Translations under genes and position numbers: made by a program
Shown here: positions 1 through 64,000 of the stretch, in pieces
How the letters are laid out: each line of letters starts with the position of its first letter
Position numbering within the stretch: the first letter of the stretch is position 1
DNA from: Prorocentrum cordatum
Taxonomy: Eukaryota; Sar; Dinophyceae; Prorocentrales; Prorocentraceae
Reading direction: 5' to 3'
Assembly: GCA_963575745.1 (NCBI GenBank)
Contig: CAUYUJ010001736.1
Span: 350,628 to 414,627 of the forward strand
Length of the DNA: 64,000 bases
The notes under the pieces: model-generated
What the model was told of the DNA's origin: nothing
Databases searched by the model: none
What the model saw: only the letters and a program-made list of their open reading frames with translations

Positions 1-663
1 CTCCGAGCACGTGACTCGCCGAAATGTTCCGTGCCGTGGTGTCGCCTCAAGTCCACCCGCGCAGCACTTCCGAACTCGTCCAGCTGTCCGCCCGCCTGCG
101 CAGCGCATCGGAACTGGTTCGCAGAACCCGTGCCTGGGACTCTCTTGGCGTACGCACCGGCCACCGCGCCGGCTGGTGGTCGACAGACGAATGATGCAGC
201 GACCGCGTTCCGAAAGCGTCGCTCTCTCCGACCGGCCGGCCACTTTCAAGGAGCCTGCGCAACGTGCGGGGCTCTGCACTTCTTCGCCGAACGCGCGCGT
301 TGCCCGGCAGCACGCAGAAAGGACTTCGGCGCGTGCTGCAGGTACGGAGCCCTGGCTGGCATCCCCCTACTGCCTCCCGCTCCGGCCGAAATGGCTCAGC
401 TCCTTCGTCCGGGTCCTTTCCACGACCAGCTCATGCAGCACATTCGGTCGTACAACTGCGCCCTTGGATTCGCATCCTTCAACAGCGAGAGCACTGTGGC
501 CGCACGGAAGACCCGCACGGAAGACCCCCTGTCGGGCACCCGGGCACCGGGGCACCTGGGCACCCGGGCACTGCAGGCACCCCGGCACCGGGGCATCCGG
601 GCATCCCCCGGGCACCCGGGAAGGAGGAGGGAGGATGAGGAGGAGGAGGAGGAGGAGGAGTGA
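1..663 (+). CDS. Cys-rich repeat protein, C-terminal part, copy 1 (partial)
   Basis: Frame 1 is open from the window edge to a stop at 661-663. It encodes Cys pairs spaced like those of the Cys-rich gene at 16029-17631, for example a C-x4-C pair near the start followed by CPPAC and later CATC and CCRY. The last third turns into Pro/Gly/His-rich and then poly-Glu sequence encoded by repeats, so the true end may be earlier. The 5' end lies outside the window. The second copy is at 17639-18334. The function is unknown, and the coding call rests on the Cys spacing only. Confidence 0.35.
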   Translation, partial: LRARDSPKCSVPWCRLKSTRAALPNSSSCPPACAAHRNWFAEPVPGTLLAYAPATAPAGGRQTNDAATAFRKRRSLRPAGHFQGACATCGALHFFAERARCPAARRKDFGACCRYGALAGIPLLPPAPAEMAQLLRPGPFHDQLMQHIRSYNCALGFASFNSESTVAARKTRTEDPLSGTRAPGHLGTRALQAPRHRGIRASPGHPGRRREDEEEEEEEE

Positions 664-1400
664 ACGTCGGGCAGGCGTCCAGCGCAATCCGAGCCGAGGG
701 TAGAGCCAGAAGGAGTAGGAGGTGGAGGGGACCGGGAGGACCGTTTCGGCCGTTCGAAAAGCACCTCATCCATGTCCTCCTCCTCCTCCTCCTCCTGCTC
801 GTTCTCTTCCCCCTCCCTTCCATAATCAGACTATTCCTCCGCCGGCTCGTTTCGGCCCGGCCCGGCCCGGCTCGGCCAGCGGAGGAGGAGGAGGGAGGAG
901 GAGTGGGAGGATGAAGACAGGACAGGGGGGGAGTAGGACGACGAGGAGGAGGAGGAGGAGGAGGAGGAGGAGGAGGAGGAGGAGGAGGAGGAGGAGGAGG
1001 GGGAGAAAGAGCGAGGAGGCGGGGAGGGACATGGGCAAGGGGAGGCGGATGAGGACTAATTTCGTGGAGGAGCAGGCGTTCGCAACCGGCGCAGCATCCA
1101 GGCAGAAGAGGAGGAGGAGGAGGAGCAGGAGGAGGAAGAGCAGGAGGAGGAGGAGGAGGAGGAGGAGGAGGAGGAGGATGAAGAGGAGGACGCGCAGGAG
1201 GAGGCCCGGTTCGCCTGAGACATCCTCAAAGCTCTGGGTTCCGAGACGTCCTGACCTGAGTTGGTCAGACCACTTTCGCCTGAGACATCCTCGAAACTCT
1301 GACCTCGGAGGTGCCCTGCCCCACGGTGGTCCGGGCACTTTCGCTTGAGACACGCTCGCATGTCTGGGTTCCGAGACGCCCTGAGGTGAGGTGTTCACTC
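1..1400. repeat. Direct repeat copy 1 (matches 17684-19054)
   Basis: This block matches 17684-19054 base for base apart from a few substitutions, a short deletion near 510-530 and length changes in the GGA tracts. It runs from the Cys-rich coding segment through GGA microsatellites into a tandem array of about 65 bp units (1205-1400, with GAGACATCC and TCTGGGTTCCGAGA motifs). The match stops exactly where the assembly gap begins. It is either a real segmental duplication or an assembly duplicate. Confidence 0.9.
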
Positions 1401-1500
1401 NNNNNNNNNNNNNNNNNNNNNNNNNNNNNNNNNNNNNNNNNNNNNNNNNNNNNNNNNNNNNNNNNNNNNNNNNNNNNNNNNNNNNNNNNNNNNNNNNNNN
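1401..1500. other. Assembly gap (100 N)
   Basis: Exactly 100 N, a typical placeholder for a gap of unknown length. Its left edge coincides with the end of the duplicated block and its right edge with a 35-bp dispersed repeat. Confidence 0.99.
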
Positions 1501-1535
1501 TCTCTAAACCACCGACGCCCAGAGGGCTGGTGGGA
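1501..1535. repeat. 35-bp dispersed repeat, inverted partner at 4816-4850
   Basis: These 35 bases are the perfect reverse complement of 4816-4850. Weaker similarity continues for about 20 bases beyond (to about 1555 here). The element is cut by the gap, so its full length is unknown. The partner lies inside intron 1 of the HU-like gene. Confidence 0.85.
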
Positions 1536-1649
1536 TTCGCAGTTGTAGTCGGCAATGCATCGCCATCATTACGTCGCCGTTCGGGTCGAAAGTTTCCAGG
1601 GCAGCGGGCGCGCGCAGGCATTTCTCTCACCGCGCCCCGTTGGCCAATA

Positions 1650-2612
1650 ATGTTTTGCGAAGTGAGTGGATGGCTGAACTTAGTGATGACGGACCCGAGC
1701 AAACCCATGGGCTATGAGAAGCGGCTTGATGTCGAACTCCCGTGCACGTTATTCATTATCGGAGGAAGCCCCGCATCCGCAACTCCAGGACAGAATCCCG
1801 AGATCCCTTCAAAGCCCGCCGAACCCGCTACAGTGATCCATCATGCAGGGACACCAAAACATCGTAATCCTGAGCCTCATGCGGATAGTCATCCACGCTA
1901 CCCAACAGATGGTGCAATCGACTCTGGCGGACGGGCTCACGGAGCATCAGAGGAGCCGCGCAAGGGTGTCGCGTCAGAGGCCCCCGCCACGCTCGCGGCG
2001 AGCGAGGCAGATTCTGACGGGCGCCCTGCCGCCAGCAATCATGAAGGCCAGTCTCGTTTCACAAAGGGTCCGAGTTCTGCGATTGGTGGCTCGGCGGCGC
2101 CAGAGCCCGATGATGTTTCTGGCGCCAAGCAGGTTGCAGTTGCGTCGGCTTGTTTTGCTGCGGCTGACGGCGCGCAAGGGCCGCCGTCTCGCCGCTTCCC
2201 GTTTGATCTCCCAGGCTGCCGAAACACAATCATTCAGGTTTCAGATAGCGCTGATGAGGTGCCCTTGCAGCAGATTGCACCGTCAGGCGACTCTTCTTTG
2301 AAGCGCGCAGCTGGTGAGCGTTCGCCAAAGAGCCCTGATGTCATGCGGCCGACTCTTGAGACGCCAGCCAGGCTGACCTCTGATCCTGTGAGTGCGAGCG
2401 GCTGGATGCAGGCGCCTAAGAAGCGGCGTAATTGGGCGCTGAGGTCGGATCAGAGCGAGTCGCGCCCCTCGTGCCGTTCCGATGCCGAGGTATCCAGGGC
2501 CCAGGGCATGCATGACTGGCGCGAGCCAGCTCGCACTGTCGAAGATCCAGGCGCGGCCCTTGGTGACCTGCTAGAGCGCCCCAGTGATTTGCTGCAGGAG
2601 TTTGAGCAATGA
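1650..2612 (+). CDS. Hypothetical protein ORF
   Basis: An open frame of about 320 codons runs from the first ATG after the gap (1650; a second ATG is at 1686) to a TGA at 2610-2612. The frame is also open upstream to the gap, so the true start could be further 5'. The product is polar and Pro/Ser/Ala/Glu-rich with a basic patch (APKKRRN) near the C terminus and an acidic tail, and it has no recognisable domain. It could be an intrinsically disordered protein, an exon, or a chance ORF in GC-rich DNA. No splice or promoter signal settles this. Confidence 0.35.
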   Translation: MFCEVSGWLNLVMTDPSKPMGYEKRLDVELPCTLFIIGGSPASATPGQNPEIPSKPAEPATVIHHAGTPKHRNPEPHADSHPRYPTDGAIDSGGRAHGASEEPRKGVASEAPATLAASEADSDGRPAASNHEGQSRFTKGPSSAIGGSAAPEPDDVSGAKQVAVASACFAAADGAQGPPSRRFPFDLPGCRNTIIQVSDSADEVPLQQIAPSGDSSLKRAAGERSPKSPDVMRPTLETPARLTSDPVSASGWMQAPKKRRNWALRSDQSESRPSCRSDAEVSRAQGMHDWREPARTVEDPGAALGDLLERPSDLLQEFEQ

Positions 2613-4484
2613 TGGCCCTAGCTATGGTCGATGCTGCGACCGAGGCAGGGTGGCTGCGAGGGTAGCTGGGAAGGGGTTCGATGACGACATCGGTGCATAT
2701 TGAAACAAGGAGGGGGGGGGAGAAGGAATGGGAGGAGGACGACCATGCAGCGTCAACATCAGCTCGCAATACATTCGAAAGCTGCATGTGCAGCAGAGTG
2801 GGTTTCAGTCTGCCTGGCCACTTGCGCTGCCCGCAATTTTAAAGATTGCCAGCCTCAGCCCTTCGTTGAGATAAGCTGAGCTGGTGGCAGGGGGTGCTTG
2901 CCCCGTGGGCCCTGCCGAACGTTCGAGGTTGAACAAAGATGAATGGTCGCGGGGTGCGACCGCCAACCACTTTAGAAAACAAGGGTTGTATTTAGTCCTC
3001 CTCCCACTCATCTCGCGTAGAACCAATCGCCCTTGGAATGATACGGCACCTTAAACGCCTACTAACCAAGTGTCCCTTAGGAGCGCAGGTGCGTGTTACC
3101 TCCTGTAAGGTCCCACGTGGGGTCCCCCAAGGGGTTCGGGCCTCTCTGCGACAGAGTACACGCGCCCAAAAGCCCCCCCCTCAAAAAAAAAAAAGCTGCC
3201 CGACATGGGCAAACTATGGCCAAAAGCACGTTTGGTGTCCACAACCGAATTGCCACACACCGTAGACTACCCTCGCCTTTCCCCCAACACTCTCTGTCCA
3301 ACGCAAAATATTGCTATGCAGTCACTCAAGTATTCCGTGCCCCCGCAAACATGTACTGTATTCCCCCACAGTGTTGTGCTATTGTTACCACTACACATTA
3401 GAAGTTACTGTGAAGCATCACTAGCTTGCAGATCGCAAATGGGAGAGGGAGCAGAGGCGACGAGGACGGGTGGATGCGAATTGGGAGGCGATGGGGGATG
3501 GAGAGCGGGAGGGGTGCCATAAGGGGAGGAGGAGGCCGTGGGCAGATAAAGGCAAGGGTGGATGAGGTCGTGGCGACGACGATAGGTCCAAAGAGTTAGT
3601 TTGGACCCCCGACGTGGTCCCCGACCTACTTCGGAACCTACTTTGGCACCCGCGCTGGGGCACTCGACCTTCTTTTCCTATCTCCGTGCTCGATACATAT
3701 AGCTAAAAAGTAGGTCGGGGGGGTCGGCCTCCCATTCTGCAGATAGGTCAGTGACCAAGCCTTGGTTTCGAGATAGGTCCAGCGAGCTTCTGCCAGCCCC
3801 ATCAGACCTGGCAACTAGGTTAGCAAACCCATGCTCATTAAACGTTGTCTTCCGTTGCGCCAATGGCGGCACGTCGCTTGACCACACTCCGTCATGTGCA
3901 AAAGTAGGTCACAAGTCGGTCACAAGTAGGTCAAAAGTAGGTCACAAGTATGTCAAAAGTAGGTTACGGCAGTTCGCAAGTAGGTCAAAAGTAGGTCAAA
4001 AGTAGGTCCAAAGTAAGTCAAAAGTAGGTCCAGGCAGCACTTAAGCCATGTATACATACATCGGCGTATACCACTTGCGTGTACATGTGCTGTCGTGGTT
4101 GCGTGCCCTAAGTCCCCCCCCCCGCCCACCCTTGTCCTGATTGCGATCTGGTAGTTCGTGCACGTTGTGGGTTGCTCTACTGCCCTGGCTGGGGTCGGCC
4201 TCATTGCAGCAGGCTCTCGTCGCGCTGATGTCAGGATGGCCGCCGTTGGGCCAGGTGGAGGGAGCTGTTCTCCTCGGCGGTTCTGGCATTCCTGTTTGCG
4301 GCGAGGCTGGAGAGTTTCGGAGTCGTGGAGTTCAGGGGTTCTGGCAACATTGCTCTGTTCTCGCTCCCCACCTCCCTGCCCGCCAACCCCAGTGGGCTTC
4401 CAGGATCAAGATTCTTGCTCTGGAGAGAGCCCCCGTTCCTCGCCCAGGCAAGGAGCGTCCAAGGCACGCGTCTCTCCTGGCGCG
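2613..4484. other. No gene seen; unique and repeat DNA
   Basis: No open frame in this stretch shows protein-like composition. It contains a homopurine run near 2708, a C8/A12 junction at 3173-3193 and the 11-bp satellite at 3901-4032. It serves as the 5' flank of the HU-like gene. No TATA-like element or spliced-leader relic was seen. Confidence 0.6.
3901..4032. repeat. 11-bp tandem satellite (GTAGGTCAAAA)
   Basis: About a dozen imperfect units of GTAGGTC(A/C)AAA follow each other, mostly at 11-base spacing. Related single units appear upstream on the other strand around 3600-3640 (GACCTACTT). Confidence 0.85.
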
Positions 4485-6189
4485 ATGGCTGCTCAAGGCC
4501 CTCTTCTGCAGCAGCCTCACGGAGACGCAGCTGGCGCCGCTGGTGGTCCTGCTCCTGCCAAGCTCGCCCCGCACAAGAGGGCCCTAGACAAAGGCTCCCT
4601 GCACCTGGCGGTCAGCGAGGAGACCGAGAACATGTGGGGCCGTGTCGGCGCAGCTGGGGCGAAGGTTCCCATCCCTGTCTTCGTCGGCGTCGTCGTCGAC
4701 TTCCCTCGCCGCCCTTCCCCCCTCCTCGACGTCGCCCTCGCCGCGGCCCCGATGCGCCCGCTGGCGAGGCGGGGGGAGGGGGGGGGGGGGGGTCGACGAC
4801 GACTTGCAAATCTTGTCCCACCAGCCCTCTGGGCGTCGGTGGTTTAGAGAGTGTCCTCGTCCACCCATCCTTGTTCCCCTTCGGGGAGGGGTTTACCCCT
4901 CCCCCTGCCCCCTCCCCTGGACCTGGACGGGGGGCCCCGCGAGCCGTCGGAGCGTCCAAAACGGCCTCGGCGAGGACGCCACAATCATTTGGTTTACTGC
5001 TGGTTTTGGCACCATTTTGGCATCCTGAGGGGGGGGGGCTGTAATTAGTAACCCCCCTCCTGCGATCGATCGCACCCAAGATGGCCCACAGATGACCCCT
5101 AAGGCCCCCAAAGGTGCCCCAAGAGGGCCCCAAGAGGTGGCCAGGACGCCCCAAGCGGCCCCCAGGATGCCCTCAAGAGGCCCCCAAGAGACCACCAAGA
5201 GGCACCAAAAGACCACCCAGAGGCACCCAAGATGCTCCAGGAGGCCTCGGCGAGAATGTCCAATCATTGATTGTACTAAGGTTTTGGCCACATGTTGGCC
5301 TCTTGGGGGGGCACTGGTTAAGATGACCCCAAGAGCGCCTGGGGGGGGGCACGATGACCTCCAAGATGGCTCAAGATATCCAAAGATGCCTCAGAATGGC
5401 TTCTTCTGTGTGCTGCCCACTTCCCTGATCGATGCAATTCCTCTGGGCATCGTTTCTGGATGGGCTGGTGGGGAGCCGCGAAGCGTCAACAATTTGGTCA
5501 TTGTTCAAGTCGTCAGCGTCGGCGCCCCCCAGTCAGAAGATTTCGCACTACGACGTCGTGAGGGTTCTCTGCGCGCTCGAGGCAGTGTGCAGGCGCGAGC
5601 TGAAGCAGAAGGGCACCGTGATCATCCCAGGGATCGCGAAGATCTCGGCCAAGCGCGTGGAGGCGTCCCAGACGAAGATGATCAAGGATTGCAGTTTATA
5701 TGTTCTATTCTAGTCTACTGTACCCCTGTATGCTCATTGCTCCGCTGTGCTCTACCCTTGCGAGTCCCATGTCACCCTGTTCGGGCGAACTATGTTATGT
5801 TCCGTGTGCTGATATCCCCCTCTCTCTCTTATTACCCCTTGCTCCTTGCTCAATTCCCACCAGGGAATGTCACCTCTAGCAACGGGAAGACACATGCAAT
5901 TTCTGGCCCTGGGGCTCCTTAGTTTACTTTAGTTATTTCAGCGTCGGTCTCCTCTGCTCCTATATGCTCTACTCTATTGTCCGTTTTACAAGCCTCCTAT
6001 ACGATGTCCCTATCTAATCTATCATGCTCGACCTAGCTCAAGAACAAAGACGTCGCGATCCACGCGAAGCCAGCCCATCTCCTCACCAAGGCTGTCACCA
6101 TCGCCGAGCTCAAGCGCATCCCCCTGCATGGCCAACCAGCGGCCGTCGTGGAGCAATGGAACGACTCTGAGGAGTACAGCTCGGACTAG
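4485..6189 (+). CDS. HU/IHF-like (histone-like) DNA-binding protein, three exons
   Basis: The joined exons 4485-4664, 5540-5686 and 6043-6189 give a 157-residue protein that ends in an acidic tail and TAG. Residues 1-40 are an Ala/Pro/Lys-rich arm. A HU-type N-terminal motif follows (KGSLHLAVSEETE), then the helix DVVRVLCALEAVC, the signature ELKQKGTVIIPGIAKI that corresponds to the G-rich beta turn of HU, and a final part resembling the arm and C-terminal helix (KPAHLLTKAV). Dinoflagellates pack DNA with HU-like proteins instead of bulk nucleosomes, so a nuclear DNA-bending role is likely but inferred. The ATG at 4485 has a good context (GCGATGG). Both junctions keep frame, which supports the model. 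The length exceeds bacterial HU (about 90) because of the arm and tail. Confidence 0.75.
4665..5539 (+). other. Intron 1 of the HU-like gene (GT-AG)
   Basis: The 875-nt intron starts GTTCCC and ends CAGAAG. GAAG occurs at both exon/intron borders, so the exact cut can slide by a few bases. It contains a G-run, a C-rich block, the 35-bp dispersed repeat (4816-4850) and a short field of CAAGAGG-type repeats (5099-5230). Confidence 0.6.
4816..4850. repeat. 35-bp dispersed repeat, partner of 1501-1535
   Basis: Perfect reverse complement of 1501-1535, lying inside intron 1 of the HU-like gene. Similarity extends leftward to about 4795. The TGGTTTAGAGAG stretch resembles a tRNA box A, but no box B follows. 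Confidence 0.85.
5687..6042 (+). other. Intron 2 of the HU-like gene (GA-AG)
   Basis: The 356-nt intron starts GATTGC and ends CTCAAG. TCAAG is repeated at both borders, so the removed unit could be any of several 356-base registers. The GA donor register keeps frame and leaves the HU-like fold continuous. The interior is pyrimidine-rich and lower in GC than the exons. Non-GT donors (GC, GA) are known in dinoflagellates. Confidence 0.6.
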
Positions 6190-8079
6190 CAGGGCGTAGG
6201 AAGTGAGTTTCGGTGCGATCAGTTGGTTGAGATGGGTTGGATGGTGTCAACTTTCAGGCTATCGACGTGAGTTCCCTGGTTTGTGGTATCCACCGCGCGG
6301 TGCGAGGTTTAACGGTTCCTGGTTTGGTTTCAGTCGTTTCGCCATCCCAATCGGTTGCTCGACTGGCCAGCGATCAGGCTGGGCTCGGCGAGAGTTCGGA
6401 GGGCGCCGTCCAGGAGGGGGCGATTGCCGACGCGGGAGGGGGGTGGCGGAGGGTGAAGGAGGATGAGGAGGAGGGGGGCGGAGGAGCGACATGAGTAGCA
6501 CGATCAATGGGGGGTGAATCGCAAGTTAAAGAACGAGGGGGATCCCGCGGGCTTGGTCGGGGCCCTCCTCGAACTCCTGCGAGTGTAGTTGTGTCTCTGC
6601 GAGCCGCAGCTGAGCAGTGTTATCTGGCGGCGAGAGCGCCTGGGCGACGAAGAACGACCGCTTCTGTCGCTCCCCTGGCCCTCTTCCTCGAGAACCCCGC
6701 TTAAACGTACAACTCAACAACGTCCGTCCTAGAACGGGGGCGAAGGAGTCATCGCACGCGGGGCCAGGGCCCCAAGAAATGCATCGGTCCCTTAAGTCTG
6801 GCGCCCACATTCCTGGGGGCGCGCGATGGCTTGAACAACTGCGTGGGGAATCTGATGCAAGGCTGATGTGTTAAGGGGGTTGTAGGTGGGTAGCTTGCGG
6901 GGGTTAGCCTAGCGTCGACAGCGTCGAACACGTTTCTAGCAATGTTTAGCTGTGTCCCCAGAGGGCTGTGGGCGCCGAGGCCTTGGGGCTGGTGGGTGAC
7001 ACAATTTTCAGTCGGTTCGGCGGCTTTGAAAAACGCGCAACAGACGGATCTGAAGTTTGCTGTTTGTGCCTTCTTCCCCCGTCGGTTCGGCGGCGTTGAA
7101 ACCAGAAGCATACTCAGTGCGACAGGTCTGCTGCTCTACATGGTCATCGAGAGGCTGTCCTCAGCGAAGACCCCCACCCCGAGCTATGACGGCTGCTTGC
7201 TGCGTGGTTGGGGGGGGGGGGCTTGAAATTTATGGAGCGCCTCCTAGAGGTCCATCTTAGGCCCCCTAAGCAGGCTCCGAGAGAGCCCCCATAGGACCCC
7301 ACGACAGGGCCAGGATGCGTCCACAATGTGCTGCAGAAATGCCACCCCCTAGGAGTGCACAGACCCCCCCCTGGGGGGGAGTCCACGAACCCCTGTTGGA
7401 CTCCCCCATGGGGGGTCCGTGGACTTCTCTGGGGGCATGTAATCTGTCGCAAGCACTACCCTTTAACGCGGCAAGTTGTCAAGACCCCCACCCAAGCCCC
7501 AACGCATCGCGGGCCCAGAACCCTTTGGGTGCTGCAACTGCCCCCCGCTCGGTCGACGCCCATGGCGAAGCGACCGAACACGGGGGAAAAGGGGGGAGGT
7601 GGAAATCGGAATGGGGCCTGTTAGGAAACGGCTACGGCAACACACGGGGTGAGGGGGGGATAGCTCCACCGAGGCCTAATAACCACGACCTCCCCGTGCC
7701 CCTACAGTTGTCTTCTGCGATCGTCCCCATTGGTGCACGAGGCATTCTCCATGCCTGTATGGGCCTTCTTCAGGCCACGCAGCAAGCAGCCTGCTACGGG
7801 GCCCCAGCCATGTCTTGAGTAATGTCTGTTCTGCCTGAAGGAAGTCCAAGCGTGATGCATGTTGGGTCCTGCTGTGTGTTCGGGGGCGGTGTCCAGCTGC
7901 GACGACTGGGAGGCCCGTCATCTCTCGCCCTTGGTGTCAGAGGTCCATTCTAGATCAGGGCTCCGTTCGAATGCCATTGCATTGTTGGATCAGAGCTGCC
8001 CTCAGCAGCAGTGTACTGTTTTTGTTTTTTGTTCGCTGCCACTTCACAGCTGTCTTCCTTGGCAGCATCCGAGCTGCCG
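6190..8079. other. No gene seen
   Basis: ORFs in this stretch have no protein-like composition. It contains a duplicated GTCGGTTCGGCGGC motif (about 7013 and 7081), a G12 run near 7209 and C/G runs at 7370-7410. It is the flank between the HU-like gene and the next gene. Confidence 0.5.
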
Positions 8080-9477
8080 ATGTCTGGGGGAGGCAGCGGC
8101 GGCCTGTCCGTGGCAGCTGCCTCTTCCAAGGCGGCCAGGAAGCGCTCTGCACCTGCTGCCAGCAGCGGCGGCGCTGGCGACTTCGACGCTCCGCCGCCCG
8201 CGGTGAACCCCAAGAAGAAGCGCATGATGGGCGACGGCTGCAAGTGCGGGCTGTGCCATGCGAAAGCCAAGGATTGTTGGGATGAAGCAAGTCGCCGCAT
8301 GCCCTTCAAACCTAGCCCAAAAGCACGGTGCCCCTGGTTGGGGCGTGGTTTCACTTTTTGTCTGAGTGTTATTCGCTGGTCAGGCCGCCGCGGTGGGCTG
8401 CAATGCCTACGTAGGGGTGGTCGGTGAGAGCTTTTGTTAGGAAGGTGTGCCTCCAAGGGTACTCAGGAAGACAGGTTATATGTTGCGCATGCTGCCACTT
8501 GCCCCCCCAGCAGGACAAGGAGTGGGCCCGCTACAAGACGTCCCCAGGCGGCTCCCAGGTGCCGCTCGACGATGGCCGCCAGGAGAGCTTCGAGTTGTGG
8601 GACCTCGCCTTCGCGCACTGGACGTGGCAGGAGTTGTGTGAGCAGAACGCCAGCGCCAAGGATGTGCCGGCCGCTGTCTCGCAGGCTCGGACTCTCAGGG
8701 AGTCTGGCGGCGCGCCTCGCGATCGCGCGTCTGTGACCTCCGAGGTGACATGCAGGCTGAGGGTGACGAGGGCCTTCGTCTGCGCCAACGACAAGGAGCT
8801 CAGGCAGGCCGCGAAGCAGAAGAAGCAGCTGCCGAAGTCGTCGACGAGCCACCTCCCGACAGTCAAGGTGCCGTCGGAGCAGGACCCATCCAAGGACGAA
8901 ACAGTGGTGTGTTTCAGGGACGAGTCTCGGCCATTCCGGAGCCTGGAAATCATCCTCGAGACGAATGTCGGCAAGGAGGTCGCCCACATGTCAGCCGCCA
9001 ACAATCTGTGGAGCAACCAGGCCAACAGTTACCTCGCCCACTTCCACGGCAAGACGATCGACGACGTCGGCACGCGCCAGCTTCTATTGAAAGACGAGAA
9101 CATGCACACTCAGACCGTGGAGGAGTTCTTGAAGAACGGAGTCAGGCCCGATGCTGGACTACATGGCGACAGAGGGGGGGGCGGCCAACCTGGGGCAGGC
9201 GAGTGTCAATCAGATGATGATGTCTTCAGTGATGGCGCCGCGGCGGCGGCCGCGGTCTCAGGCTGTAGCTCTCTTGGCGGAAGTTGCCCTGGCATGTATG
9301 CTACGCCGACTAAGGCTGGCCCTCTCGCGTCCGTTCGCTCCTCTGCAGGGACTCCAGCAAGTGCCGACGCAGACGGAGACTCCGATGATGGCGCTCGCAG
9401 CGTTGCCGCATCGCGACTGAGCCATGCAAGCGGCCTGACCAGAGGCAGCTTGGCTCCAGGATCTGGCGAGACTGCAG
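8080..9477 (+). CDS. Unknown dinoflagellate-type protein, N-terminal exons (zinc-knuckle-like start)
   Basis: Exon A (8080-8286, 69 codons) begins ATGTCTGGG and encodes a Ser/Ala/Gly-rich leader, a basic PKKKR patch and a Cys cluster (GCKCGLC and a further Cys after 7 residues). Exon B (8511-9477) continues in frame with a charged region: DKEWARYKTSPGG, then FELWDLAFAHW, and a lysine-rich stretch near 8780-8870. Its last third is Ser/Ala-rich. Around 9140-9240 another frame looks more protein-like (MLDYMATEGGAANLGQASVN), which suggests two compensating indels there. I do not recognise a domain. The Cys cluster plus nuclear-type basic patch would suit a chromatin or RNA-binding protein, but that is a guess. 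Confidence 0.6.
8287..8510 (+). other. Probable intron (GC-AG) in the 8-12 kb gene
   Basis: The 224-nt interval starts GCAAGT after a GAA codon and ends with a polypyrimidine run and CCAG before the next exon. Removing it joins exon A to exon B in phase 0. GCAAGT matches the usual GC-donor consensus. Confidence 0.55.
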
Positions 9478-9767
9478 GACTCATTCGGGTCTTGTTTCAA
9501 ATGTGTATGGCCTTTCGTCGGGTTCTGAACGTTTGCGGCCTATCCTCGTTGCCACCGTGAGCTGGGAATGTGCTGTATTGGGGGAGGGGGCCTGTCGCCT
9601 TTGGGGGTCGGCATGCGTCGGTTCGCCCTGGTCCCGAACTGGAACCATGCAGCGTTGGGCCTCGCACTCGTGGGAACAGCCCCTGCACGGTGGCCGTGCG
9701 GTGCTGCGCGGTGCCGAGCTCTCACGAGCGCGTTGGCAGAGTCTGCGTGCAAACCCGACCCCGCCAG
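9478..9767 (+). other. Probable intron (GA-AG) in the 8-12 kb gene
   Basis: The 290-nt interval starts GACTCA and ends CGCCAG. CAGGA occurs at both borders. Splitting a Gly codon as G|GA restores the frame between exons B and C. This resembles intron 2 of the HU-like gene. Confidence 0.45.
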
Positions 9768-10391
9768 GATGCCTCGAGAAGTGGAAGACCAAGCTCAACC
9801 TGGTTACCATCATGACTGGCAAGCTGGATGGGCGCACCATGTCAGGGGCCAAGAAGGCGCTCGGGAGAATGAGGGCATCTTCCAACGAGCAGGCGAACCT
9901 GGGCGCTGCGCTGATGGCGAATCTCATCAAGTTGGCGGAGTCTGCGGAGAAGTGCGCCCCTGAGTCCATCAAGGTCACGCCGATGAGCGAGCTCACGCCC
10001 CACATCGACAAGATGATGCAGGAGTCCGTGGAGTGGCCCGACGTCGTGCAGACCGCCCTGGTGACGAAGAGGCTGCAAGCCGTCATCGCCGAGAAGAACT
10101 GGAGCCTCGTGATCAAGATCTGCAAGCCGTGGGGCATGGGCGACGAGATGGCGTTCGACCCCAAGGCCCCTTGTGTGGCAGCGTGCGGAGAACAGATGTG
10201 CCACAAAATCCAGCTCTTCAACAAGGTCGTTTTCGAGAAAGTGTTCATCCAATTGATCCGCCAGGGGCCCGACACCGTGTCCGAGGTGATCAGCTTGCGG
10301 CGCATTGCCGAGACGCTGACATTGACCTCCGGAGAACGCGGTTGCAGCGGCCTTGGAAGAGTTCTGGAGCACGGCCTCCGGGGCAGCTTTG
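9768..10391 (+). CDS. Unknown protein, middle exon of the 8-12 kb gene
   Basis: The exon encodes an alpha-helical, Lys/Met/Ala-rich segment, starting with the exon-border Cys-Leu and EKWKTKLNLVTIMTGK, then a long helical part with CVAACGEQMCHKIQLFNKVV near 10170-10230. The frame is clean to about 10325. There a single extra base in ACCTCC appears to shift it into the frame encoding AVAAALEEFWSTASGAAL. The border with the next exon is tentative: a GA donor at 10392 and an AG at 10664-10665 would join in phase 0. No known domain. Confidence 0.55.
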
Positions 10392-10665
10392 GACAGTGGC
10401 CTGTGTGCTTTGCGCACGCACCGATTCGACACCCAACCGCCGCTAGCTACGATTAGCCATTCGTTTCCTGGGCTACACGTGCGTATGTATGATGTTTAGT
10501 TTTTGCGTGTATATGTAGTGTCTACGGAGCTTGCGGCGTTTGGGTTGTCGGTGCCAAGGGCCGTTGACTGTTTTCCTCGGTAGGGGTCTCTTGGTCGAGG
10601 CCCACGGCGTGGTTGAGTAACGATGCCAGGGCTTCGATGCACGGTTGCGCTCCCAAGCCCTCCAG

Positions 10666-11899
10666 GACGACATGTTGTTGCTGAGTTCGCACATGGGCAA
10701 GACTTCGAGGACTGTGACTGCCTTGGTGGCTGCAGCAATTGAGGCCACTGACTTCTGGAACTCCAGGCTGCAGGGGTACGTCCGCTGCGCCAAGGATGTC
10801 AACAAGCTGGCGTCCCAGTACGACGACGTCGTCGCCGTCTTTGCCGCGCTGACCGATGACCCAGCGGAGTTCGTTCCGCGGGTGCAGGATGCAATCGCCA
10901 GGCTCGGCGAGTTCAAGGAGAAGCTGCCGCCTGCTGCCACTGCCAATCTGTTAGACACGGCGCTGGGAACCATCCTGGGCAAGAGCAAGGTCTTCATGGC
11001 CGCTTGTGCGACGCCCGACAATGTGAGCGAGAAGTTCATCCAGGATTGGCAGGCAGTACTCTCCGAAGCAGTCATCCTCTATCCCATGGCCGAGGAGTTG
11101 AACCAGACGATGATGTCCCTCGGTGCGAAGTTGCGGGGCATGGGACTCGCTGTCAAGCTGGCCGAGCTGACCAAGCAGATGAAGGAGATGGCCAAGTCGG
11201 CCGCCGCTGGCCAGGAGACGGCGTGGTTGCGAGAGTTTAAGCTGACTGAGTGCAACGCCATGGTCAACGCCATTCGCGAGCTCAACGTCCCCCGCGACCA
11301 TGCGATTGCCATCGCGGCGGTCGGCCTGGCCGACAATGTCGCAGAGTACGTGGCGATGGAGATCGGGAAGACCAACTTCGAATGCCAAGCTCCGTGAACT
11401 TATCATTGCTGCAGAAGGGTTGACCACGCAGTGCGGCACGACCATCGACGGCGTGCAAGCCAAGGTGTCGATGATCAACAAGACTATCACGATCGACGGT
11501 CTGCTGCAGGAGTTGGCGGCCCACGGCTCTTGCATGGATGACAGGGCGACGGCGAACAACTTCGACCTGGTTGTGTCACTGGACAGGTGCACGAAGCAGC
11601 TCCACGAGCTCATCTCCGCCAGCGCCGATGCAGACCACCCCGCCGCTGCGAGTAAGATGCTTGACGACGCGACCAAGTTCCTGACTGAGCTGCACGGCGC
11701 CGACATCAAGAAGAGCAAGGCTGCCCTCGAGGTCAAGCTGAATGAAATCAAGCCGCTGAACGGCTGCATGGACAACGGGGAGTACTGGGTGGACGCGTTC
11801 AGAGGTGAGACCTGGGCTGAGTTCTCGGAGCACGCGTCCAAGACCGTGCTGAAGGCGGACCCCAATGCGCTGGTCGATGCGACGTCTGGATTGCAGCAG
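10666..11899 (+). CDS. Unknown helical protein, exon(s) of the 8-12 kb gene
   Basis: From DDMLLLSSHMGK onward about 240 codons are open in one frame, then the frame moves by one base near 11385-11395 (after FECQ) and continues as LRELIIAAEGLTTQCGTT to SGLQQ at 11899. No stop falls within the combined reading. The product is rich in Ala/Leu/Glu/Lys with regular heptad-like spacing, suggesting helical bundles. There is no catalytic motif that I recognise. The frame change is too tight for an intron and is probably a sequence error or a real lesion. Confidence 0.6.
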
Positions 11900-12117
11900 G
11901 CGGTGCCAATCGAATTGCGCAACGTTGATGGTGCCCCCATGTCGCCACCGCGCTCCCCAATGCAACGCGTTTTGGGTTGTTCAGTTTCTCGCGTCCTGGG
12001 TGTCCGCGGTCCGCTCTTCCTCGGGGGGCCGCTATCGCGGCGCATGCCCCCGCCTCTCGCCATCGCCCCACCCTTGCCCGCCCATCGTCGCCCCCAAGGC
12101 GTTTCGATCAGTGACAG

Positions 12118-12441
12118 GGGGCACCATCATCGATGCCACTCTCGGTTGGAATCCCTGAGACCCTGGATCTTTATGAGAAGTATTGCGACACTGCGATGGT
12201 CGAGAAAGAGGCTGTCGTCGTGGACGACGCCAGGCAGCAGATCTACGGAGCCCGCCGCATCAAGTTCCAGGGCGTCCTGATGTACCATTTCCGGAATGAG
12301 AAGCAGGCCGCGGGCTTGCGCACCAAGGTGCAGGGCGAGATCAGGGAGGTCCGCAAGTATGTGCAGGACTACCAGCAGCTCCTGCCCGCCCTCCTCGCCA
12401 AGATGGTGAAAGACGCCTTGGCCATGAGGGTCAAGCTCTGA
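12118..12441 (+). CDS. Unknown protein, C-terminal exon of the 8-12 kb gene
   Basis: This open frame ends in TGA at 12439-12441. It encodes ETLDLYEKYCDTAMVEKE and a basic, helical C terminus (LRTKVQGEIREVRKYVQDYQQ). It follows a probable intron from about 11900 that starts GCGGTG. The AG at 12116-12117 gives a phase-0 entry, and AG at 12179-12180 is an alternative. It could also be a separate small gene starting at the ATG at 12133. Confidence 0.5.
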   Translation, partial: GAPSSMPLSVGIPETLDLYEKYCDTAMVEKEAVVVDDARQQIYGARRIKFQGVLMYHFRNEKQAAGLRTKVQGEIREVRKYVQDYQQLLPALLAKMVKDALAMRVKL

Positions 12442-12941
12442 GGAGGCGGTGGAGGAGGAATGTACGCAGGAGTGGGATGAGGATAGCAAGGACCCCCCCA
12501 CCCCGTTTGGCCAACCACATGGTTCCCCGCCAACCGCCCCCCACCACCCCATCTCAGACCGCCCCCATCCAGAGCCCTCATCCTCCTCCTGGGGTCCAGC
12601 TCGCAGCCAGGCATTCGACCCGCTCGGACGGGCCAGCCTGCGAGACAGGAGAACGTGTCAGAGCGTGAGGGGGAGTCGAGGCGGTGGGAAAGATAACACG
12701 GCGACCAATCATAACAACAAAAAAACACGCAACCTAACCACTTTTTTCTCGGTATTCATCTACCTCATGTCATCGCCCCCTCGTCCTCCATTCGTGTCCT
12801 CATTCGCCTCCCTGTCTATCCTGATGATTGTCCTTGTCATCGTCCTTGTCTCAAGTTTCCCCATCGTATCCCTGACTCGCTTCGTCTTCCATCGGCCCCT
12901 TCCTCGTTATTCAAGCGACTGGTTCCATTCTGCCAACCACC

Positions 12942-13271
12942 ATGGCAGCTCATGGGTTCGGCAAGGGTCGTGCCACGTTGCCTGGCCTGTGGGTCAGGAG
13001 CCTCGGGGGTGCATGCGAGGGTATCGTGGGATGCTTCTCGTGGGCCTCTTGGAGTGCTATCGCTGGCACCTGGATTGTTGTTGGAGGCTTCGCCATGGCA
13101 CGACACGTAGCAGCACAACATACAAGAGCCATATTGGAGCCGTTAATCAACTCTTGCTCACATCCAGGCCCGAGCAACCACAGGAGGCCAACCCAACCTC
13201 ACCTCTTCCATATCACCAGCTGTCCCATGACGGGGGCAGTTGATGATGTGGAAGATGAGTTAGGGCGCTAG
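12942..13271 (+). CDS. Hypothetical small ORF with a hydrophobic core
   Basis: A 109-codon ORF opens with ATGGCAGC in a strong start context (ACCACCATGG). Residues 15-52 are hydrophobic and Gly/Trp-rich, like one or two membrane segments, and the tail is polar. It follows a lower-GC, pyrimidine-rich stretch (12740-12930) that could be a 3' UTR or intron of the previous gene. There is no similarity I can name, and it may be a chance ORF. Confidence 0.25.
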   Translation: MAAHGFGKGRATLPGLWVRSLGGACEGIVGCFSWASWSAIAGTWIVVGGFAMARHVAAQHTRAILEPLINSCSHPGPSNHRRPTQPHLFHITSCPMTGAVDDVEDELGR

Positions 13272-13539
13272 GTCGCATCGTCTCCTCTCCTACTCTAGTT
13301 TACGTCGTCCTCTATCGCGCAATCTACGCAGCCCCCCTGGCGCGCCCGCTAAATCGTGCTTTCACCTGCTCAGCCGTGCAACGCCGCGGTCCCCACCGCA
13401 CTCTCATGATGGCTCTACCTGGCCCGCGCGTCATTGGGCTGTGCCCTGCCACACTTCCTACCGCTCATTGTGTCATCGTACATGTTCCTAATTGCCATGG
13501 CAACTCTCACTATGCTATCATACCCCGTGCGCCATTGCA

Positions 13540-15475
13540 GCGCGCCGCCCAAAAGTTATCCCAGGGGGGCCTAACGCGGCCCAAGGGGGCCCCAAGAACG
13601 GCCCAACTGAAATACGAACTGTCATTTCAAGACCTTCCCGCCACGATGGCCCCAACAGCCACCCAAGGACCCCCTGGGCGCCCCGCGGAAGGTCCCAGAG
13701 GCTTCCAAAAGGCACCCAACCCAGAGGCTCCCAAAAGGCCCCCGAGAAACGATGGGTTTCTTCGGTGCTGCGCGGGCCGTTCCGATTGTTCGGTTCACGC
13801 GCGCGTGGCCCGTCGCATCCTGACGCTGCGCGGCGGGCCCCGTCGCGGACGATGTGATTGAGGCGTTCGCTCGAAGCCCACATTCCATGAGAGGCCCCCC
13901 CCGCAGTTCCAGGCGCGCGGCTGCAGTTGCGTTTTGCGCCGCCCTTTCTCTGGGCGCGGGCTCCCGCATTTCGGGATCACGTGACCAATTTCTGCTGTTA
14001 GTTTCGTGTTTGTTTTCGTATGGCCGCAATACCTATGTTTGAGTTATTTTTAGTTATCTCGGACTTTTCGCGGCGTAGAGCCCTCAGCAGGGCATCCAAC
14101 ATCATAACCCAAGAGGCAAAACACGTTGTTCTTTTCATTGTTTTTTTCAATGTGTTTTTTTGTCTTCTCGCTTTTCCTGCTTTCCGACGCTCCAAGACGG
14201 CCCAAGAGGCCCCCAAGAGAGCCCCAGGACGGCCCAAGAGGCCCCTAAGCCGGCCCCAAGACGGCCCAAGAAGCCCCCAAAGGCGTCCCGAGACGGCCCA
14301 AAAGGCCCCCAGGACGGCCCAGGAGCCGCCCAAGACAGCTCCAGGAGGGCCCCGCCATGGCCTGAAGACTGCCTAAGCGAGCCCAGCGGACCTCCAACAC
14401 GCGCCAGCATGGCCTCCAAACGAGGCCAGAAGCCACCAACACGCCCCAAGCGGCCTCCAAGAGGCCTCCCAAGGAGCCCCAAGAGGCCACAAACGTTGAT
14501 TTTTCATTGTTTTTTTTCTATTTGTTTTGCCTTCTCGTTTTTTCTGCTTTCCGACGCTGCCAGACGGCCCAAGAGGCACCCAAGACAGCCCAGGATGGCC
14601 CCAGAGGCCCCTGAGCCGGCCCCAAGACAACCCAAGAGGCCCCCAAAGGCCTCCCAAGATGGCCCAAGTGAGCCCCAAGACAATCCAGGAGCCGCTCAAG
14701 ACAGCCCCAGGAGGGCCCCGACATGGCCTGACGACTGCCTAAAAGGCCAGCGAGCCTCCAACACGCGCCAGCATGGCCTCCAGACGAGCCCACAGGCCAT
14801 CAACACGCCCCAAGCGGCCTCCAAGAGGCCTCCCAAGAGAACCCCAAGAGGCCACAAACGCTGATTTGTCAGTGGTTCTTTCGATGTTTTTCGCGTTCTT
14901 GCTTTTTTTGCTTTCCGACGCTCCAAGACGGCCCAAGAGGCCCCCAATCGAGCCCCAGGACGGCCCAAGAGACCCTTAAGCCGGGCCCAAGACGGCCCAA
15001 GACGCCCCCAAAGGCGTCCCAAGACGGTCCAAGAGCGCCCCAGGACGGCGCAGGAGTCGCCCAAGACGGCCCCAGGAGGGCCCCGACATGGCCTCAAGAT
15101 TGCCTAAGCGAGCCCAGCGGACCCCAAGAGGGCCCCACGAGGCCGCAAGAAGCCCTCCGAGGCCCCCCAAGCGCCCCCCAAAAGGTTCCCCAGAGGCTCC
15201 CAAGAGGCCCAACAAATCCTCCCGAAACGCCCCAGAGACTTCCAGTATGCCTCCAAAAACTGACCCAAGAGCGCCCCAGAGGGTCATGGCCTCAAGATTG
15301 CCTAAGCGAGCCCAGCGGACCCCAAGAGGGCCCCACGAGGCCGCAAGAAGCCCTGATTCCCCAGAGGCTCCCAAGAGGCCCAACAAATCCTCCCGAAACG
15401 CCCCAGAGACTTCCAGTATGCCTCCAAAAACTGACCCCGAGAGGGTCATGCGAGGCCCCAAGACAGCCCAATGAT
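13540..15475. repeat. CAAGAGGCCC phased repeat field with about 360-bp higher-order units
   Basis: The region is built of imperfect units such as CCAAGACGGCC and CCAAGAGGCCC. Successive AAG steps are spaced 10 or 11 bases. Three AT-rich cassettes ending CTTTCCGACGCT(C/G)CC interrupt it near 14130-14200, 14490-14560 and 14860-14930, giving units of about 360 bp. At 15088-15285 and 15286-15460 a roughly 200-bp block beginning ATGGCCTCAAGATTGCC is tandemly duplicated. ORFs here are by-products of the repeat. 13780-14130 is a less repetitive spacer. Confidence 0.9.
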
Positions 15476-16028
15476 GGCCACGCGAGAGCCACGCCATACA
15501 TTATGATGATGAGGAGGCGTAAGTAATGGTGGCGAGGGATGCTGATGACAAGGATGGAAGGGGAGCGAAGGATGAGGAGGACTGGGGGGTGACTCGAGGT
15601 GAGGAAGGACGAGAACGAGGTGTAGGAAGAGAAGGAGCGGCAGATTGAAGAGAGCGGGGAGGACATGGAGGAGGCTGATGATGATGATGAGAGGAGGAGG
15701 AGGACGAGGAGGAGAGGAGGACGGGGAGCAGTGACGTAACCAGCCCTTAACATTTACGCTTCCAAGAGCGAAGGGTGCCATGAGCCGTCTCGGGCAAGTT
15801 CCTTCAGCGCTCTTTCCGTTTTCGTGCACAACCATTGGCCCATCCATGGAGCCATGACGGGGCCCAGGTCAGCGCCGAGGCTGTTCCCGGAGCTTCCAAC
15901 AAGGTCTCCGAGTTGCACTTCCGCGTCCTGCTCCACCGGCCCCGTGCCCCATACCGACTGAAGACATGATGCTGCTGCCTCCGCAGTCACCAGTCAGTAT
16001 TCTCCTGCTTACTTCTACGGCATTGCAG
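15476..16028. other. No gene seen; purine-rich then unique DNA
   Basis: 15500-15720 is GGA/GAT-rich on the plus strand. The remainder is unique GC-rich sequence. The CAG at 16026-16028 is a candidate splice acceptor for the Cys-rich coding region that follows. Confidence 0.5.
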
Positions 16029-17631
16029 GCTGCCATCCATATCGCGGGTCGAGCCGCCGCTCCCTGCACCTCCGTATTCGTGGTCATGGCTCCAGCTGTT
16101 ACTGAGAGGCCGCGACACGTGTCATAACTATCCAATTTGCAGTGGACTCCAAGCTCAGATCCCAGTCGAAGGCACCAACAAACGAGAACGTCAAAGATTT
16201 TGCAAGCGGTGCCTTTCGGCAGACGCACGGCGTGCCCACCCCCAGTGCGAGGCTCCTGTAGCTCCACCCTTCCGACGGCCAAAAACACATGTCACGCCTA
16301 CTTTCTGCACAACGCACTATTCCGACCCATGCCACAATACCACGCGCGAGTGGAACTTGTGTAGGAACGCCCGCGTCGGCTGCCGCCTTCTGGCAACCAA
16401 CAAATCATCTGGCCCGTGCTTTCCGTGCTCTGAAGGCTCCCTGCCCTGTGGCTTCGCGGTGCTGGGGCGTCCTTCCCACGTCCGGCGAAAGGTCAAAAAT
16501 GCATCAGGCCGGCTTCCGCAATGCGTTAACCATCACAACAACCATTCTTGCCCCTACAACCCTGGTCGGCAATTCGCCTGCGCATCGCCTGGCTGCCAGG
16601 AGGAACGGAGCGATGCAGCCCACAGTACTTGCGTCCCATGCCAAGCCGGACGTCGACCGTGCACAGTGTGCTTCTCGCGCCGAGGAGCGCCCGGAACTCC
16701 AGATTTGTGCGCTCACTGTGGCGGAGCCAGCCCAGCCGCCAGCCCTTCTCTAGCCGCTCCAGCGCAGTCTTCGACGGCGCTTGCATCTACGCCTTCGCGA
16801 TGTAGCGCTCCGAAGTGCGGGGCGCCAGCGGTGCAAGAAAACACATCTCGAACGGGCGCGCAATGCCCCATGTGCATCGTCGGGGTCTTTCCTTGCGCTA
16901 CGGCCACCTGCAACTGCCGCGTCCTTCGACAACGCGGACAGCATTGCATCGTCTGCCAACCGCCCGCCCTGCTCCACTTCTGCCGTACGCCCGCGTGTAC
17001 GAACGTAGTCGAGTCGCCAGAGGACACTTTGTGTTGTCTTTGCACTTCGTCCTGTTTCCCATGCGCGACGCGTAGGTGCGACCGCCGTTCCACCCCTGGT
17101 TCAGCAGGCCTATGTCGAACGTGTGGGCTGTCCACACCACAACCACTACCATCCCTCTCCAAACGATCCTACGAGCAAGCCGAACGCCCTTGTAGCTCGT
17201 CTGGATGCAACGGTGTAGCTTAACGGAAGTCGTCCGACGGCCTCTGCATCGCGTGCATTCGGAAAGGGAAGCCATGTAGCAATCGTGCCATTGGGTGCGC
17301 TTTTCGCGTGGGCCCTCTCGGCACCGTGGTGGAATGTAGGCACTGTTGCCTCGCGGGGCCCCGTTGCCAGGGGCCCGGCAAGGCCGGCTGCCGCGCCCCC
17401 GCCCGCCATGGCGTGCGACGCGCAGTGCCGCACAACAACGGCATGTGCGAACGTTGCTTTAAACCCACATGTTCCTTCCCACTGTGCGACAGAAAGTTGA
17501 CGAAAGCAATGTACGCCACCGGATACTTGCCCCGACCACGTCCGACATGCCGCGGTAGCCACCGCCGCCGCCGGGCCCCATCATCCTCCGACGTCGGGGT
17601 CTTCTGGTGTCCCACACGCCCGTCCACGTAG
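16029..17631 (+). CDS. Cysteine-rich tandem-repeat protein, interrupted by one stop
   Basis: Frame 1 is open from 15970 to a TAA at 17221-17223, then open again in the same frame to 17629. It carries repeats of about 35 residues with the pattern C-x4-C, a gap of 12-17, C-x2-C, x6, C (examples: CSAPKCG...CPMC...FPC, then CRTPACT...CCLC...FPC, then CSSSGCN). The pattern resumes after the TAA (GLCIACIRKGKPC), so the stop looks like a nonsense change in a continuous repeat protein. No ATG-led start is clear. The first exon may begin after the AG at 16027-16028. The Cys spacing suggests zinc binding or disulfide modules, and the function is unknown. Coding continues, frame-shifted, at 17639. Confidence 0.6.
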
Positions 17632-17638
17632 CGATCCG

Positions 17639-18334
17639 TTGCAAGCACTCCGCAAGCAGGCGGGGGCAGCCGTCCGCATGTACCTCCGAGCACGTGACTC
17701 GCCGAAATGTTCCGTGCCGTGGTGTCGCCTCAAGTCCACCCGCGTAGCACTTCCGAACTCGTCCAGCTGTCCGCCCGCCTGCGCAGCGCATCGGAACTGG
17801 TTCGCAGAACCCGTGCCTGGGACTCTCTTGGCGTACGCACCGGCCACCGCGCCGGCTGGTGGTCGACAGACGAATGATGCAGCGACCGCGTTCCGAAAGC
17901 GTCGCTCTCTCCGACCGGCCGGCCACTTTCAAGGAGCCTGCGCAACGTGCGGGGCTCTGCACTTCTTCGCCGAACGCGCGCGTTGCCCGGCAGCACGCAG
18001 AAAGGACTTCGGCGCGTGCTGCAGGTACGGAGCCCTGGCTGGCATCCCCCTACTGCCTCCCGCTCCGGCCGAAATGGCTCAGCTCCTTCGTCCGGGTCTT
18101 TCCCACGACCACTTCATGCAGCACACTCGGTCGTACAACTGCGCCCTTGGATTCGCATCCTTCAACAGCGAGAGCACTGTCGCCGCACGGAAGACCCGCC
18201 TGTCGGGCACCCGGGCACCGGGGCACCCGGGCACCCAGGCTTTGCAGGCACCCCGGCACCGGGGCATCCGGGCATCCCCCGGGCACCCGGAAAGGAGGAG
18301 GGAGGATGAGGAGGAGGAGAAGGAGGAGGAGTGA
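17639..18334 (+). CDS. Cys-rich repeat protein, C-terminal part, copy 2
   Basis: A second frame continues the Cys pattern of the preceding coding region (KCSVPWC ... CPPAC, then CATC ... CCRY) before passing into Pro/Gly/His-rich and Glu-rich repeat-coded sequence. The link to 17631 needs a one-base shift or a short intron. The same segment is found at 1-663, so the C-terminal part of this gene is duplicated in the window. The true stop is uncertain because of the GGA tract. Confidence 0.4.
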   Translation: MQALRKQAGAAVRMYLRARDSPKCSVPWCRLKSTRVALPNSSSCPPACAAHRNWFAEPVPGTLLAYAPATAPAGGRQTNDAATAFRKRRSLRPAGHFQGACATCGALHFFAERARCPAARRKDFGACCRYGALAGIPLLPPAPAEMAQLLRPGLSHDHFMQHTRSYNCALGFASFNSESTVAARKTRLSGTRAPGHPGTQALQAPRHRGIRASPGHPERRREDEEEEKEEE

Positions 18335-19054
18335 ACGTCGGGCAGGCGTCCAGCGCAATCCGAGGCGAGGGTAGAGCCAGAAGGAGTAGGAGGTGGAGGG
18401 GACCGGGAGGACCGTTTCGGCCGTTCGAAAAAGCACCTCATCCATGTCCTCCTCCTCCTCCTCCTGCTCGTTCTCTTCCCCCTCCCTTCCATAATCAGAC
18501 TATTCCTCCGCCGGCTCGGCTCGGCCCGGCCCGGCCCGGCTCGGCCAGCGGAGGAGGAGGAGGGAGGAGGAGTGGGAGGATGAAGACAGGACAGGGGGGG
18601 AGTAGGACGACGAGGAGGAGGAGGAGGAGGAGGAGGAGGAGGAGGAGGAGGAGGAGGAGGGGGAGAAAGAGCGAGGAGGCGGGGAGGGACATGAGCAAGG
18701 GGAGGCGGATGAGGACTAATTTCGTGGAGGAGCAGGCGTTCGCAACCGGCGCAGCATCCAGGCAGAAGAGGAGGAGGAGGAGGAGCAGGAGGAGGAAGAG
18801 CAGGAGGAGGAGGAGGAGGAGGAGGAGGAGGATGAAGAGGAGGACGCGCAGGAGGAGGCCCGGTTCGCCTGAAACATCCTCAAAGCTCTGGGTTCCGAGA
18901 CGTCCTGACCTGAGTTGGTCAGACCACTTTCGCCTGAGACATCCTCGAAACTCTGACCTCGGAGGTGCCTTGCCCCACGGTGGTCCGGGCACTTTCGCTT
19001 GAGACACGCTCGCATGTCTGGGTTCCGAGACGCCCTGAGGTGAGGTGTTCACTC
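17684..19054. repeat. Direct repeat copy 2 (matches 1-1400)
   Basis: Second copy of the block at the window start. Here the sequence continues uninterrupted past the point where copy 1 meets the gap, showing what probably lies within or beyond the gap. Confidence 0.9.
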
Positions 19055-19300
19055 CGATCTCGCCTGAGACATCCTGCGATCTCTGACCTCGGAGGTGCCC
19101 TGCCCCATGGTGGTCCGGGCACGTTCGCCTGAGACATCCTCGCAACTCTGGGTTCCGAGATGCACTGAGCTCTGACCTCGGAGATACATTGCCCCAAGGT
19201 GGTCTGGCCACTTCCGCCTGAGACCCTCGCCACTCTGAGTTGCGAGATGCCCTGAGCAGGTGGTCTGGCCACTACCGCCTGAGGCATCCTCACAACTCTG
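18865..19300. repeat. About 65-bp imperfect tandem repeat
   Basis: Units alternate TCGCCTGAGACATCCTC, CTCTGACCTCGGAGGTGCC and GGTGGTCCGGGCAC or GGGTTCCGAGACG. Unit starts lie 55-89 bases apart, most often about 65. The array tails into a GGGCC-type repeat near 19300. Confidence 0.8.
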
Positions 19301-19539
19301 ACCTCTTGGGGCCTCCGGGGGAGCCTCTTGGGCACTCTTGGCCAGGGCCCAGAAACAAAACCAGGCCAGGGCCCAGAGAAAAAATCCGAAACGCCCCAGA
19401 AACAAAACTTGAAACACAACTTGAAACAAAACCCTTGAAACAATTGTCCGGCTGTGGAGCCGCCTGTCGGGGCACACCGCCCTATGCATGTGTGATGTTA
19501 ACCCATGCGCGCCCCGTATGATTCACACATAGGTATCAT

Positions 19540-19815
19540 ATTCAGCTAGGGGGGCATGGTTGTATATCTGTATATCTGAGACCACAGCACACGTATATCT
19601 ATGAACATATGTGACCTCATATCATACGTACATGTATCTACATGCATGGTACAGCATCTTACGTGCGTGCATGTACATGCAGTGTGCCAATGCTTACGTA
19701 TGTGTATGCATATGCATGGTATCACATCTACGTATGTGTATGCATATGCATGGTGTAACATCTCACGTATGTGTATGTATACGCATGGCAAAACATCATA
19801 CGTATTTATTCATAT
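19540..19815. repeat. ACGTATGTGTATGCATATGC tandem repeat
   Basis: At least five imperfect units of about 35-45 bases contain ACGTATGTGTATG and GCATGGT(A/G)(T/C)(A/C)ACATC. Alternating purine/pyrimidine (TGCATATGCA) is frequent. Confidence 0.8.
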
Positions 19816-19849
19816 GACGGCGCACCAGGTCCGTGCGCCCGGGGCCGGC

Positions 19850-20560
19850 GCCGCTACCACAAATGTGGGCTCCGGGGCCCTCGGGGAGCCCCGGGGCCTC
19901 ACAGAAGACCGCCAGAAGGCACCAAGGAGGCTCGAAAGGCTCCAGAACAGACCCGGGACGCCCGAAGGTCGCTCCCAGACGCTCAACATGGCCTCCAAGG
20001 CGGCTTCAGAAGCCCCCAAGACACCCCAAGCGACCCCCAATAGGGCCCCAAAGAGAGCCCCAAGGGGCCAAAATAACCCCATTCCCTTCGTAAAACGTAT
20101 ATGTTTAACATATTGCTTGTTTTCGCTGTCGGTCCGGCCGAGGACGCGCCCCAGAGGGCCCCAATACAGCCCCAGAGAGCTCCAGGACGGCCCACGAAGG
20201 GCCCAAGACGACCGCAAATGTGGGCCCCGGGGCCCTCGGGGAGCCCCGGGGCCTCACAGAAGGCCGCCAGAAGGCGCCAAGGAGGCCCCAAGAGGCTCCA
20301 GAACAGACCCGGGACGCCCGAAGGTCGCTCCCAGACGCCCAACATGGCCTTCAAGGTGGCTTCAGAAGCCCCCAAGACACCCCAAGCGACCCCCAATAGG
20401 GCCCCAAAGAGAGCCCCAAGGGGCCAAAATAGCCCCATTCTCTTTGTAAAACGTATATTTTCAACATATTGCTTGTTTTCGCTGTCGGTCCGTGCTTGAC
20501 GATCTCAGAAGCTCCCGAGACCGCCCCAATACGGCCCAGGACGCGCTCCAGAGGGCCCCA
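19850..20560. repeat. CAAGAGGCCC repeat field, two about 365-bp units
   Basis: Two near-identical units start at about 19857 and 20214 (both AATGTGGGC(T/C)CCGGGG). Each ends with the AT-rich cassette GTAAAACGTATAT(G/T)TT(T/C)AACATATTGCTTG followed by TCGCTGTCGGTCCG. Same family as 13540-15475, with a different cassette variant. Confidence 0.9.
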
Positions 20561-20669
20561 ATACAGCAGGGGGGGGGGGGATTTTCGGAGGGGGGGGGGG
20601 GGAGACCCCTGGGTTCAGGAGGAAAAGGTAGGCAATTTTCCACAGTAAAGCGGCGGTGGATCACGCTCT

Positions 20670-21138
20670 CTCGTATATGCACATGTATATGTATATGCGT
20701 ATGTACATGTATGTGTAAATGTATATGTATGTGCATAGACATATTCATATGTATGTTTGTGTATATATATATGTATATGTACATGTATATGTACATGTAT
20801 ATGCACATTCTATGCACATGTATATGTACAAGTATATGTGTATGCACATGATGATGTAAATGTATGTGTATAGGTATATGTATATACACATGTACATGTA
20901 CATGAAATGCACGTGAATATGCATATATATATATATATATATATGCAAACTGTTGTGTATAGGTGCATCTGTACATAGGCATATGCATTTGTATAGGTAT
21001 GCTTTTATTTTCAAATATAGATGCATGCATATGCGTATGCATAATTATATGTATATGTGTATGTATATGTATAGGTTCAGGTATGCGTATGTGCATATGC
21101 TTATGTTTATGTAGATGTGTATGTATGCGTATATGTAT
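20670..21138. repeat. TATGTA-rich microsatellite, left flank of the retrotransposon
   Basis: Degenerate TATGTA/CATGTA repeats include an (AT)12 run near 20920. Very similar DNA resumes at 29080, so the 7.9-kb element sits inside this repeat. Confidence 0.9.
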
Positions 21139-21393
21139 TGTGTGTTGTCCCAGACAATGAAGTTTTCGGGCCCTTGTCTCCTCACCCTTCCCCCCTCCCC
21201 GCCTTCAACAGTTGGCGGGTTGGGAGGGGCGGGGGCGCCGGGGCTTTTTTCACTGCAAGGTGGGGCCGTCTCAAAGATAACATGATTTTCTGGCGCGTTC
21301 GTGTGATTTTAGGCCGCCAGAAAAAACTACCCTTTTCAGTCGAAAAGGGTCGTTTTCCGACTTGTTATATTTTGCGTTCTCCGCTCAAGTTCT
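21139..21393. repeat. Split direct repeat A1 (5' terminus)
   Basis: Matches A2 (28561-28819) over about 255 bases with few differences, mainly six versus ten A at 21321. It contains a potential ORF1 start ATG (21282) and the hairpin at 21330-21349. By analogy with related elements it should hold the promoter. No TATA box is obvious. Confidence 0.9.
21330..21349 (+). promoter_or_regulatory. Hairpin CCCTTTTC-AGTC-GAAAAGGG, upstream of ORF1
   Basis: A perfect 8-bp stem with a 4-base loop, preceded by GGCCGCCAG and an A-tract. The same module occurs in A2 (28751-28780) and between the methyltransferase and recombinase ORFs (26981-27010). The role is unknown; an RNA structure acting in translation, processing or packaging is possible. 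Confidence 0.6.
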
Positions 21394-23476
21394 TTGGCTC
21401 GAGCGGCCCGCCGAAGCTTCGGCGGCCGCGCCCGAGGTCTTCTACATCGGCTCCCCGCGCGGCAGCGGCGCGGGCCATTCCGCCAGCTCGAGCGGTTCCT
21501 CGTGGGAGCTGATCGAGCGCGACGCCTTCGACGAGTGGCAGGCGCTGGACCTGCCGGAGGTCGAGCCGGAGAGCGTCTGCGAGACGGCGCGTCTCGGCTG
21601 TGGCTCGCTCGGGCTGCTGCTGTGGTCGCTCTTCGCTCTTGTGAGCGACCCGATCGTGGAGCAGGACGATTTCGAGAGTGACGTGGACGCCGTCGAGGCT
21701 CAGATGCCTGTGGAGCCATGGTCCCGGAGGTTCTACCGCCAGACAGCGACCGACGGGGTGGAGGTGCAGTTGGTGAGGCGGAAAAGTGGCAACGTTTGGG
21801 CCGTCATCACCCCAGACTTGAGTTTGGGCCTGGTGTGCATCACGGCGCGGACGACGCTGTTCACGGACCCGATCGCCGGGATTCGCTGGCGGCCGATGCC
21901 GCCGTTGAGTGCGGCCCAACGGGATGCCTACCTCAACCAGGCGGCGGAGGGGCTGCGCGCGTCGACGGTGCCCACGCTGCCCCTCTACCGTCCGGGGCGT
22001 GCCGGGCAACAGGCGATGGCCGTGAACGTGATCTATGCGTTGTTCAGCTCGGGGGCCTCATCTCTAAAGACTTCGAGGTGGTCGCTTCGGAGTCCGAAGC
22101 GGTTCCTGGGTGTGTTGGCCGCGTTGTTCGTGCTGTACGAGGCCCTCGTGATGCTGGGGGTGATCGAGTACATGAAGGAGGTGTGGGTGGCTTTCATCAG
22201 CTACATTTCCGCGGCCAAGGAGACGTTCGTGGAGAGCTCGGAGGCGGTGCAGGACTGGATGACCTACTTCGGGGAGTGGCGGGACTGGGCTCAGAAGCTC
22301 ATGCCGCTCCAGCGCTGGTTAGCGATGCTGGTGGCTCTCGTCCTCTTGACTGTGTGGGCAGCGCACGAATGGTCGGATACTGCGGAGCCAGGCGAGTCTT
22401 CGATTGGTTCCTCCTCGGCGTCGAGCGTGTATGTCGCGGCGCACTCTGGTGCTGTTGCTCAGCCGCCGTTGCCGCCGCCAGCTCAGCCTCCTGTTGTGGA
22501 CGCTTCGGCTTTGGCGGCCCAGCTGAGCGACCTCGCCGAGTCTCAGAAGGCCATGATGGAAGAGATCAGCGAGATCAGGACGGCGGAGCGGACTCGGGAG
22601 CTGCGTCGAGGCGTGCTCGAGGGTTCGGTGGAGTCACGAGGCCGATCCGAGTCCGAGGCCAACAAGCAGGTGATCGAGGGCATGATCGCGCGCTTGGACA
22701 AGTTCGAGGCGCGCCTGCAGGGGGAGGTGCCAGCCGACGCGAGCGTCGGGGAGAGGGTGGCCGCGACCGAGGGGGCCGCTGCTTCCTCTTCGGCTGGGGC
22801 GACGGCGGCCTCGCCTACCAAGGCGTCCGCGCCGAGCCTGATGGAGACCCCGGAGAAGCGTGCTGCTACGACCCCGCCGGAGGCTGTGGAGCTGGCCATC
22901 AAGCGGATGCGGTTCAAGGCCCAGTTGCCGCAGCAGGTGTTCTTGGAGCAGTTGGACGAGTACGAGGAGATCCCATCGGAAGAGTGGAACAGCCGCATGC
23001 CAGAGGGGCATCGGCAGAGGATTTCGGCGGAGGTGTTGTCGAAGATCTACTCGTCGGGGAAGACGGCAGAGGCGTGGTCGCGCGATTTCATTCGCGACCG
23101 CGGGCTGAGCGACTGCAACACGGCTCGGGAGATGATCGCGGACTTCGCGGCTGTGGACACGATGCTGATGACGGACCGCCAGAAGGGGTTCCTCAACCTG
23201 GTGAGCTTCGAGCGCCTGGTGCGCAAGGGCTATGCCATCGTGCGGGCCTACCGCAACGTGAACTGCCGCGACGACTGGAGTCGCCCCAAGGACGCGAAGA
23301 ACTGGAAGTCGAAGGTGGACTGGGAGGCGGCTCGACGTCTGGATCCTCGGCTCGCCGACGAGAGCGCGATCCGGGTGATGAGCGCCGAGGAGGAGGTGAA
23401 GAAGGCCATGGGTCGGGACGCGCAGCTGATGAAGGCGCGCAGCGACCTGGACGGGGGAGCGGTTGCCGCTCCGTGA
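21362..23476 (+). CDS. Retrotransposon ORF1 (Gag-position protein with membrane segments)
   Basis: The frame is open from 21281 to TGA at 23474-23476, about 700 residues with no in-frame ATG until codon 113 or so. In the A2 repeat the homologous frame starts at an ATG (28704), so the original start was probably ATG 21282, now out of frame. It shows hydrophobic segments near residues 78-91 (LGLLLWSLFALV), 247-265 (FLGVLAALFVLYEALVML) and 320-338 (WLAMLVALVLLTVWAA). A Pro/Ala linker, a Glu/Arg coiled-coil-like region (about 385-450) and a conserved-looking C-terminal part (SGKTAEAWSRDFIRDRGL, DTMLMTDRQKG) follow. There is no CCHC knuckle. By position it is the Gag equivalent, but membrane segments are unusual for Gag. 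Confidence 0.7.
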   Translation: MLYFAFSAQVLWLERPAEASAAAPEVFYIGSPRGSGAGHSASSSGSSWELIERDAFDEWQALDLPEVEPESVCETARLGCGSLGLLLWSLFALVSDPIVEQDDFESDVDAVEAQMPVEPWSRRFYRQTATDGVEVQLVRRKSGNVWAVITPDLSLGLVCITARTTLFTDPIAGIRWRPMPPLSAAQRDAYLNQAAEGLRASTVPTLPLYRPGRAGQQAMAVNVIYALFSSGASSLKTSRWSLRSPKRFLGVLAALFVLYEALVMLGVIEYMKEVWVAFISYISAAKETFVESSEAVQDWMTYFGEWRDWAQKLMPLQRWLAMLVALVLLTVWAAHEWSDTAEPGESSIGSSSASSVYVAAHSGAVAQPPLPPPAQPPVVDASALAAQLSDLAESQKAMMEEISEIRTAERTRELRRGVLEGSVESRGRSESEANKQVIEGMIARLDKFEARLQGEVPADASVGERVAATEGAAASSSAGATAASPTKASAPSLMETPEKRAATTPPEAVELAIKRMRFKAQLPQQVFLEQLDEYEEIPSEEWNSRMPEGHRQRISAEVLSKIYSSGKTAEAWSRDFIRDRGLSDCNTAREMIADFAAVDTMLMTDRQKGFLNLVSFERLVRKGYAIVRAYRNVNCRDDWSRPKDAKNWKSKVDWEAARRLDPRLADESAIRVMSAEEEVKKAMGRDAQLMKARSDLDGGAVAAP

Positions 23477-23653
23477 CTGCTAAGGAACTTCAATTGGGGT
23501 CTCTCGGTTTCGTGTCGGTCGGCCCTTGCAGCTGGCGCTCGAGCCGTTCTTGGCGTCGGCATCTTTTGGCAACTTTATCTTTTCCGCTGCGGCTGACGCT
23601 CATCATCATCGTCGGCTGCCACGCGAGCTATTGCACGCCGAATTGGGGCTTTC

Positions 23654-25217
23654 ATGTCTCGGCGGCGCGACATCCTGTCCGAGGTGGTGCTCTTCGCGCG
23701 CCCGGAGCGCCCGAGCTCGACGTCTCGTCGAGTGCTTGCGCGCTGGAAGGAGGAGGTGGAGACGCTCGGGAGGGCAAACCGCACGCTCTTGGCGCTGCGA
23801 CAACTCTACCGTGGGAGTCTGGACGACAGCCTGCTGGAACTGGCCGACTGCTGGGGCCAGGGGGTGATGCCCGACAACCTGGACGGGGACTTTTCTCGGC
23901 GAGTGCTCGGGGAGGTTCGTCGCCAGCAACCGCCGCCGACGACGCCCTGTCAAGGAGCCGCGATCCTGCGGCTGCGCCCTGCCGCCTCAGCGGCGGGCAA
24001 CCAGTCCCGGTCGACCTTCAAGCAAAGGTTGGCCGGACTTCGGAGGAGGAGTGCTGGCGGAAGTGTGCGGCTGCCGGACAGGGGCGATACGTTTCCCGCC
24101 CAGTGGGATCGAGTTGCTCTACCTCCCCCGGGGACCAGACCTGTGAATGCGAAGTCTGTGTCGCCTCGTGTGGCACAGAAGTTGGAGAGGTTCAAGGAGG
24201 AGATGTTGAAAGAGGATGGCGATGCCTGTGTGCAGGCCTGCGAGGTGCGCAACTACGTGGACCCGCACTTCCGAAAGAAGAAGGAGATGCTCCAGCTGGC
24301 GAGGAGGATGGCTCTGGCTGTGATGCTCTGCCGGACTGCCGAGAAGGTGGACGAGGTCGGGCTCTTCTGCGCGGTGAAGAAGGCCGAGCTGGCGAAGGAG
24401 GAGCCCGAGGTGACCCTGCGGCTGGTGTTCGACCAGAGGCGCTCCAACTCGCGGTGGCGAGCTCCGCCGTGGCGTGCCATGGGCGGTGTGAGCGCGATGT
24501 CTTTCCTGGACGGGTCGGAGGAGATGAAGGAGGACGGGGTGACCATGCGCTTCGGCACGGGCGACCTGCCCGACTTCTACTACACGCTGGAGCTGGGGGA
24601 GGATCTCGCGCCCTACTTCGTGCTGCCTGGCGTCTCTGGGGACGAGCTGGACGCGGTCTTGCCCGAGGCCTCTTTGCTGCCTGGGACTGGGTCCTACGTG
24701 GGGGTTAAGGTGGCCCTCATGGGCTTCTCGTGGGCGTGCTGGATAGCGCAGACCACCATGGAGGACATCTTCAACTCCGGGCCGCAGGCGGGATTACCAT
24801 CGCTGTCGGAGGGGCAGCGGCTCGCCGAAGGAGGTCCATTGCCCCATCTCAGCCGAGACCTGCCCGCGGCGCACTACGAGTACATCGACGACGTCGGGAT
24901 CATCGGGCTAGACTACCCCGCGGTCCCTGGCCAGGAGGAGGTCATGAAGGTGGAGGATATCTGGCTGGGCGCCAAGGAGCTGGCGATGGCGGCAGGCTTC
25001 CAGGTGCACAAGGACGCGTGCTCGACGAATGCTCGCATGATTGGTGGCGATTTCCAGGGCACTCGGCTGGCGCCGAACCAGGACAAGATGTGGCTCGCGG
25101 TCTTCGGCATCCAAGAGATCCTAGCCCGCAAGTGGGAGCTGCCCGACGCGATCGCGCGGATCGTGGGTATCTTGTCGTGGGGCTTTTTGATATGCAGGGG
25201 CGCCCTGAGTATTTTTT
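23654..25217 (+). CDS. Retrotransposon ORF2, reverse transcriptase part
   Basis: Starts at ATG 23654 after a 177-base spacer. A basic N-terminal region precedes the RT core: LRLVFDQRRSN (motif around 24418) carries the first catalytic Asp, and YEYIDDVGIIGLD (about 24880-24918) is the YxDD box with both Asp residues. It copies the element RNA into DNA, presumably in the nucleus or a particle. The frame ends functionally at a T7 run (25212-25218). Removing one T leads straight into the RNase H frame (SEVHAWCMEFRGG), so the polyprotein was originally continuous. Confidence 0.85.
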
Positions 25218-26060
25218 TCGGAGGTGCATGCGTGGTGCATGGAGTTTCGGGGAGGAGCTCGACGCGAGGTGCCGCTGGAGGTGCTGAGGGAGCTGGCGGC
25301 GGCAGCGGCGATCGCGCCCCTGATCTCGGTCGACCTGGCCACGCCCTGGGACCCCACCGTGATGATGTTCGACGCCAGCCTGTGCGGCGGGGCCATCATC
25401 TCCACCTCGGGCACGGTGGAGGAGCAGCGTCGCGAGGCTCGCTACGCTGTTCGAGGCGGCTGGACCGCGTGAGATGGTATATGCTCGTCCTGGGCTGCGG
25501 ACTCCTGGTGCGAGGGCGAGGCCTTCAGGCGCGTGGGAGACGACGTGGAGTTGGGGACGCGGGTGCGCGTGCCACCGGTGCACGCCTGCTGGGACGACAT
25601 CACCAGGTGGAAGGAGGTGGTGCGCTGGCGGTGGGAGGAGAAGGAGCACATCAACCTGCTGGAGATGCGCACAGGAGTCGCTGCGGCGAGGCATTCGGCG
25701 CGAAGTCGGGCGAGCTGGGGAAGACGGCACCTGCGGATCACGGACTCGATGGTGTGCCTCGGCGGCTTCAGCAAGGGCAGGTCCGCCAGTCGGCCGATCC
25801 TGATCTTGTGCAGAAGGATGGCCGCTCTCGACCTCGGGTGCGGGATGCGCGAGTACTGGCGCTGGGTGCCCTCCGACCGCAACCGCAGCGACGGCCCGAG
25901 CAGGGGTTTCCCCATCGGCCAGGCCCCGAAGGAGCGGAGGACGGACGAGCAGGTGCTGCCGGAGAAGGTGGCGCGGGAGATCGAGGCGCTGGCGGACGTG
26001 GCAGAGATGGACCCTTTCCAACCGCTCAGGATGGGGGTCTCGGTCCCGGTGAAGGTGCTG
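25218..26060 (+). CDS. Retrotransposon RNase H domain (frame-shifted, one stop)
   Basis: In the frame after the T7 run all four acidic RNase H positions are visible: MMFDASLCGGA (about 25366), HINLLEM (about 25648), RITDSM (about 25738) and SDGPSRG (about 25888). An in-frame TGA at 25470-25472 splits it after GGWTA, and reading continues in the same frame (SSWAADSWCEGEAF). The domain removes RNA from the RNA/DNA hybrid. It is continuous with the RT upstream and the methyltransferase-like domain downstream as one ORF2 polyprotein. Confidence 0.8.
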
Positions 26061-26914
26061 CGCTTCATGCACTTGTGCAGTGGGCACACTCGCGAGGGGG
26101 ACTTAGAGCACTGGCTTTTCCGGATCGCCGCCTCGAGGGGGCACCTGCTGATCTGCGCCAACGTGGACATCGGCTTCGGGGCACAGTTCGACCTGACGGA
26201 CGAGGTCAACGTCAGGAAGCTGGAGTTGCTGGCCGAGGCGGAGACCGACGGCGGACACTCGGGGCCCTCGTGTGCGACTTGGTCCAGGGTGCGCTTCCAG
26301 CCCGGAGGGCCGCCTCCGCTCCGTCTTCGACATCAGCTGTGGGGCCGGCCAGGCCTTCGAGGAAACGACCTGAAGAAAGTTCGACTCGGGAGCACCCAGC
26401 TGCTGAGCAGTCTGAAGGTCTTGAGACCAATTGGGCGCAAGGGGGGCTCGGTGTCGCTCGAGCACCCAGCCGACCCGGGCTGCGCCCCGTTCCCGTCCAT
26501 CTTCATCACGGAGGAGGTGCTGCAGTGGGAGGCCGAGCTGGACGCATACAGGGTGACCTTTCATCAGTGCATGTGGGGCTGTGCCGCACTCAAGCTGACC
26601 ACGCTAACTGGTACGGCGGCGGGCATGGAGCGATTCATCAGGACTTGCACCCACGAGAAGCACGTGGCGAGCCTTGTGGAAAGGACGCGACCGGTCGTTT
26701 CCGCACGAGGGTGGCCCAGGCGTACTCGTCGGAGTTCTGCCGGATGCTGGCGGAGTGCCACGTGGACGCCATGCTGAATATGCAGGAGCGCAGGGAGGCC
26801 GAGCTGACCGAGAGGGCCGTGGAGCAGCTGATAGCAGAGACTCTGGAGCGCAGGCGCCGGGACCATTCATCAGTGGATATCTTGCCGACGGCCTTCCTCG
26901 AAGCGTCAGGATAA
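26061..26914 (+). CDS. Retrotransposon methyltransferase-like domain and ORF2 C terminus
   Basis: After RNase H comes RFMHLCSGHTREGDLEHWL, which fits the glycine-containing SAM-binding motif of Rossmann-type DNA methyltransferases. GPSCATWSRVR (about 26262) resembles the Pro-Cys active-site motif IV of cytosine-5 enzymes, with Ser in the place of Pro just before the Cys, and SLEHPADP (about 26455) sits where motif VI is expected (EHP rather than ENV). No Dam-type DPPY motif is seen. The frame is lost near 26677-26681 (one base missing) and resumes with GKDATGRFRTRVAQ to TAA at 26912-26914. Other DIRS elements carry Dam-like adenine methylases, so a cytosine-type domain is notable. Enzyme activity is inferred only. 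Confidence 0.65.
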
Positions 26915-26956
26915 GTGAAGCGCCCGAATGGCCAGAGGTGATCGTCGCACCTGCTG

Positions 26957-28351
26957 TTGCTCGGATGGCCGCCAGAAAATAACGACCCCTTTCAGTCGAA
27001 AAGGGTCGTTTTCAGGGCTCGCACTTCGGGCTCGGGAACTTCGAGCGCGCGTGCCTCTATGACCTTGGCTTCCACCCGGTCTTCGCTGAGGCAATCCTCT
27101 TCTGGTCGGTGTTCGTGTTGGGTGGGCCTGGTGATCTGGGCTGTGACGCCGACCCGGGCGAGGGCGGCACCCGAGGAGAGGCTGCGCCATCACGCTCAGC
27201 ACCGCAAGATGGGCAGCACCCACCGCGGGAACGAGGCGGAGCGTTCGTCATCATGGGGGGCTACGCCGAGAAGCAGGACTACGGCTGGATTGGCGTTGCT
27301 CCCGTTCTCGGTCTCCATCGAGACCGCGCTGGGCTGCTACGTGCCGAATGTGCGGCGCTTCCTGGAATTCGCCCTGGAGTGGAACCTGCCTATGATGAGC
27401 CGCGAGGAGATCGACGACTCGGTCCTCTGCTACCTGGGCCGGCTCGTGGAAGACGAGGAGGTGGGTCCACACCGAGGCGACTTCGTGGTGCATGGCATGG
27501 CGTACGTGTGGCCAGAGCTGTCTACAGGGCTGCCGAGGTCGAACCGAGCGCTGCGAGCTTGGCATCGATTGCACGTGGCCGGAGAAGGCGGACCTCAGCC
27601 GCTGGAGTTGTGGGCCGTGTTGGACGAGGCTATGAGGTTAGCCGGTAACGTGGAGGCGGCCGACGCGGCGGAGCTCGCGCTGGGCGCCTACCTGAGATCC
27701 GCCGAGCTCTTCGCCTTGCGCGCCTCGGACATCGTCGTCGACACGGACGCGCAGGGCGAGCAGGTGGTGGCGCTGCGGCTCGGAGTCGCCGAGCGGGCCG
27801 AGCGCGCGAAGACGGGCGTGAGGCAGGGCGCGCTGGTCGATCGCAAGCACGTTGCCGAGATGCTCGTCCGGAGGAAGTCGGTCAAGCAGCCTGCTGACCG
27901 AGTGTTCGCCTGCTCGGTTGACGCCTACCGCCGGGCGCTGCGGCGGGCCTGCGAGGACATCGGAGCGCCGACGTTCCCGCCGCACGCGGCCAGGCACTCG
28001 GGCCCCAGTCGCGACGCGGCCGAGGGCTACAGGACGGCGTGGGCCATTTAGCGTCGTGGGCGCTGGGCCTCGGAGAAGAGCGCGCTGAGGTACATGACGA
28101 CGCGCGCGTTGGCCGCCGCGCGAGCAGCCCTACCGCCAGAGCTGCTGCAGCGTGGAGCCGGTCTGTTGCAGAAGAAAGTCGCGCGCCCGGAAAAGGCGCG
28201 AGAACGAGCCCGGACAATGCGCAGACATGTATTTCTATTCAATCGATTATTTTCCAGAGTTGCGGTTGTGAGCTCCAATGGCGGCTTGAACCGTGGCGCC
28301 AGTCGCCCACCCACCCGGACCCGGGCGCCTACGACAAGCCAGGCGCTCTAG
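26957..28351 (+). CDS. Tyrosine recombinase (retrotransposon ORF3), with a premature TAG
   Basis: The frame is open from 26957 (first ATG at 27058) to TAG at 28049-28051, and again in the same frame to 28351. An N-terminal SAM-like DNA-binding part (SIETALGCYVPNVRRFLEFALEW) is followed by the catalytic domain: YLRSAELFALRASDI with the first Arg (about 27692), a Lys region (AKTGVRQGALVDRKHV), HAARHSGPSRD with the His/Arg box (about 27982), and after the TAG GRWASEKSALRYM with the Tyr nucleophile (about 28091). The TAG sits between box II and the Tyr, so the product as read would be inactive unless read through. It would integrate the circular DNA copy by strand exchange. Confidence 0.85.
26981..27010 (+). 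promoter_or_regulatory. Internal copy of the A-repeat hairpin, upstream of the recombinase ORF
   Basis: AACGACCCCTTTC and GAAAAGGGTCGTT form 13-base arms (one mismatch) around an AGTC loop. GGCCGCCAGAAAA precedes it as in A1 and A2. It lies between the end of ORF2 (26914) and the recombinase ORF. Confidence 0.65.
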
Positions 28352-28369
28352 CAGTTGCAGCGGTGAAGT

Positions 28370-28560
28370 GGGACATTCGTTGTTGCAGGCTGCCTCTGAC
28401 TTGTGAGATATCGAGTTTGAGCCTGCCCTGACCAGTGCCAGCCGCCGCGTCGGCGGCTTCATGTTCACGTGTGAGGTGGAAATGAAATTTGCCCAGTGGC
28501 TGGCCCCACCTTGCCCGCCGCCCCCCGCTCGGGTGAGAGTTAAGACTTGGAACCTCTAAA
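28370..28560. repeat. Split direct repeat B1
   Basis: 191 bases matching B2 (28889-29079) with a handful of substitutions. It starts GGGACATT and ends CCTCTAAA, directly abutting A2. Confidence 0.92.
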
Positions 28561-28819
28561 TGTGTGTTGTCCCAGACAGTGAAGTTTTCGGGCCTTTGTC
28601 TCCTCACCCTTCCCCCCTCCCCGCCTTCAACAGTTGGCGGGTTGGGAGGAGCGGGGGCGCCGGGGCTTTTTTCACTGCAAGGTGGGGCCGTCCCAAAGAT
28701 AACATGATTTTCTGGCGCGCTCGTGTGATTTTAGGCCGCCAGAAAAAAAAAACGGCCCTTTTCAGTCGAAAAGGGTCGTTTTCCGACTTGTTATATTTTG
28801 CGTTCTCCGCTCAAGTTCT
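28561..28819. repeat. Split direct repeat A2
   Basis: 259 bases matching A1. Here the ATG at 28704 is in frame with the ORF1-type reading LLYFAFSAQ, unlike A1. Ten A precede the hairpin at 28751-28780. A 69-base pyrimidine-rich spacer (28820-28888) separates it from B2. Confidence 0.92.
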
Positions 28820-28888
28820 CCCTCCCGCCCTTCCCCTTTCGCTCTCTTCCGCTCTCCCCGCTCACTTTAACCTCAACCCTGGTCTGTG

Positions 28889-29079
28889 GGGACATTGGTT
28901 GTTGCAGGCTGCCTCTGACTTGTGAGATATCGAGTTTGAGCCTGCCCTGATCAGTGCCAGCCACCGCGTCGGCGGCTTCATGTTCACGTGTGAGGTGGAA
29001 GTGAAATTTGCCCAGTGGCTGGCGCCACCTTGCCCGCCGCCCCCCGCTCGGGTGAGAGTTAAGACTTGGAGCCTCTAAA
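28889..29079. repeat. Split direct repeat B2 (3' terminus)
   Basis: Second copy of B. It ends CCTCTAAA next to ACGTAGATGTA of the flanking microsatellite. Confidence 0.92.
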
Positions 29080-29345
29080 ACGTAGATGTATCTGCATTTG
29101 TGTATGTATTTACACATGGGCATGCATATGTATTTGTATACGTATACGTGTATATATATATATGTAGATGTAAATGTAGATGTAAATGAATATGTACAGC
29201 TATATTTACATGTATGTCATATGTAGATGTAGATGTAGATGTAGATGCATATGGAAATGTATATGTATATGCAGACGTATATGTATATGTCGATGTGTGT
29301 GTATATTTATATATATATATACATACAGAGAGAGAGAGAGATGTA
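29080..29345. repeat. TATGTA/GTAGAT microsatellite, right flank of the retrotransposon
   Basis: Continuation of the repeat seen at 20670-21138, including (TA)n and GTAGAT runs and a GA run at about 29327-29340. Confidence 0.85.
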
Positions 29346-29359
29346 GATATCCCCGTGCA

Positions 29360-29937
29360 CGAGGCCCGGGCGACCGGGGCCGCGACCACGACAGGGCATG
29401 GGAGGACCAGGGTTCCCCAGTCCGCTCCCAGAGCACCCCGGAGCGGCCCTGGAGCTCCCAGACTGTCCCAGAGAGCTCCCAGAAGCCCTCGGGGACTTCG
29501 AAAAGCCCTTCCAAGACAGCCCAGCTAGCCTTAACGTGGTCCAGGATGGGTTCGAGACCGCAAATACACAGCCCAAGAGGCCTCCAAGAGGCCTCAAGAG
29601 AGCTCCGAGAAGCATCCCGAGAGCCCGAAGAGGCTCAAATCCTTGATTTCCGTTGGTTTTTGAAATGTTTTTCGGTGTCTCGCGTTTTCGACCTCCCGGC
29701 GCTCTACGACAGCCGACGACGCCCCCAAACCGCCGAAAAGACCTCCAACAGAGCACCAAGATTGCCCAAGGGAGCCCGAAAATTGCCTGGGACGAGCCTC
29801 AGACGGCCCAAGAGAGCCCCAGGACAGGCCCATGCTGGGCCCCACAGCGGGAGCGGGAGGCCCCAAGGCAGCCCTGACGGCCCGAACGTGGCCCCAGACG
29901 GGCCCAACACGGCCAATACACAGCCCAAGAGCCCTCC
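29360..29937. repeat. CAAGAGGCCC repeat field with a T-rich cassette
   Basis: Units such as CCCAAGAGGCC recur every 10-11 bases. A T-rich cassette with TTTTTGAAATGTTTTTCGG and CTCGCGTTTTCG lies at about 29640-29705. Confidence 0.8.
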
Positions 29938-29939
29938 GA

Positions 29940-30200
29940 AATGTATGTATGTATGTATGTATGTATGTATGTATGTATGTGCATGTATGTATGTATGTAT
30001 GTATGTATGTATGTATGTATGTATGTATGTATGTATGTATGTATGTATGTGTGTGTATGTATGTATGTATGTATGTATGTATGTATGTATGTATGTATGT
30101 ATGTATGTATGTATGTATGTATGTATGTGTGTATGTATGTATGTATGTATGCATGTATGTTTGTGTGTGTATGTATGTGTGTATGCATGTATGTATACAT
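29940..30200. repeat. (ATGT)n tetranucleotide microsatellite
   Basis: About 65 mostly perfect TATG units with rare G or T variants. It is open in several frames, and those ORFs are not genes. Confidence 0.97.
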
Positions 30201-30339
30201 GAACATATATATATACACCTTTTTACATACATATACACATACATACACATACACACACATATTTATATATGCTGTGTTGGCTTATGTATGCATAATATTT
30301 AGTACATATACATATACGTATAATGGGTAGGGGGGTCCC

Positions 30340-30979
30340 GGGCCCTCCGAAGTGCACTGATTTTTCGTCTGACCGTTTCGGGCCCAGCGGGGGGCGCCAA
30401 AAAACGTCAAAAGGGGCCGAGAGACGTCCAAGAGGGCGCCTTGATGGCCCACGACCGGTCCGAGAGAGCCCAAGACCGCAAAAGAGCGTTCCAAAATTGG
30501 TCCAACATGGCTTTGAAGACAGCCCAAGAGAGCTTCAAGATGGCCAAGATGCCCTCAAAAGTGCTCCCACGAGGCACTCAGGAGGCGAAGCAAGTAGGTT
30601 TCCTCAATGGTTTTTGAAGGTTGTTCGTGTTCTCGCTGTTTCGTGCTTCCAACGGTTCAAGACAGCCCATGAGGCCCCAGAAACCAGCTCAAGACGGCCC
30701 AAGAGGCACCCAAAGAGGGCGCCACGACGGCGCAATAGAGAGAGCCCCCAAGATGGCCCAAAAAGTGCCCCAAGGCGGCCCTAGAGGCGCCCAAGATCGC
30801 CTCAAGAGGGCCCCAAGAGGGGCTCAAGAGGGGGAACACGAACCGACAATTCGAGCCTTCCGCCCCAGTAGGCCTCCAGGAGGCCCCAAGAGACCCCAAG
30901 AGAGCCCAAGAGGCCCCCTAGAGGCCTCCTAGAGGCTCCACGAGGCCCCACAGGAGCCCCCAAAGACGCCCCACGAGCA
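30340..30979. repeat. CAAGAGGCCC repeat field
   Basis: Same family. The T-rich cassette (GGTTTTTGAAGGTTGTTCG) is at about 30608-30650. The spliced-leader copy begins directly at its right edge. Confidence 0.8.
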
Positions 30980-31001
30980 TCCGTAGCCATTTTGGCTCAA
31001 G
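30980..31001 (+). ncRNA. Dinoflagellate spliced-leader (DinoSL) sequence
   Basis: T followed by CCGTAGCCATTTTGGCTCAA and G matches the conserved 22-nt dinoflagellate spliced leader at every position. GT follows immediately (GTGGATCTG), as expected for the donor of an SL RNA gene, and GCGCGCAAGCGC just downstream can fold. The leader is donated to the 5' ends of nuclear mRNAs by trans-splicing. An alternative is a relic left by reinsertion of a trans-spliced cDNA. There is no clear tandem repeat or 5S gene beside it, so its transcription is unproven. Confidence 0.75.
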
Positions 31002-31759
31002 GTGGATCTGAGTGCAGCGCGCAAGCGCTCATCATAGTTGCCCATCACCATGCGGACCCCGCGACCAGACCCCTGGGGCCCGAGGCTGCCCACTTTTCCC
31101 AAACTCCCCCCTCCCCCCGCGGTGCCCACTGTGTCCCTCGGGGTCCTTCGGGGGGCTTTCGGAGGGCCCGAAGGCGCTCCCCAGACGGTCCAGGAGGCTT
31201 CCGAGACGGTCCAAGAGTTCGTCAAGACGCCCATGATGGCTTCAAGACGGCCCGAGAGGCCCCCCAAGCGCTTGAAGAGGGCTTCAAGAGGACACTTATG
31301 AGGGCCGCAAGGAACACACATCGCCCTAATTCCTTTGGGAAGAGTCTATTTTGGGCATATGCGCTTTGTATTAATAGCGTCCACGACGGCCTCAGAGAAC
31401 CCCAAGAGCGCCGCAAGACATCCCAACAAGGCCTCCAAGACGGAAGACGGTCCAAGAAGCTCCCAGGATCGCCCCAAAACGTCCCACAGAGCCCTCCAAG
31501 ACGACCTCCGTAGGCGCCTGTGGATCCCAGAGCGCTCTGAGACAGTCCAAGAGGCCCACAAGACACCTCACTCTGCACCCCTCCCCGCTCCTCCCAGATT
31601 CCTCCCCATCCCTCCCCGCTCCAGGCAAGTGTGCGCGAGGCGGTTGTATCTCTGGCCGCGAGATCCTGCCAGTGTATACCTACATGTACGACCACCCTTC
31701 GGGTGATAAAGAGGTTGTGCGTGTGGTGGTGGGGGTGAGGAAGGGGAACCAACTGGAGC
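31002..31759. other. CAAGAG-type repeat DNA, no gene seen
   Basis: Beyond a short unique stretch (31002-31100) the DNA returns to AAGACGG/AAGAGGC units (about 31180-31560), then C-rich sequence. No convincing coding frame. Confidence 0.6.
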
Positions 31760-32015
31760 TACAACATAGCATTGCATCGCACAGCAGAGCATAGCATAGC
31801 ATCGCATAGCATCGCACAACACAGCATAGACGAGCATCGCGTAGCATAGCATAGCATAGCATAGCATATCATGTCATAACATCGCATCGCATCGCGTCGC
31901 ATATACTAGCAGATCATCGCATGGCACAGTATGGCGTAGCATAGCATAGCATCGCATCGCACAGCATAGTATCGCATCGCATCACACCGCATAGCTTAGC
32001 CTCGCATTGATAACA
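31760..32015. repeat. Pentanucleotide GCATA/GCATC repeat
   Basis: About 50 units of GCAT(A/C) or close variants (GCACA, GTCGC) at strict 5-base spacing for most of its length. Confidence 0.9.
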
Positions 32016-33839
32016 TAGCGTACTATGCGGGCCGAACCGTACAATGGCCGAAAGTTCGTCCAAACGGCGCTCTCGCCTCGGCGCGGGCAGCACACCGCCA
32101 GCGTCACCTGCACGCCGTGGCCAGCTTAAGTTTAAGAGCGAATCGTGAGGATGTCTCAGCAGAAACCGGCTTTCTTGGTTCAGATGGGCGGGCTGGACGA
32201 CATGGGCGAATCAAACGCACGTTCGGGCCTGCGGCGGCCGCCCGGGACGGTCAGGGCACCCACAAGGCGCGCGCTCGCCGTCGACGGCGGGGCGCGGCTG
32301 CGGGAGAGCAGCCCGAGGCGAGGAGGCCCTCCCCCCACGAGCGATGCCCTGGCAGATTGGGCCAGTTTGATTGCCGCCAGTTTCCGTCGAACGCGTGCGG
32401 ATCAAGGGTGCGACGGTGATAACGGATCATTGTGCAGGCAGTTGCACGTCTCGTGGAATATGTTGCGGCGTTTATTTCCGTGTTTTGCGTCGTGAATTCT
32501 TGTTATCCGTGTCGCGCCTCCGTCTACTCACTCCCTCCTCCTCCTCCTCCTCCCTCCTTTTCCATATCACGATCAGAATTATCGCGATGTGACAGGCCTC
32601 GCACTTGGGCAACACAAGGGGGTGCCGCCAGGGGATAATTAGGACACTTACCGGTTCGTGCCCAGATTGTGGGGATGTCTCCAGCGGTTCGCTTGTTTCA
32701 CGGATGTAGGCGCGTCTTTTTCAGGGCCGCGTGGTGTTCGCGATGTCGCTACAAACGTTGCTGGGCGCCACAATGGGGAGCGACCACGGGGTGGGACATT
32801 TGCCCACTTGCGGTCAGCATTCGGGGATATCTCACGCGAGACGTTGGCTTTTTGAGGTGGGTGTACTTTTTTTCAGGGCCGCCACGAAGGAAGCGAATAC
32901 TCGGATCAGTCCCGGCAGTCGCCGCGGTACTGGGAAGACCGTCGGATCGATCATTTCGTTGTCGATTTTTTTTGGCGCGTACCGTTCAAACCTTCAGGGT
33001 GGCCCAGTGTTGGCAAATTTTGCGCGGTGGTTGCACGACGAAGGTGGGCGCACCATAGAACCCTTGGACGCTCTGGGTCGTCTAGGCCTTGGATAGGCGT
33101 AGAGTGCGTGAGGGGTGTGCCGAAATCGGGCCCATTGAGCCGTCTTGAGAGGTACGTAGCTTTTTCTTATGTCTTGTTTCGCCGATCGGCGCGGGCCCCC
33201 GCTCCCTCCTCCCCAAAGACCAGATCTTGGCTGCTTAAAGCGGTTGCTTCAACCGGGTTGATCAAGCACTGGGGCCCGCCCCCCTCCTCCCCCCGGTGGA
33301 CACACGAGCTGCTGCTGTACGTGTGTGAGTTGTTTTCTCGAGGCGCCCCCCTGGGAATGAAACAAAGGGTATGTAGGCAGCTGAAGTGGGATCATGCGGA
33401 ATCCTATTTAGACCTGCGGCCGTCTGTATGTTTCATGGTTGCACGCCGAGTGGAACACGTCCACCGCGTCGACAACGAATATACTTTTTCGCGTTGCGTG
33501 CCGAGTGGAATTCGTCCACCGCGCACGCAACAGCTCCTCTGCCGCGTGGAATGTGATTCCATTGTTCCGCCAAAAAGGGTGTGGAAAGGAAAGGGATTGA
33601 GAGGGTTTGCTGAGAGGAGAATGCAGGATTAAGGTCGACTGGGGCTCATGGCGTGCATCCGTGGGGGCATAGAGGGATGGTGCGGTTTGCTGATTCATCA
33701 TGATTGATAGAAGTCTTTCTGCTCTCCGATGCTGCGAACCCTAGACCGTCGCCGCATCTTGCTAGAACCAAAGCGCGCGCGCAGCGCGCGCGTGGTTCTA
33801 GTATATATATATATATATAGATACACATGGGAGATCCCA
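32016..33839. other. Mostly unique DNA, no confident gene
   Basis: The longest frame is 33027-33632 (+, 201 codons), with a partly hydrophobic middle (HELLLYVCELFSRGAPLGMKQRV) but no domain and no start context, so it is not called as a gene. A TTTTTCAGGGCCGC motif occurs twice (about 32718 and 32871). GTGGAA(C/T)(A/T)CGTCCACCGCG occurs twice near 33450-33520. Confidence 0.4.
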
Positions 33840-34690
33840 GCCCCAGGGTGCTGGGGCGGCCCCTCCCTTGCACATTCTTGTCCCCCCCTGGCGGCGGTTA
33901 TAGGAGATCCTGGCCCCTGGGCCCCCGCCTCCCTTGTACAGTCTTGTCCCCCGCACCCGGCGGTTTTCTTGGAGGCCCCCGAGGTTTCTGGACCGCCCGA
34001 GAGCGCTCCAAGCACGCCCAAGATAGCTTCCAGACCGCCCAAGAGGCCTCCAGGACGCCCCGACAGAGGCCCAAGATCGTTCCGAGATGCCCAAAGATGG
34101 CCTGTAGAAGACCCAAGAGGCTTCCCAAGAGAGCCCCCAGAGGCCAAAATGGCCCCATTCATTTTCGAAAACGTATATTTTTATCGTGTTCGCTTTTCCC
34201 GATCGTAACGGAATCCAAGACTGCCGAAGAGTTGCCAGAGGGTGCCCCAAGACGGCTCCAGAGGGCCCGAAGACGGCCCAAGAGGGCCTCAAGACGGTCC
34301 ATGAAACGCCCAATATAGCCCAAGAGAGCTCCAAGAGGGCCCCAAGGGAATCCCAACAAGGCCCCAAGAGAGGGTCGTGGGGCACTATCTTGGGGCGCGT
34401 GGCTCCCAGCATGCCCTCATGACCCTCCCGGAGGCCTCCAGGACGCGGTCAAGAGGCCCCCACGAGATCCCAAGACGACCAACATGGCTTCCTCACGGGT
34501 TTGCAGGCTTCCAAGACCGTCCGAGATGCCTCCATGGGCGCTTCAAAGAGAGCCCCATGAGGCTCCATTCATGGATTTTTCGGAGGTTTTATTCAGGATT
34601 TTAGAGTCTTCGCCTTTTCGTCAGCCCGGCGCTCCAGTACGGCTCAAGAAGCTCCACATATAGCCCACATGCGGCGCTAGAGGCCGCCAA
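33840..34690. repeat. CAAGAGGCCC repeat field with cassettes
   Basis: Same phased family. The AT-rich cassette with GAAAACGTATATTTTTAT is at about 34155-34200 and a second T-rich one is at about 34570-34640. A direct repeat with CCCCTCCCTTGCAC(A)...TCTTGTCCCCC is at about 33858-33955. Confidence 0.8.
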
Positions 34691-34724
34691 GAGTACGCCG
34701 AGACGACCCAAGAATTAGGATGAC

Positions 34725-35190
34725 AGTCAGGGGTTTCGGATTTGGATTTTCGGCTTCGGGTGTTTTGTTTTGGGTGTTCGGGTGTTAGGGTTAGATGTTT
34801 GTCTTCTCGTGTGCTGTTTAGGTTATTCGGATGTTTGGGCTCAGGGTTATGGTTATTGTGCTAAGGTTCAGGTGATAGGTTCGGGTGCGAGGGCCAAGGT
34901 GTTCAGGCGTTCAGGCTCAGATTTTAGGGCTGGGGTGTTCGGTAATCGGGTGAGGGTGTCAGGGTGAGGGTGTCACGGTAAGGGTGTTAGGGTCAGAATG
35001 TTACAGTTCGGCGTTATGATTCGAGTGATAGTGTTGATGTTCGAGTTTTCGGGTGTTGTATGTAAGGCGTTCGAGCTCGGGTGCTGATGTTCGGTGTTTG
35101 GTTTAAAGTGTCAGGTCTTAGTGCTCGGGTGTCCGTGTTCAGCTGTTCCGGTCAGGGTTTTCGGGCTAGAATGATATGGTTTTCGGGTAT
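34725..35190. repeat. G/T-skewed degenerate repeat (GTTAGGG, GTTCGGGTG)
   Basis: The plus strand is strongly G+T rich, with many GGGTGTT, GTTAGGGTTA, GTTCAGG and TTCGGGTG words at irregular spacing. It resembles degenerated telomere-type or subtelomeric repeats. The plant/dinoflagellate telomere unit TTTAGGG is not present in pure runs. Confidence 0.6.
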
Positions 35191-35679
35191 TCAGGAAGGC
35201 GCCATGGCATCGGTTCCACGCTTGGTAAGACCGTCTTCAGAGCTACCCCCGCTGAGGCTCCAAGCACGACAGCAGACTTCTGAAGGCCTTCCACGAGACA
35301 CCGAACAGCTTGTCAAAGACGCCTCCAACATACGACAAAGCGTGGCGGCGGGTTTGGCCAAATGCCATTCTACACCCATGCGCATACATACGCACATTCA
35401 CATGCGTACATATGTCATGTGGCAGTCGCATGATGGATTGTAGGTATGGGGTGAGCCTCAAGCAATATATGGCCCTTGCATCCGACACAGGGACAATAAC
35501 ACCAACTTGTGACGCGAGTTTCACGAGCGCGGCTAGAACCTGCGCCGCTCCTGCCGTGCAGCGGTCCGCCAGCCTCCCTCTCTCGGAGGGGGCCAGGGCC
35601 CTCCCGAGGCACCCGCGGCTGGATGGCAGGGCGCGCTCGGGGGTCGGCCGCCGCGTCCTGCTCGACTCACGCGAGCAAG

Positions 35680-36460
35680 CCTTTTGAGAAATGCCTGGGG
35701 GGGTTCGCGGCGCCCCAACTTCGGGGTCGAGCGAGGGGGGAAGTGAGGAGGGGTGGGTCTTCTCAGGAGGCTCGGAAGTCCCCCGGCCTTCTGAGAAGTT
35801 TTCGGGGCCTTCCCCGAGGACACAGAAAGCTTCTCAGAGAGCGCGAGGGCTTCTGAGAAATCCTGCCGCCTTCTGAGAAGTTTTCGGGGCCTTCCCCGAG
35901 CACACAGCAGCTTCCCAGAGGGCGCGAGGGCTTCTGAGAAGTCCCGCCGCCTTCTGAGAAGGCCTTCTCCTTCTCATTTCCCTCCCTCGCTCGCCGCCGA
36001 CCATCGGGAATCGGGCGAGGCCGAGTCCGGACGGAACAAGTCCACACGGAGGCCGAGCACTCCGCACCTCGGCGTCGCCCAGTTGTGTGCGCTTTTCCCC
36101 AGCGAGGGCCATCGAGGAGCATTTTGCATCCTTTTGCGAGGCAGCACAGGACACGCGCGAAGTCGAAGAAGGCGCGAAGAAAGGACGCTCGAGCGACGGC
36201 GAGTCCTGCGGGGAGGGGAGCGTCGCAGCGCCCTGCTGGGGAAGCAGGCGAGGCTGGAGGGTTGCTCCGAAGGGCTTCGGCGACCTGTCCTTCTCCTCCC
36301 TCCTCCCTCCTCCCTCTCCCTCCTCCCTCCCCCTCCTCCATCTCCTCCCTCCTCCCTCCCCCTCCTCCATCTCCTCCTCCATCTTCTCCTCTCCCTCCCC
36401 CTCCTCCACCTCCTCCTCCTCCTCGGGTCGCCCACGGCCCTGGGGGAAACCGTGCAAGTA
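35680..36460. repeat. Composite dispersed repeat, copy 1 (CTTCTGAGAAG cluster to TCC tract)
   Basis: Contains several near-palindromes (C)TTCTCAGAAG/CTTCTGAGAAG in units of about 80-100 bases with TTTTCGGGGCCTTCCCCGAG, then GGAGGGTTGCTCCGAAGGGCTTC, then a TCC/CCT tract and CTCGGGTCGCCCACGGCCC. A shorter relative lies at 41040-41600, and the last module recurs near 46600. Confidence 0.75.
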
Positions 36461-36649
36461 AGTCCAGACTCCGTACGGTCGAGCCGAGGCAGAAGATCGA
36501 GGTCGGTTCGGGGAGGGTACTCTGATGTTCTTCGCGATCGTGGGATGTTCTTGCGCATCCTGGGGAGGGTACCCTAGGATCTTCTGTGTGTTTTGGCGCA
36601 CGGAGGGCTTCATGTTCTTGAAGAGTGTTATCCCGGCCTGGGTCCGACG

Positions 36650-37231
36650 GTACAGTCGGGGCCCTGAAGAAGGAACCCTTCTCGTTGGGGAGGGGCTCCG
36701 CGTTCCTTAAGTGTTTCGCAGCTTGCCTCAGGCTTTCCTCATGTTTTCGATCGGAAATCGAAGTTTAACTCATGGAAAAAAGGGGCCTCGTTCCTTATTT
36801 TGGGTTCCTTAGTAGGTCAAGGCCCCGACTGTAAGTCCAGACGGAGCGCGCCGTATGGATTTGCCCCGTATGGACTGCGCCCTCCCATCAGGAGATGCGA
36901 AGAGTCCCGACGGAGTAGGCCCGGCCGGGGACCGAGCACGCCGTCTGGACTCACTCCGTGTGGTCGAAAAGCCCTCCTGTCGGGAGAGGCTGGGTCCAGA
37001 CGGAGCAAGCCCGTGCGGAGGCCGAGCACTCCGTACGGACGGACACCGTACGGTCGGGGCCCTGAAGAAGGAACCCTTTTCGTTGGGGAGGGGCTCCGCG
37101 TTCCTTAAGTGTTTCGCAGCTTGCCTCAGGCTTTCCTCATGTTTTCGATCGGAAATCGAAGGTTAACTTATGGAAAAAAGGGGCCTCGTTCCTTATTTTG
37201 GGTTCCTTAGTAGGTCAAGGCCCCGACTGTA
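36650..37231. repeat. 184-bp direct repeat pair (36650-36833 and 37048-37231)
   Basis: The two copies start at GTCGGGGCCCTGAAGAAGG and end CCCCGACTGTA, 398 bases apart, with few differences. The spacer carries GTCCAGACGGAG and CCGTACGG words several times, also seen at 36460-36480. Confidence 0.9.
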
Positions 37232-37849
37232 TGGACTTCGCCCCTTCTCAGGAGGACCCCCCCCAGCGAGGTTCGCCGGGTCCCTTTAGGGGGGCGGTAC
37301 TGGGACGTGGATGCTTTTGAACATCTTTGTTGTCGTCGTCGTCCGCGGCGTCGCCATCGAGGCCGCCAGGCCCAGGCCAGTGGCACAGACGAGAAACCAC
37401 CAGTGTTTGAATCGTCCCTGCCTGTTTTTTTAAAGTGTTTGCTTGCATTAGTTTGTCGTCCCGTGGCGCACCAGTACACAATCAAAGTCCGGCCCCGGCC
37501 CTCACCAGTGTTGATGTTTCGCCTGGTGCTCTCGATTCGCCCCGCCTTCAGGAGGAGGCCGAAAGTGAAAGGTGACGCCATCGACCTCTCCACGTACGGG
37601 ATTACAGCCGAAGCTTGCTTAAGGTTGATGCTGGGGTTGAAGACTAGGACTTGCGAGATTGCCATGGTTCTCTTGTCTTGCCCACCATCTATTCACGTAT
37701 GCTTTGCTCTCTGTCTCCCCACTGTTTTTACCTAACAGCGAAGACTGATAGGTTTCTAGTAGTGTCAAAAGAGGTCACAGATCACTCCACAGGGGGGTCC
37801 GGGCAGGTGTTGGGAGTTGCCGGGCGGGCCTGTGCCGAACTCGTTTTTC
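37232..37849. other. Unique DNA, possible exon, no confident gene
   Basis: A plus-strand frame near 37513-37675 encodes FRRRPKVKGDAIDLSTYGI and a following hydrophobic stretch, and the minus strand is also open. Neither has a recognisable domain or convincing splice signals. Confidence 0.3.
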
Positions 37850-38410
37850 ACCAACAGTCACACACTTCGTGCTCTTCGACTTCCCAGAACTCCATTCCCA
37901 GGCTCATTCTGAATAACCGGATGCAACAGTCACACACTTCGTGCTCTTCGAGATCCCAGAACGCCATTCCCGGGCCACATTTGGAGGGCCGGATGCAACA
38001 GTCACACACTTCGTGCTCTTCGAGTTCCCAGAACTCCATTCCCGGGCCACATTTTGGATGCCCGGAGCCAACTGTAGGCCACTTCGTGCTCTTCGACTTC
38101 CCAGAACTCCATTCCCGGGCCACATTTTGGATGCCCGGAGCCAACTGTAGGCCACTTCGTGCTCTTCGAGCTCCCAGAACTCCATTCCCGGGCCACATTT
38201 TGAATGCCCGGAGCCAACTGTAGGCCACTTCGTGCTCTTCGAGTTCCCAGAACTCCATTCCCGGGCCACATTTTGAATGCCCGGAGCCAACTGTAGGCCA
38301 CTTCGTGCTCTTCGAGTTCCCAGAACTCCATTCCCGGGCCACATTTTGAATGCCCGTAGCCAACTGTAGGCAACTTCGTGCTCTTCGACTTCCCAGAACT
38401 CCCATTCCTG
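37850..38410. repeat. 72-73-bp tandem satellite
   Basis: About eight units contain CTTCGTGCTCTTCGA, CCCAGAACTCCATTCC and GGGCCACATTTTG. Unit starts are 72 or 73 bases apart. The first three units differ (GATGCAACAGTCACACA in place of the later GGAGCCAACTGTAGGCC). Confidence 0.93.
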
Positions 38411-38429
38411 GGCCACATTTTCAGCAGGG

Positions 38430-39195
38430 GCAAGAGCACGACGAGGAGGAGGACGAGCAAGACCAGGAGGACGAGGACGAGCAGGAGCAGGACGAGGAGC
38501 AGGAGGAGCAGGAGAAGAAGGACGAGCAGGAGGAGGAGGAGGACGAGCAGGAGGAGGAGGACGACCAGGAGGAGGAGGACGACCAGGAAGAGGAGGAGGA
38601 GGAGGAGGAGGAGGAGGGGAGGGGGAGGAGTACCAGGAGGAGGAGGAGGAGGAGGAGGAGGAGGAGGAGGAGGAGGAGAGGAGGAGGAGGAGGAGGAGGA
38701 CGAGGACGAGGAGGAGGAGGAGGAGGGGGGGGGAGAGTACCAGGAGGAGGAGAACGAGGACCACCAGGAGGAGGAGGAGGAGGAGGAGGAGGAGGAGGAG
38801 GAGGAGGAGGAGGAGGAGGACACCAGGAGGAGGAGGACGAGCAAGACGAGAGGACGAGAACGAGGACGACCAGGAAGAGGAGGAGGAGGAGGAGGAGGAG
38901 GAGGGGAGGGGGAGGACTACCAGGAGGAGGAGGAGGAGGAGGAGGAGGAGGAAGGAGGAGGAGGGAGGAGGAGGAGGAGGAGGAGGAGGACGAGGAGGAG
39001 GAGGGGGGGGGAGAGCACCAGGAGGAGGAGAACGAGGACCACCAGGAGGAGGAGGAGGAGGAGGAGGAGGAGGAGGAGGAGGAGAGCACCAGGAGGAGGA
39101 GGACGAGCAAGACGAGGAGGACGAGAACGAGGACGAGCAGGAGGAGGAGGAGGAGGAGGAGGAGGAGCAGGAGAAAGAGGAGGAGGAGGAGAGGA
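38430..39195. repeat. GAG/GGA/GAC purine-rich triplet array
   Basis: Nearly pure (A/G)-rich plus strand with GAGGAGGACGAGCAG interruptions. A block of about 330 bases is repeated (AGGACGAGCAAGAC and GGGAGAGCACCAGGAGG/GGAGAGTACCAGGAGG recur). Open frames on both strands are repeat artefacts. Confidence 0.9.
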
Positions 39196-40299
39196 GGCAG
39201 GCTGAGGCTGAGGCTGTGACTGCGACTGCCGTTGCCGCTGCGACTGTCATCGCGAATGCGACTACGACTGCGAGAACAGCAGAATTCGACAACTGGATTT
39301 TCATCTGAATCTTAAGGGGAATGCTTTCAGATATGCTTCTACACATCGCTGTTAGGTTGCTTTGCCGGGATAATTTGTTCTTTCTCAGGCTTCATGCTCA
39401 GACGTTTCCGTCCTCATGTCCATGTCCTGTTTGTTTTGCTTGTCCTATTGCTTCCTTGAAGCAGGGTGGTCTTTCCACACGCAACTGCTTCAATAGTATG
39501 CATTCCTCAGGGGGGAACTGGACGAGGCTATGCCAGAGTTGAAACGGAAGTTACCGAACCTGAGCAGTGTGGCCGGGCGACACGCGATCTGACCCCAGGC
39601 GCTGCTCAGGTGCGCAGTGCCAGGTTCAGGTCACACGGCGTGGCGAGCACCATGCACTCTTTGTGCGCAGGCGGGGGGCCTGTGCGGCGGCCCCGATCGG
39701 GGAGAGATCCGTCGACGCGGGTTCCGCCTCTCCACGACATTCGAAATCGCGGGTGGCGTCCCGGAGGTCTGGACCTCACCCCAGGGACAGGCTTCTCGTC
39801 CCGAGGCGCTTCTTGTCGGTCCCAGCGCCTGGCTGGTAAACTTGGACGCCCAGAATGGGTGCGGAGGCAGTGGGCACGATGACTGGCAATAGATGTTATC
39901 GAACACCGACAGCGGCCGCTGTTGGGCATGCGGTCTTCTGTATACGGTCGGACCCAGGCATAATGCCGAGGTCGGTGCGGAGAGGGCACCCCGATGCTCT
40001 TCGCGCTCGGTGGATGTTCTTGTGCGCCCTGGGGCGGGCACCCTTGGATGCTCTGTGTGTCGTGGCCGACGGAGGATCTCGTGTCCTCGAGGGATGCTCT
40101 TCTCAGGAGGAAAAAAAACACACAGACACAATTAATCGTCGATTCCCTAGAAACTACGGGAAAATATGGGAAGTGGGGGGGAAGATAAAAACCCAGAAAA
40201 TATGAAGTATATTGGGAATCTGGTTATTTGTGTCTAACTATTCAATAGCTTTGCTCATTCCATATTCTAGCATCGCTGGCACTTGCTTGCGTGCTTGGG
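39196..40299. other. No gene seen; unique DNA
   Basis: 39990-40085 resembles 36520-36605 (CTTCGCG, GGATGTTCTTG(T/C)GC, TCTGTGTGT...GACGGAGG), a dispersed repeat. 40100-40280 is AT-rich by local standards. No coding signal. Confidence 0.4.
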
Positions 40300-40860
40300 G
40301 GGGAATTGGGGGGCCTCCTGGGGCCGCTTGCGGGCCTCTTGGGGGCCTCCTGAGGGCCTCGTGGGGGCATCTGAGGGCCTCGTGGGGGCCTCTTGGGCGC
40401 TCCTGGGGGCCTCTCAGGGCCGAGGGCTCGAAATATCCGTGCGGGTCTCCCGTTTGGACCCCCTCTTGGAGCCGTCTTGGGGGCCTCTTGGGCTGTCTTG
40501 GAGGCCTCTTGGGTCGTCTTGGGGCCCTCTGGGGCGGTTCTTGGGCCCTCTTGGGGCGCTCTTGGGCCGTCTTGGGGCGATCTTGGGGGTCTCTTGGGCT
40601 GCTTTTGACGTTCTGAAAGCTCAAGTGGCGAAAATGCTAAAAATATACGTTCTCCTTAAGGATTGGAGCAATTTTTGCCTCTTGGGGCCCTCTTGGGACG
40701 CCTCTTGGGGAATTGTTGAGGCGTTTGGGAGCCATCTTGAGCGTATCGAAGCGAGTGTGTGGCATCTCGGAGCACTCTTGAACCATATTGAGGGGCTCTT
40801 GACGGCCTCGCGGCCCTTCTTGGGGCTCTGGAGGGCCTCGAGGGCGGTGCCCAGGATGAA
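40300..40860. repeat. Phased repeat field in inverted orientation (GGGCCTCTTGG)
   Basis: Here the family runs on the other strand: GGGGCCTCTTGGG units at 10-11-base spacing, with the inverted AT-rich cassette AAAATATACGTTCTCC at about 40640. Confidence 0.85.
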
Positions 40861-41039
40861 AATGATCTCTGAGTCGGACCGCCTGGGATCTTGCCGGGTA
40901 CTTTTCGTCCGGGGACCCTAGAAATATTGTTAACCAGTTGCCGGAGATCTTAGCACGCCCCTGGCCCGTTGGGCCGGCGCATTTGTGTGTCCCAGGGCCC
41001 CTTCATCTTCTGCCACGGGCCCCACTGTGCACGAATCGG

Positions 41040-41600
41040 CGGTGAGCGAGGGGGGGAAGTGAGAAGGGCCGGGCCTTCTCAGAAGGCTCGGAAGTCCCCC
41101 GGCCTTGGGAAGTTCTCTGAGCCTTCCCCGAGGACGCAGAACACTTCTCGGAAAGCGCGAGGGCCTGTGAAGAGCCTTGCCGCCCTTGAGCAGGCCTTCT
41201 CCTCACTTCCCCCCTCGCTGACCGCCGAGCGGAGCGGGGCCTGGGCCCTGGGGGGCCCGGGGGCCCCAGGGGAGGAGGAGGGGGGGAGGAGGAAGGAGGA
41301 AGGAGGAGGGAGGGGAGGAGGAGGGGGGAGGAGGCGGGAGGGAAGGAGGAGGGGGGAGGAGAGGAGGAGGATGGGAGGAGGAGGAGAGGAGGAGGAGGAG
41401 GCCATGGAGGAGGGCCCGCCGGCCCGGGGGCCTTCCCTCGCCTCCCCGGAGGGATCCGGCGGCCGTCCAGGCTGCCCCCAGGACGGCCTCCAGGTGGAGG
41501 GTTTCTGCGAAGGGTTTCGGCGACTCCTCCTCCTCCTCCTCCTCCTCCTCCTCCTCCTCCTCCTCCTCCTCCTCCTCCTCCTCTTCCTCCTTTTCCTCCT
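41040..41600. repeat. Composite dispersed repeat, copy 2
   Basis: Starts CCGGGCCTTCTCAGAAGGCTCG as at 35680-35990, then a GGA tract (about 41270-41410), GGAGGGTTTCTGCGAAGGGTTTC and an almost perfect (TCC)n run (41525-41600). Confidence 0.8.
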
Positions 41601-41621
41601 CCGTTGCCACTTTGGCTCACG
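41601..41621 (+). other. Degenerate spliced-leader relic at the 5' edge of a LINE
   Basis: CCGTTGCCACTTTGGCTCAC plus G agrees with the 21-nt core of the dinoflagellate spliced leader at 18 of 21 positions. It lies about 140 bases before the first LINE ORF start and right after the TCC tract, where a reverse-transcribed trans-spliced mRNA would carry it. Confidence 0.6.
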
Positions 41622-41763
41622 TGGGGACAGGCCCCACTGAGTGTGGCAGCTCTCTTCAGAGGGCATTCTCGAAGTCGAATTCGAGCGGACACATTTCACC
41701 CAGGCGGTGAGCTCACGCCCGAGCGGCCGCCACTCTTTTTTCGTTCACATCCGCATTTTGCTG

Positions 41764-42640
41764 ATGGCGCGAGCTCTCTCCACCGATGAGAAGCTCGACC
41801 TCATGATGACACGACTGGACGGCATGGGCAGCACGCTCGAGGGGGTTGCCGCCTTTGCCAGGAATGTCGACAACATCGCCGACACCGTTGAGAGGCACGG
41901 GAAGCTCTTCGAGAATCCAAGCCGACCTTGCCGCCCTGCAGAAGAAGCTCAACGAGAGCTACAGCGAGAGCAGAGTAGGAGGCAGTACCTGGGGTGGATT
42001 CTCGGCTGTGGGTGGTGCGCCTGGTGTAAAGCGTGCGCGCCGTGCTCTGTCTTCCCCTCCTGAGCGTGATCGGCCGAACGACGCATGCAAAGTTTGGATT
42101 GGGGGCTTTCCTAGAAAGTTACTTGGCAAGTAGTTCGAAGCCCACTGGCATATAGCCAAGACGCTCATTAGCTCTGCCGTCGCTGAGGTTGCCATGCCAA
42201 AGTTCTACAACCTGCAGTACGCGTACTCTGTGATCTTCCAGTCTTCGGAGCAGGCCAAGGATCTCATCGCCCTCACCCGTCTGAATGATTCCAAAATGAC
42301 TTGGACAGATCCGCGCAATGGCGAATCTAAGCTACTTCGAGCATGTCCAGACCAGACCTTGGACGTCAGGCGCAAGCAGAAGTTGCTGGGCAAGCCGTGG
42401 GAGCCCATCCTCCAGGAAGTCAAGAAGCATGCCCGATGAAGCGAGGGCTGCAGGCTCGGTACTAACGGGCCCAAAGGCATCCTCTTCGCCACCTCCGCCG
42501 ACGAAGTTTTGGGCTTCTTCGTTCTGCAGGAGGCACCTGGCGAGACCTTCAGCATCATCCCGAACGAGGCCAACCTCGCCGAGTGGGGCATCGGCGTAGG
42601 TCAGGCCAGCGACATCATCACCGCCGCCACGAGCGCCTAG
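41764..42640 (+). pseudogene. LINE ORF1 (coiled coil, RRM-like), broken
   Basis: ATG at 41764 opens ALSTDEKLDLMMTRLDGM, an N-terminal coiled-coil-like region. One extra base near 41918 shifts to the frame RIQADLAALQKKLNESYSES. CKVWIGGFPRKLL (about 42090) looks like an RNP2 strand, and YAYSVIFQSSEQAKDLI (about 42215) fits the RNP1 strand of an RRM. In-frame stops are at 42131-42133 (TAG) and 42437-42439 (TGA). The same frame continues through GILFATSADEVLGFFVLQ to TAG at 42638-42640. Such ORF1 proteins bind the element RNA. Confidence 0.65.
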
Positions 42641-42879
42641 GAGGGGCGCCATCAGTCCTGCAGTGAGTGCCGGGACGCCCGCTGCCGCAGGCAAGCCGGC
42701 CCTTTTTGCTCCGACGGTGGTCGGTCTTGTGCTAGTCCAAGCTCGCTTAACAGCGCGCCTAGTCAGATCTCCTTTCCCCCTTCAGAAGCGCAGGAGACTG
42801 CCAGGGAACCCTGGCGATTGTCGGGCAGGCAGGCCATTTTCCAGCAGCTCCGCGTCCTCCGATTCCTCTTTCTCCTCCA

Positions 42880-43881
42880 GCTCTGAGTCACCTCGTGATG
42901 GTCGTAATTTCCTTCGCGCCTTCTCTCTCTTGTCTGCGCTCAGCATCTGTACTTTGAATGCTCGTGCTCTTCATGGCGCAGTCTCGGGAAACCGCGGTCT
43001 CCAGAAACGATAGCAAGCCAAACTGCGCTACCTCGCTGAAAGACATACTGTCCTACTCTTGCCGGAAACGCATGGAGGCGTTGGTGATCACGAGATTTTG
43101 CGTCGTTGGTTCCCTGTGCGATGTGCGTTCACCATGGCATCCTAATCCCTCGGCAGGCGGGCGTGCTATATTGATTCAGAATCAGTTCATGCGTAAGTTT
43201 AGGGATGTCGGGCGTCGGGCTCATCAAGAGGGCAGATATCAGGGGGTCCTCCTCTCTGGGCCTTACGGGCGTGTGCAGATCATCCACGTTCATCTCGGCC
43301 CGGCCATGACTGTTCATCAAAAACGTGCTGTTCTGTCAAGTGCCGCGCAGGTATCAAGAGGCCTCGGACTTCCCCTTTCTTTTCTTGGAGGCGACTTTAA
43401 CTTCGACGCGCCTGGGGAGGCGCGGCTGTGCCTAGACGGCAGAGCGCGCGCAGGCAACTCCTCCAGCTCTTACCACCTCGATTCTTTCTTCCAGGACATA
43501 TTCCCGCAGCTTATTGAAGTGGAACAGGAGTGGCAAACACGCGTGCGCAACAGAAGCGGCGCCCCTGAATCTGTTGCCCGTCTCGATCGCCATGATGCCA
43601 ACCTCTGCGCCTCCACCCTGCTCGGCCCCCACCTGACTACTGGTGTGCATGGCAGTGTTTCCGGGGCGACCACCGTGAGCGATCACATACCTGTTTTTCT
43701 TGGCCTCCATCCTGGTCCTGGGGGGCAGAGTAGTATTCCGAGATGGGCGGCGAAGCATCGGAGTTTTCCTGGGCACGTTGAAAGAATTTTGAGCGTTGTT
43801 GATATTTCTGATGACCCCGTGGGCCGCGTCTGGGAGCTAAAATCGATCGCCTTCGCTGCCAAGCAAACTGTGTCAGAATAA
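42880..43881 (+). pseudogene. LINE ORF2 endonuclease domain (AP/EEP type), broken
   Basis: The domain begins LSICTLNARALHG (about 42936), continues after TAG at 43011 with LRYLAERHTVLLLPETHGG (catalytic-type Glu in ETHG), and changes frame near 43140. The rest is clean to 43881: VQIIHVHLGP, LSFLGGDFNFDAP (GDFN motif, about 43381) and TVSDHIPVFLGL (SDH motif, about 43675). These are the EEP signature residues. The enzyme would nick the target DNA to prime reverse transcription. Confidence 0.8.
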
Positions 43882-43926
43882 CTTGTCGAAGCTTACCCGG
43901 AGGCCCCGGGGCAGAAGATCTCGTGG

Positions 43927-45330
43927 ATGCTAGTGGCCCAGAGGGCTGTTGCTCGTCTGGACCGTAGGGCCCTGAAGAAAGCATCATGCAGCGGTTTCCC
44001 CGACCTCTACGACTCCATTGATATTGGCGCTGGCAAGTGCTCAGATTTCGATCGTTTCCATTCTCTGATGAAAGAGCTGCACATGCTGCACGTAGCCAGC
44101 CTCATGAGCGACATTGAGGCTAGCGACCTCCCGCAGGCCGCGAAGTCAGCTCGAGCTGGCGCCCTGCGGCGGAGACAGGCTGGCTGGCCACCAACGCATC
44201 GGAAGCCTGGGCTCGCCCAGATTCGAGATCCTCGCGGGCTCCCGGTCGTGGGCCCGCGTGAAGGGGCTCGTGCGCTCAGGGGCCGCTGGGCCAAGGTTTT
44301 CGAGAGCGTTGAGGTTCGTCCTGAGGCCTTCCTGGAATATGTTCTGTTTATCCAGACCACCATCCCCAGCTCTGTCTACTGCATGTGCTATGATAGTTTT
44401 GTGGAGCTCCTGGGAAGAGAGATTCTGCCGTTGGCCCTGACGGGCTGCCGTGCTCGGTGTGGGCCAGAGGGGGGAGGGTCTTTCACTCGACGCTTTACAA
44501 GATTCTTGAGGCTCTGCTGCAGGGAAGGAGGCTGCGGTCGAAGTTTAACCTTTTCCTCAGCGCCCTCCTGCCCATAGTGTCCGAGCGCGAGGACATGTGT
44601 GTCGTCGCGCGCCATCGCTCTACGACGCGGCCGATTGCTGTCAGTAATATTGACAACAACATCCGGAGTAAAGTGTTGCTTGGTATCTCGCTCCGATCGC
44701 TCCGGTCGCTGTCGATCACTCGCGGGGGGGTTCGTTGGAGGGGGGGAACTGTCGGAAAGCGCCATCCAGCTCGAGGCCGTAGTATTGAGGTGGCTGTCGG
44801 TCTAAGGCGAACAAGAAGCTGGGCGCGCCTTTTTTTGCATTGCCAGTGCATGTCCGTCTCTATCGCACGAGTGGATCCTTGAGTCTCTCAGAGGCATGCA
44901 GCTTCCAGGGGCCATTCTGTGGGCCATCCAGGAACTTTTATCGGGGCATGACCATGCTTGTATCGCATCGAGGGATTACCGAATACACTATGCAGTGCCT
45001 ACGTGGAGTCAGACAGGGGTGCCCGTTATCGGGATCAATATGGGCGCCATGCTTTGACCCTGTTGTTAGGAAGATGAAATGTTATATTTCCAGCCATCAG
45101 TGCCAACTAGGAGCATTCGCTGATGATCCCGGAATGAGTTGCGCATTTTTCCAGTGCTTCCCCATTCTACTCCGCTGGTTTGGTCTTGTTCGCTTTGCTG
45201 CTGGGCTAGCTATGAGTTCGCACAGAACGTACCTTGTACTGTATGGACAGAATGGGAAGGAGGAGGTCTTCGCTCGTCTGCGCGTGATAGGCGTCGATGC
45301 CGATGACTTTCAAGTTGTCCGTGCTGCATG
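43927..45330 (+). pseudogene. LINE ORF2 reverse transcriptase, broken
   Basis: An N-terminal part (MLVAQRAVARLDRRALKKA) leads to the RT domain spread over three frames: STTRPIAVSNIDNNI (about 44625, the RP..L.N.D block), LRGVRQGCPLSG (about 44996, motif B) and QLGAFADDPGMS (about 45103, ADD catalytic box). At least three frame changes lie between these motifs. The order and motif spacing are normal for non-LTR elements. Confidence 0.75.
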
Positions 45331-46330
45331 ATACTTGAGTCTTTTTTTCTTGGCCGTAACAACGGAGCCGTCTCCAAGCGTCGCACGCCGGCCGAGCTGC
45401 GGATGCGCTTTGCAGACATCGTGAGTTTGAAGATGGGACTGATACCTAGTATCTCTGCGCATAGTCTGATTGGTTTCCCCGCTGTGATGTTCGGCGGCCA
45501 GTTCCTCCTTACCCCAAAAGAAGCTTTCAAGATTCTGCGAGAAGGTCTTCAGTCCTTGGCGAAGGGCCCGGGCCGCGCGATTCCGCCGATGTTGTTGCAG
45601 CACGTCAGCATCGTGGGCTCGCCAGTGGAAGCCGGGGCTGGAGATTGAATGTCGGGCTGCAGCGCGCAGGTCGGCAGTTCGTTGTCCGCAGCTCTACCTC
45701 GAGAGGATGTCCTGGGAACAGGTTCAGGAGGACGACGAAAGAGTCCTTGCCCCCTGGTAAAAGAGTTGAACCGTGTATTTCTCCAACCTCTGCAAGATTC
45801 AGGGCGAGTTGGAAGTGGCCCACCGGTGCCCGTGCAATCGCCGAAAAAAAAGTCCACAGGCTCCTGAAAGGTCGCGGGTCGGCCCCTTCGGTTTCCAGCC
45901 TCTTGTTTCCTCGCCTGCAACATTTTGAACCTACGGCGTCAGATGTGCAGGCCGATTGGGTGTTCACCAACATCGGCTTGATGGGCCAGCGCCTCCCCTT
46001 CTTTATCGTTCTTGCCCAGTTACGTGCTATATGTAACGGGTGGTGTACTACTACAAGATTCAGACCTACTTCAGGGAATATTGGGCCGTGTCGGCTTGGG
46101 TGTTTCGCAGTCGGAGGGGTTGATGTTCGACACTACTTCGGTTGTCTTGTAGCCCTGGATGCCATAGAAAAGTGTATACCCTGCCTGTCTGCCCGCTTTT
46201 TTGAGCTTTCCTTTTCTGGACGTATGATTGTCCATACCATGTGTTTCTCCTGCCTTCTTGAGCTTCTTCGTATAGGTATTGCTGCTGATCTATTGTTATC
46301 TACATCAACTCCCTTCGATCGAAGGGCATG
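45331..46330 (+). pseudogene. LINE ORF2 C-terminal region with Cys/His knuckle, broken
   Basis: Fragments include AELRMRFADIVSLKMGLIPS, FKILREGLQSLAKGPGRAIPP and LRAICNGWCTTTRFRP, then CRLGCFAVGGVDVRHYFGC (about 46109-46155), a C-x3-C...H-x4-C knuckle typical of LINE C termini. Frames change at about 45330 and 45650. The sequence after 46330 is non-coding and runs into a TCC tract. Confidence 0.65.
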
Positions 46331-46439
46331 TGCTCGGAATCCTTCGTTTCCCTTCTTATGGGGGCCAGGTGCAGAGCTATCGCCAAGCGCTCTGCCGGGG
46401 CGCGAGAACTTCTCACGAGGTAGTAGCAGTGCGGCCTGG

Positions 46440-46640
46440 ATCCAGGACTTTCCCCAGGGGCGCTCACTCCTCCTCCTCCTTCTCCCTCCTCCTCCTCCTC
46501 CTCCTCCTCCTCCTCCTCCTCATCATCCTCATCCTCCTCCTCTGCCTCCTCCATCTCCTCCTCCATCTTCTCCCCCCCTCCTCCACCTCCTCCACCTCCT
46601 CCTCCTCGGGTCGCCTACGGCCCCGGAGGAAACCGTGCGC
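46440..46640. repeat. TCC tract plus GGGTCGCCTACGGCC module
   Basis: A near-pure (TCC)n run with CTCCATCTTCTCC, then CTCGGGTCGCCTACGGCCC, matching the end of the repeat at 36300-36455. Confidence 0.85.
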
Positions 46641-46799
46641 CCCCCAGGGGTCGCAGACGGCTCAAGAGAGCCTCTTGGCGCTTCAAGGGATGCTCAAGGC
46701 AGCCCTCTTAGGACCACAGGAGGCCGTCCAGGATATGTCCTGCCAACATCGGCATTAACCCGGGGAGGTGTGTGCTTCTTGCCTTCTCGTCTTTCCGCC

Positions 46800-47110
46800 T
46801 GCGATGGGCTGCCTATGCTTCAAGAGCGCCTCCAAGAGGCTCCCAGAAGGACCCTGGTCGCTCCCACAAAGCCCCCAAGAGGCCCCCCAAAGTCACCAAG
46901 AGCCCCCAAGAAGCCTTTCAGATGTCCCAAGAGGCACCAACAAGAGAGAGACCCCCCAAGCCCCAACTAGGCTTCCAGAGTATTCCAAGAGGCCCCACGA
47001 GATCCGAAGAGGCCCCACAAACCTTCCCAAAACATTTCAAGACGCGCCCAACAACTCCCCCAAAACCCTCCAATAGCCCCAACGAAACTCCACAAGGTAC
47101 CCGAAGTCTG
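46800..47110. repeat. CAAGAGGCCCC phased repeat field
   Basis: Degenerate members of the same family (CCAAGAGGCCCC, CCAAGAGCCCCCAAG). A T-rich stretch with GTAGGTTTTCTTGC at about 47121-47140 may be a cassette remnant. Confidence 0.7.
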
Positions 47111-47639
47111 TTCGATTCTTGTAGGTTTTCTTGCATCCAGGAGCTTCGCACTGCGCCGTCTTCGGCTGTTCTTGGGTCAGGTCCGGGTCTTTCGCCCCCC
47201 GCCCCCAAGGGCCCGCCAACCTCGATGACATTTGCGGCAATTTCGCCCTGTCCAGCTTCAATAGCGCCCCAGGAGGACTTCAGGACGGCTCAGGATGTTT
47301 CCGAGACAGGCAGGAATGCTCGAAAACGGCCCACGAGGGCACCCCGACAGCCCGAGAGGCCCTCACGATCTCTAGGGGTCCGTCTCACTCAGGCCCAAGG
47401 GCCCACGGACGAAAACCCCTGGCGCAGAATCTGGGACGAACGAGACGGAAACGGAATTCATGGGTACAGAGACCGACAGCAGTTCCAGCTCATTTTGAGC
47501 AGGATTCGCTGTCGTCGTCGCCGCGGGCGTTGTTCGTTCGAGACAGAGGGCCGCCCGCCGAACAGCGGCCGCCGCCGGCTTTGGTTCACACTGTGGTTGG
47601 GCATCGTGCCGCTTTTTTCGCGCACCCACCTCGAGCGTC

Positions 47640-47691
47640 CAACACCATATTTATGTGTGTATGTATATGTATGTATGTATATACATATATG

Positions 47692-47723
<32 letters not shown>

Positions 47724-47815
47724 TGTACGTACGTATGTATGTATGTATGTATGTATGTATGTATGTATGTATGTATGTATGTATGTATATACACATATAT
47801 ATGGTTATATCCCTT
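47640..47815. repeat. (ATGT)n microsatellite
   Basis: TATG units, with one ACGTACG interruption, followed by the duplicated phrase CCTTCTACCTATGAA(A/C)TTACAAGG(A/G) at about 47811 and 47852. Confidence 0.95.
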
Positions 47816-47939
47816 CTACCTATGAAATTACAAGGAACAGCCCCACGGGCACCTTCTACCTATGAACTTACAAGGGGAAACCCGGCATGCCACCGTCCCC
47901 CCCCCCCCCCGGCACCCGCACACGAACCCCCGATTCCCT

Positions 47940-48165
47940 CCCCGGCGCCTCGAAGAGGCCTCAAGACGGCCCAGGAGGCCTCCAAGACGGCCCCAGGAGG
48001 CCCCCAAGATCGTCCAAGAGGGCCCCGAGACACAAAGATCGCTCCACGACGCCCAAGATAGTCCAAATGTGGCCCAAGACGCCTCCAAGCCTTTCGGCTT
48101 CCCGACGCTCCAAGACAGCCCAAGAGGCCCCCGAGATCGCCCCAATACCGCCCAAGAGACAGGAG
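47940..48165. repeat. CAAGAGGCCCC phased repeat field
   Basis: Same family, with the cassette end GGCTTCCCGACGCTCCAAGAC at about 48099-48117, very close to the 14.1-14.9 kb copies. Confidence 0.8.
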
Positions 48166-48605
48166 GAGGAGGATGAGGGGGAGGAGGAGAAGACAGCGGA
48201 GGAGGAGGAGGAGGAGGAGGAGGAGGAGGAGAAGGGGGATGGGGAGGAGGAGGAAGAGGAGGAGGAGGAGCAGGAGGAGGAGAGAGGAGGAGGAGGAGGA
48301 GGAGGAGGAGGAGGAGGACGAGGAAGAAAAGGTGGATGGGGAGGAGGCGGAGGGGGAGGAGGAGGGGAGGAGGAGGAGGAGGAGGAGGAGGAGGCGGAGG
48401 CGGAGGCGGAGGCGAAGGAGGAGGGGGAGGAGGAGGTGGAGGAGGAGGACGGGAGAGGTGGATGAGGCGGCGGAGGAGGAGGAGGAGGAGTAGGAGGAGG
48501 CGGATGCGGAGTAGGATGATGAGGAGGAGCAGGCGGAGGAGGAGGAGGAGGAGGAGGAGGAGGAGGAGGAGGAGGGAGGAGGAGGAGGAGGAGGAGGAGG
48601 AGGTG
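48166..48605. repeat. (GGA)n purine tract
   Basis: Almost entirely G and A on the plus strand, with GGC interruptions. Confidence 0.95.
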
Positions 48606-48639
48606 GCAGAATATGATGAGAAAGAGGAGGAGGAGGATG

Positions 48640-49455
48640 AGGAGGGGGATGAGGAGGAGGATAAGGATGGTGTTGATGATACTGATGACGGTAATGATGA
48701 TGTTGATTACGATGCTGATGATGTTGGTGATGTTGATGTTGATGATGTTGATGCTGATGCTGATGCTGATGTTGATGATGATGCTGATGCTGGTGGTGAT
48801 TATGATGATGACGATGCTGTTTCTGCTGATGATGATGCTGATTCAGATAATGCTGCTGCTGATGTTGCTGCTGCTGATGATGCTGCTGATGACGATGATG
48901 GCGACAATGCTGATGTTGATGCTGATGATGATGACGGTGATACTGATGATGGTGATGAGTTTGATGCTGCTGCTGATGATGATGACGACGTCGATGCTGA
49001 TACTGGTGATGCTGATCAGGATGATGATGCTGCTGATGAGGATGATGATGACCATAATGATGATGATGATGCTGATGATGCTGATGATGTTGATGATGGC
49101 TGCTGCTGCTGATGCTGCTGATCAGGATGATGTTGATGATGCTGCTGATGGTGCTGATGATGATGCTGCTGATACTGCTGCTGATGACGCTGCTGATGAT
49201 GCTGCTGATGCTGCTGCTGATGATGCTGATGCTGATGCTGCTGCTACCGATTATGATGCCGATGATGCTGATGCTGGTGTCCCTGATGATGATGATGCTG
49301 GTGATGATGATGATGGTGATGATGATGATGATGATGATGATGCGACTGATGCTGATGCTGCTGCTGATGTTGATGATGATGATGCTGATGATGATGCTGA
49401 TGCTGATGATGATGCTGATGATAATGATGATGCTGCTGCGGATGATGCTGATGAC

Positions 49456-49501
<46 letters not shown>

Positions 49502-49698
49502 CTGGTGCTGATGGTGATGATGCTGATGCTTCTGATGCGGCTGCTGATGATGCTGATGATGCTCAGGCTTCTGATGCTGATTGTGATGATGATGTTGTTG
49601 ATGATGATGCTGATGCTGATGCTGGTGCTGCTGATCAATCTGATTATGATGATAATGCTGATGCTGGTCACGCTGATGATGATGATAATCATCATGAT
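48640..49698. repeat. GAT/GCT trinucleotide array
   Basis: More than 1 kb of GAT, GCT and related triplets, often as GATGATGCT. All frames are open for long stretches (poly-Asp/Ala, poly-Met/Leu, His-rich on the minus strand). The same array resumes at 51532, so it was split by the element at 49708-51522. Confidence 0.95.
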
Positions 49699-49707
49699 GC
49701 AAATGCT

Positions 49708-51522
49708 GAGGGTGCGCCGCTGGATCTTCCCAAGGGGGGTGGGGGGTAGGGCCCCCCCCCCCCCCCCCCCCCTTCCCCGATCCGTCGTCGGGGCCCCCCC
49801 CCTTCCCCCCCTTCCCCGATCCTTCGTCGGAGACCCCCCCCCTCCCCCCCTTTCCCCGATCCGTCGTCGGGGACCTCCCCCCCCCTCCCACCCTTTCAAA
49901 AGGGGGGAGGGGGGGTCCGAACCCCCCCCCCTCCCCCCTTTCGCCGCGCCGCCCCCTGACTCCGGAACCCGACGCCGCCGCCCCTACCCCTAGTCCTCAC
50001 CCTAACCCAAGCCCCTAATCCTAACCCCAACCACTAACCCCAGCCCCAAAGAGCACTCACTACTCATTACTCACTACCCACTACTGACTACTCGCTATTC
50101 GCTACTCACTTCTCACTACCCCCTACTCACTACTCACGACTCACTACTCACTATCCTTTACTCACTACCCACTACTCACTACTCCCTAGTCACTACTCCA
50201 TCCTCCCTACTCACTACTCACTCCCCACTACCCACTACTCAATACTCATTACTCACTACTCACTAACCACTACTCACTACTCCCTATTCACTACTCGCTA
50301 ATCCCTACTCATTACCCATTACCCACCATCCACTACTCACTACTCACTACTAACTACGCATTGCCCACAAATCATTACTCACTACCCGCTACTCGCTACT
50401 CACTACTCCCTGCACAAGGCTGACTACACAGTACCCAGTACTAACTACTCGCTATTCCCATACTCGCTACTCGATACTCACTACTCACTCCCCGCTTCTC
50501 ACTGTTCACTACTCACTACTGACTGTTCCCTTCTAACTAGTCACTACATAGTCTCTAGTCACTAGCCACAACTCACTAGTCACTATGCAGTACTCACTAC
50601 CCACTACCCACGACTCACCAATCGCTACTCACTACCCACTTATTCGCTACCCACTTCTGATTACTCACTGCTCACTACTCCCTACTCACTACTCACTACT
50701 CCCTACTCGTTACTCACGACTCACTACCCACTACTCACTACTGACTACTCACTCCGCCCTACTCGCTCCTCGCTACTCACTACTCGCTACTCCCTACTCG
50801 CTACTCACTACTCACCACCCACTGCCACTACCCACCACTCTCTATTCATCACTACTCAGTACGCACTACGTACTACTCAATACTCACTGCTCACTACTCA
50901 CTACTCACTACTGACTACTCGCTACTCACTACTCACTACTCACCTCTCACTACTCACTACTCACTACGCACTACGCACTATTCAGTACTCACCAATCACT
51001 ACTCGCCACCCACTACTCACTACGCACTAACTCACTACCCACTACTCATCACTCCCTACGCCGTACTCAGTACTCACTACTTGCTCCTCGCTACTCACTA
51101 CTAACTACTCACCACGCGCCACTCACTACTCACTCATCAGTACACACTACACACTGTTCACTACTCACTAACTCCCTACTCCCTACTCCCTACTCGCTCA
51201 CAACTCACTACGCACTAATCCACTATTCACTGCTCACCACTCCCTACTCCCAACTCCGTACTCCCTACACGGAGGGGAGGGTCCGAACCCCCCCCCCTTC
51301 CAACGCCAAGGGGGGGAAAGGAGGGGGGGGGAGTCCGGTTCCCCCCGCCCCTTTTTCAAGGGAGGGGGGGGGGGGGGGGTTCGGGACCCCCCCCCCCCCC
51401 TTAAGGGGGGGAGGGGGGGGGTGTTTTCCGGACCCCCGCCCCCCTTGAAGGGGGGGAGAGGGGTGGGGTTTCTGGACCCCCGCCCCTTTAGTGTATTCGG
51501 AGAGATCCACTGGCGCACTTTC
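49708..51522. mobile_element. Putative non-autonomous DNA transposon with TIRs and a 9-bp TSD
   Basis: GCAAATGCT occurs directly outside both ends (49699-49707 and 51523-51531). Inside, GAGGGTGCGCCGCTGGATCT (49708-49727) faces AGATCCACTGGCGCACTTTC (51503-51522), 16 of 20 paired positions agreeing as inverted repeats. Subterminal G- and C-runs with GTCCGAACCCCC and TTNAAGGGGGG words also occur on both sides. The interior is a CACTACTC array and no transposase is present. A 9-bp duplication is typical of Mutator-like elements, but the TIR is short. It is inserted in a GAT/GCT array. Confidence 0.65.
50045..51250. repeat. CACTACTC octamer-type array
   Basis: About 1.2 kb of CACTACTCA/CTACTCACT words with frequent single substitutions, nearly lacking G on the plus strand. 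It forms the core of the putative transposon. Confidence 0.95.
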
Positions 51523-51531
51523 GCAAATGCT

Positions 51532-51985
51532 AATGCAGCGGATGATGATGATGCTGATGATGACGATGCTGATGCGGCTGCTGATGATGATGCTGATGAT
51601 GATGATGAGATAATGCTGCTGATGCTGATACTGATGATGCGGATGATGATGATGACGATGATGATGACGCTGCTGCTGATGATGATGCTGATGTTGGTGC
51701 TGATGCTTTTGACGATGCTGATGATGAGTCTGATGATGATGCTGATGATGATGATGCGGATGATGATGATGACGATGTTGATGATGATGATGATGGTGGT
51801 GATGATGATGATGCTGATGATGATGATGCTGATGATGATGAGGAGGAGGAGGAGGGGATGGGGGAGGAAGAGGAGGAGGAGGAGGAGGAGGAGGAGGGGC
51901 AGGAGGATGAGGAGGAGAAGGAGGGGGGAGGAGGAGGCGGAGGAGGCGGATGATGATGATGAGGAGGAGAAGGAGCAGGAGGAGG
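51532..51985. repeat. GAT/GCT array then GGA tract
   Basis: Continuation of the array at 48640-49698, passing into GGA units from about 51840. Confidence 0.95.
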
Positions 51986-52345
51986 AGGAGCAATCATAAC
52001 AAAAGTAGTGTTAATAGTAGCAATAATGATACTAACACTTGTTTTTAATAACAATAACCATAATATTAATATTAATGATAATTCTAATGGTGGTATTAAG
52101 AAGGATAATAATCATACTTATACTACACAGCAGAATAATCACAGTAATAATAAGACGGCTAAACTACTGATAGTGATATCAGTACTAGTAATATCAATAA
52201 TCATACTAATGTTAATAATCGACTAATCGTACTAGTACGAATGTTAATACTACTACGGATAATTAGAAGAGTAAGAATACGAAGGAAAATATTAAGAATA
52301 ATAAGTCTAGTACTAATATAACGAAGAAGACGAATAAGAATATGA
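51986..52345. repeat. AT-rich AAT/ACT/AAG triplet island
   Basis: AT-rich and built from AAT, ATA, ACT and AAG triplets, unlike the rest of the window. Similar composition recurs at 60850-61380, in both cases beside a GGA tract, suggesting mutated triplet arrays. Confidence 0.85.
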
Positions 52346-52524
52346 GGAGGTGGAGAAGGCGGAGGAGGCGGAGGAGGAGGAGGAAGAGGATGAGTGGGAG
52401 GGGGAGGGGGACAAATTAGGTGCGCTCGCGTCAACATCTGGCATCCTATCCCTCCCTCCCATCCCTTACCATGGCGCTGATTTTTTCTATCCGCGGACGC
52501 GTGTCGTAGCGGACCTGCGGCTCC

Positions 52525-52890
52525 GCGCGCGTGTGCGTAGTGGGTGGTGGTGCGCGTGCGTGCGTGCGTGTGTGCGTGGTTGTGGTTGTTGTGGTGGTGG
52601 TGGTGTGTATGTGTGTGTGTGTGCGTGTGTGCGCGTGTGCTGTGGTGTGACGTGGTGTGGCGTCTTGGTGGTTTGGTGGTGGGCCAGTGCGTACGTGCGT
52701 GATGGCGGTGGTGTGCGTGGTGGTGGTGTGGTGTGGTGTATGTGCGTGTGCGTGTGTGGTGTGCGTGGCGGTGCGTGGTGGTGGTGGTGGTGCGCGTGTG
52801 CGCGTGCGTGCGTGCGTTGGTGGGTGGAAGTGGCGGTGGGTGTGCGTGCGGCGGGGCGGGGCGTGGTGCGGCGCGGTGGTGGCGGGCGGA
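52525..52890. repeat. GTGCGTGTGG-rich repeat
   Basis: Nearly A-free, G/T/C plus strand of TGCGTGCG, GTGTGTGTG and GTGGTGGTG runs. Alternating purine/pyrimidine could favour Z-DNA. Confidence 0.85.
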
Positions 52891-53379
52891 TGGGCGCGCG
52901 AGAAAGAGGCCCGCGCTGGGGCGAGAACGCCATCCTGAACGACTGAGGCAAAACACTGATCCGAAAATGAGGCCCACGCTGCAGCGGGAGCACGATTCGG
53001 AACGATTCGGGAGCAGAAATGAGGCCGGCGCCTCTGCGAGAGCAGCATTTTGAGAAAAACGCAGGCGAAAACCCAACTCCCGGGAATCTTGTGTGTAAAC
53101 AACAGTACGCGGGGGGGGGTCGAATATTCCCAGCACTCCATCAGGAGACGAGGGAGAGAAGTGTTCATATTAAGTAATTGTGGAGGAGGAGGAGGAGGAC
53201 GAGGAGGAGGAGGAGGAAGAGGGGCAGGAGGAGGAGGAGGAGAAGGATGCGGAGGAACAGGAGGAGGAGGAGGAGGAGGAGGAGGAGGAGGAGGAGGAGG
53301 GGGAGGAGGAGGAGGAAAGGAGCAGAAAGGCGGCAAGGAGAAGGGAAAGGGCAAGGCCGAGGGCAAACTCGTCAACTAC

Positions 53380-54206
53380 ATGGCGCGCCTGACGCTGAGC
53401 AACGCTCGCGAGCTCGCGGACCTCTCGGCGGTGGTCTTCGCCAGGTTCAGCGCCCTCGCAGCCGCGGGGGTCGTGGCGGCAATGGTCGCGGGCGGCAAGG
53501 CGTACGAGGCAGAGTCGAAGCAGATGAGGTCCGACGCGGAGTCGGGCAAGCAGGTCGAATGGAAGCTTCGCGGTCCTCCGTTCCTTCACATCTTCATGGC
53601 GATGTGCACCTACATAGCGGAGAAGGAATCGAAAATGGTGGAACCATCGCCCGCGGACCAAGAGATGCAGCGCATATCGGAGCAGATGAAGCAGATCCTC
53701 GACGAACGCTTGAAAGCCATCACGATCGAGGAGATCGGGACCTTGGTGCTCTACTGCCGTGCGAAGATACAGAAGAAGCAGGAGGGAGAGGACCAGCGCG
53801 CGACCATCCTTCTCAAGGTCGATCACAGTCATCAGCTGACCTCGGTGATGGCGTCTCTCATCTTCAGGACGATCGAGATCGAGGGCGGCAAGAAGTTGAT
53901 CGGAGCGGCCCCTGGGGGGCCCTTGGAACGCGAGATCTCACGGATGCTCGAAGGAGACAGGTAGAGGCCCTGAGGAACAGCAGCAGACTTGCACAACTGA
54001 TAGCCAGCGGTCGTATAGACCAAAATGTTGTGAATAGCGCTCTCAGTAATCAGGTGCAGACTTACAACAATCCAGCCCTGCCTGCGCAGCCTGTGGTGGT
54101 GATGCAGTCACGCACCCGCCATAGGAACCAGGCTAAGGGCAAAGGAAAGAAGGGGCGTGATGGTCGGGGGGCGGACGGTGGGGGTGGCGGTGGGAAGGGA
54201 ACTTAA
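53380..54206 (+). CDS. Unknown protein, gene with one frame break
   Basis: Frame 1 is open from upstream through a poly-Gly stretch coded by GGA repeats (53180-53330) and a basic KGGKEKGKGKAEGK segment. The first ATG of the protein-like part is at 53380. The region encodes ARLTLSNARELADLSAVVF, an Ala-rich hydrophobic helix (SALAAAGVVAAMVAGG) and a charged helical part (MQRISEQMKQILDERL). At 53962-53964 a TAG ends it, but one missing G near 53960 would join the next frame (VEALRNSSRLAQLIASGR) to a Lys/Gly-rich C terminus (GKGKKGRDGRG) and TAA at 54204-54206. Basic Gly-rich ends suggest nucleic-acid binding. I do not recognise the family, and the true start is uncertain. Confidence 0.55.
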
Positions 54207-54429
54207 TTTTCGGACCTGTGCCGAGAGTGCTGGCCCCCATGTGGGGGTTTGGTGCCTCTTGGGGTCGCCAGCCAGGCCAGTGCCGCCCTCGAGCGGTGAG
54301 CAGCTGGCCTCGACTCGCCTTGCGTCGGTTGCGTAGCCAACCTTCCCAGAATCCCGAGTGATTTCTGATGGGGGTCCGTGTCGGATACTTGGCCAACTTT
54401 TTGTAATGATGTGGATTCCATGGGTCTTG

Positions 54430-54502
54430 AGTCTTGAGGAGGAGGAGGAGGAGGAGGAGGAGGAGGAGGAGGAGGAGGAGGAGGAGGCGGAGGCGGAGGC
54501 GG

Positions 54503-54542
<40 letters not shown>

Positions 54543-54600
54543 ACGGCAGGATCTGGAGCAGGAACAGGAGCAGGAGCAGGAACAGGAGCAAGGTTCCGCC
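54430..54600. repeat. (GGA)n and (GAGCAG)n tract
   Basis: A pure GGA run passes into GGAGCA hexamers. Frames here (poly-Glu, Glu/Gln) are probably not genes. Confidence 0.9.
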
Positions 54601-54834
54601 CAGAGAGGTGGCCCTCGTCTGCGCGCGCGGCATGCCTGGCCGGCACGTGCGCCCCCCAGGTCCAGCAGCCCCATGGCAGAGGTCCGTGGGCGTGCGCAGG
54701 GAGAGGAGGAGGGAGATTTTGGGCGACTTTGGAAGCACCAGTATCCTTCCCTCTTTTCCTCCCTCCTCTTTGCCCTCCTTCTTCTCCTCGGTGCTTCCCC
54801 AGCTCTCCCTCTCCATATGTTTGTTCATTCTTGT

Positions 54835-55060
54835 GCCCTGCATGAGCTTTGAACCTGTGAGTGCATGAGTTTTGAACCTGTGAGTGCACCAGTGCAGCAG
54901 AGGAGGAGGAGGAGGAGAAGGAGGAGGAGGATGAGGCGGAGGGGGAGGAAGGGGGGGAGGAGGGGGACTGGGAGGGGGGGAGGAGGAGTAGGAGGAGGAG
55001 GAAGAGGAGGAGGAGGAGGAGGAGGAGGCGGAGGAGGAGGAGGAGGAGGAGACAGCTGTC
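54835..55060. repeat. 24-bp duplication and (GGA)n tract
   Basis: TGCATGAG(C/T)TTTGAACCTGTGAG is duplicated at about 54839 and 54863, followed by GGA/GGC purine repeats (54900-55050). Confidence 0.85.
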
Positions 55061-55727
55061 CTTCGCCGTCAGCCTCTTCCCCCCGACCCCACACACCCCG
55101 CCCAGGTTGCCACGCTGGGGGCATCGCTGTGAGTGGGCCAGGGCGCCCACACGCGCGTGCTGGGAGTGCCCGTGAGGTGGCCCCAAGAGTGCGCTGGGTC
55201 GGAGAAACCCAACCGGATCGACATGTATGTGATCATATCGATTTTGGCCTGAAAGCTGGATAGTCCTCGAGGGGTCCTTGAGGACGCTGGGGGTCCTCCA
55301 GGTCTTGCGGAGTTCTCGAGTCAGCTGGGGCGTCCTCGAGTTAGCTGGAGAATCCTGGACTCCCTTTTCTGTTTTGGTGATGCCAGGGCCCCTTTTCTCC
55401 CTGCGTGGGACGGCGGTGGCCGATTCTCCTCCTGCTCTTGCTGCCTCCTCTCCTCCTCCACCCATCCTCATACCTCCCCCTTCGGTCCCCCCTCTTCAGA
55501 GGCACTGGAAGGGGGGGATAAGCTCAGGGGGGATGTGTCGACCCCCAATCACCAATTGGCAGCCGACCGCGCCCATCAGCGTGTGGTTTCGCCATCGGGG
55601 GCATATCGGCGATGTACCGCGGATTCCAAGCCATGTTCCCACCCCTGAGCTGGTCCCCCCCTTCATCGTTTCCGTCTGTAGCAAATATTGGCGATGATTT
55701 AGCGTCGATTTGCGTCGGCTCGCAAGC
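55061..55727. other. No gene seen
   Basis: Unique GC-rich DNA with a repeated TCCTCGAG(G/T) motif at 55264-55350. No convincing reading frame. Confidence 0.4.
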
Positions 55728-56450
55728 CGGTGGACCGCGAGCTCGGCGAGTGGACGATCAGCAGCTCGAGGGTTTACACCAGCCCCGACGCCATCACCGA
55801 CGCCAGTACCAACGCCGGCGCCTAAGTCGGCACCAACGCCAGCGCATACATCAGCACCGACGCCAGCACCCACGCCAGCACCTACGCTGGCACCTGCGCC
55901 AGCGCCGACGCCATCACCGACGCTGCCATCAACGCCTGCGACTGCGCCGGCACCGATGCCAGCAGCAACGCCAGCGCCTCCGCTGGCACCAGCGCCGGCG
56001 CCTGCAACAGCATCGACGCCAACACCGTCGCCAGCACCAACGTCTGCGCCTGCGTCGACACCAGCGTCAGGGCCTACACCAGCACCGACGCCTACACCGA
56101 CGCCAGCACCAACGCCGGCGCCTACGTCGGAACCAACGCCAGCGGCTACACCAGCATCGACGCCAGCACCGACGCCAGCACCTGCGCCGGCGCCTACGCC
56201 AGCGCCGACGCCAGCACCGATGCCGCCATCAACGCCTGTGATTCCGCCGGCACCAGCGCCAGGGCCTACACCAGCTCCGACGCCAGCACTGGTGCCAGCA
56301 GCGTCGCCAGCACCTCCGCTGGCACCAGCGCTGGCGCCTGCACCAGCACCGACGCCAGCACCGATGCCAGCGCCAACGTCGGCGCCTACGCCCACGCTGA
56401 CGCTAGCACCGTCGCCGGAATCAACGCCTGCGCCTACGGCGGCACCGTTG
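55728..56450. repeat. GCCAGCACCGAC minisatellite, copy 1
   Basis: Units of 6, 12 or 15 bases (GCACCGACGCCA, GCGCCTACGCCG). A non-repeat head, GCGAGCTCGGCGAGTGGAC with ATCAGCAGCTC, is shared with copy 2 at 57132. Several frames are open: Ala-Pro-Thr on the plus strand and Gly-Ala-Val on the minus strand. A protein is possible but no frame is favoured. Confidence 0.85.
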
Positions 56451-57131
56451 TCACCACCACCACCTATATGGGCTTCAATTTGCTGCCCTAGGCCGGACTT
56501 GCGATGACCATGGTCATGACGCTTGCAGCTCTGGGGGCTGCCTGATGTCACGGAATACCCACCTGGGCGTGTCACGGTTTCCACCTTCGCCTTGTCGTAA
56601 CGCTCGCCGTCCGTAGTCACCGACGCCTGCGCCTGCGCTGGCACCAACACCAGCGCTTGCACCAGCACCGACTCCAGCACCGTCGCCTGCGCTTACGCCG
56701 GCACCGACGCCTGCGGCTGCACCAGTATCGACGCCAGCGCTCCAACGCCGGCGCCAGCGCCGGCGTCTACGCCGGCATCGACGCCAGCATCCGGCACCGA
56801 CCCCTCCACCCGTTCCAGCACCAACGCCAGCACTGACGCCTGCGCCTCCGCCGGCTTTCAGGTTTTTCTGCCACCTCGCCAGCGTGTTATCAAGATTTCA
56901 CCCGCCACGCGGCGGGGACACGATTGCTTGCACCACATAGCCTGCACCACCGCCCTGCCAGAGGGACGGAAATTCGGGCGGTTGTTCGCCAGTCGGCACA
57001 ACACGTGTGCGGACATTCGGAGAACCAGGTGGGGCCAAATTGCCTGGGCAATAATTGTGACAGGTGGACCGCGCAGGATGGACCTCAAATAGATATAAAC
57101 CACGGTCGATGAGGATTTCGGGCCCACCCTC
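56451..57131. other. Spacer between the two minisatellites
   Basis: Mixed unique DNA and short minisatellite patches (56610-56850). No gene supported. Confidence 0.4.
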
Positions 57132-58480
57132 GGGCCGCGAGCTCGGCGAATGGACGATCAGCAGCTCCAGGGCCTACACCAGCACCGGCGTCTACAGCGA
57201 CGCCGGCACCAACGCCGGTGCCGAAGTCGGCACCAAAGCTGGCGCCTACACCAGCACCGACGCCAGCACCGACACCAGCACCTACACCAGCGCCTAGGTC
57301 AGCGCCGACGCCATCACCGACGCTGCCATCAACGCCTGCGACTGCGCCTGCACCAACGCCAGCGCCTCCACCAGCGCCGACGCCGGCACCGACGCCAGCA
57401 GCAACGCCAGCGCCTCCGCTGGCACTGGCGCCGACACAAGCACCGACGCCAGAATCATCGCCTGCGCCTACGTCTGCACCAAGCATGTCTCCGACGCCAG
57501 CGTCAACGCTTGCACCTATGCTGGCACCAACGCCGACGCCTACACTCAGGCTTCGTGAGTTCCGTAGTCAGCACTAACGCCAGCGCCTCTGCTGGCACCA
57601 GCGCCAGCGCCTGCACCTGCTCCGACGGCGTCTACGACGCCAGCACCAACGCTGGCGCCTACGCTGGCACCAACGCCAGCGCCTACACCAGCACCGACGC
57701 CATGATGAACGAAGGCGCCTACGCCAGTGCCGCCGCCAGTCCCGACGCCAGCATCAACGCTGGCGCCTTCTCGGGGACCAGCGCCCTCGCTTATACCAGC
57801 GTCTACTACATCAGCACTGACGCCAGCGCCAATGCCGGTGACTACGCCGGCGTCAACGCCGGCGCCCACACCAGCATTGGCGCAAACACCGACGCCAGCA
57901 CCGACGCCGGCGCCTACGCCTGCGCCAACGCCAGTACCGACGCCAGCACCAACGACTGTGCCTGCGCGGACACTAACGCCATCGCCTACCACGGCGCCGA
58001 CGCCTACACTGACACCAGCACTAACGCCAGCGCCTTCGCTGGCACCAACGCCAGCGTCTCGACCAGCACCGACGGCATCACTGACGCCAGCACCATCGCC
58101 AGCGCCTACGCCAGCGCCGACGCCAGCACCGACGCCAGCATCAACGCTGGCCCCTACGCCAGCACCAACGACAGCGCCTGTACCAGCACCGACGCCAGCA
58201 CAGAAGCCAGCTCCAACGCCGGCGTTCCCACCAGCGCCGACGCGTGCACCGACGCGTGCACCGACGTGTGCACCGACGCCAGCACCAACGCCAGCGCCGA
58301 CGCCAGCATCAACGCTGGCGCTTACACCAGCACTATTGCCAGCACACGCTGGCGCCTGCGACAGTGCCGATGCCAGCACCAATGCCAGCTCCAACGCCGG
58401 CACCAGCACCTGCGCCTAGGCCAGCGCCGTTGCCAGCATCGACGCCAGCACTAACGCTTGCGCCTAATGACCCCGGCGCC
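57132..58480. repeat. GCCAGCACCGAC minisatellite, copy 2
   Basis: Longer paralogue of 55728-56450 with the same head. The frame RELGEWTISSSR is kept in both copies and enters Thr/Ser/Asp/Ala repeats (TSTDASTDTST), the best hint of a coding origin. Stops and frame shifts interrupt it. 58480-58960 keeps a Ser/Thr/Ala-rich open frame. Confidence 0.8.
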
Positions 58481-60360
58481 TTTGCCAGCACCGACGCCAG
58501 GACCAGCAGCTTCCCCGATGGCCTCGCCCGCATGGGCGTTGACGGCCGTTCTGACGGCAGAGGCGCGGCGGTGCCGACAGAAGCACGTAGCTCCCACGGC
58601 AGCGCTGGCCACAGCACTGACAGCGTCCCTGGCGGCCTCGCCCATACGAACTTCGACGGCAGCACCTTCGGCAGTGCTCAATGCACCTCTGACAGAAGTG
58701 TCGAATGCAACTCTCACGACTCTGGTGCACAGCATGACGGGCTCCAGCAGTACGACTCTGTGCTACACGACGGATTTCTGCAGTACGACTTTGCGCAGCG
58801 TGCGACGCTGTGCTACGACGGAGTGCCGCACCCTCGGCTTCGATATCCGAGTTTACGCCGTACGACAGACGCCAGCACCACGACTTCGAGAGCATGGCGG
58901 TGATGGGTATGGCGGATCAGCACGGCTAGGTGTAGTGCGGCGGCTTGCATCGGCACGACGCTGAACAGCAGGGCAGCTCGCCAGCAGCACCATGCCCCAG
59001 CAGCCCCGTGCAGCCCCAGCACCCGCAGAAGCAGCCGCAGCCGCCTCGACAGCCCGAGGACGAATGAGACTCAATGTAGCCCTCTTGAGCTTTGCGTTGA
59101 TCTCTGGACGGTCCAGGGTTCTTCTGTGGGGCTTCTGGTTCTTCCGTCTCTTTGGTCCGTTTCTGCATTCTGGTCGCCGTCAGGTTCTGCCCTCAGGACC
59201 TGTGTTGGAATCGTGCCAGGTGCACGGAAGGAGCAACGAGGTACATCGACGTCGCTGGGCACCACGTCGTGGCGCTGCGCCACGGGTACTTGCAGCACGG
59301 CGTGGAGCAGTACGACCAGGTGCGGAAGGACAAGACGGACCTCTACGGGCGCGACTGGTCGATGTGAGTTTTGTCGGCGGCCTTCCTGGCTTGGGACGCT
59401 CGGCGATAGCGCGCTTGCGCCGCCTCCTCTCCTCCTGCCCCCCCCTCTCGTCGTGTTGCCCGAGCCCAGGGCTATTGCGCGTTTTCGGAGGCGTGCGCAT
59501 TGCGGCTCAAATATATCGCACCGCCCGTTTACGGAGTGGCCGTCATTTTCACGCCTCTCTACGGGGCGTTGCTGTCAGCCAAGTGTGGCACCAGGGTGCT
59601 CGGCAAGAGCGCGCAGTTACTCACCTCTCCTCGTTCCTCTTCTGCGCTCCTCCGCCTCCCTCTTCTTCTAATTCTGTGCACGGGCAGCGCGTGTGGGTTT
59701 TGCTCGCGGCCGCGGTCGGCCGATTCCACGGGCCGCTTTTGCCGCCCGGTTCTCGCCCTTTCGCCGCATGAGTTCGGCCCTCCGGTGCTGCGGGGCACAC
59801 TCATGCCTCATCTATTTAATTTGGTATCTACAGATATTGGTGAGTGCTGCGCCCGTTCAGCTTACATTATAAATCCTATACCGCCCAGCCTACCTGCTGG
59901 ATTGCTCTCTCCGGCTGTCGTCTTCCCCTCCTCTGCTCCTCCTTGCCCTCCTCGCCGTCTCCTCCTCAGGTTTCACGTAGTGCTGGAGGTTTGAATCAGC
60001 CGCTCATTCCATGCGCTGATCAGGCTGGTACGCTTTACACGGGTCTCGTTTCACTTAATTTGGGTCTCTTGGTGGTTCCACGGACGTGGTGGTTGCTTGG
60101 CCACCATCTTCGGAGTTGTTCGAGCGCTGTTCGGGTCGCCCCGAACGCTTTCTCACGTGAGCTACTGCTGCGTGGGGTTGCTTGATTTGCCGTCGGACGG
60201 TGAGAGCGAACAACATCAAATGCGCCGACTCGCAAGAGCCAACGAGATGGCATGGGAGGATCCCAGTAGTTGCCACCGACGTTTCCTGTCACCCCCTGCT
60301 GCTTTTCCCCCGCCCTGTCTCACCTCTTGCGGCCTCTGCACACCCTGCCATTTTTTTGTT
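58481..60360. other. Mostly unassigned DNA, possible terminal exon at 59211-59367
   Basis: The frame ending in TGA at 59365-59367 encodes ATRYIDVAGHHVVALRHG and LQHGVEQYDQVRKDKTDLYG, which reads like a real protein C terminus after a CCAG acceptor-like site near 59217. I cannot name the family. The rest (59400-60360) is unique, pyrimidine-rich and lacks coding signal. Confidence 0.3.
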
Positions 60361-60394
60361 GTGTGTGTGTGTGTGTGTCTCTCTCTCTCTCTCT
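60361..60394. repeat. (GT)n(CT)n dinucleotide run
   Basis: GT repeats switch directly to CT repeats. Confidence 0.97.
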
Positions 60395-60829
60395 CTGGGT
60401 CCTCCCCCGTCCTTTTTCCACCTCCCCCCTCCTCCCTCCCCCCCCCGCCCCCTCGCACTTGGCAGCGATGCCAGCTTCTGGCTGCGTCTTCGGTGACCTG
60501 CTTAGGCCTTCGATCATGGGCTCCTGGGTGAATGCAACCATCCAGCTTTCGCGCCGAGGACCCTTGGACATCGCCACAAACCGCTGGAAACCGCCGAAGG
60601 CCGTCAGAAAACCGCCGAAGACCGCCGAACACCGCCCTAAGACCGCCGAAGATGGCCCAGGAGCCCCGTGCATCGAGGGGTCCATGGTTGAACACTTAGT
60701 GCTCTTTTGGTCTGCCCGCCCTCCTTTCTTTTCCCGCGCTTGGCGCACTCGGTCGTTCTGATCTGGTCTCTCATCGCTCGTTCGTTCCTCCTCCCTCTCC
60801 TCCCTCCTCCCTCCCCTCAGATGGCAATG
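60395..60829. other. No gene seen
   Basis: C/T-rich DNA and a short run of ACCGCCGAA-type units (60580-60650). No coding signal. Confidence 0.4.
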
Positions 60830-61665
60830 GGGGAGGAGGAGGAGGAGGAGGAATAATAATCACAATAAGAAAACTAATAAGAATAATAAGACGAATAATA
60901 ATAATAACAAAAATAATAATAGTAATAATAATCAGAAGGAGAAGCCGAATACTACTACGAACAACAAGAAGACGAATAATAATATTAATACGAATAATAC
61001 GAATAATAAGACAACTACGAAGAACAATACTATGAATAATAAGAATACTAATACTAAGAATAAGACGACGCAACATAATGAGAAGAAGACGAATAATACT
61101 AATAACACTAATAATACTAAGCAGGATAATATTAATAATACTAAGAGTAATAATAATACTAAGACTCATACTAAGAAGAATAAAAAGACGACGAACAATA
61201 CTACTAATACGAAGAATACGAATACTAAGACGCATACGAATAACCATGATACTATTGCTAAGAAGGATAATACGATCAAGACCAACAATACTAATAATAA
61301 TAGTAGTACCAATAATGATAGTAATAAGAAGGAGACGACTAATAATACTAGTATTAATAATAAGAATAGTAAGAAGAATAAGAGGAGGAGGAGGAGGAGG
61401 AGGAGGAGGAGGAGGACGAGGAAGAGGAGGAGGAGGAGGAGGGGCGGAGGAGGGGGCGGAGGAGGAGGAGGAGGAGGAGGAAGAGGAGGAGGACGAGGAT
61501 GAGGAGGAAGAGGAGGAAGGGGAGGAGGAGGAGGAGGAGGAGGAGGAGGAGGAGAAGGAGGAGGAGGAGGAGGAGGAGGCGGAGGAGGAGGGGGAGGAGG
61601 AGGTGGAGGAGGAGGAGGAAGAGGAAGAGGAGGAGGAGGAGGAGGAGGAATGGGAATGGGAATGG
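60830..61665. repeat. AAT/ACT triplet island and GGA tract
   Basis: 60850-61380 is AT-rich AAT, AAG, ACT, ACG triplets. 61380-61650 is GGA. The composition and order mirror those at 51840-52345. Confidence 0.9.
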
Positions 61666-61699
61666 AATGGGAATGGGATCAATGACGTAGTCATTAAAA

Positions 61700-62048
61700 C
61701 ATAGAGTTTGGACTTAGGCCTAAGGTCCCTCTCAAAACGGTCCAACAGCTCACGCCGTTTCTTGGATACAGACTGGGGATTGCAGGGCGGGGACAACCCG
61801 CGTAAAACGAGTTCCCCAAAGAACCCGCAACTCCTGCAGATCCAAATGCCATAATCCTGGGAAAACACCATCTTGTGTGAGCTATGAGCGACCCCCCCCG
61901 ACATGCACATTAAACCCTCGCGGAGGCTTTAGTGCCCGTCCTGCCGCCTCGAGCTCCGCGCACGGCGTGGCGAGCCAGGCCGTCCTGGCCGCCGCCGTGG
62001 AAGAACACTTACAGCGCCTGCACCTCAACCCACAATCGTCCAGCTGGT
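61700..62048 (-). CDS. Minus-strand zinc-knuckle-like fragment (possible LINE C terminus)
   Basis: Read on the minus strand from about 62048: DDCGLRCRRCKCSS and TAWLATPCAELEAAGRAL, then PPRGFNVHVGG. A one-base change in a G8 run near 61897-61904 leads into HSSHKMVFSQDYGIWICRSC, then GFFGELVLRGLSPPCN and KKRRELLDRFERDLRP. Two repeats of the pattern C-x2-C...W/L...PC with preceding His are visible. I recall similar tails on dinoflagellate retroelement proteins, but that is recollection, not a search. It is bounded by GGA tracts on both sides, so it is an isolated fragment with unknown start and end. Confidence 0.45.
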
Positions 62049-62074
62049 GGAGGAGAAGAGGGCGGCAGCAGAGG

Positions 62075-62910
62075 GAGGGGGGGGTGATGAGGAGGAGGAG
62101 GAGGAGGAGGAGGAGGAGGAGGAGGAGGAGGAGGAGGAGAGGCGGAGGCGGAGGGGAGGCGGCGGCGGGGAGAGGAGGAGGAGGGAGGGAGGAGGGGAGG
62201 AAGGAGGAGGGAGGAGGGAGAGGAGGAGGAAGGAGGGGGAGGGAGGAGGGAGGGGAGGAGGGGGAGGGAGGAGGAGGAGGGGATGAGGAGGAGGGAGGAG
62301 GGAGGGGGAGGAGGGAGGAGGGAAGGAGGGAGGACGGGAGGAGGGAGGAGGGGAGGAGAGGGAGGAGGGAGGAGGGAGGGAGGGAGGAGGGGGGAGGGAG
62401 GGGAGGGAGGGGAGGGAGGGAGGAGGGGAGGAGGGAGGAGGGAGGGAGGAGGAGGGAGGAGGGAGGAGGGAGGAGGGAGAGGGGAGGGAGGAGGAGGAGG
62501 AGGAGAGGAGGGAGGAGGGAGGAGGGAAGCAGGGAGGAGGAGGAGGGAGGAGGAGGAGGAGGAGGGAGGAGGGAGGAGGGAGGAGGAGGGGAGGGAGGAG
62601 GGAGGAGGAGGAGGAGGGAGGAGGGAGGAGGAGGAGGAGGAGGAGGAGGAGGGAGGAGGAGAGAGGAGGGAGGAGGAGAAGGGAGGAGGGAGGAGGGAGG
62701 AAGGGAGGAGGGAGGAGGAGGAGGAGGAGGAGGAGGAGGAGGAGGAGGAGGAGGAGGAGGAGGACCAGGAGCAGGAGGAGGAGGAGGAGAGGAGGAGGAG
62801 GAGAGGAGGAGGAGGGAGGAGGAGGAGGGGGGGAAGGGAGGAGGAGGAGGAGGAGGAGGCGGAGGAGAAGGATGAGGAGGAGGAGGAGGAGGAGGAGGGA
62901 GGAGCAGCCA
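62075..62910. repeat. GGA/GGGAGGA purine tract
   Basis: More than 800 bases of almost pure G/A on the plus strand, in mixed GGA, GGGA and AGGAGGGAGG phrasing. Confidence 0.97.
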
Positions 62911-64000
62911 GGCGTGCCATGTCTGGGGTCGCCGGGGCGGGCGCCCAAACGGGGGGATCCCGATGGAGAGAGGGCGCCCGCAGAACCTGAAGGTTCCGTT
63001 GGCCCCCTCCCCACGCATTTACTTAGTGGCAAAAAATAGGAAATGAGGCGGAGGAGGCGAAGGGGAGGAATGAGGGGGGAAGGGAAGAGTGGAGGGATGA
63101 GGGGGGAGAGAGGCGGAGGGGGCGAGAGGAGGGAATAGGAGAAGAGAGGAGGGAGGACGGAGGAGAGAGACGGAGGATGCGAGGGGGGGAGGGAGGAGGG
63201 GGGCCGGGGATTCGAGAGGAGGGGGTATCAGTGCGCGGTTGGAGAGCGCAGCAGGTTAGCTCCGCGTAAGCCCCGTGTCCTGTTGTAAGCATTGGGCCGC
63301 TTCGACTTGAGTCAGGCGGGCCAGCCCGCTGTTCCAATCGGCTCCGACGGGCCAGATGTCGAACCGAATTGTCCAACAGGCCCGCCGTTGCGAGAGGAGG
63401 GGGGAGGGGAGACAGAAGAGGGCAGTCCGACAGGCGCGTCGCCAGCCCGCCGACCCCCCTCCTCGTGTTGTGGTCCTTCGAAAACCAGTTGAGCATTTTT
63501 TGCCATCGGAAGGATTTCTTGTCGCCACGGCAGCGCCCAACTCAAACACATACGAATTGCGGGCGTTCAGAATAAAACCACGACACCTAATTTAAAGGCA
63601 CGCATTGAACACCTCCCGGGTGAGAACAACATTGGATGAATCAGCTGGTCCTGGCTTTTGTCATTCAACTATCCACGGATTTCTTGCGTCGTCAGAACCA
63701 TTGTGGTTCAAGCGGCAGCCTCGAGTCTCGCGCGTTTTTTTTTTTTTTTTTTTTTTTGTTTTTTTTCCTGCGCTCACATGTCGTTTCGTATTAATCCAGA
63801 GCTTGAGAATCTTATCAAAAACATAGACTTGACCGAATTTATTTATCCATGGCACACTTATTGTGGGTTGCGCTGCTTTGGCGACGTGGAATCCAGTGGC
63901 GCTGCCGCGCGATTCCGCCACCGCGCTCGGGCGGGCGCACGGAAGGGGCGGGGGTGGAGGGGGTGGGGGCTGGGGCGGTGGTGGTGGCGAGTGGGGTGGT
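62911..64000. other. No gene seen; purine tract, then T23 run
   Basis: 63050-63215 is again purine-rich. 63260-63720 is unique DNA without a convincing frame. A T23 run lies at 63735-63757. The last 100 bases are G-rich (GGGGTGG, GGTGGTGG). Confidence 0.5.

Follow-up and report, generated by a model that had tools for sequence, protein, structure and literature searches.

The locus considered here occupies positions 21139..29079 of the window, by which is meant the whole 64,000-nucleotide stretch of DNA that was analysed, and it raises the question of what kind of mobile element combines split direct repeats with coding regions for a reverse transcriptase (RT), an RNase H, a methyltransferase (MT) and a tyrosine recombinase (YR). 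We read it, with a probability of roughly 0.87, as a decayed tyrosine-recombinase retrotransposon of a dinoflagellate, built on the PAT plan (DIRS order) and carrying a divergent C5-type MT at the end of Pol. The element is a degraded member of the SymbioDIRS-like PAT-plan group, to which it is assigned by repeat plan and domain content and not by an RT/YR tree; passages of PMC4157794 describe both the repeat plan and the presence of an MT as homoplasious among YR elements, so these characters place an element poorly when no tree accompanies them. Taken by itself it is a modest advance, and the surprise lies in relatives, found in the same genome (an assembly of 4.13 Gb in 21,875 contigs), in which the MT is nested.

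The element is framed by two families of direct repeats on the forward strand, delimited by direct-repeat comparison. Repeat A1 (21139..21393, 255 bp) forms the 5' end and starts TGTGTGTTGTCC, B1 (28370..28560) abuts A2 (28561..28819, 259 bp) exactly at 28560/28561, and a 69-bp spacer (28820..28888, forward strand, delimited by comparison with copies) leads to B2 (28889..29079), which forms the 3' end and finishes GCCTCTAAA, giving the order A1 ... B1|A2 - 69 bp - B2. The A repeat aligns in two parts, 21139-21326 with 28561-28748 and then 21321-21393 with 28747-28819, each at 97% identity, with 6 transitions, 1 transversion and 4 gap columns between A1 and A2 (K2P 0.028); B1 and B2, also 97% identical, differ by 4 transitions and 2 transversions (K2P 0.032). 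The sequence-only reading had proposed just this arrangement of split repeats, with edges against TATGTA-type simple sequence, and both proposals are borne out, the simple sequence being seen on either side of the element. The DIRS1-like plan, inverted terminal repeats with an internal complementary region, does not apply, the terminal repeats of the window element being direct and split. Insertion is not tied to the TATGTA microsatellite, because two further copies (L031 and L032) sit in other, non-microsatellite sequence; insertions may lean toward simple repeats, as there is a GT run next to L034, and L052, from a different family, lies within GAT repeats.

Elsewhere in the window, direct repeats that are 96% identical lie 17.7 kb apart at 1-1400 and 17684-19054; they may be terminal repeats belonging to a second element that the edge of the window truncates, or else a segmental duplication. 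The window also contains large arrays of mini- and microsatellites at 37863-38421, 38443-39197, 48161-49699, 50055-51268 and 62089-62904, with, in order, a 73-bp unit, GAG, AGG/GAT, ACTCACT and GAG as their units.

Comparison with further copies in the genome shows that the repeats, the left end and the B|A junction all recur, so the repeat structure is not a product of chance. L031, L032 and L033 are about 96-99% identical to the window over pieces, and L034 is an 80% relative. The left end can be read in four of these five copies (the window, L031, L032 and L034, with N in L033), where it starts with TGTG or TGCG next to differing flanks. Right ends are less regular than left ones: in L031 only 41 nt of B2 are present before the copy ends, L032 finishes exactly at B1 without A2-B2, L034 reaches the B terminus but is missing 22 nt from the start of B2, and L033 is bounded by N on either side, which makes the window the complete case among these copies. 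The A2-B2 spacer is complete in L031 and L033, and L034 matches its first 28 nt. By a strict motif, the exact B|A junction is present at 15 of the 21 loci examined, a set that did not include L036, L040 or L052 and in which L038 and L039 may count one insertion twice.

The copy at L053, whose family is 72% identical to the window element in RT protein, is whole and has an A-coding-B-A-B plan in which a single pol frame encodes the RT and the cytosine MT, the YR having an ORF of its own. Its A1 and A2 (154 bp) are identical, as are its B1 and B2 (227 bp), so the repeat plan is established at insertion, and its reading frames for gag, pol (1095 aa) and the YR are open. L051, whose 5' end is N, likewise encodes the MT together with the RT and places the YR in its own ORF. 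An open 1095-aa frame around the MT is present in at least 21 rows among 150 scored candidates, and the order RT-RNase H-MT was read in two of these frames, L051 and L053; copy numbers of this kind are lower bounds, as first-look candidates numbered 5450 for the YR and 5789 for the MT, with 150 scored in each. No target duplication was seen by eye at the three sites with both ends read (window, L032 and L053), and no empty site for L053 was found. That the RT, MT and YR pieces were merely juxtaposed by chance or by an assembly chimera, as the two changes of frame in the window copy might suggest, has a negligible probability: it is refuted by the recurrence of the same domain order on other contigs, to which the identical repeats of L053 and the long open pol frames of many copies can be added.

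The number of B-A units varies among copies, being 0 in L032 and otherwise 1 or 4. L038 and L039 each carry five B cores with four exact B|A junctions, arranged as four tandem A-B units of 410-411 bp at the 3' end of the element (L038:1831-3474; L039:1598-3240); the two share a right flank and so may represent a single insertion recorded twice. Such variation is accounted for either by the recombinase acting at B|A or by homologous recombination, and we put at about even the odds that the 0, 1 and 4 units come from ordinary homologous recombination or slippage and not from the YR at B|A. B1 and B2 are direct repeats, an exchange between which would yield the A1..B form of L032, and the three 411-bp units of L039 that are 98-99% alike differ by just 1-2%; nothing decisive stands against this explanation, the exact junctions being compatible with both. 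Whichever process made them, the variable units are natural products on which the cut position of the recombinase can be tested.

A 46-nt block with an imperfect palindrome lies inside A1 (21312..21357, forward strand) and occurs again in A2 and before the YR, the last of these copies being placed by repeat comparison between MT and YR (26967..27013, forward strand). The palindrome itself is at 21321-21357 in A1, 26977-27013 before the YR and 28747-28783 in A2, and in the A2 of L033 it has a perfect 15-bp stem. A widely dispersed genomic motif was considered and rejected, since the exact palindromic 24-mer occurs just 9 times in 4.13 Gb, five times in the window element and three sister copies and four times on contigs C7085, C15543 and C21192. 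Sharing of the block between A and the pre-YR site is a feature of the window family, decayed in L034, and comparison found none in L051. A role in recombination, as a site, or in expression is a candidate function for the block.

The coding regions of the window copy all lie on the forward strand. ORF1 (21281..23476, 731 aa stop to stop) is Gag-like by position only, with no Pfam match, and inspection of its translation by eye showed no Gag zinc finger. It is followed by the RT (23597..25231), with motif A at 24572-24589, motif B at 24713-24736 and motif C, YIDD, at 24881-24892; by an RNase H with D-E-D-D residues (25301..25904); by the MT core (26016..26678), recognised from motifs and the predicted fold of a relative, with HLCSG at 26070-26084, GPSC at 26262-26273 and EHP at 26460-26468; and by the YR (27293..28201), recognised from motifs and Pfam, with R at 27689-27706, HxxR at 27983-28012 and W..Y at 28058-28096. 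Pfam and PDB sequence searches gave no match for RT and RNase H, so these two domains are identified by their motifs; RTs of Symbiodinium DIRS elements are likewise described as aligning poorly with Pfam seeds (in part of PMC5890265). For the window proteins, as a single copy, Pfam returned nothing but a weak YR match (PF00589, E 0.063), and Rfam had no match within the window. The assignment to tyrosine-recombinase retrotransposons, which had already been made from the sequence, is supported by the YR motifs in the window and by PF00589 matches in the relatives L051 (E 1.7e-5, below the curated cut-off) and L052 (E 2.1e-8, above it).

The description of the element as near-intact, by contrast, is wrong at the protein level. 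The RT frame, from 23597, ends at about 25230 and another frame is taken up before the RNase H, which TGA 25470-25472 interrupts; a second frame change, near 26676, affects the C-terminus of the MT, and TAG 28049-28051 truncates the recombinase ahead of the catalytic Tyr. Across families, dN/dS is 0.11 for the YR (window-L038), 0.21 for the RT and 0.34 for ORF1 (both window-L053), and for the MT 0.124 (window-L048) and 0.177 (window-L051), within a range of 0.09-0.33 over nine between-family or between-subfamily pairs, synonymous sites being near or at saturation in several of these comparisons. At the level of sequence, these ratios show purifying selection on the MT, YR, RT and ORF1 of the element families.

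The MT had been suggested to be cytosine-type, and this is supported by a C5-methyltransferase fold predicted for a relative. The window's own MT model, from a shallow alignment, is poor (pLDDT 33.9), and the good model is that of a nested-family relative 33% identical to the window MT. The best 50 structural matches of that model are all C5-methyltransferases; Foldseek gives it modest TM-scores (0.36-0.42 by query, best 15), and DNMT3 comes first but is tied with M.HhaI, ZMET2 and DNMT1. Against the solved structures of DNMT3A/B and M.HhaI, the MT, of about 250 aa, differs in having 8-20% identity among the matches listed and no match in a PDB sequence search. As Pfam does not call it, with PF00145 remaining sub-threshold, scans based on that family would miss it. 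A fold search in viral models included phage and algal-virus C5 methylases among its matches, at low identity; a bacterial or viral origin was set aside, there being no relative in the genome_contigs or viral_contigs collections at the sensitivity used.

From the modelled fold, the MT is likely a DNA-methylating enzyme acting at cytosine. It is rather unlikely, though worth weighing, that the fold is instead a relic or a binding module. Known C5 enzymes carry a Pro-Cys pair, from which the GPSC of the window lineage departs (other families have GGPPC), and this, together with the sub-threshold PF00145 result and the Arg that replaces the catalytic Cys in the decayed copy L034, would fit a loss of activity. 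Against it, C85 and E148, the catalytic Cys and the motif VI Glu, are invariant in the rows of alignment A4 that cover them, an alignment that omits incomplete or broken copies, among them L034, L043, L047, L050, L056, L072 and L073, and the low dN/dS over the nine MT pairs argues in the same direction.

A different placement of the MT is found in all four of the relatives inspected from other families, where motifs A and B are followed by the MT and only then by motif C, so that by motif order the MT lies within the RT palm (L052:3908-7345; L074:424-3846; L075:384-3734, minus strand; L076:470-2857, cut at 796 aa). Motifs B and C, which here read MG[GS]SHSVH and Y..[IV]DDG, are 384-416 residues apart in these four, as opposed to 56 in the window, L051 and L053. 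The part of the nested pol after the MT aligns to the window-family RT from motif C on (hhalign E 7.5e-5, probability 62%), as does a segment of 49 residues from the early part of Pol to its window-family counterpart (E 8.9e-4, probability 23%); the part with motifs A and B gave no profile alignment to the window-family RT, so on that side the nesting is read from motifs. In L052, which has the A1-ORFs-B1-A2-B2 plan, the last MT match and motif C are only about 65 residues apart, which leaves no room for a second RT. Open frames without an inside stop, among 150 scored, number at least 26 of 1146 aa, 10 of 1182, 7 of 1134 and 5 of 1117, the domain order having been read in the four copies named above.

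We consider it an evenly balanced proposition that several abundant families carry a C5-type MT inside the RT palm between motifs B and C, that the MT moved between this position and the Pol end under selection, and that one folded unit could both reverse-transcribe and methylate its product. If functional, the nested form would amount to a polymerase whose palm incorporates a DNA-modifying enzyme. The nested placement also offers a way to test how an element might methylate its DNA during copying. No MT nested in an RT was found in the parts of PMC5890265, PMC8547959, PMC4157794, PMC3266345, PMC11453091 and PMC12344493 that bear on these elements, which is no proof of absence.

A life cycle can be proposed for the window element in which RT and RNase H would copy the element RNA, and the internal B1|A2 junction, which has the sequence expected of the joined ends B2+A1, could template closure into a circle, as in the circle-closure model of the DIRS/PAT literature. 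The YR would then integrate that circle at B|A with no duplication of the target, consistent with the three sites read by eye. Cytosine methylation by the MT may mark the newly made cDNA or circle, allowing it to be taken for host DNA or protecting it from attack; methylation of cDNA was proposed for SymbioDIRS by de Mendoza et al. (in part of PMC5890265).

Among known systems, the sequence-only reading had named a PAT/Ngaro-type plan, of which the PAT half stands. Ngaro elements of Cafeteria share the A1-ORFs-B1-A2-B2 repeats, the Gag-like ORF1, RT-RNase H (here recognised by motif) and YR (passages of PMC8547959), and a Ngaro- or VIPER-type identity would account for this plan; it is nonetheless very unlikely, as the window element has an MT under purifying selection, whereas Ngaro and VIPER are described without one in passages of PMC3266345 and PMC4157794 (with none in those of PMC8547959). 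With the PAT group (Pat1-like, Toc, Kangaroo) the element shares split direct repeats, a YR and an MT domain after RNase H, and with Toc the absence of a Gag zinc finger, in ORF1 as checked by eye (passages of PMC4157794); the DIRS-class MT, however, is described as Dam-like N6-adenine (part of PMC5890265), while that of the window group has a predicted cytosine fold. Closest is SymbioDIRS-Dnmt3 of Symbiodinium, for which PMC5890265 reports the same A-coding-B-A-B repeats, a separate YR ORF, a cytosine MT encoded in Pol in the same frame as the RT, two domain orders within one genome and a divergent RT. Its DNMTs were counted by PF00145 and cluster with Dnmt3; the MT described here stays below the PF00145 threshold, and in the window lineage it bears GPSC. 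The passages on SymbioDIRS make no mention of an MT between RT motifs B and C, as in the nested relatives here. The host is probably new for the SymbioDIRS-like group, and the range of retrotransposons with a cytosine methyltransferase thereby widens from Symbiodinium to a further, larger genome of dinoflagellate type.
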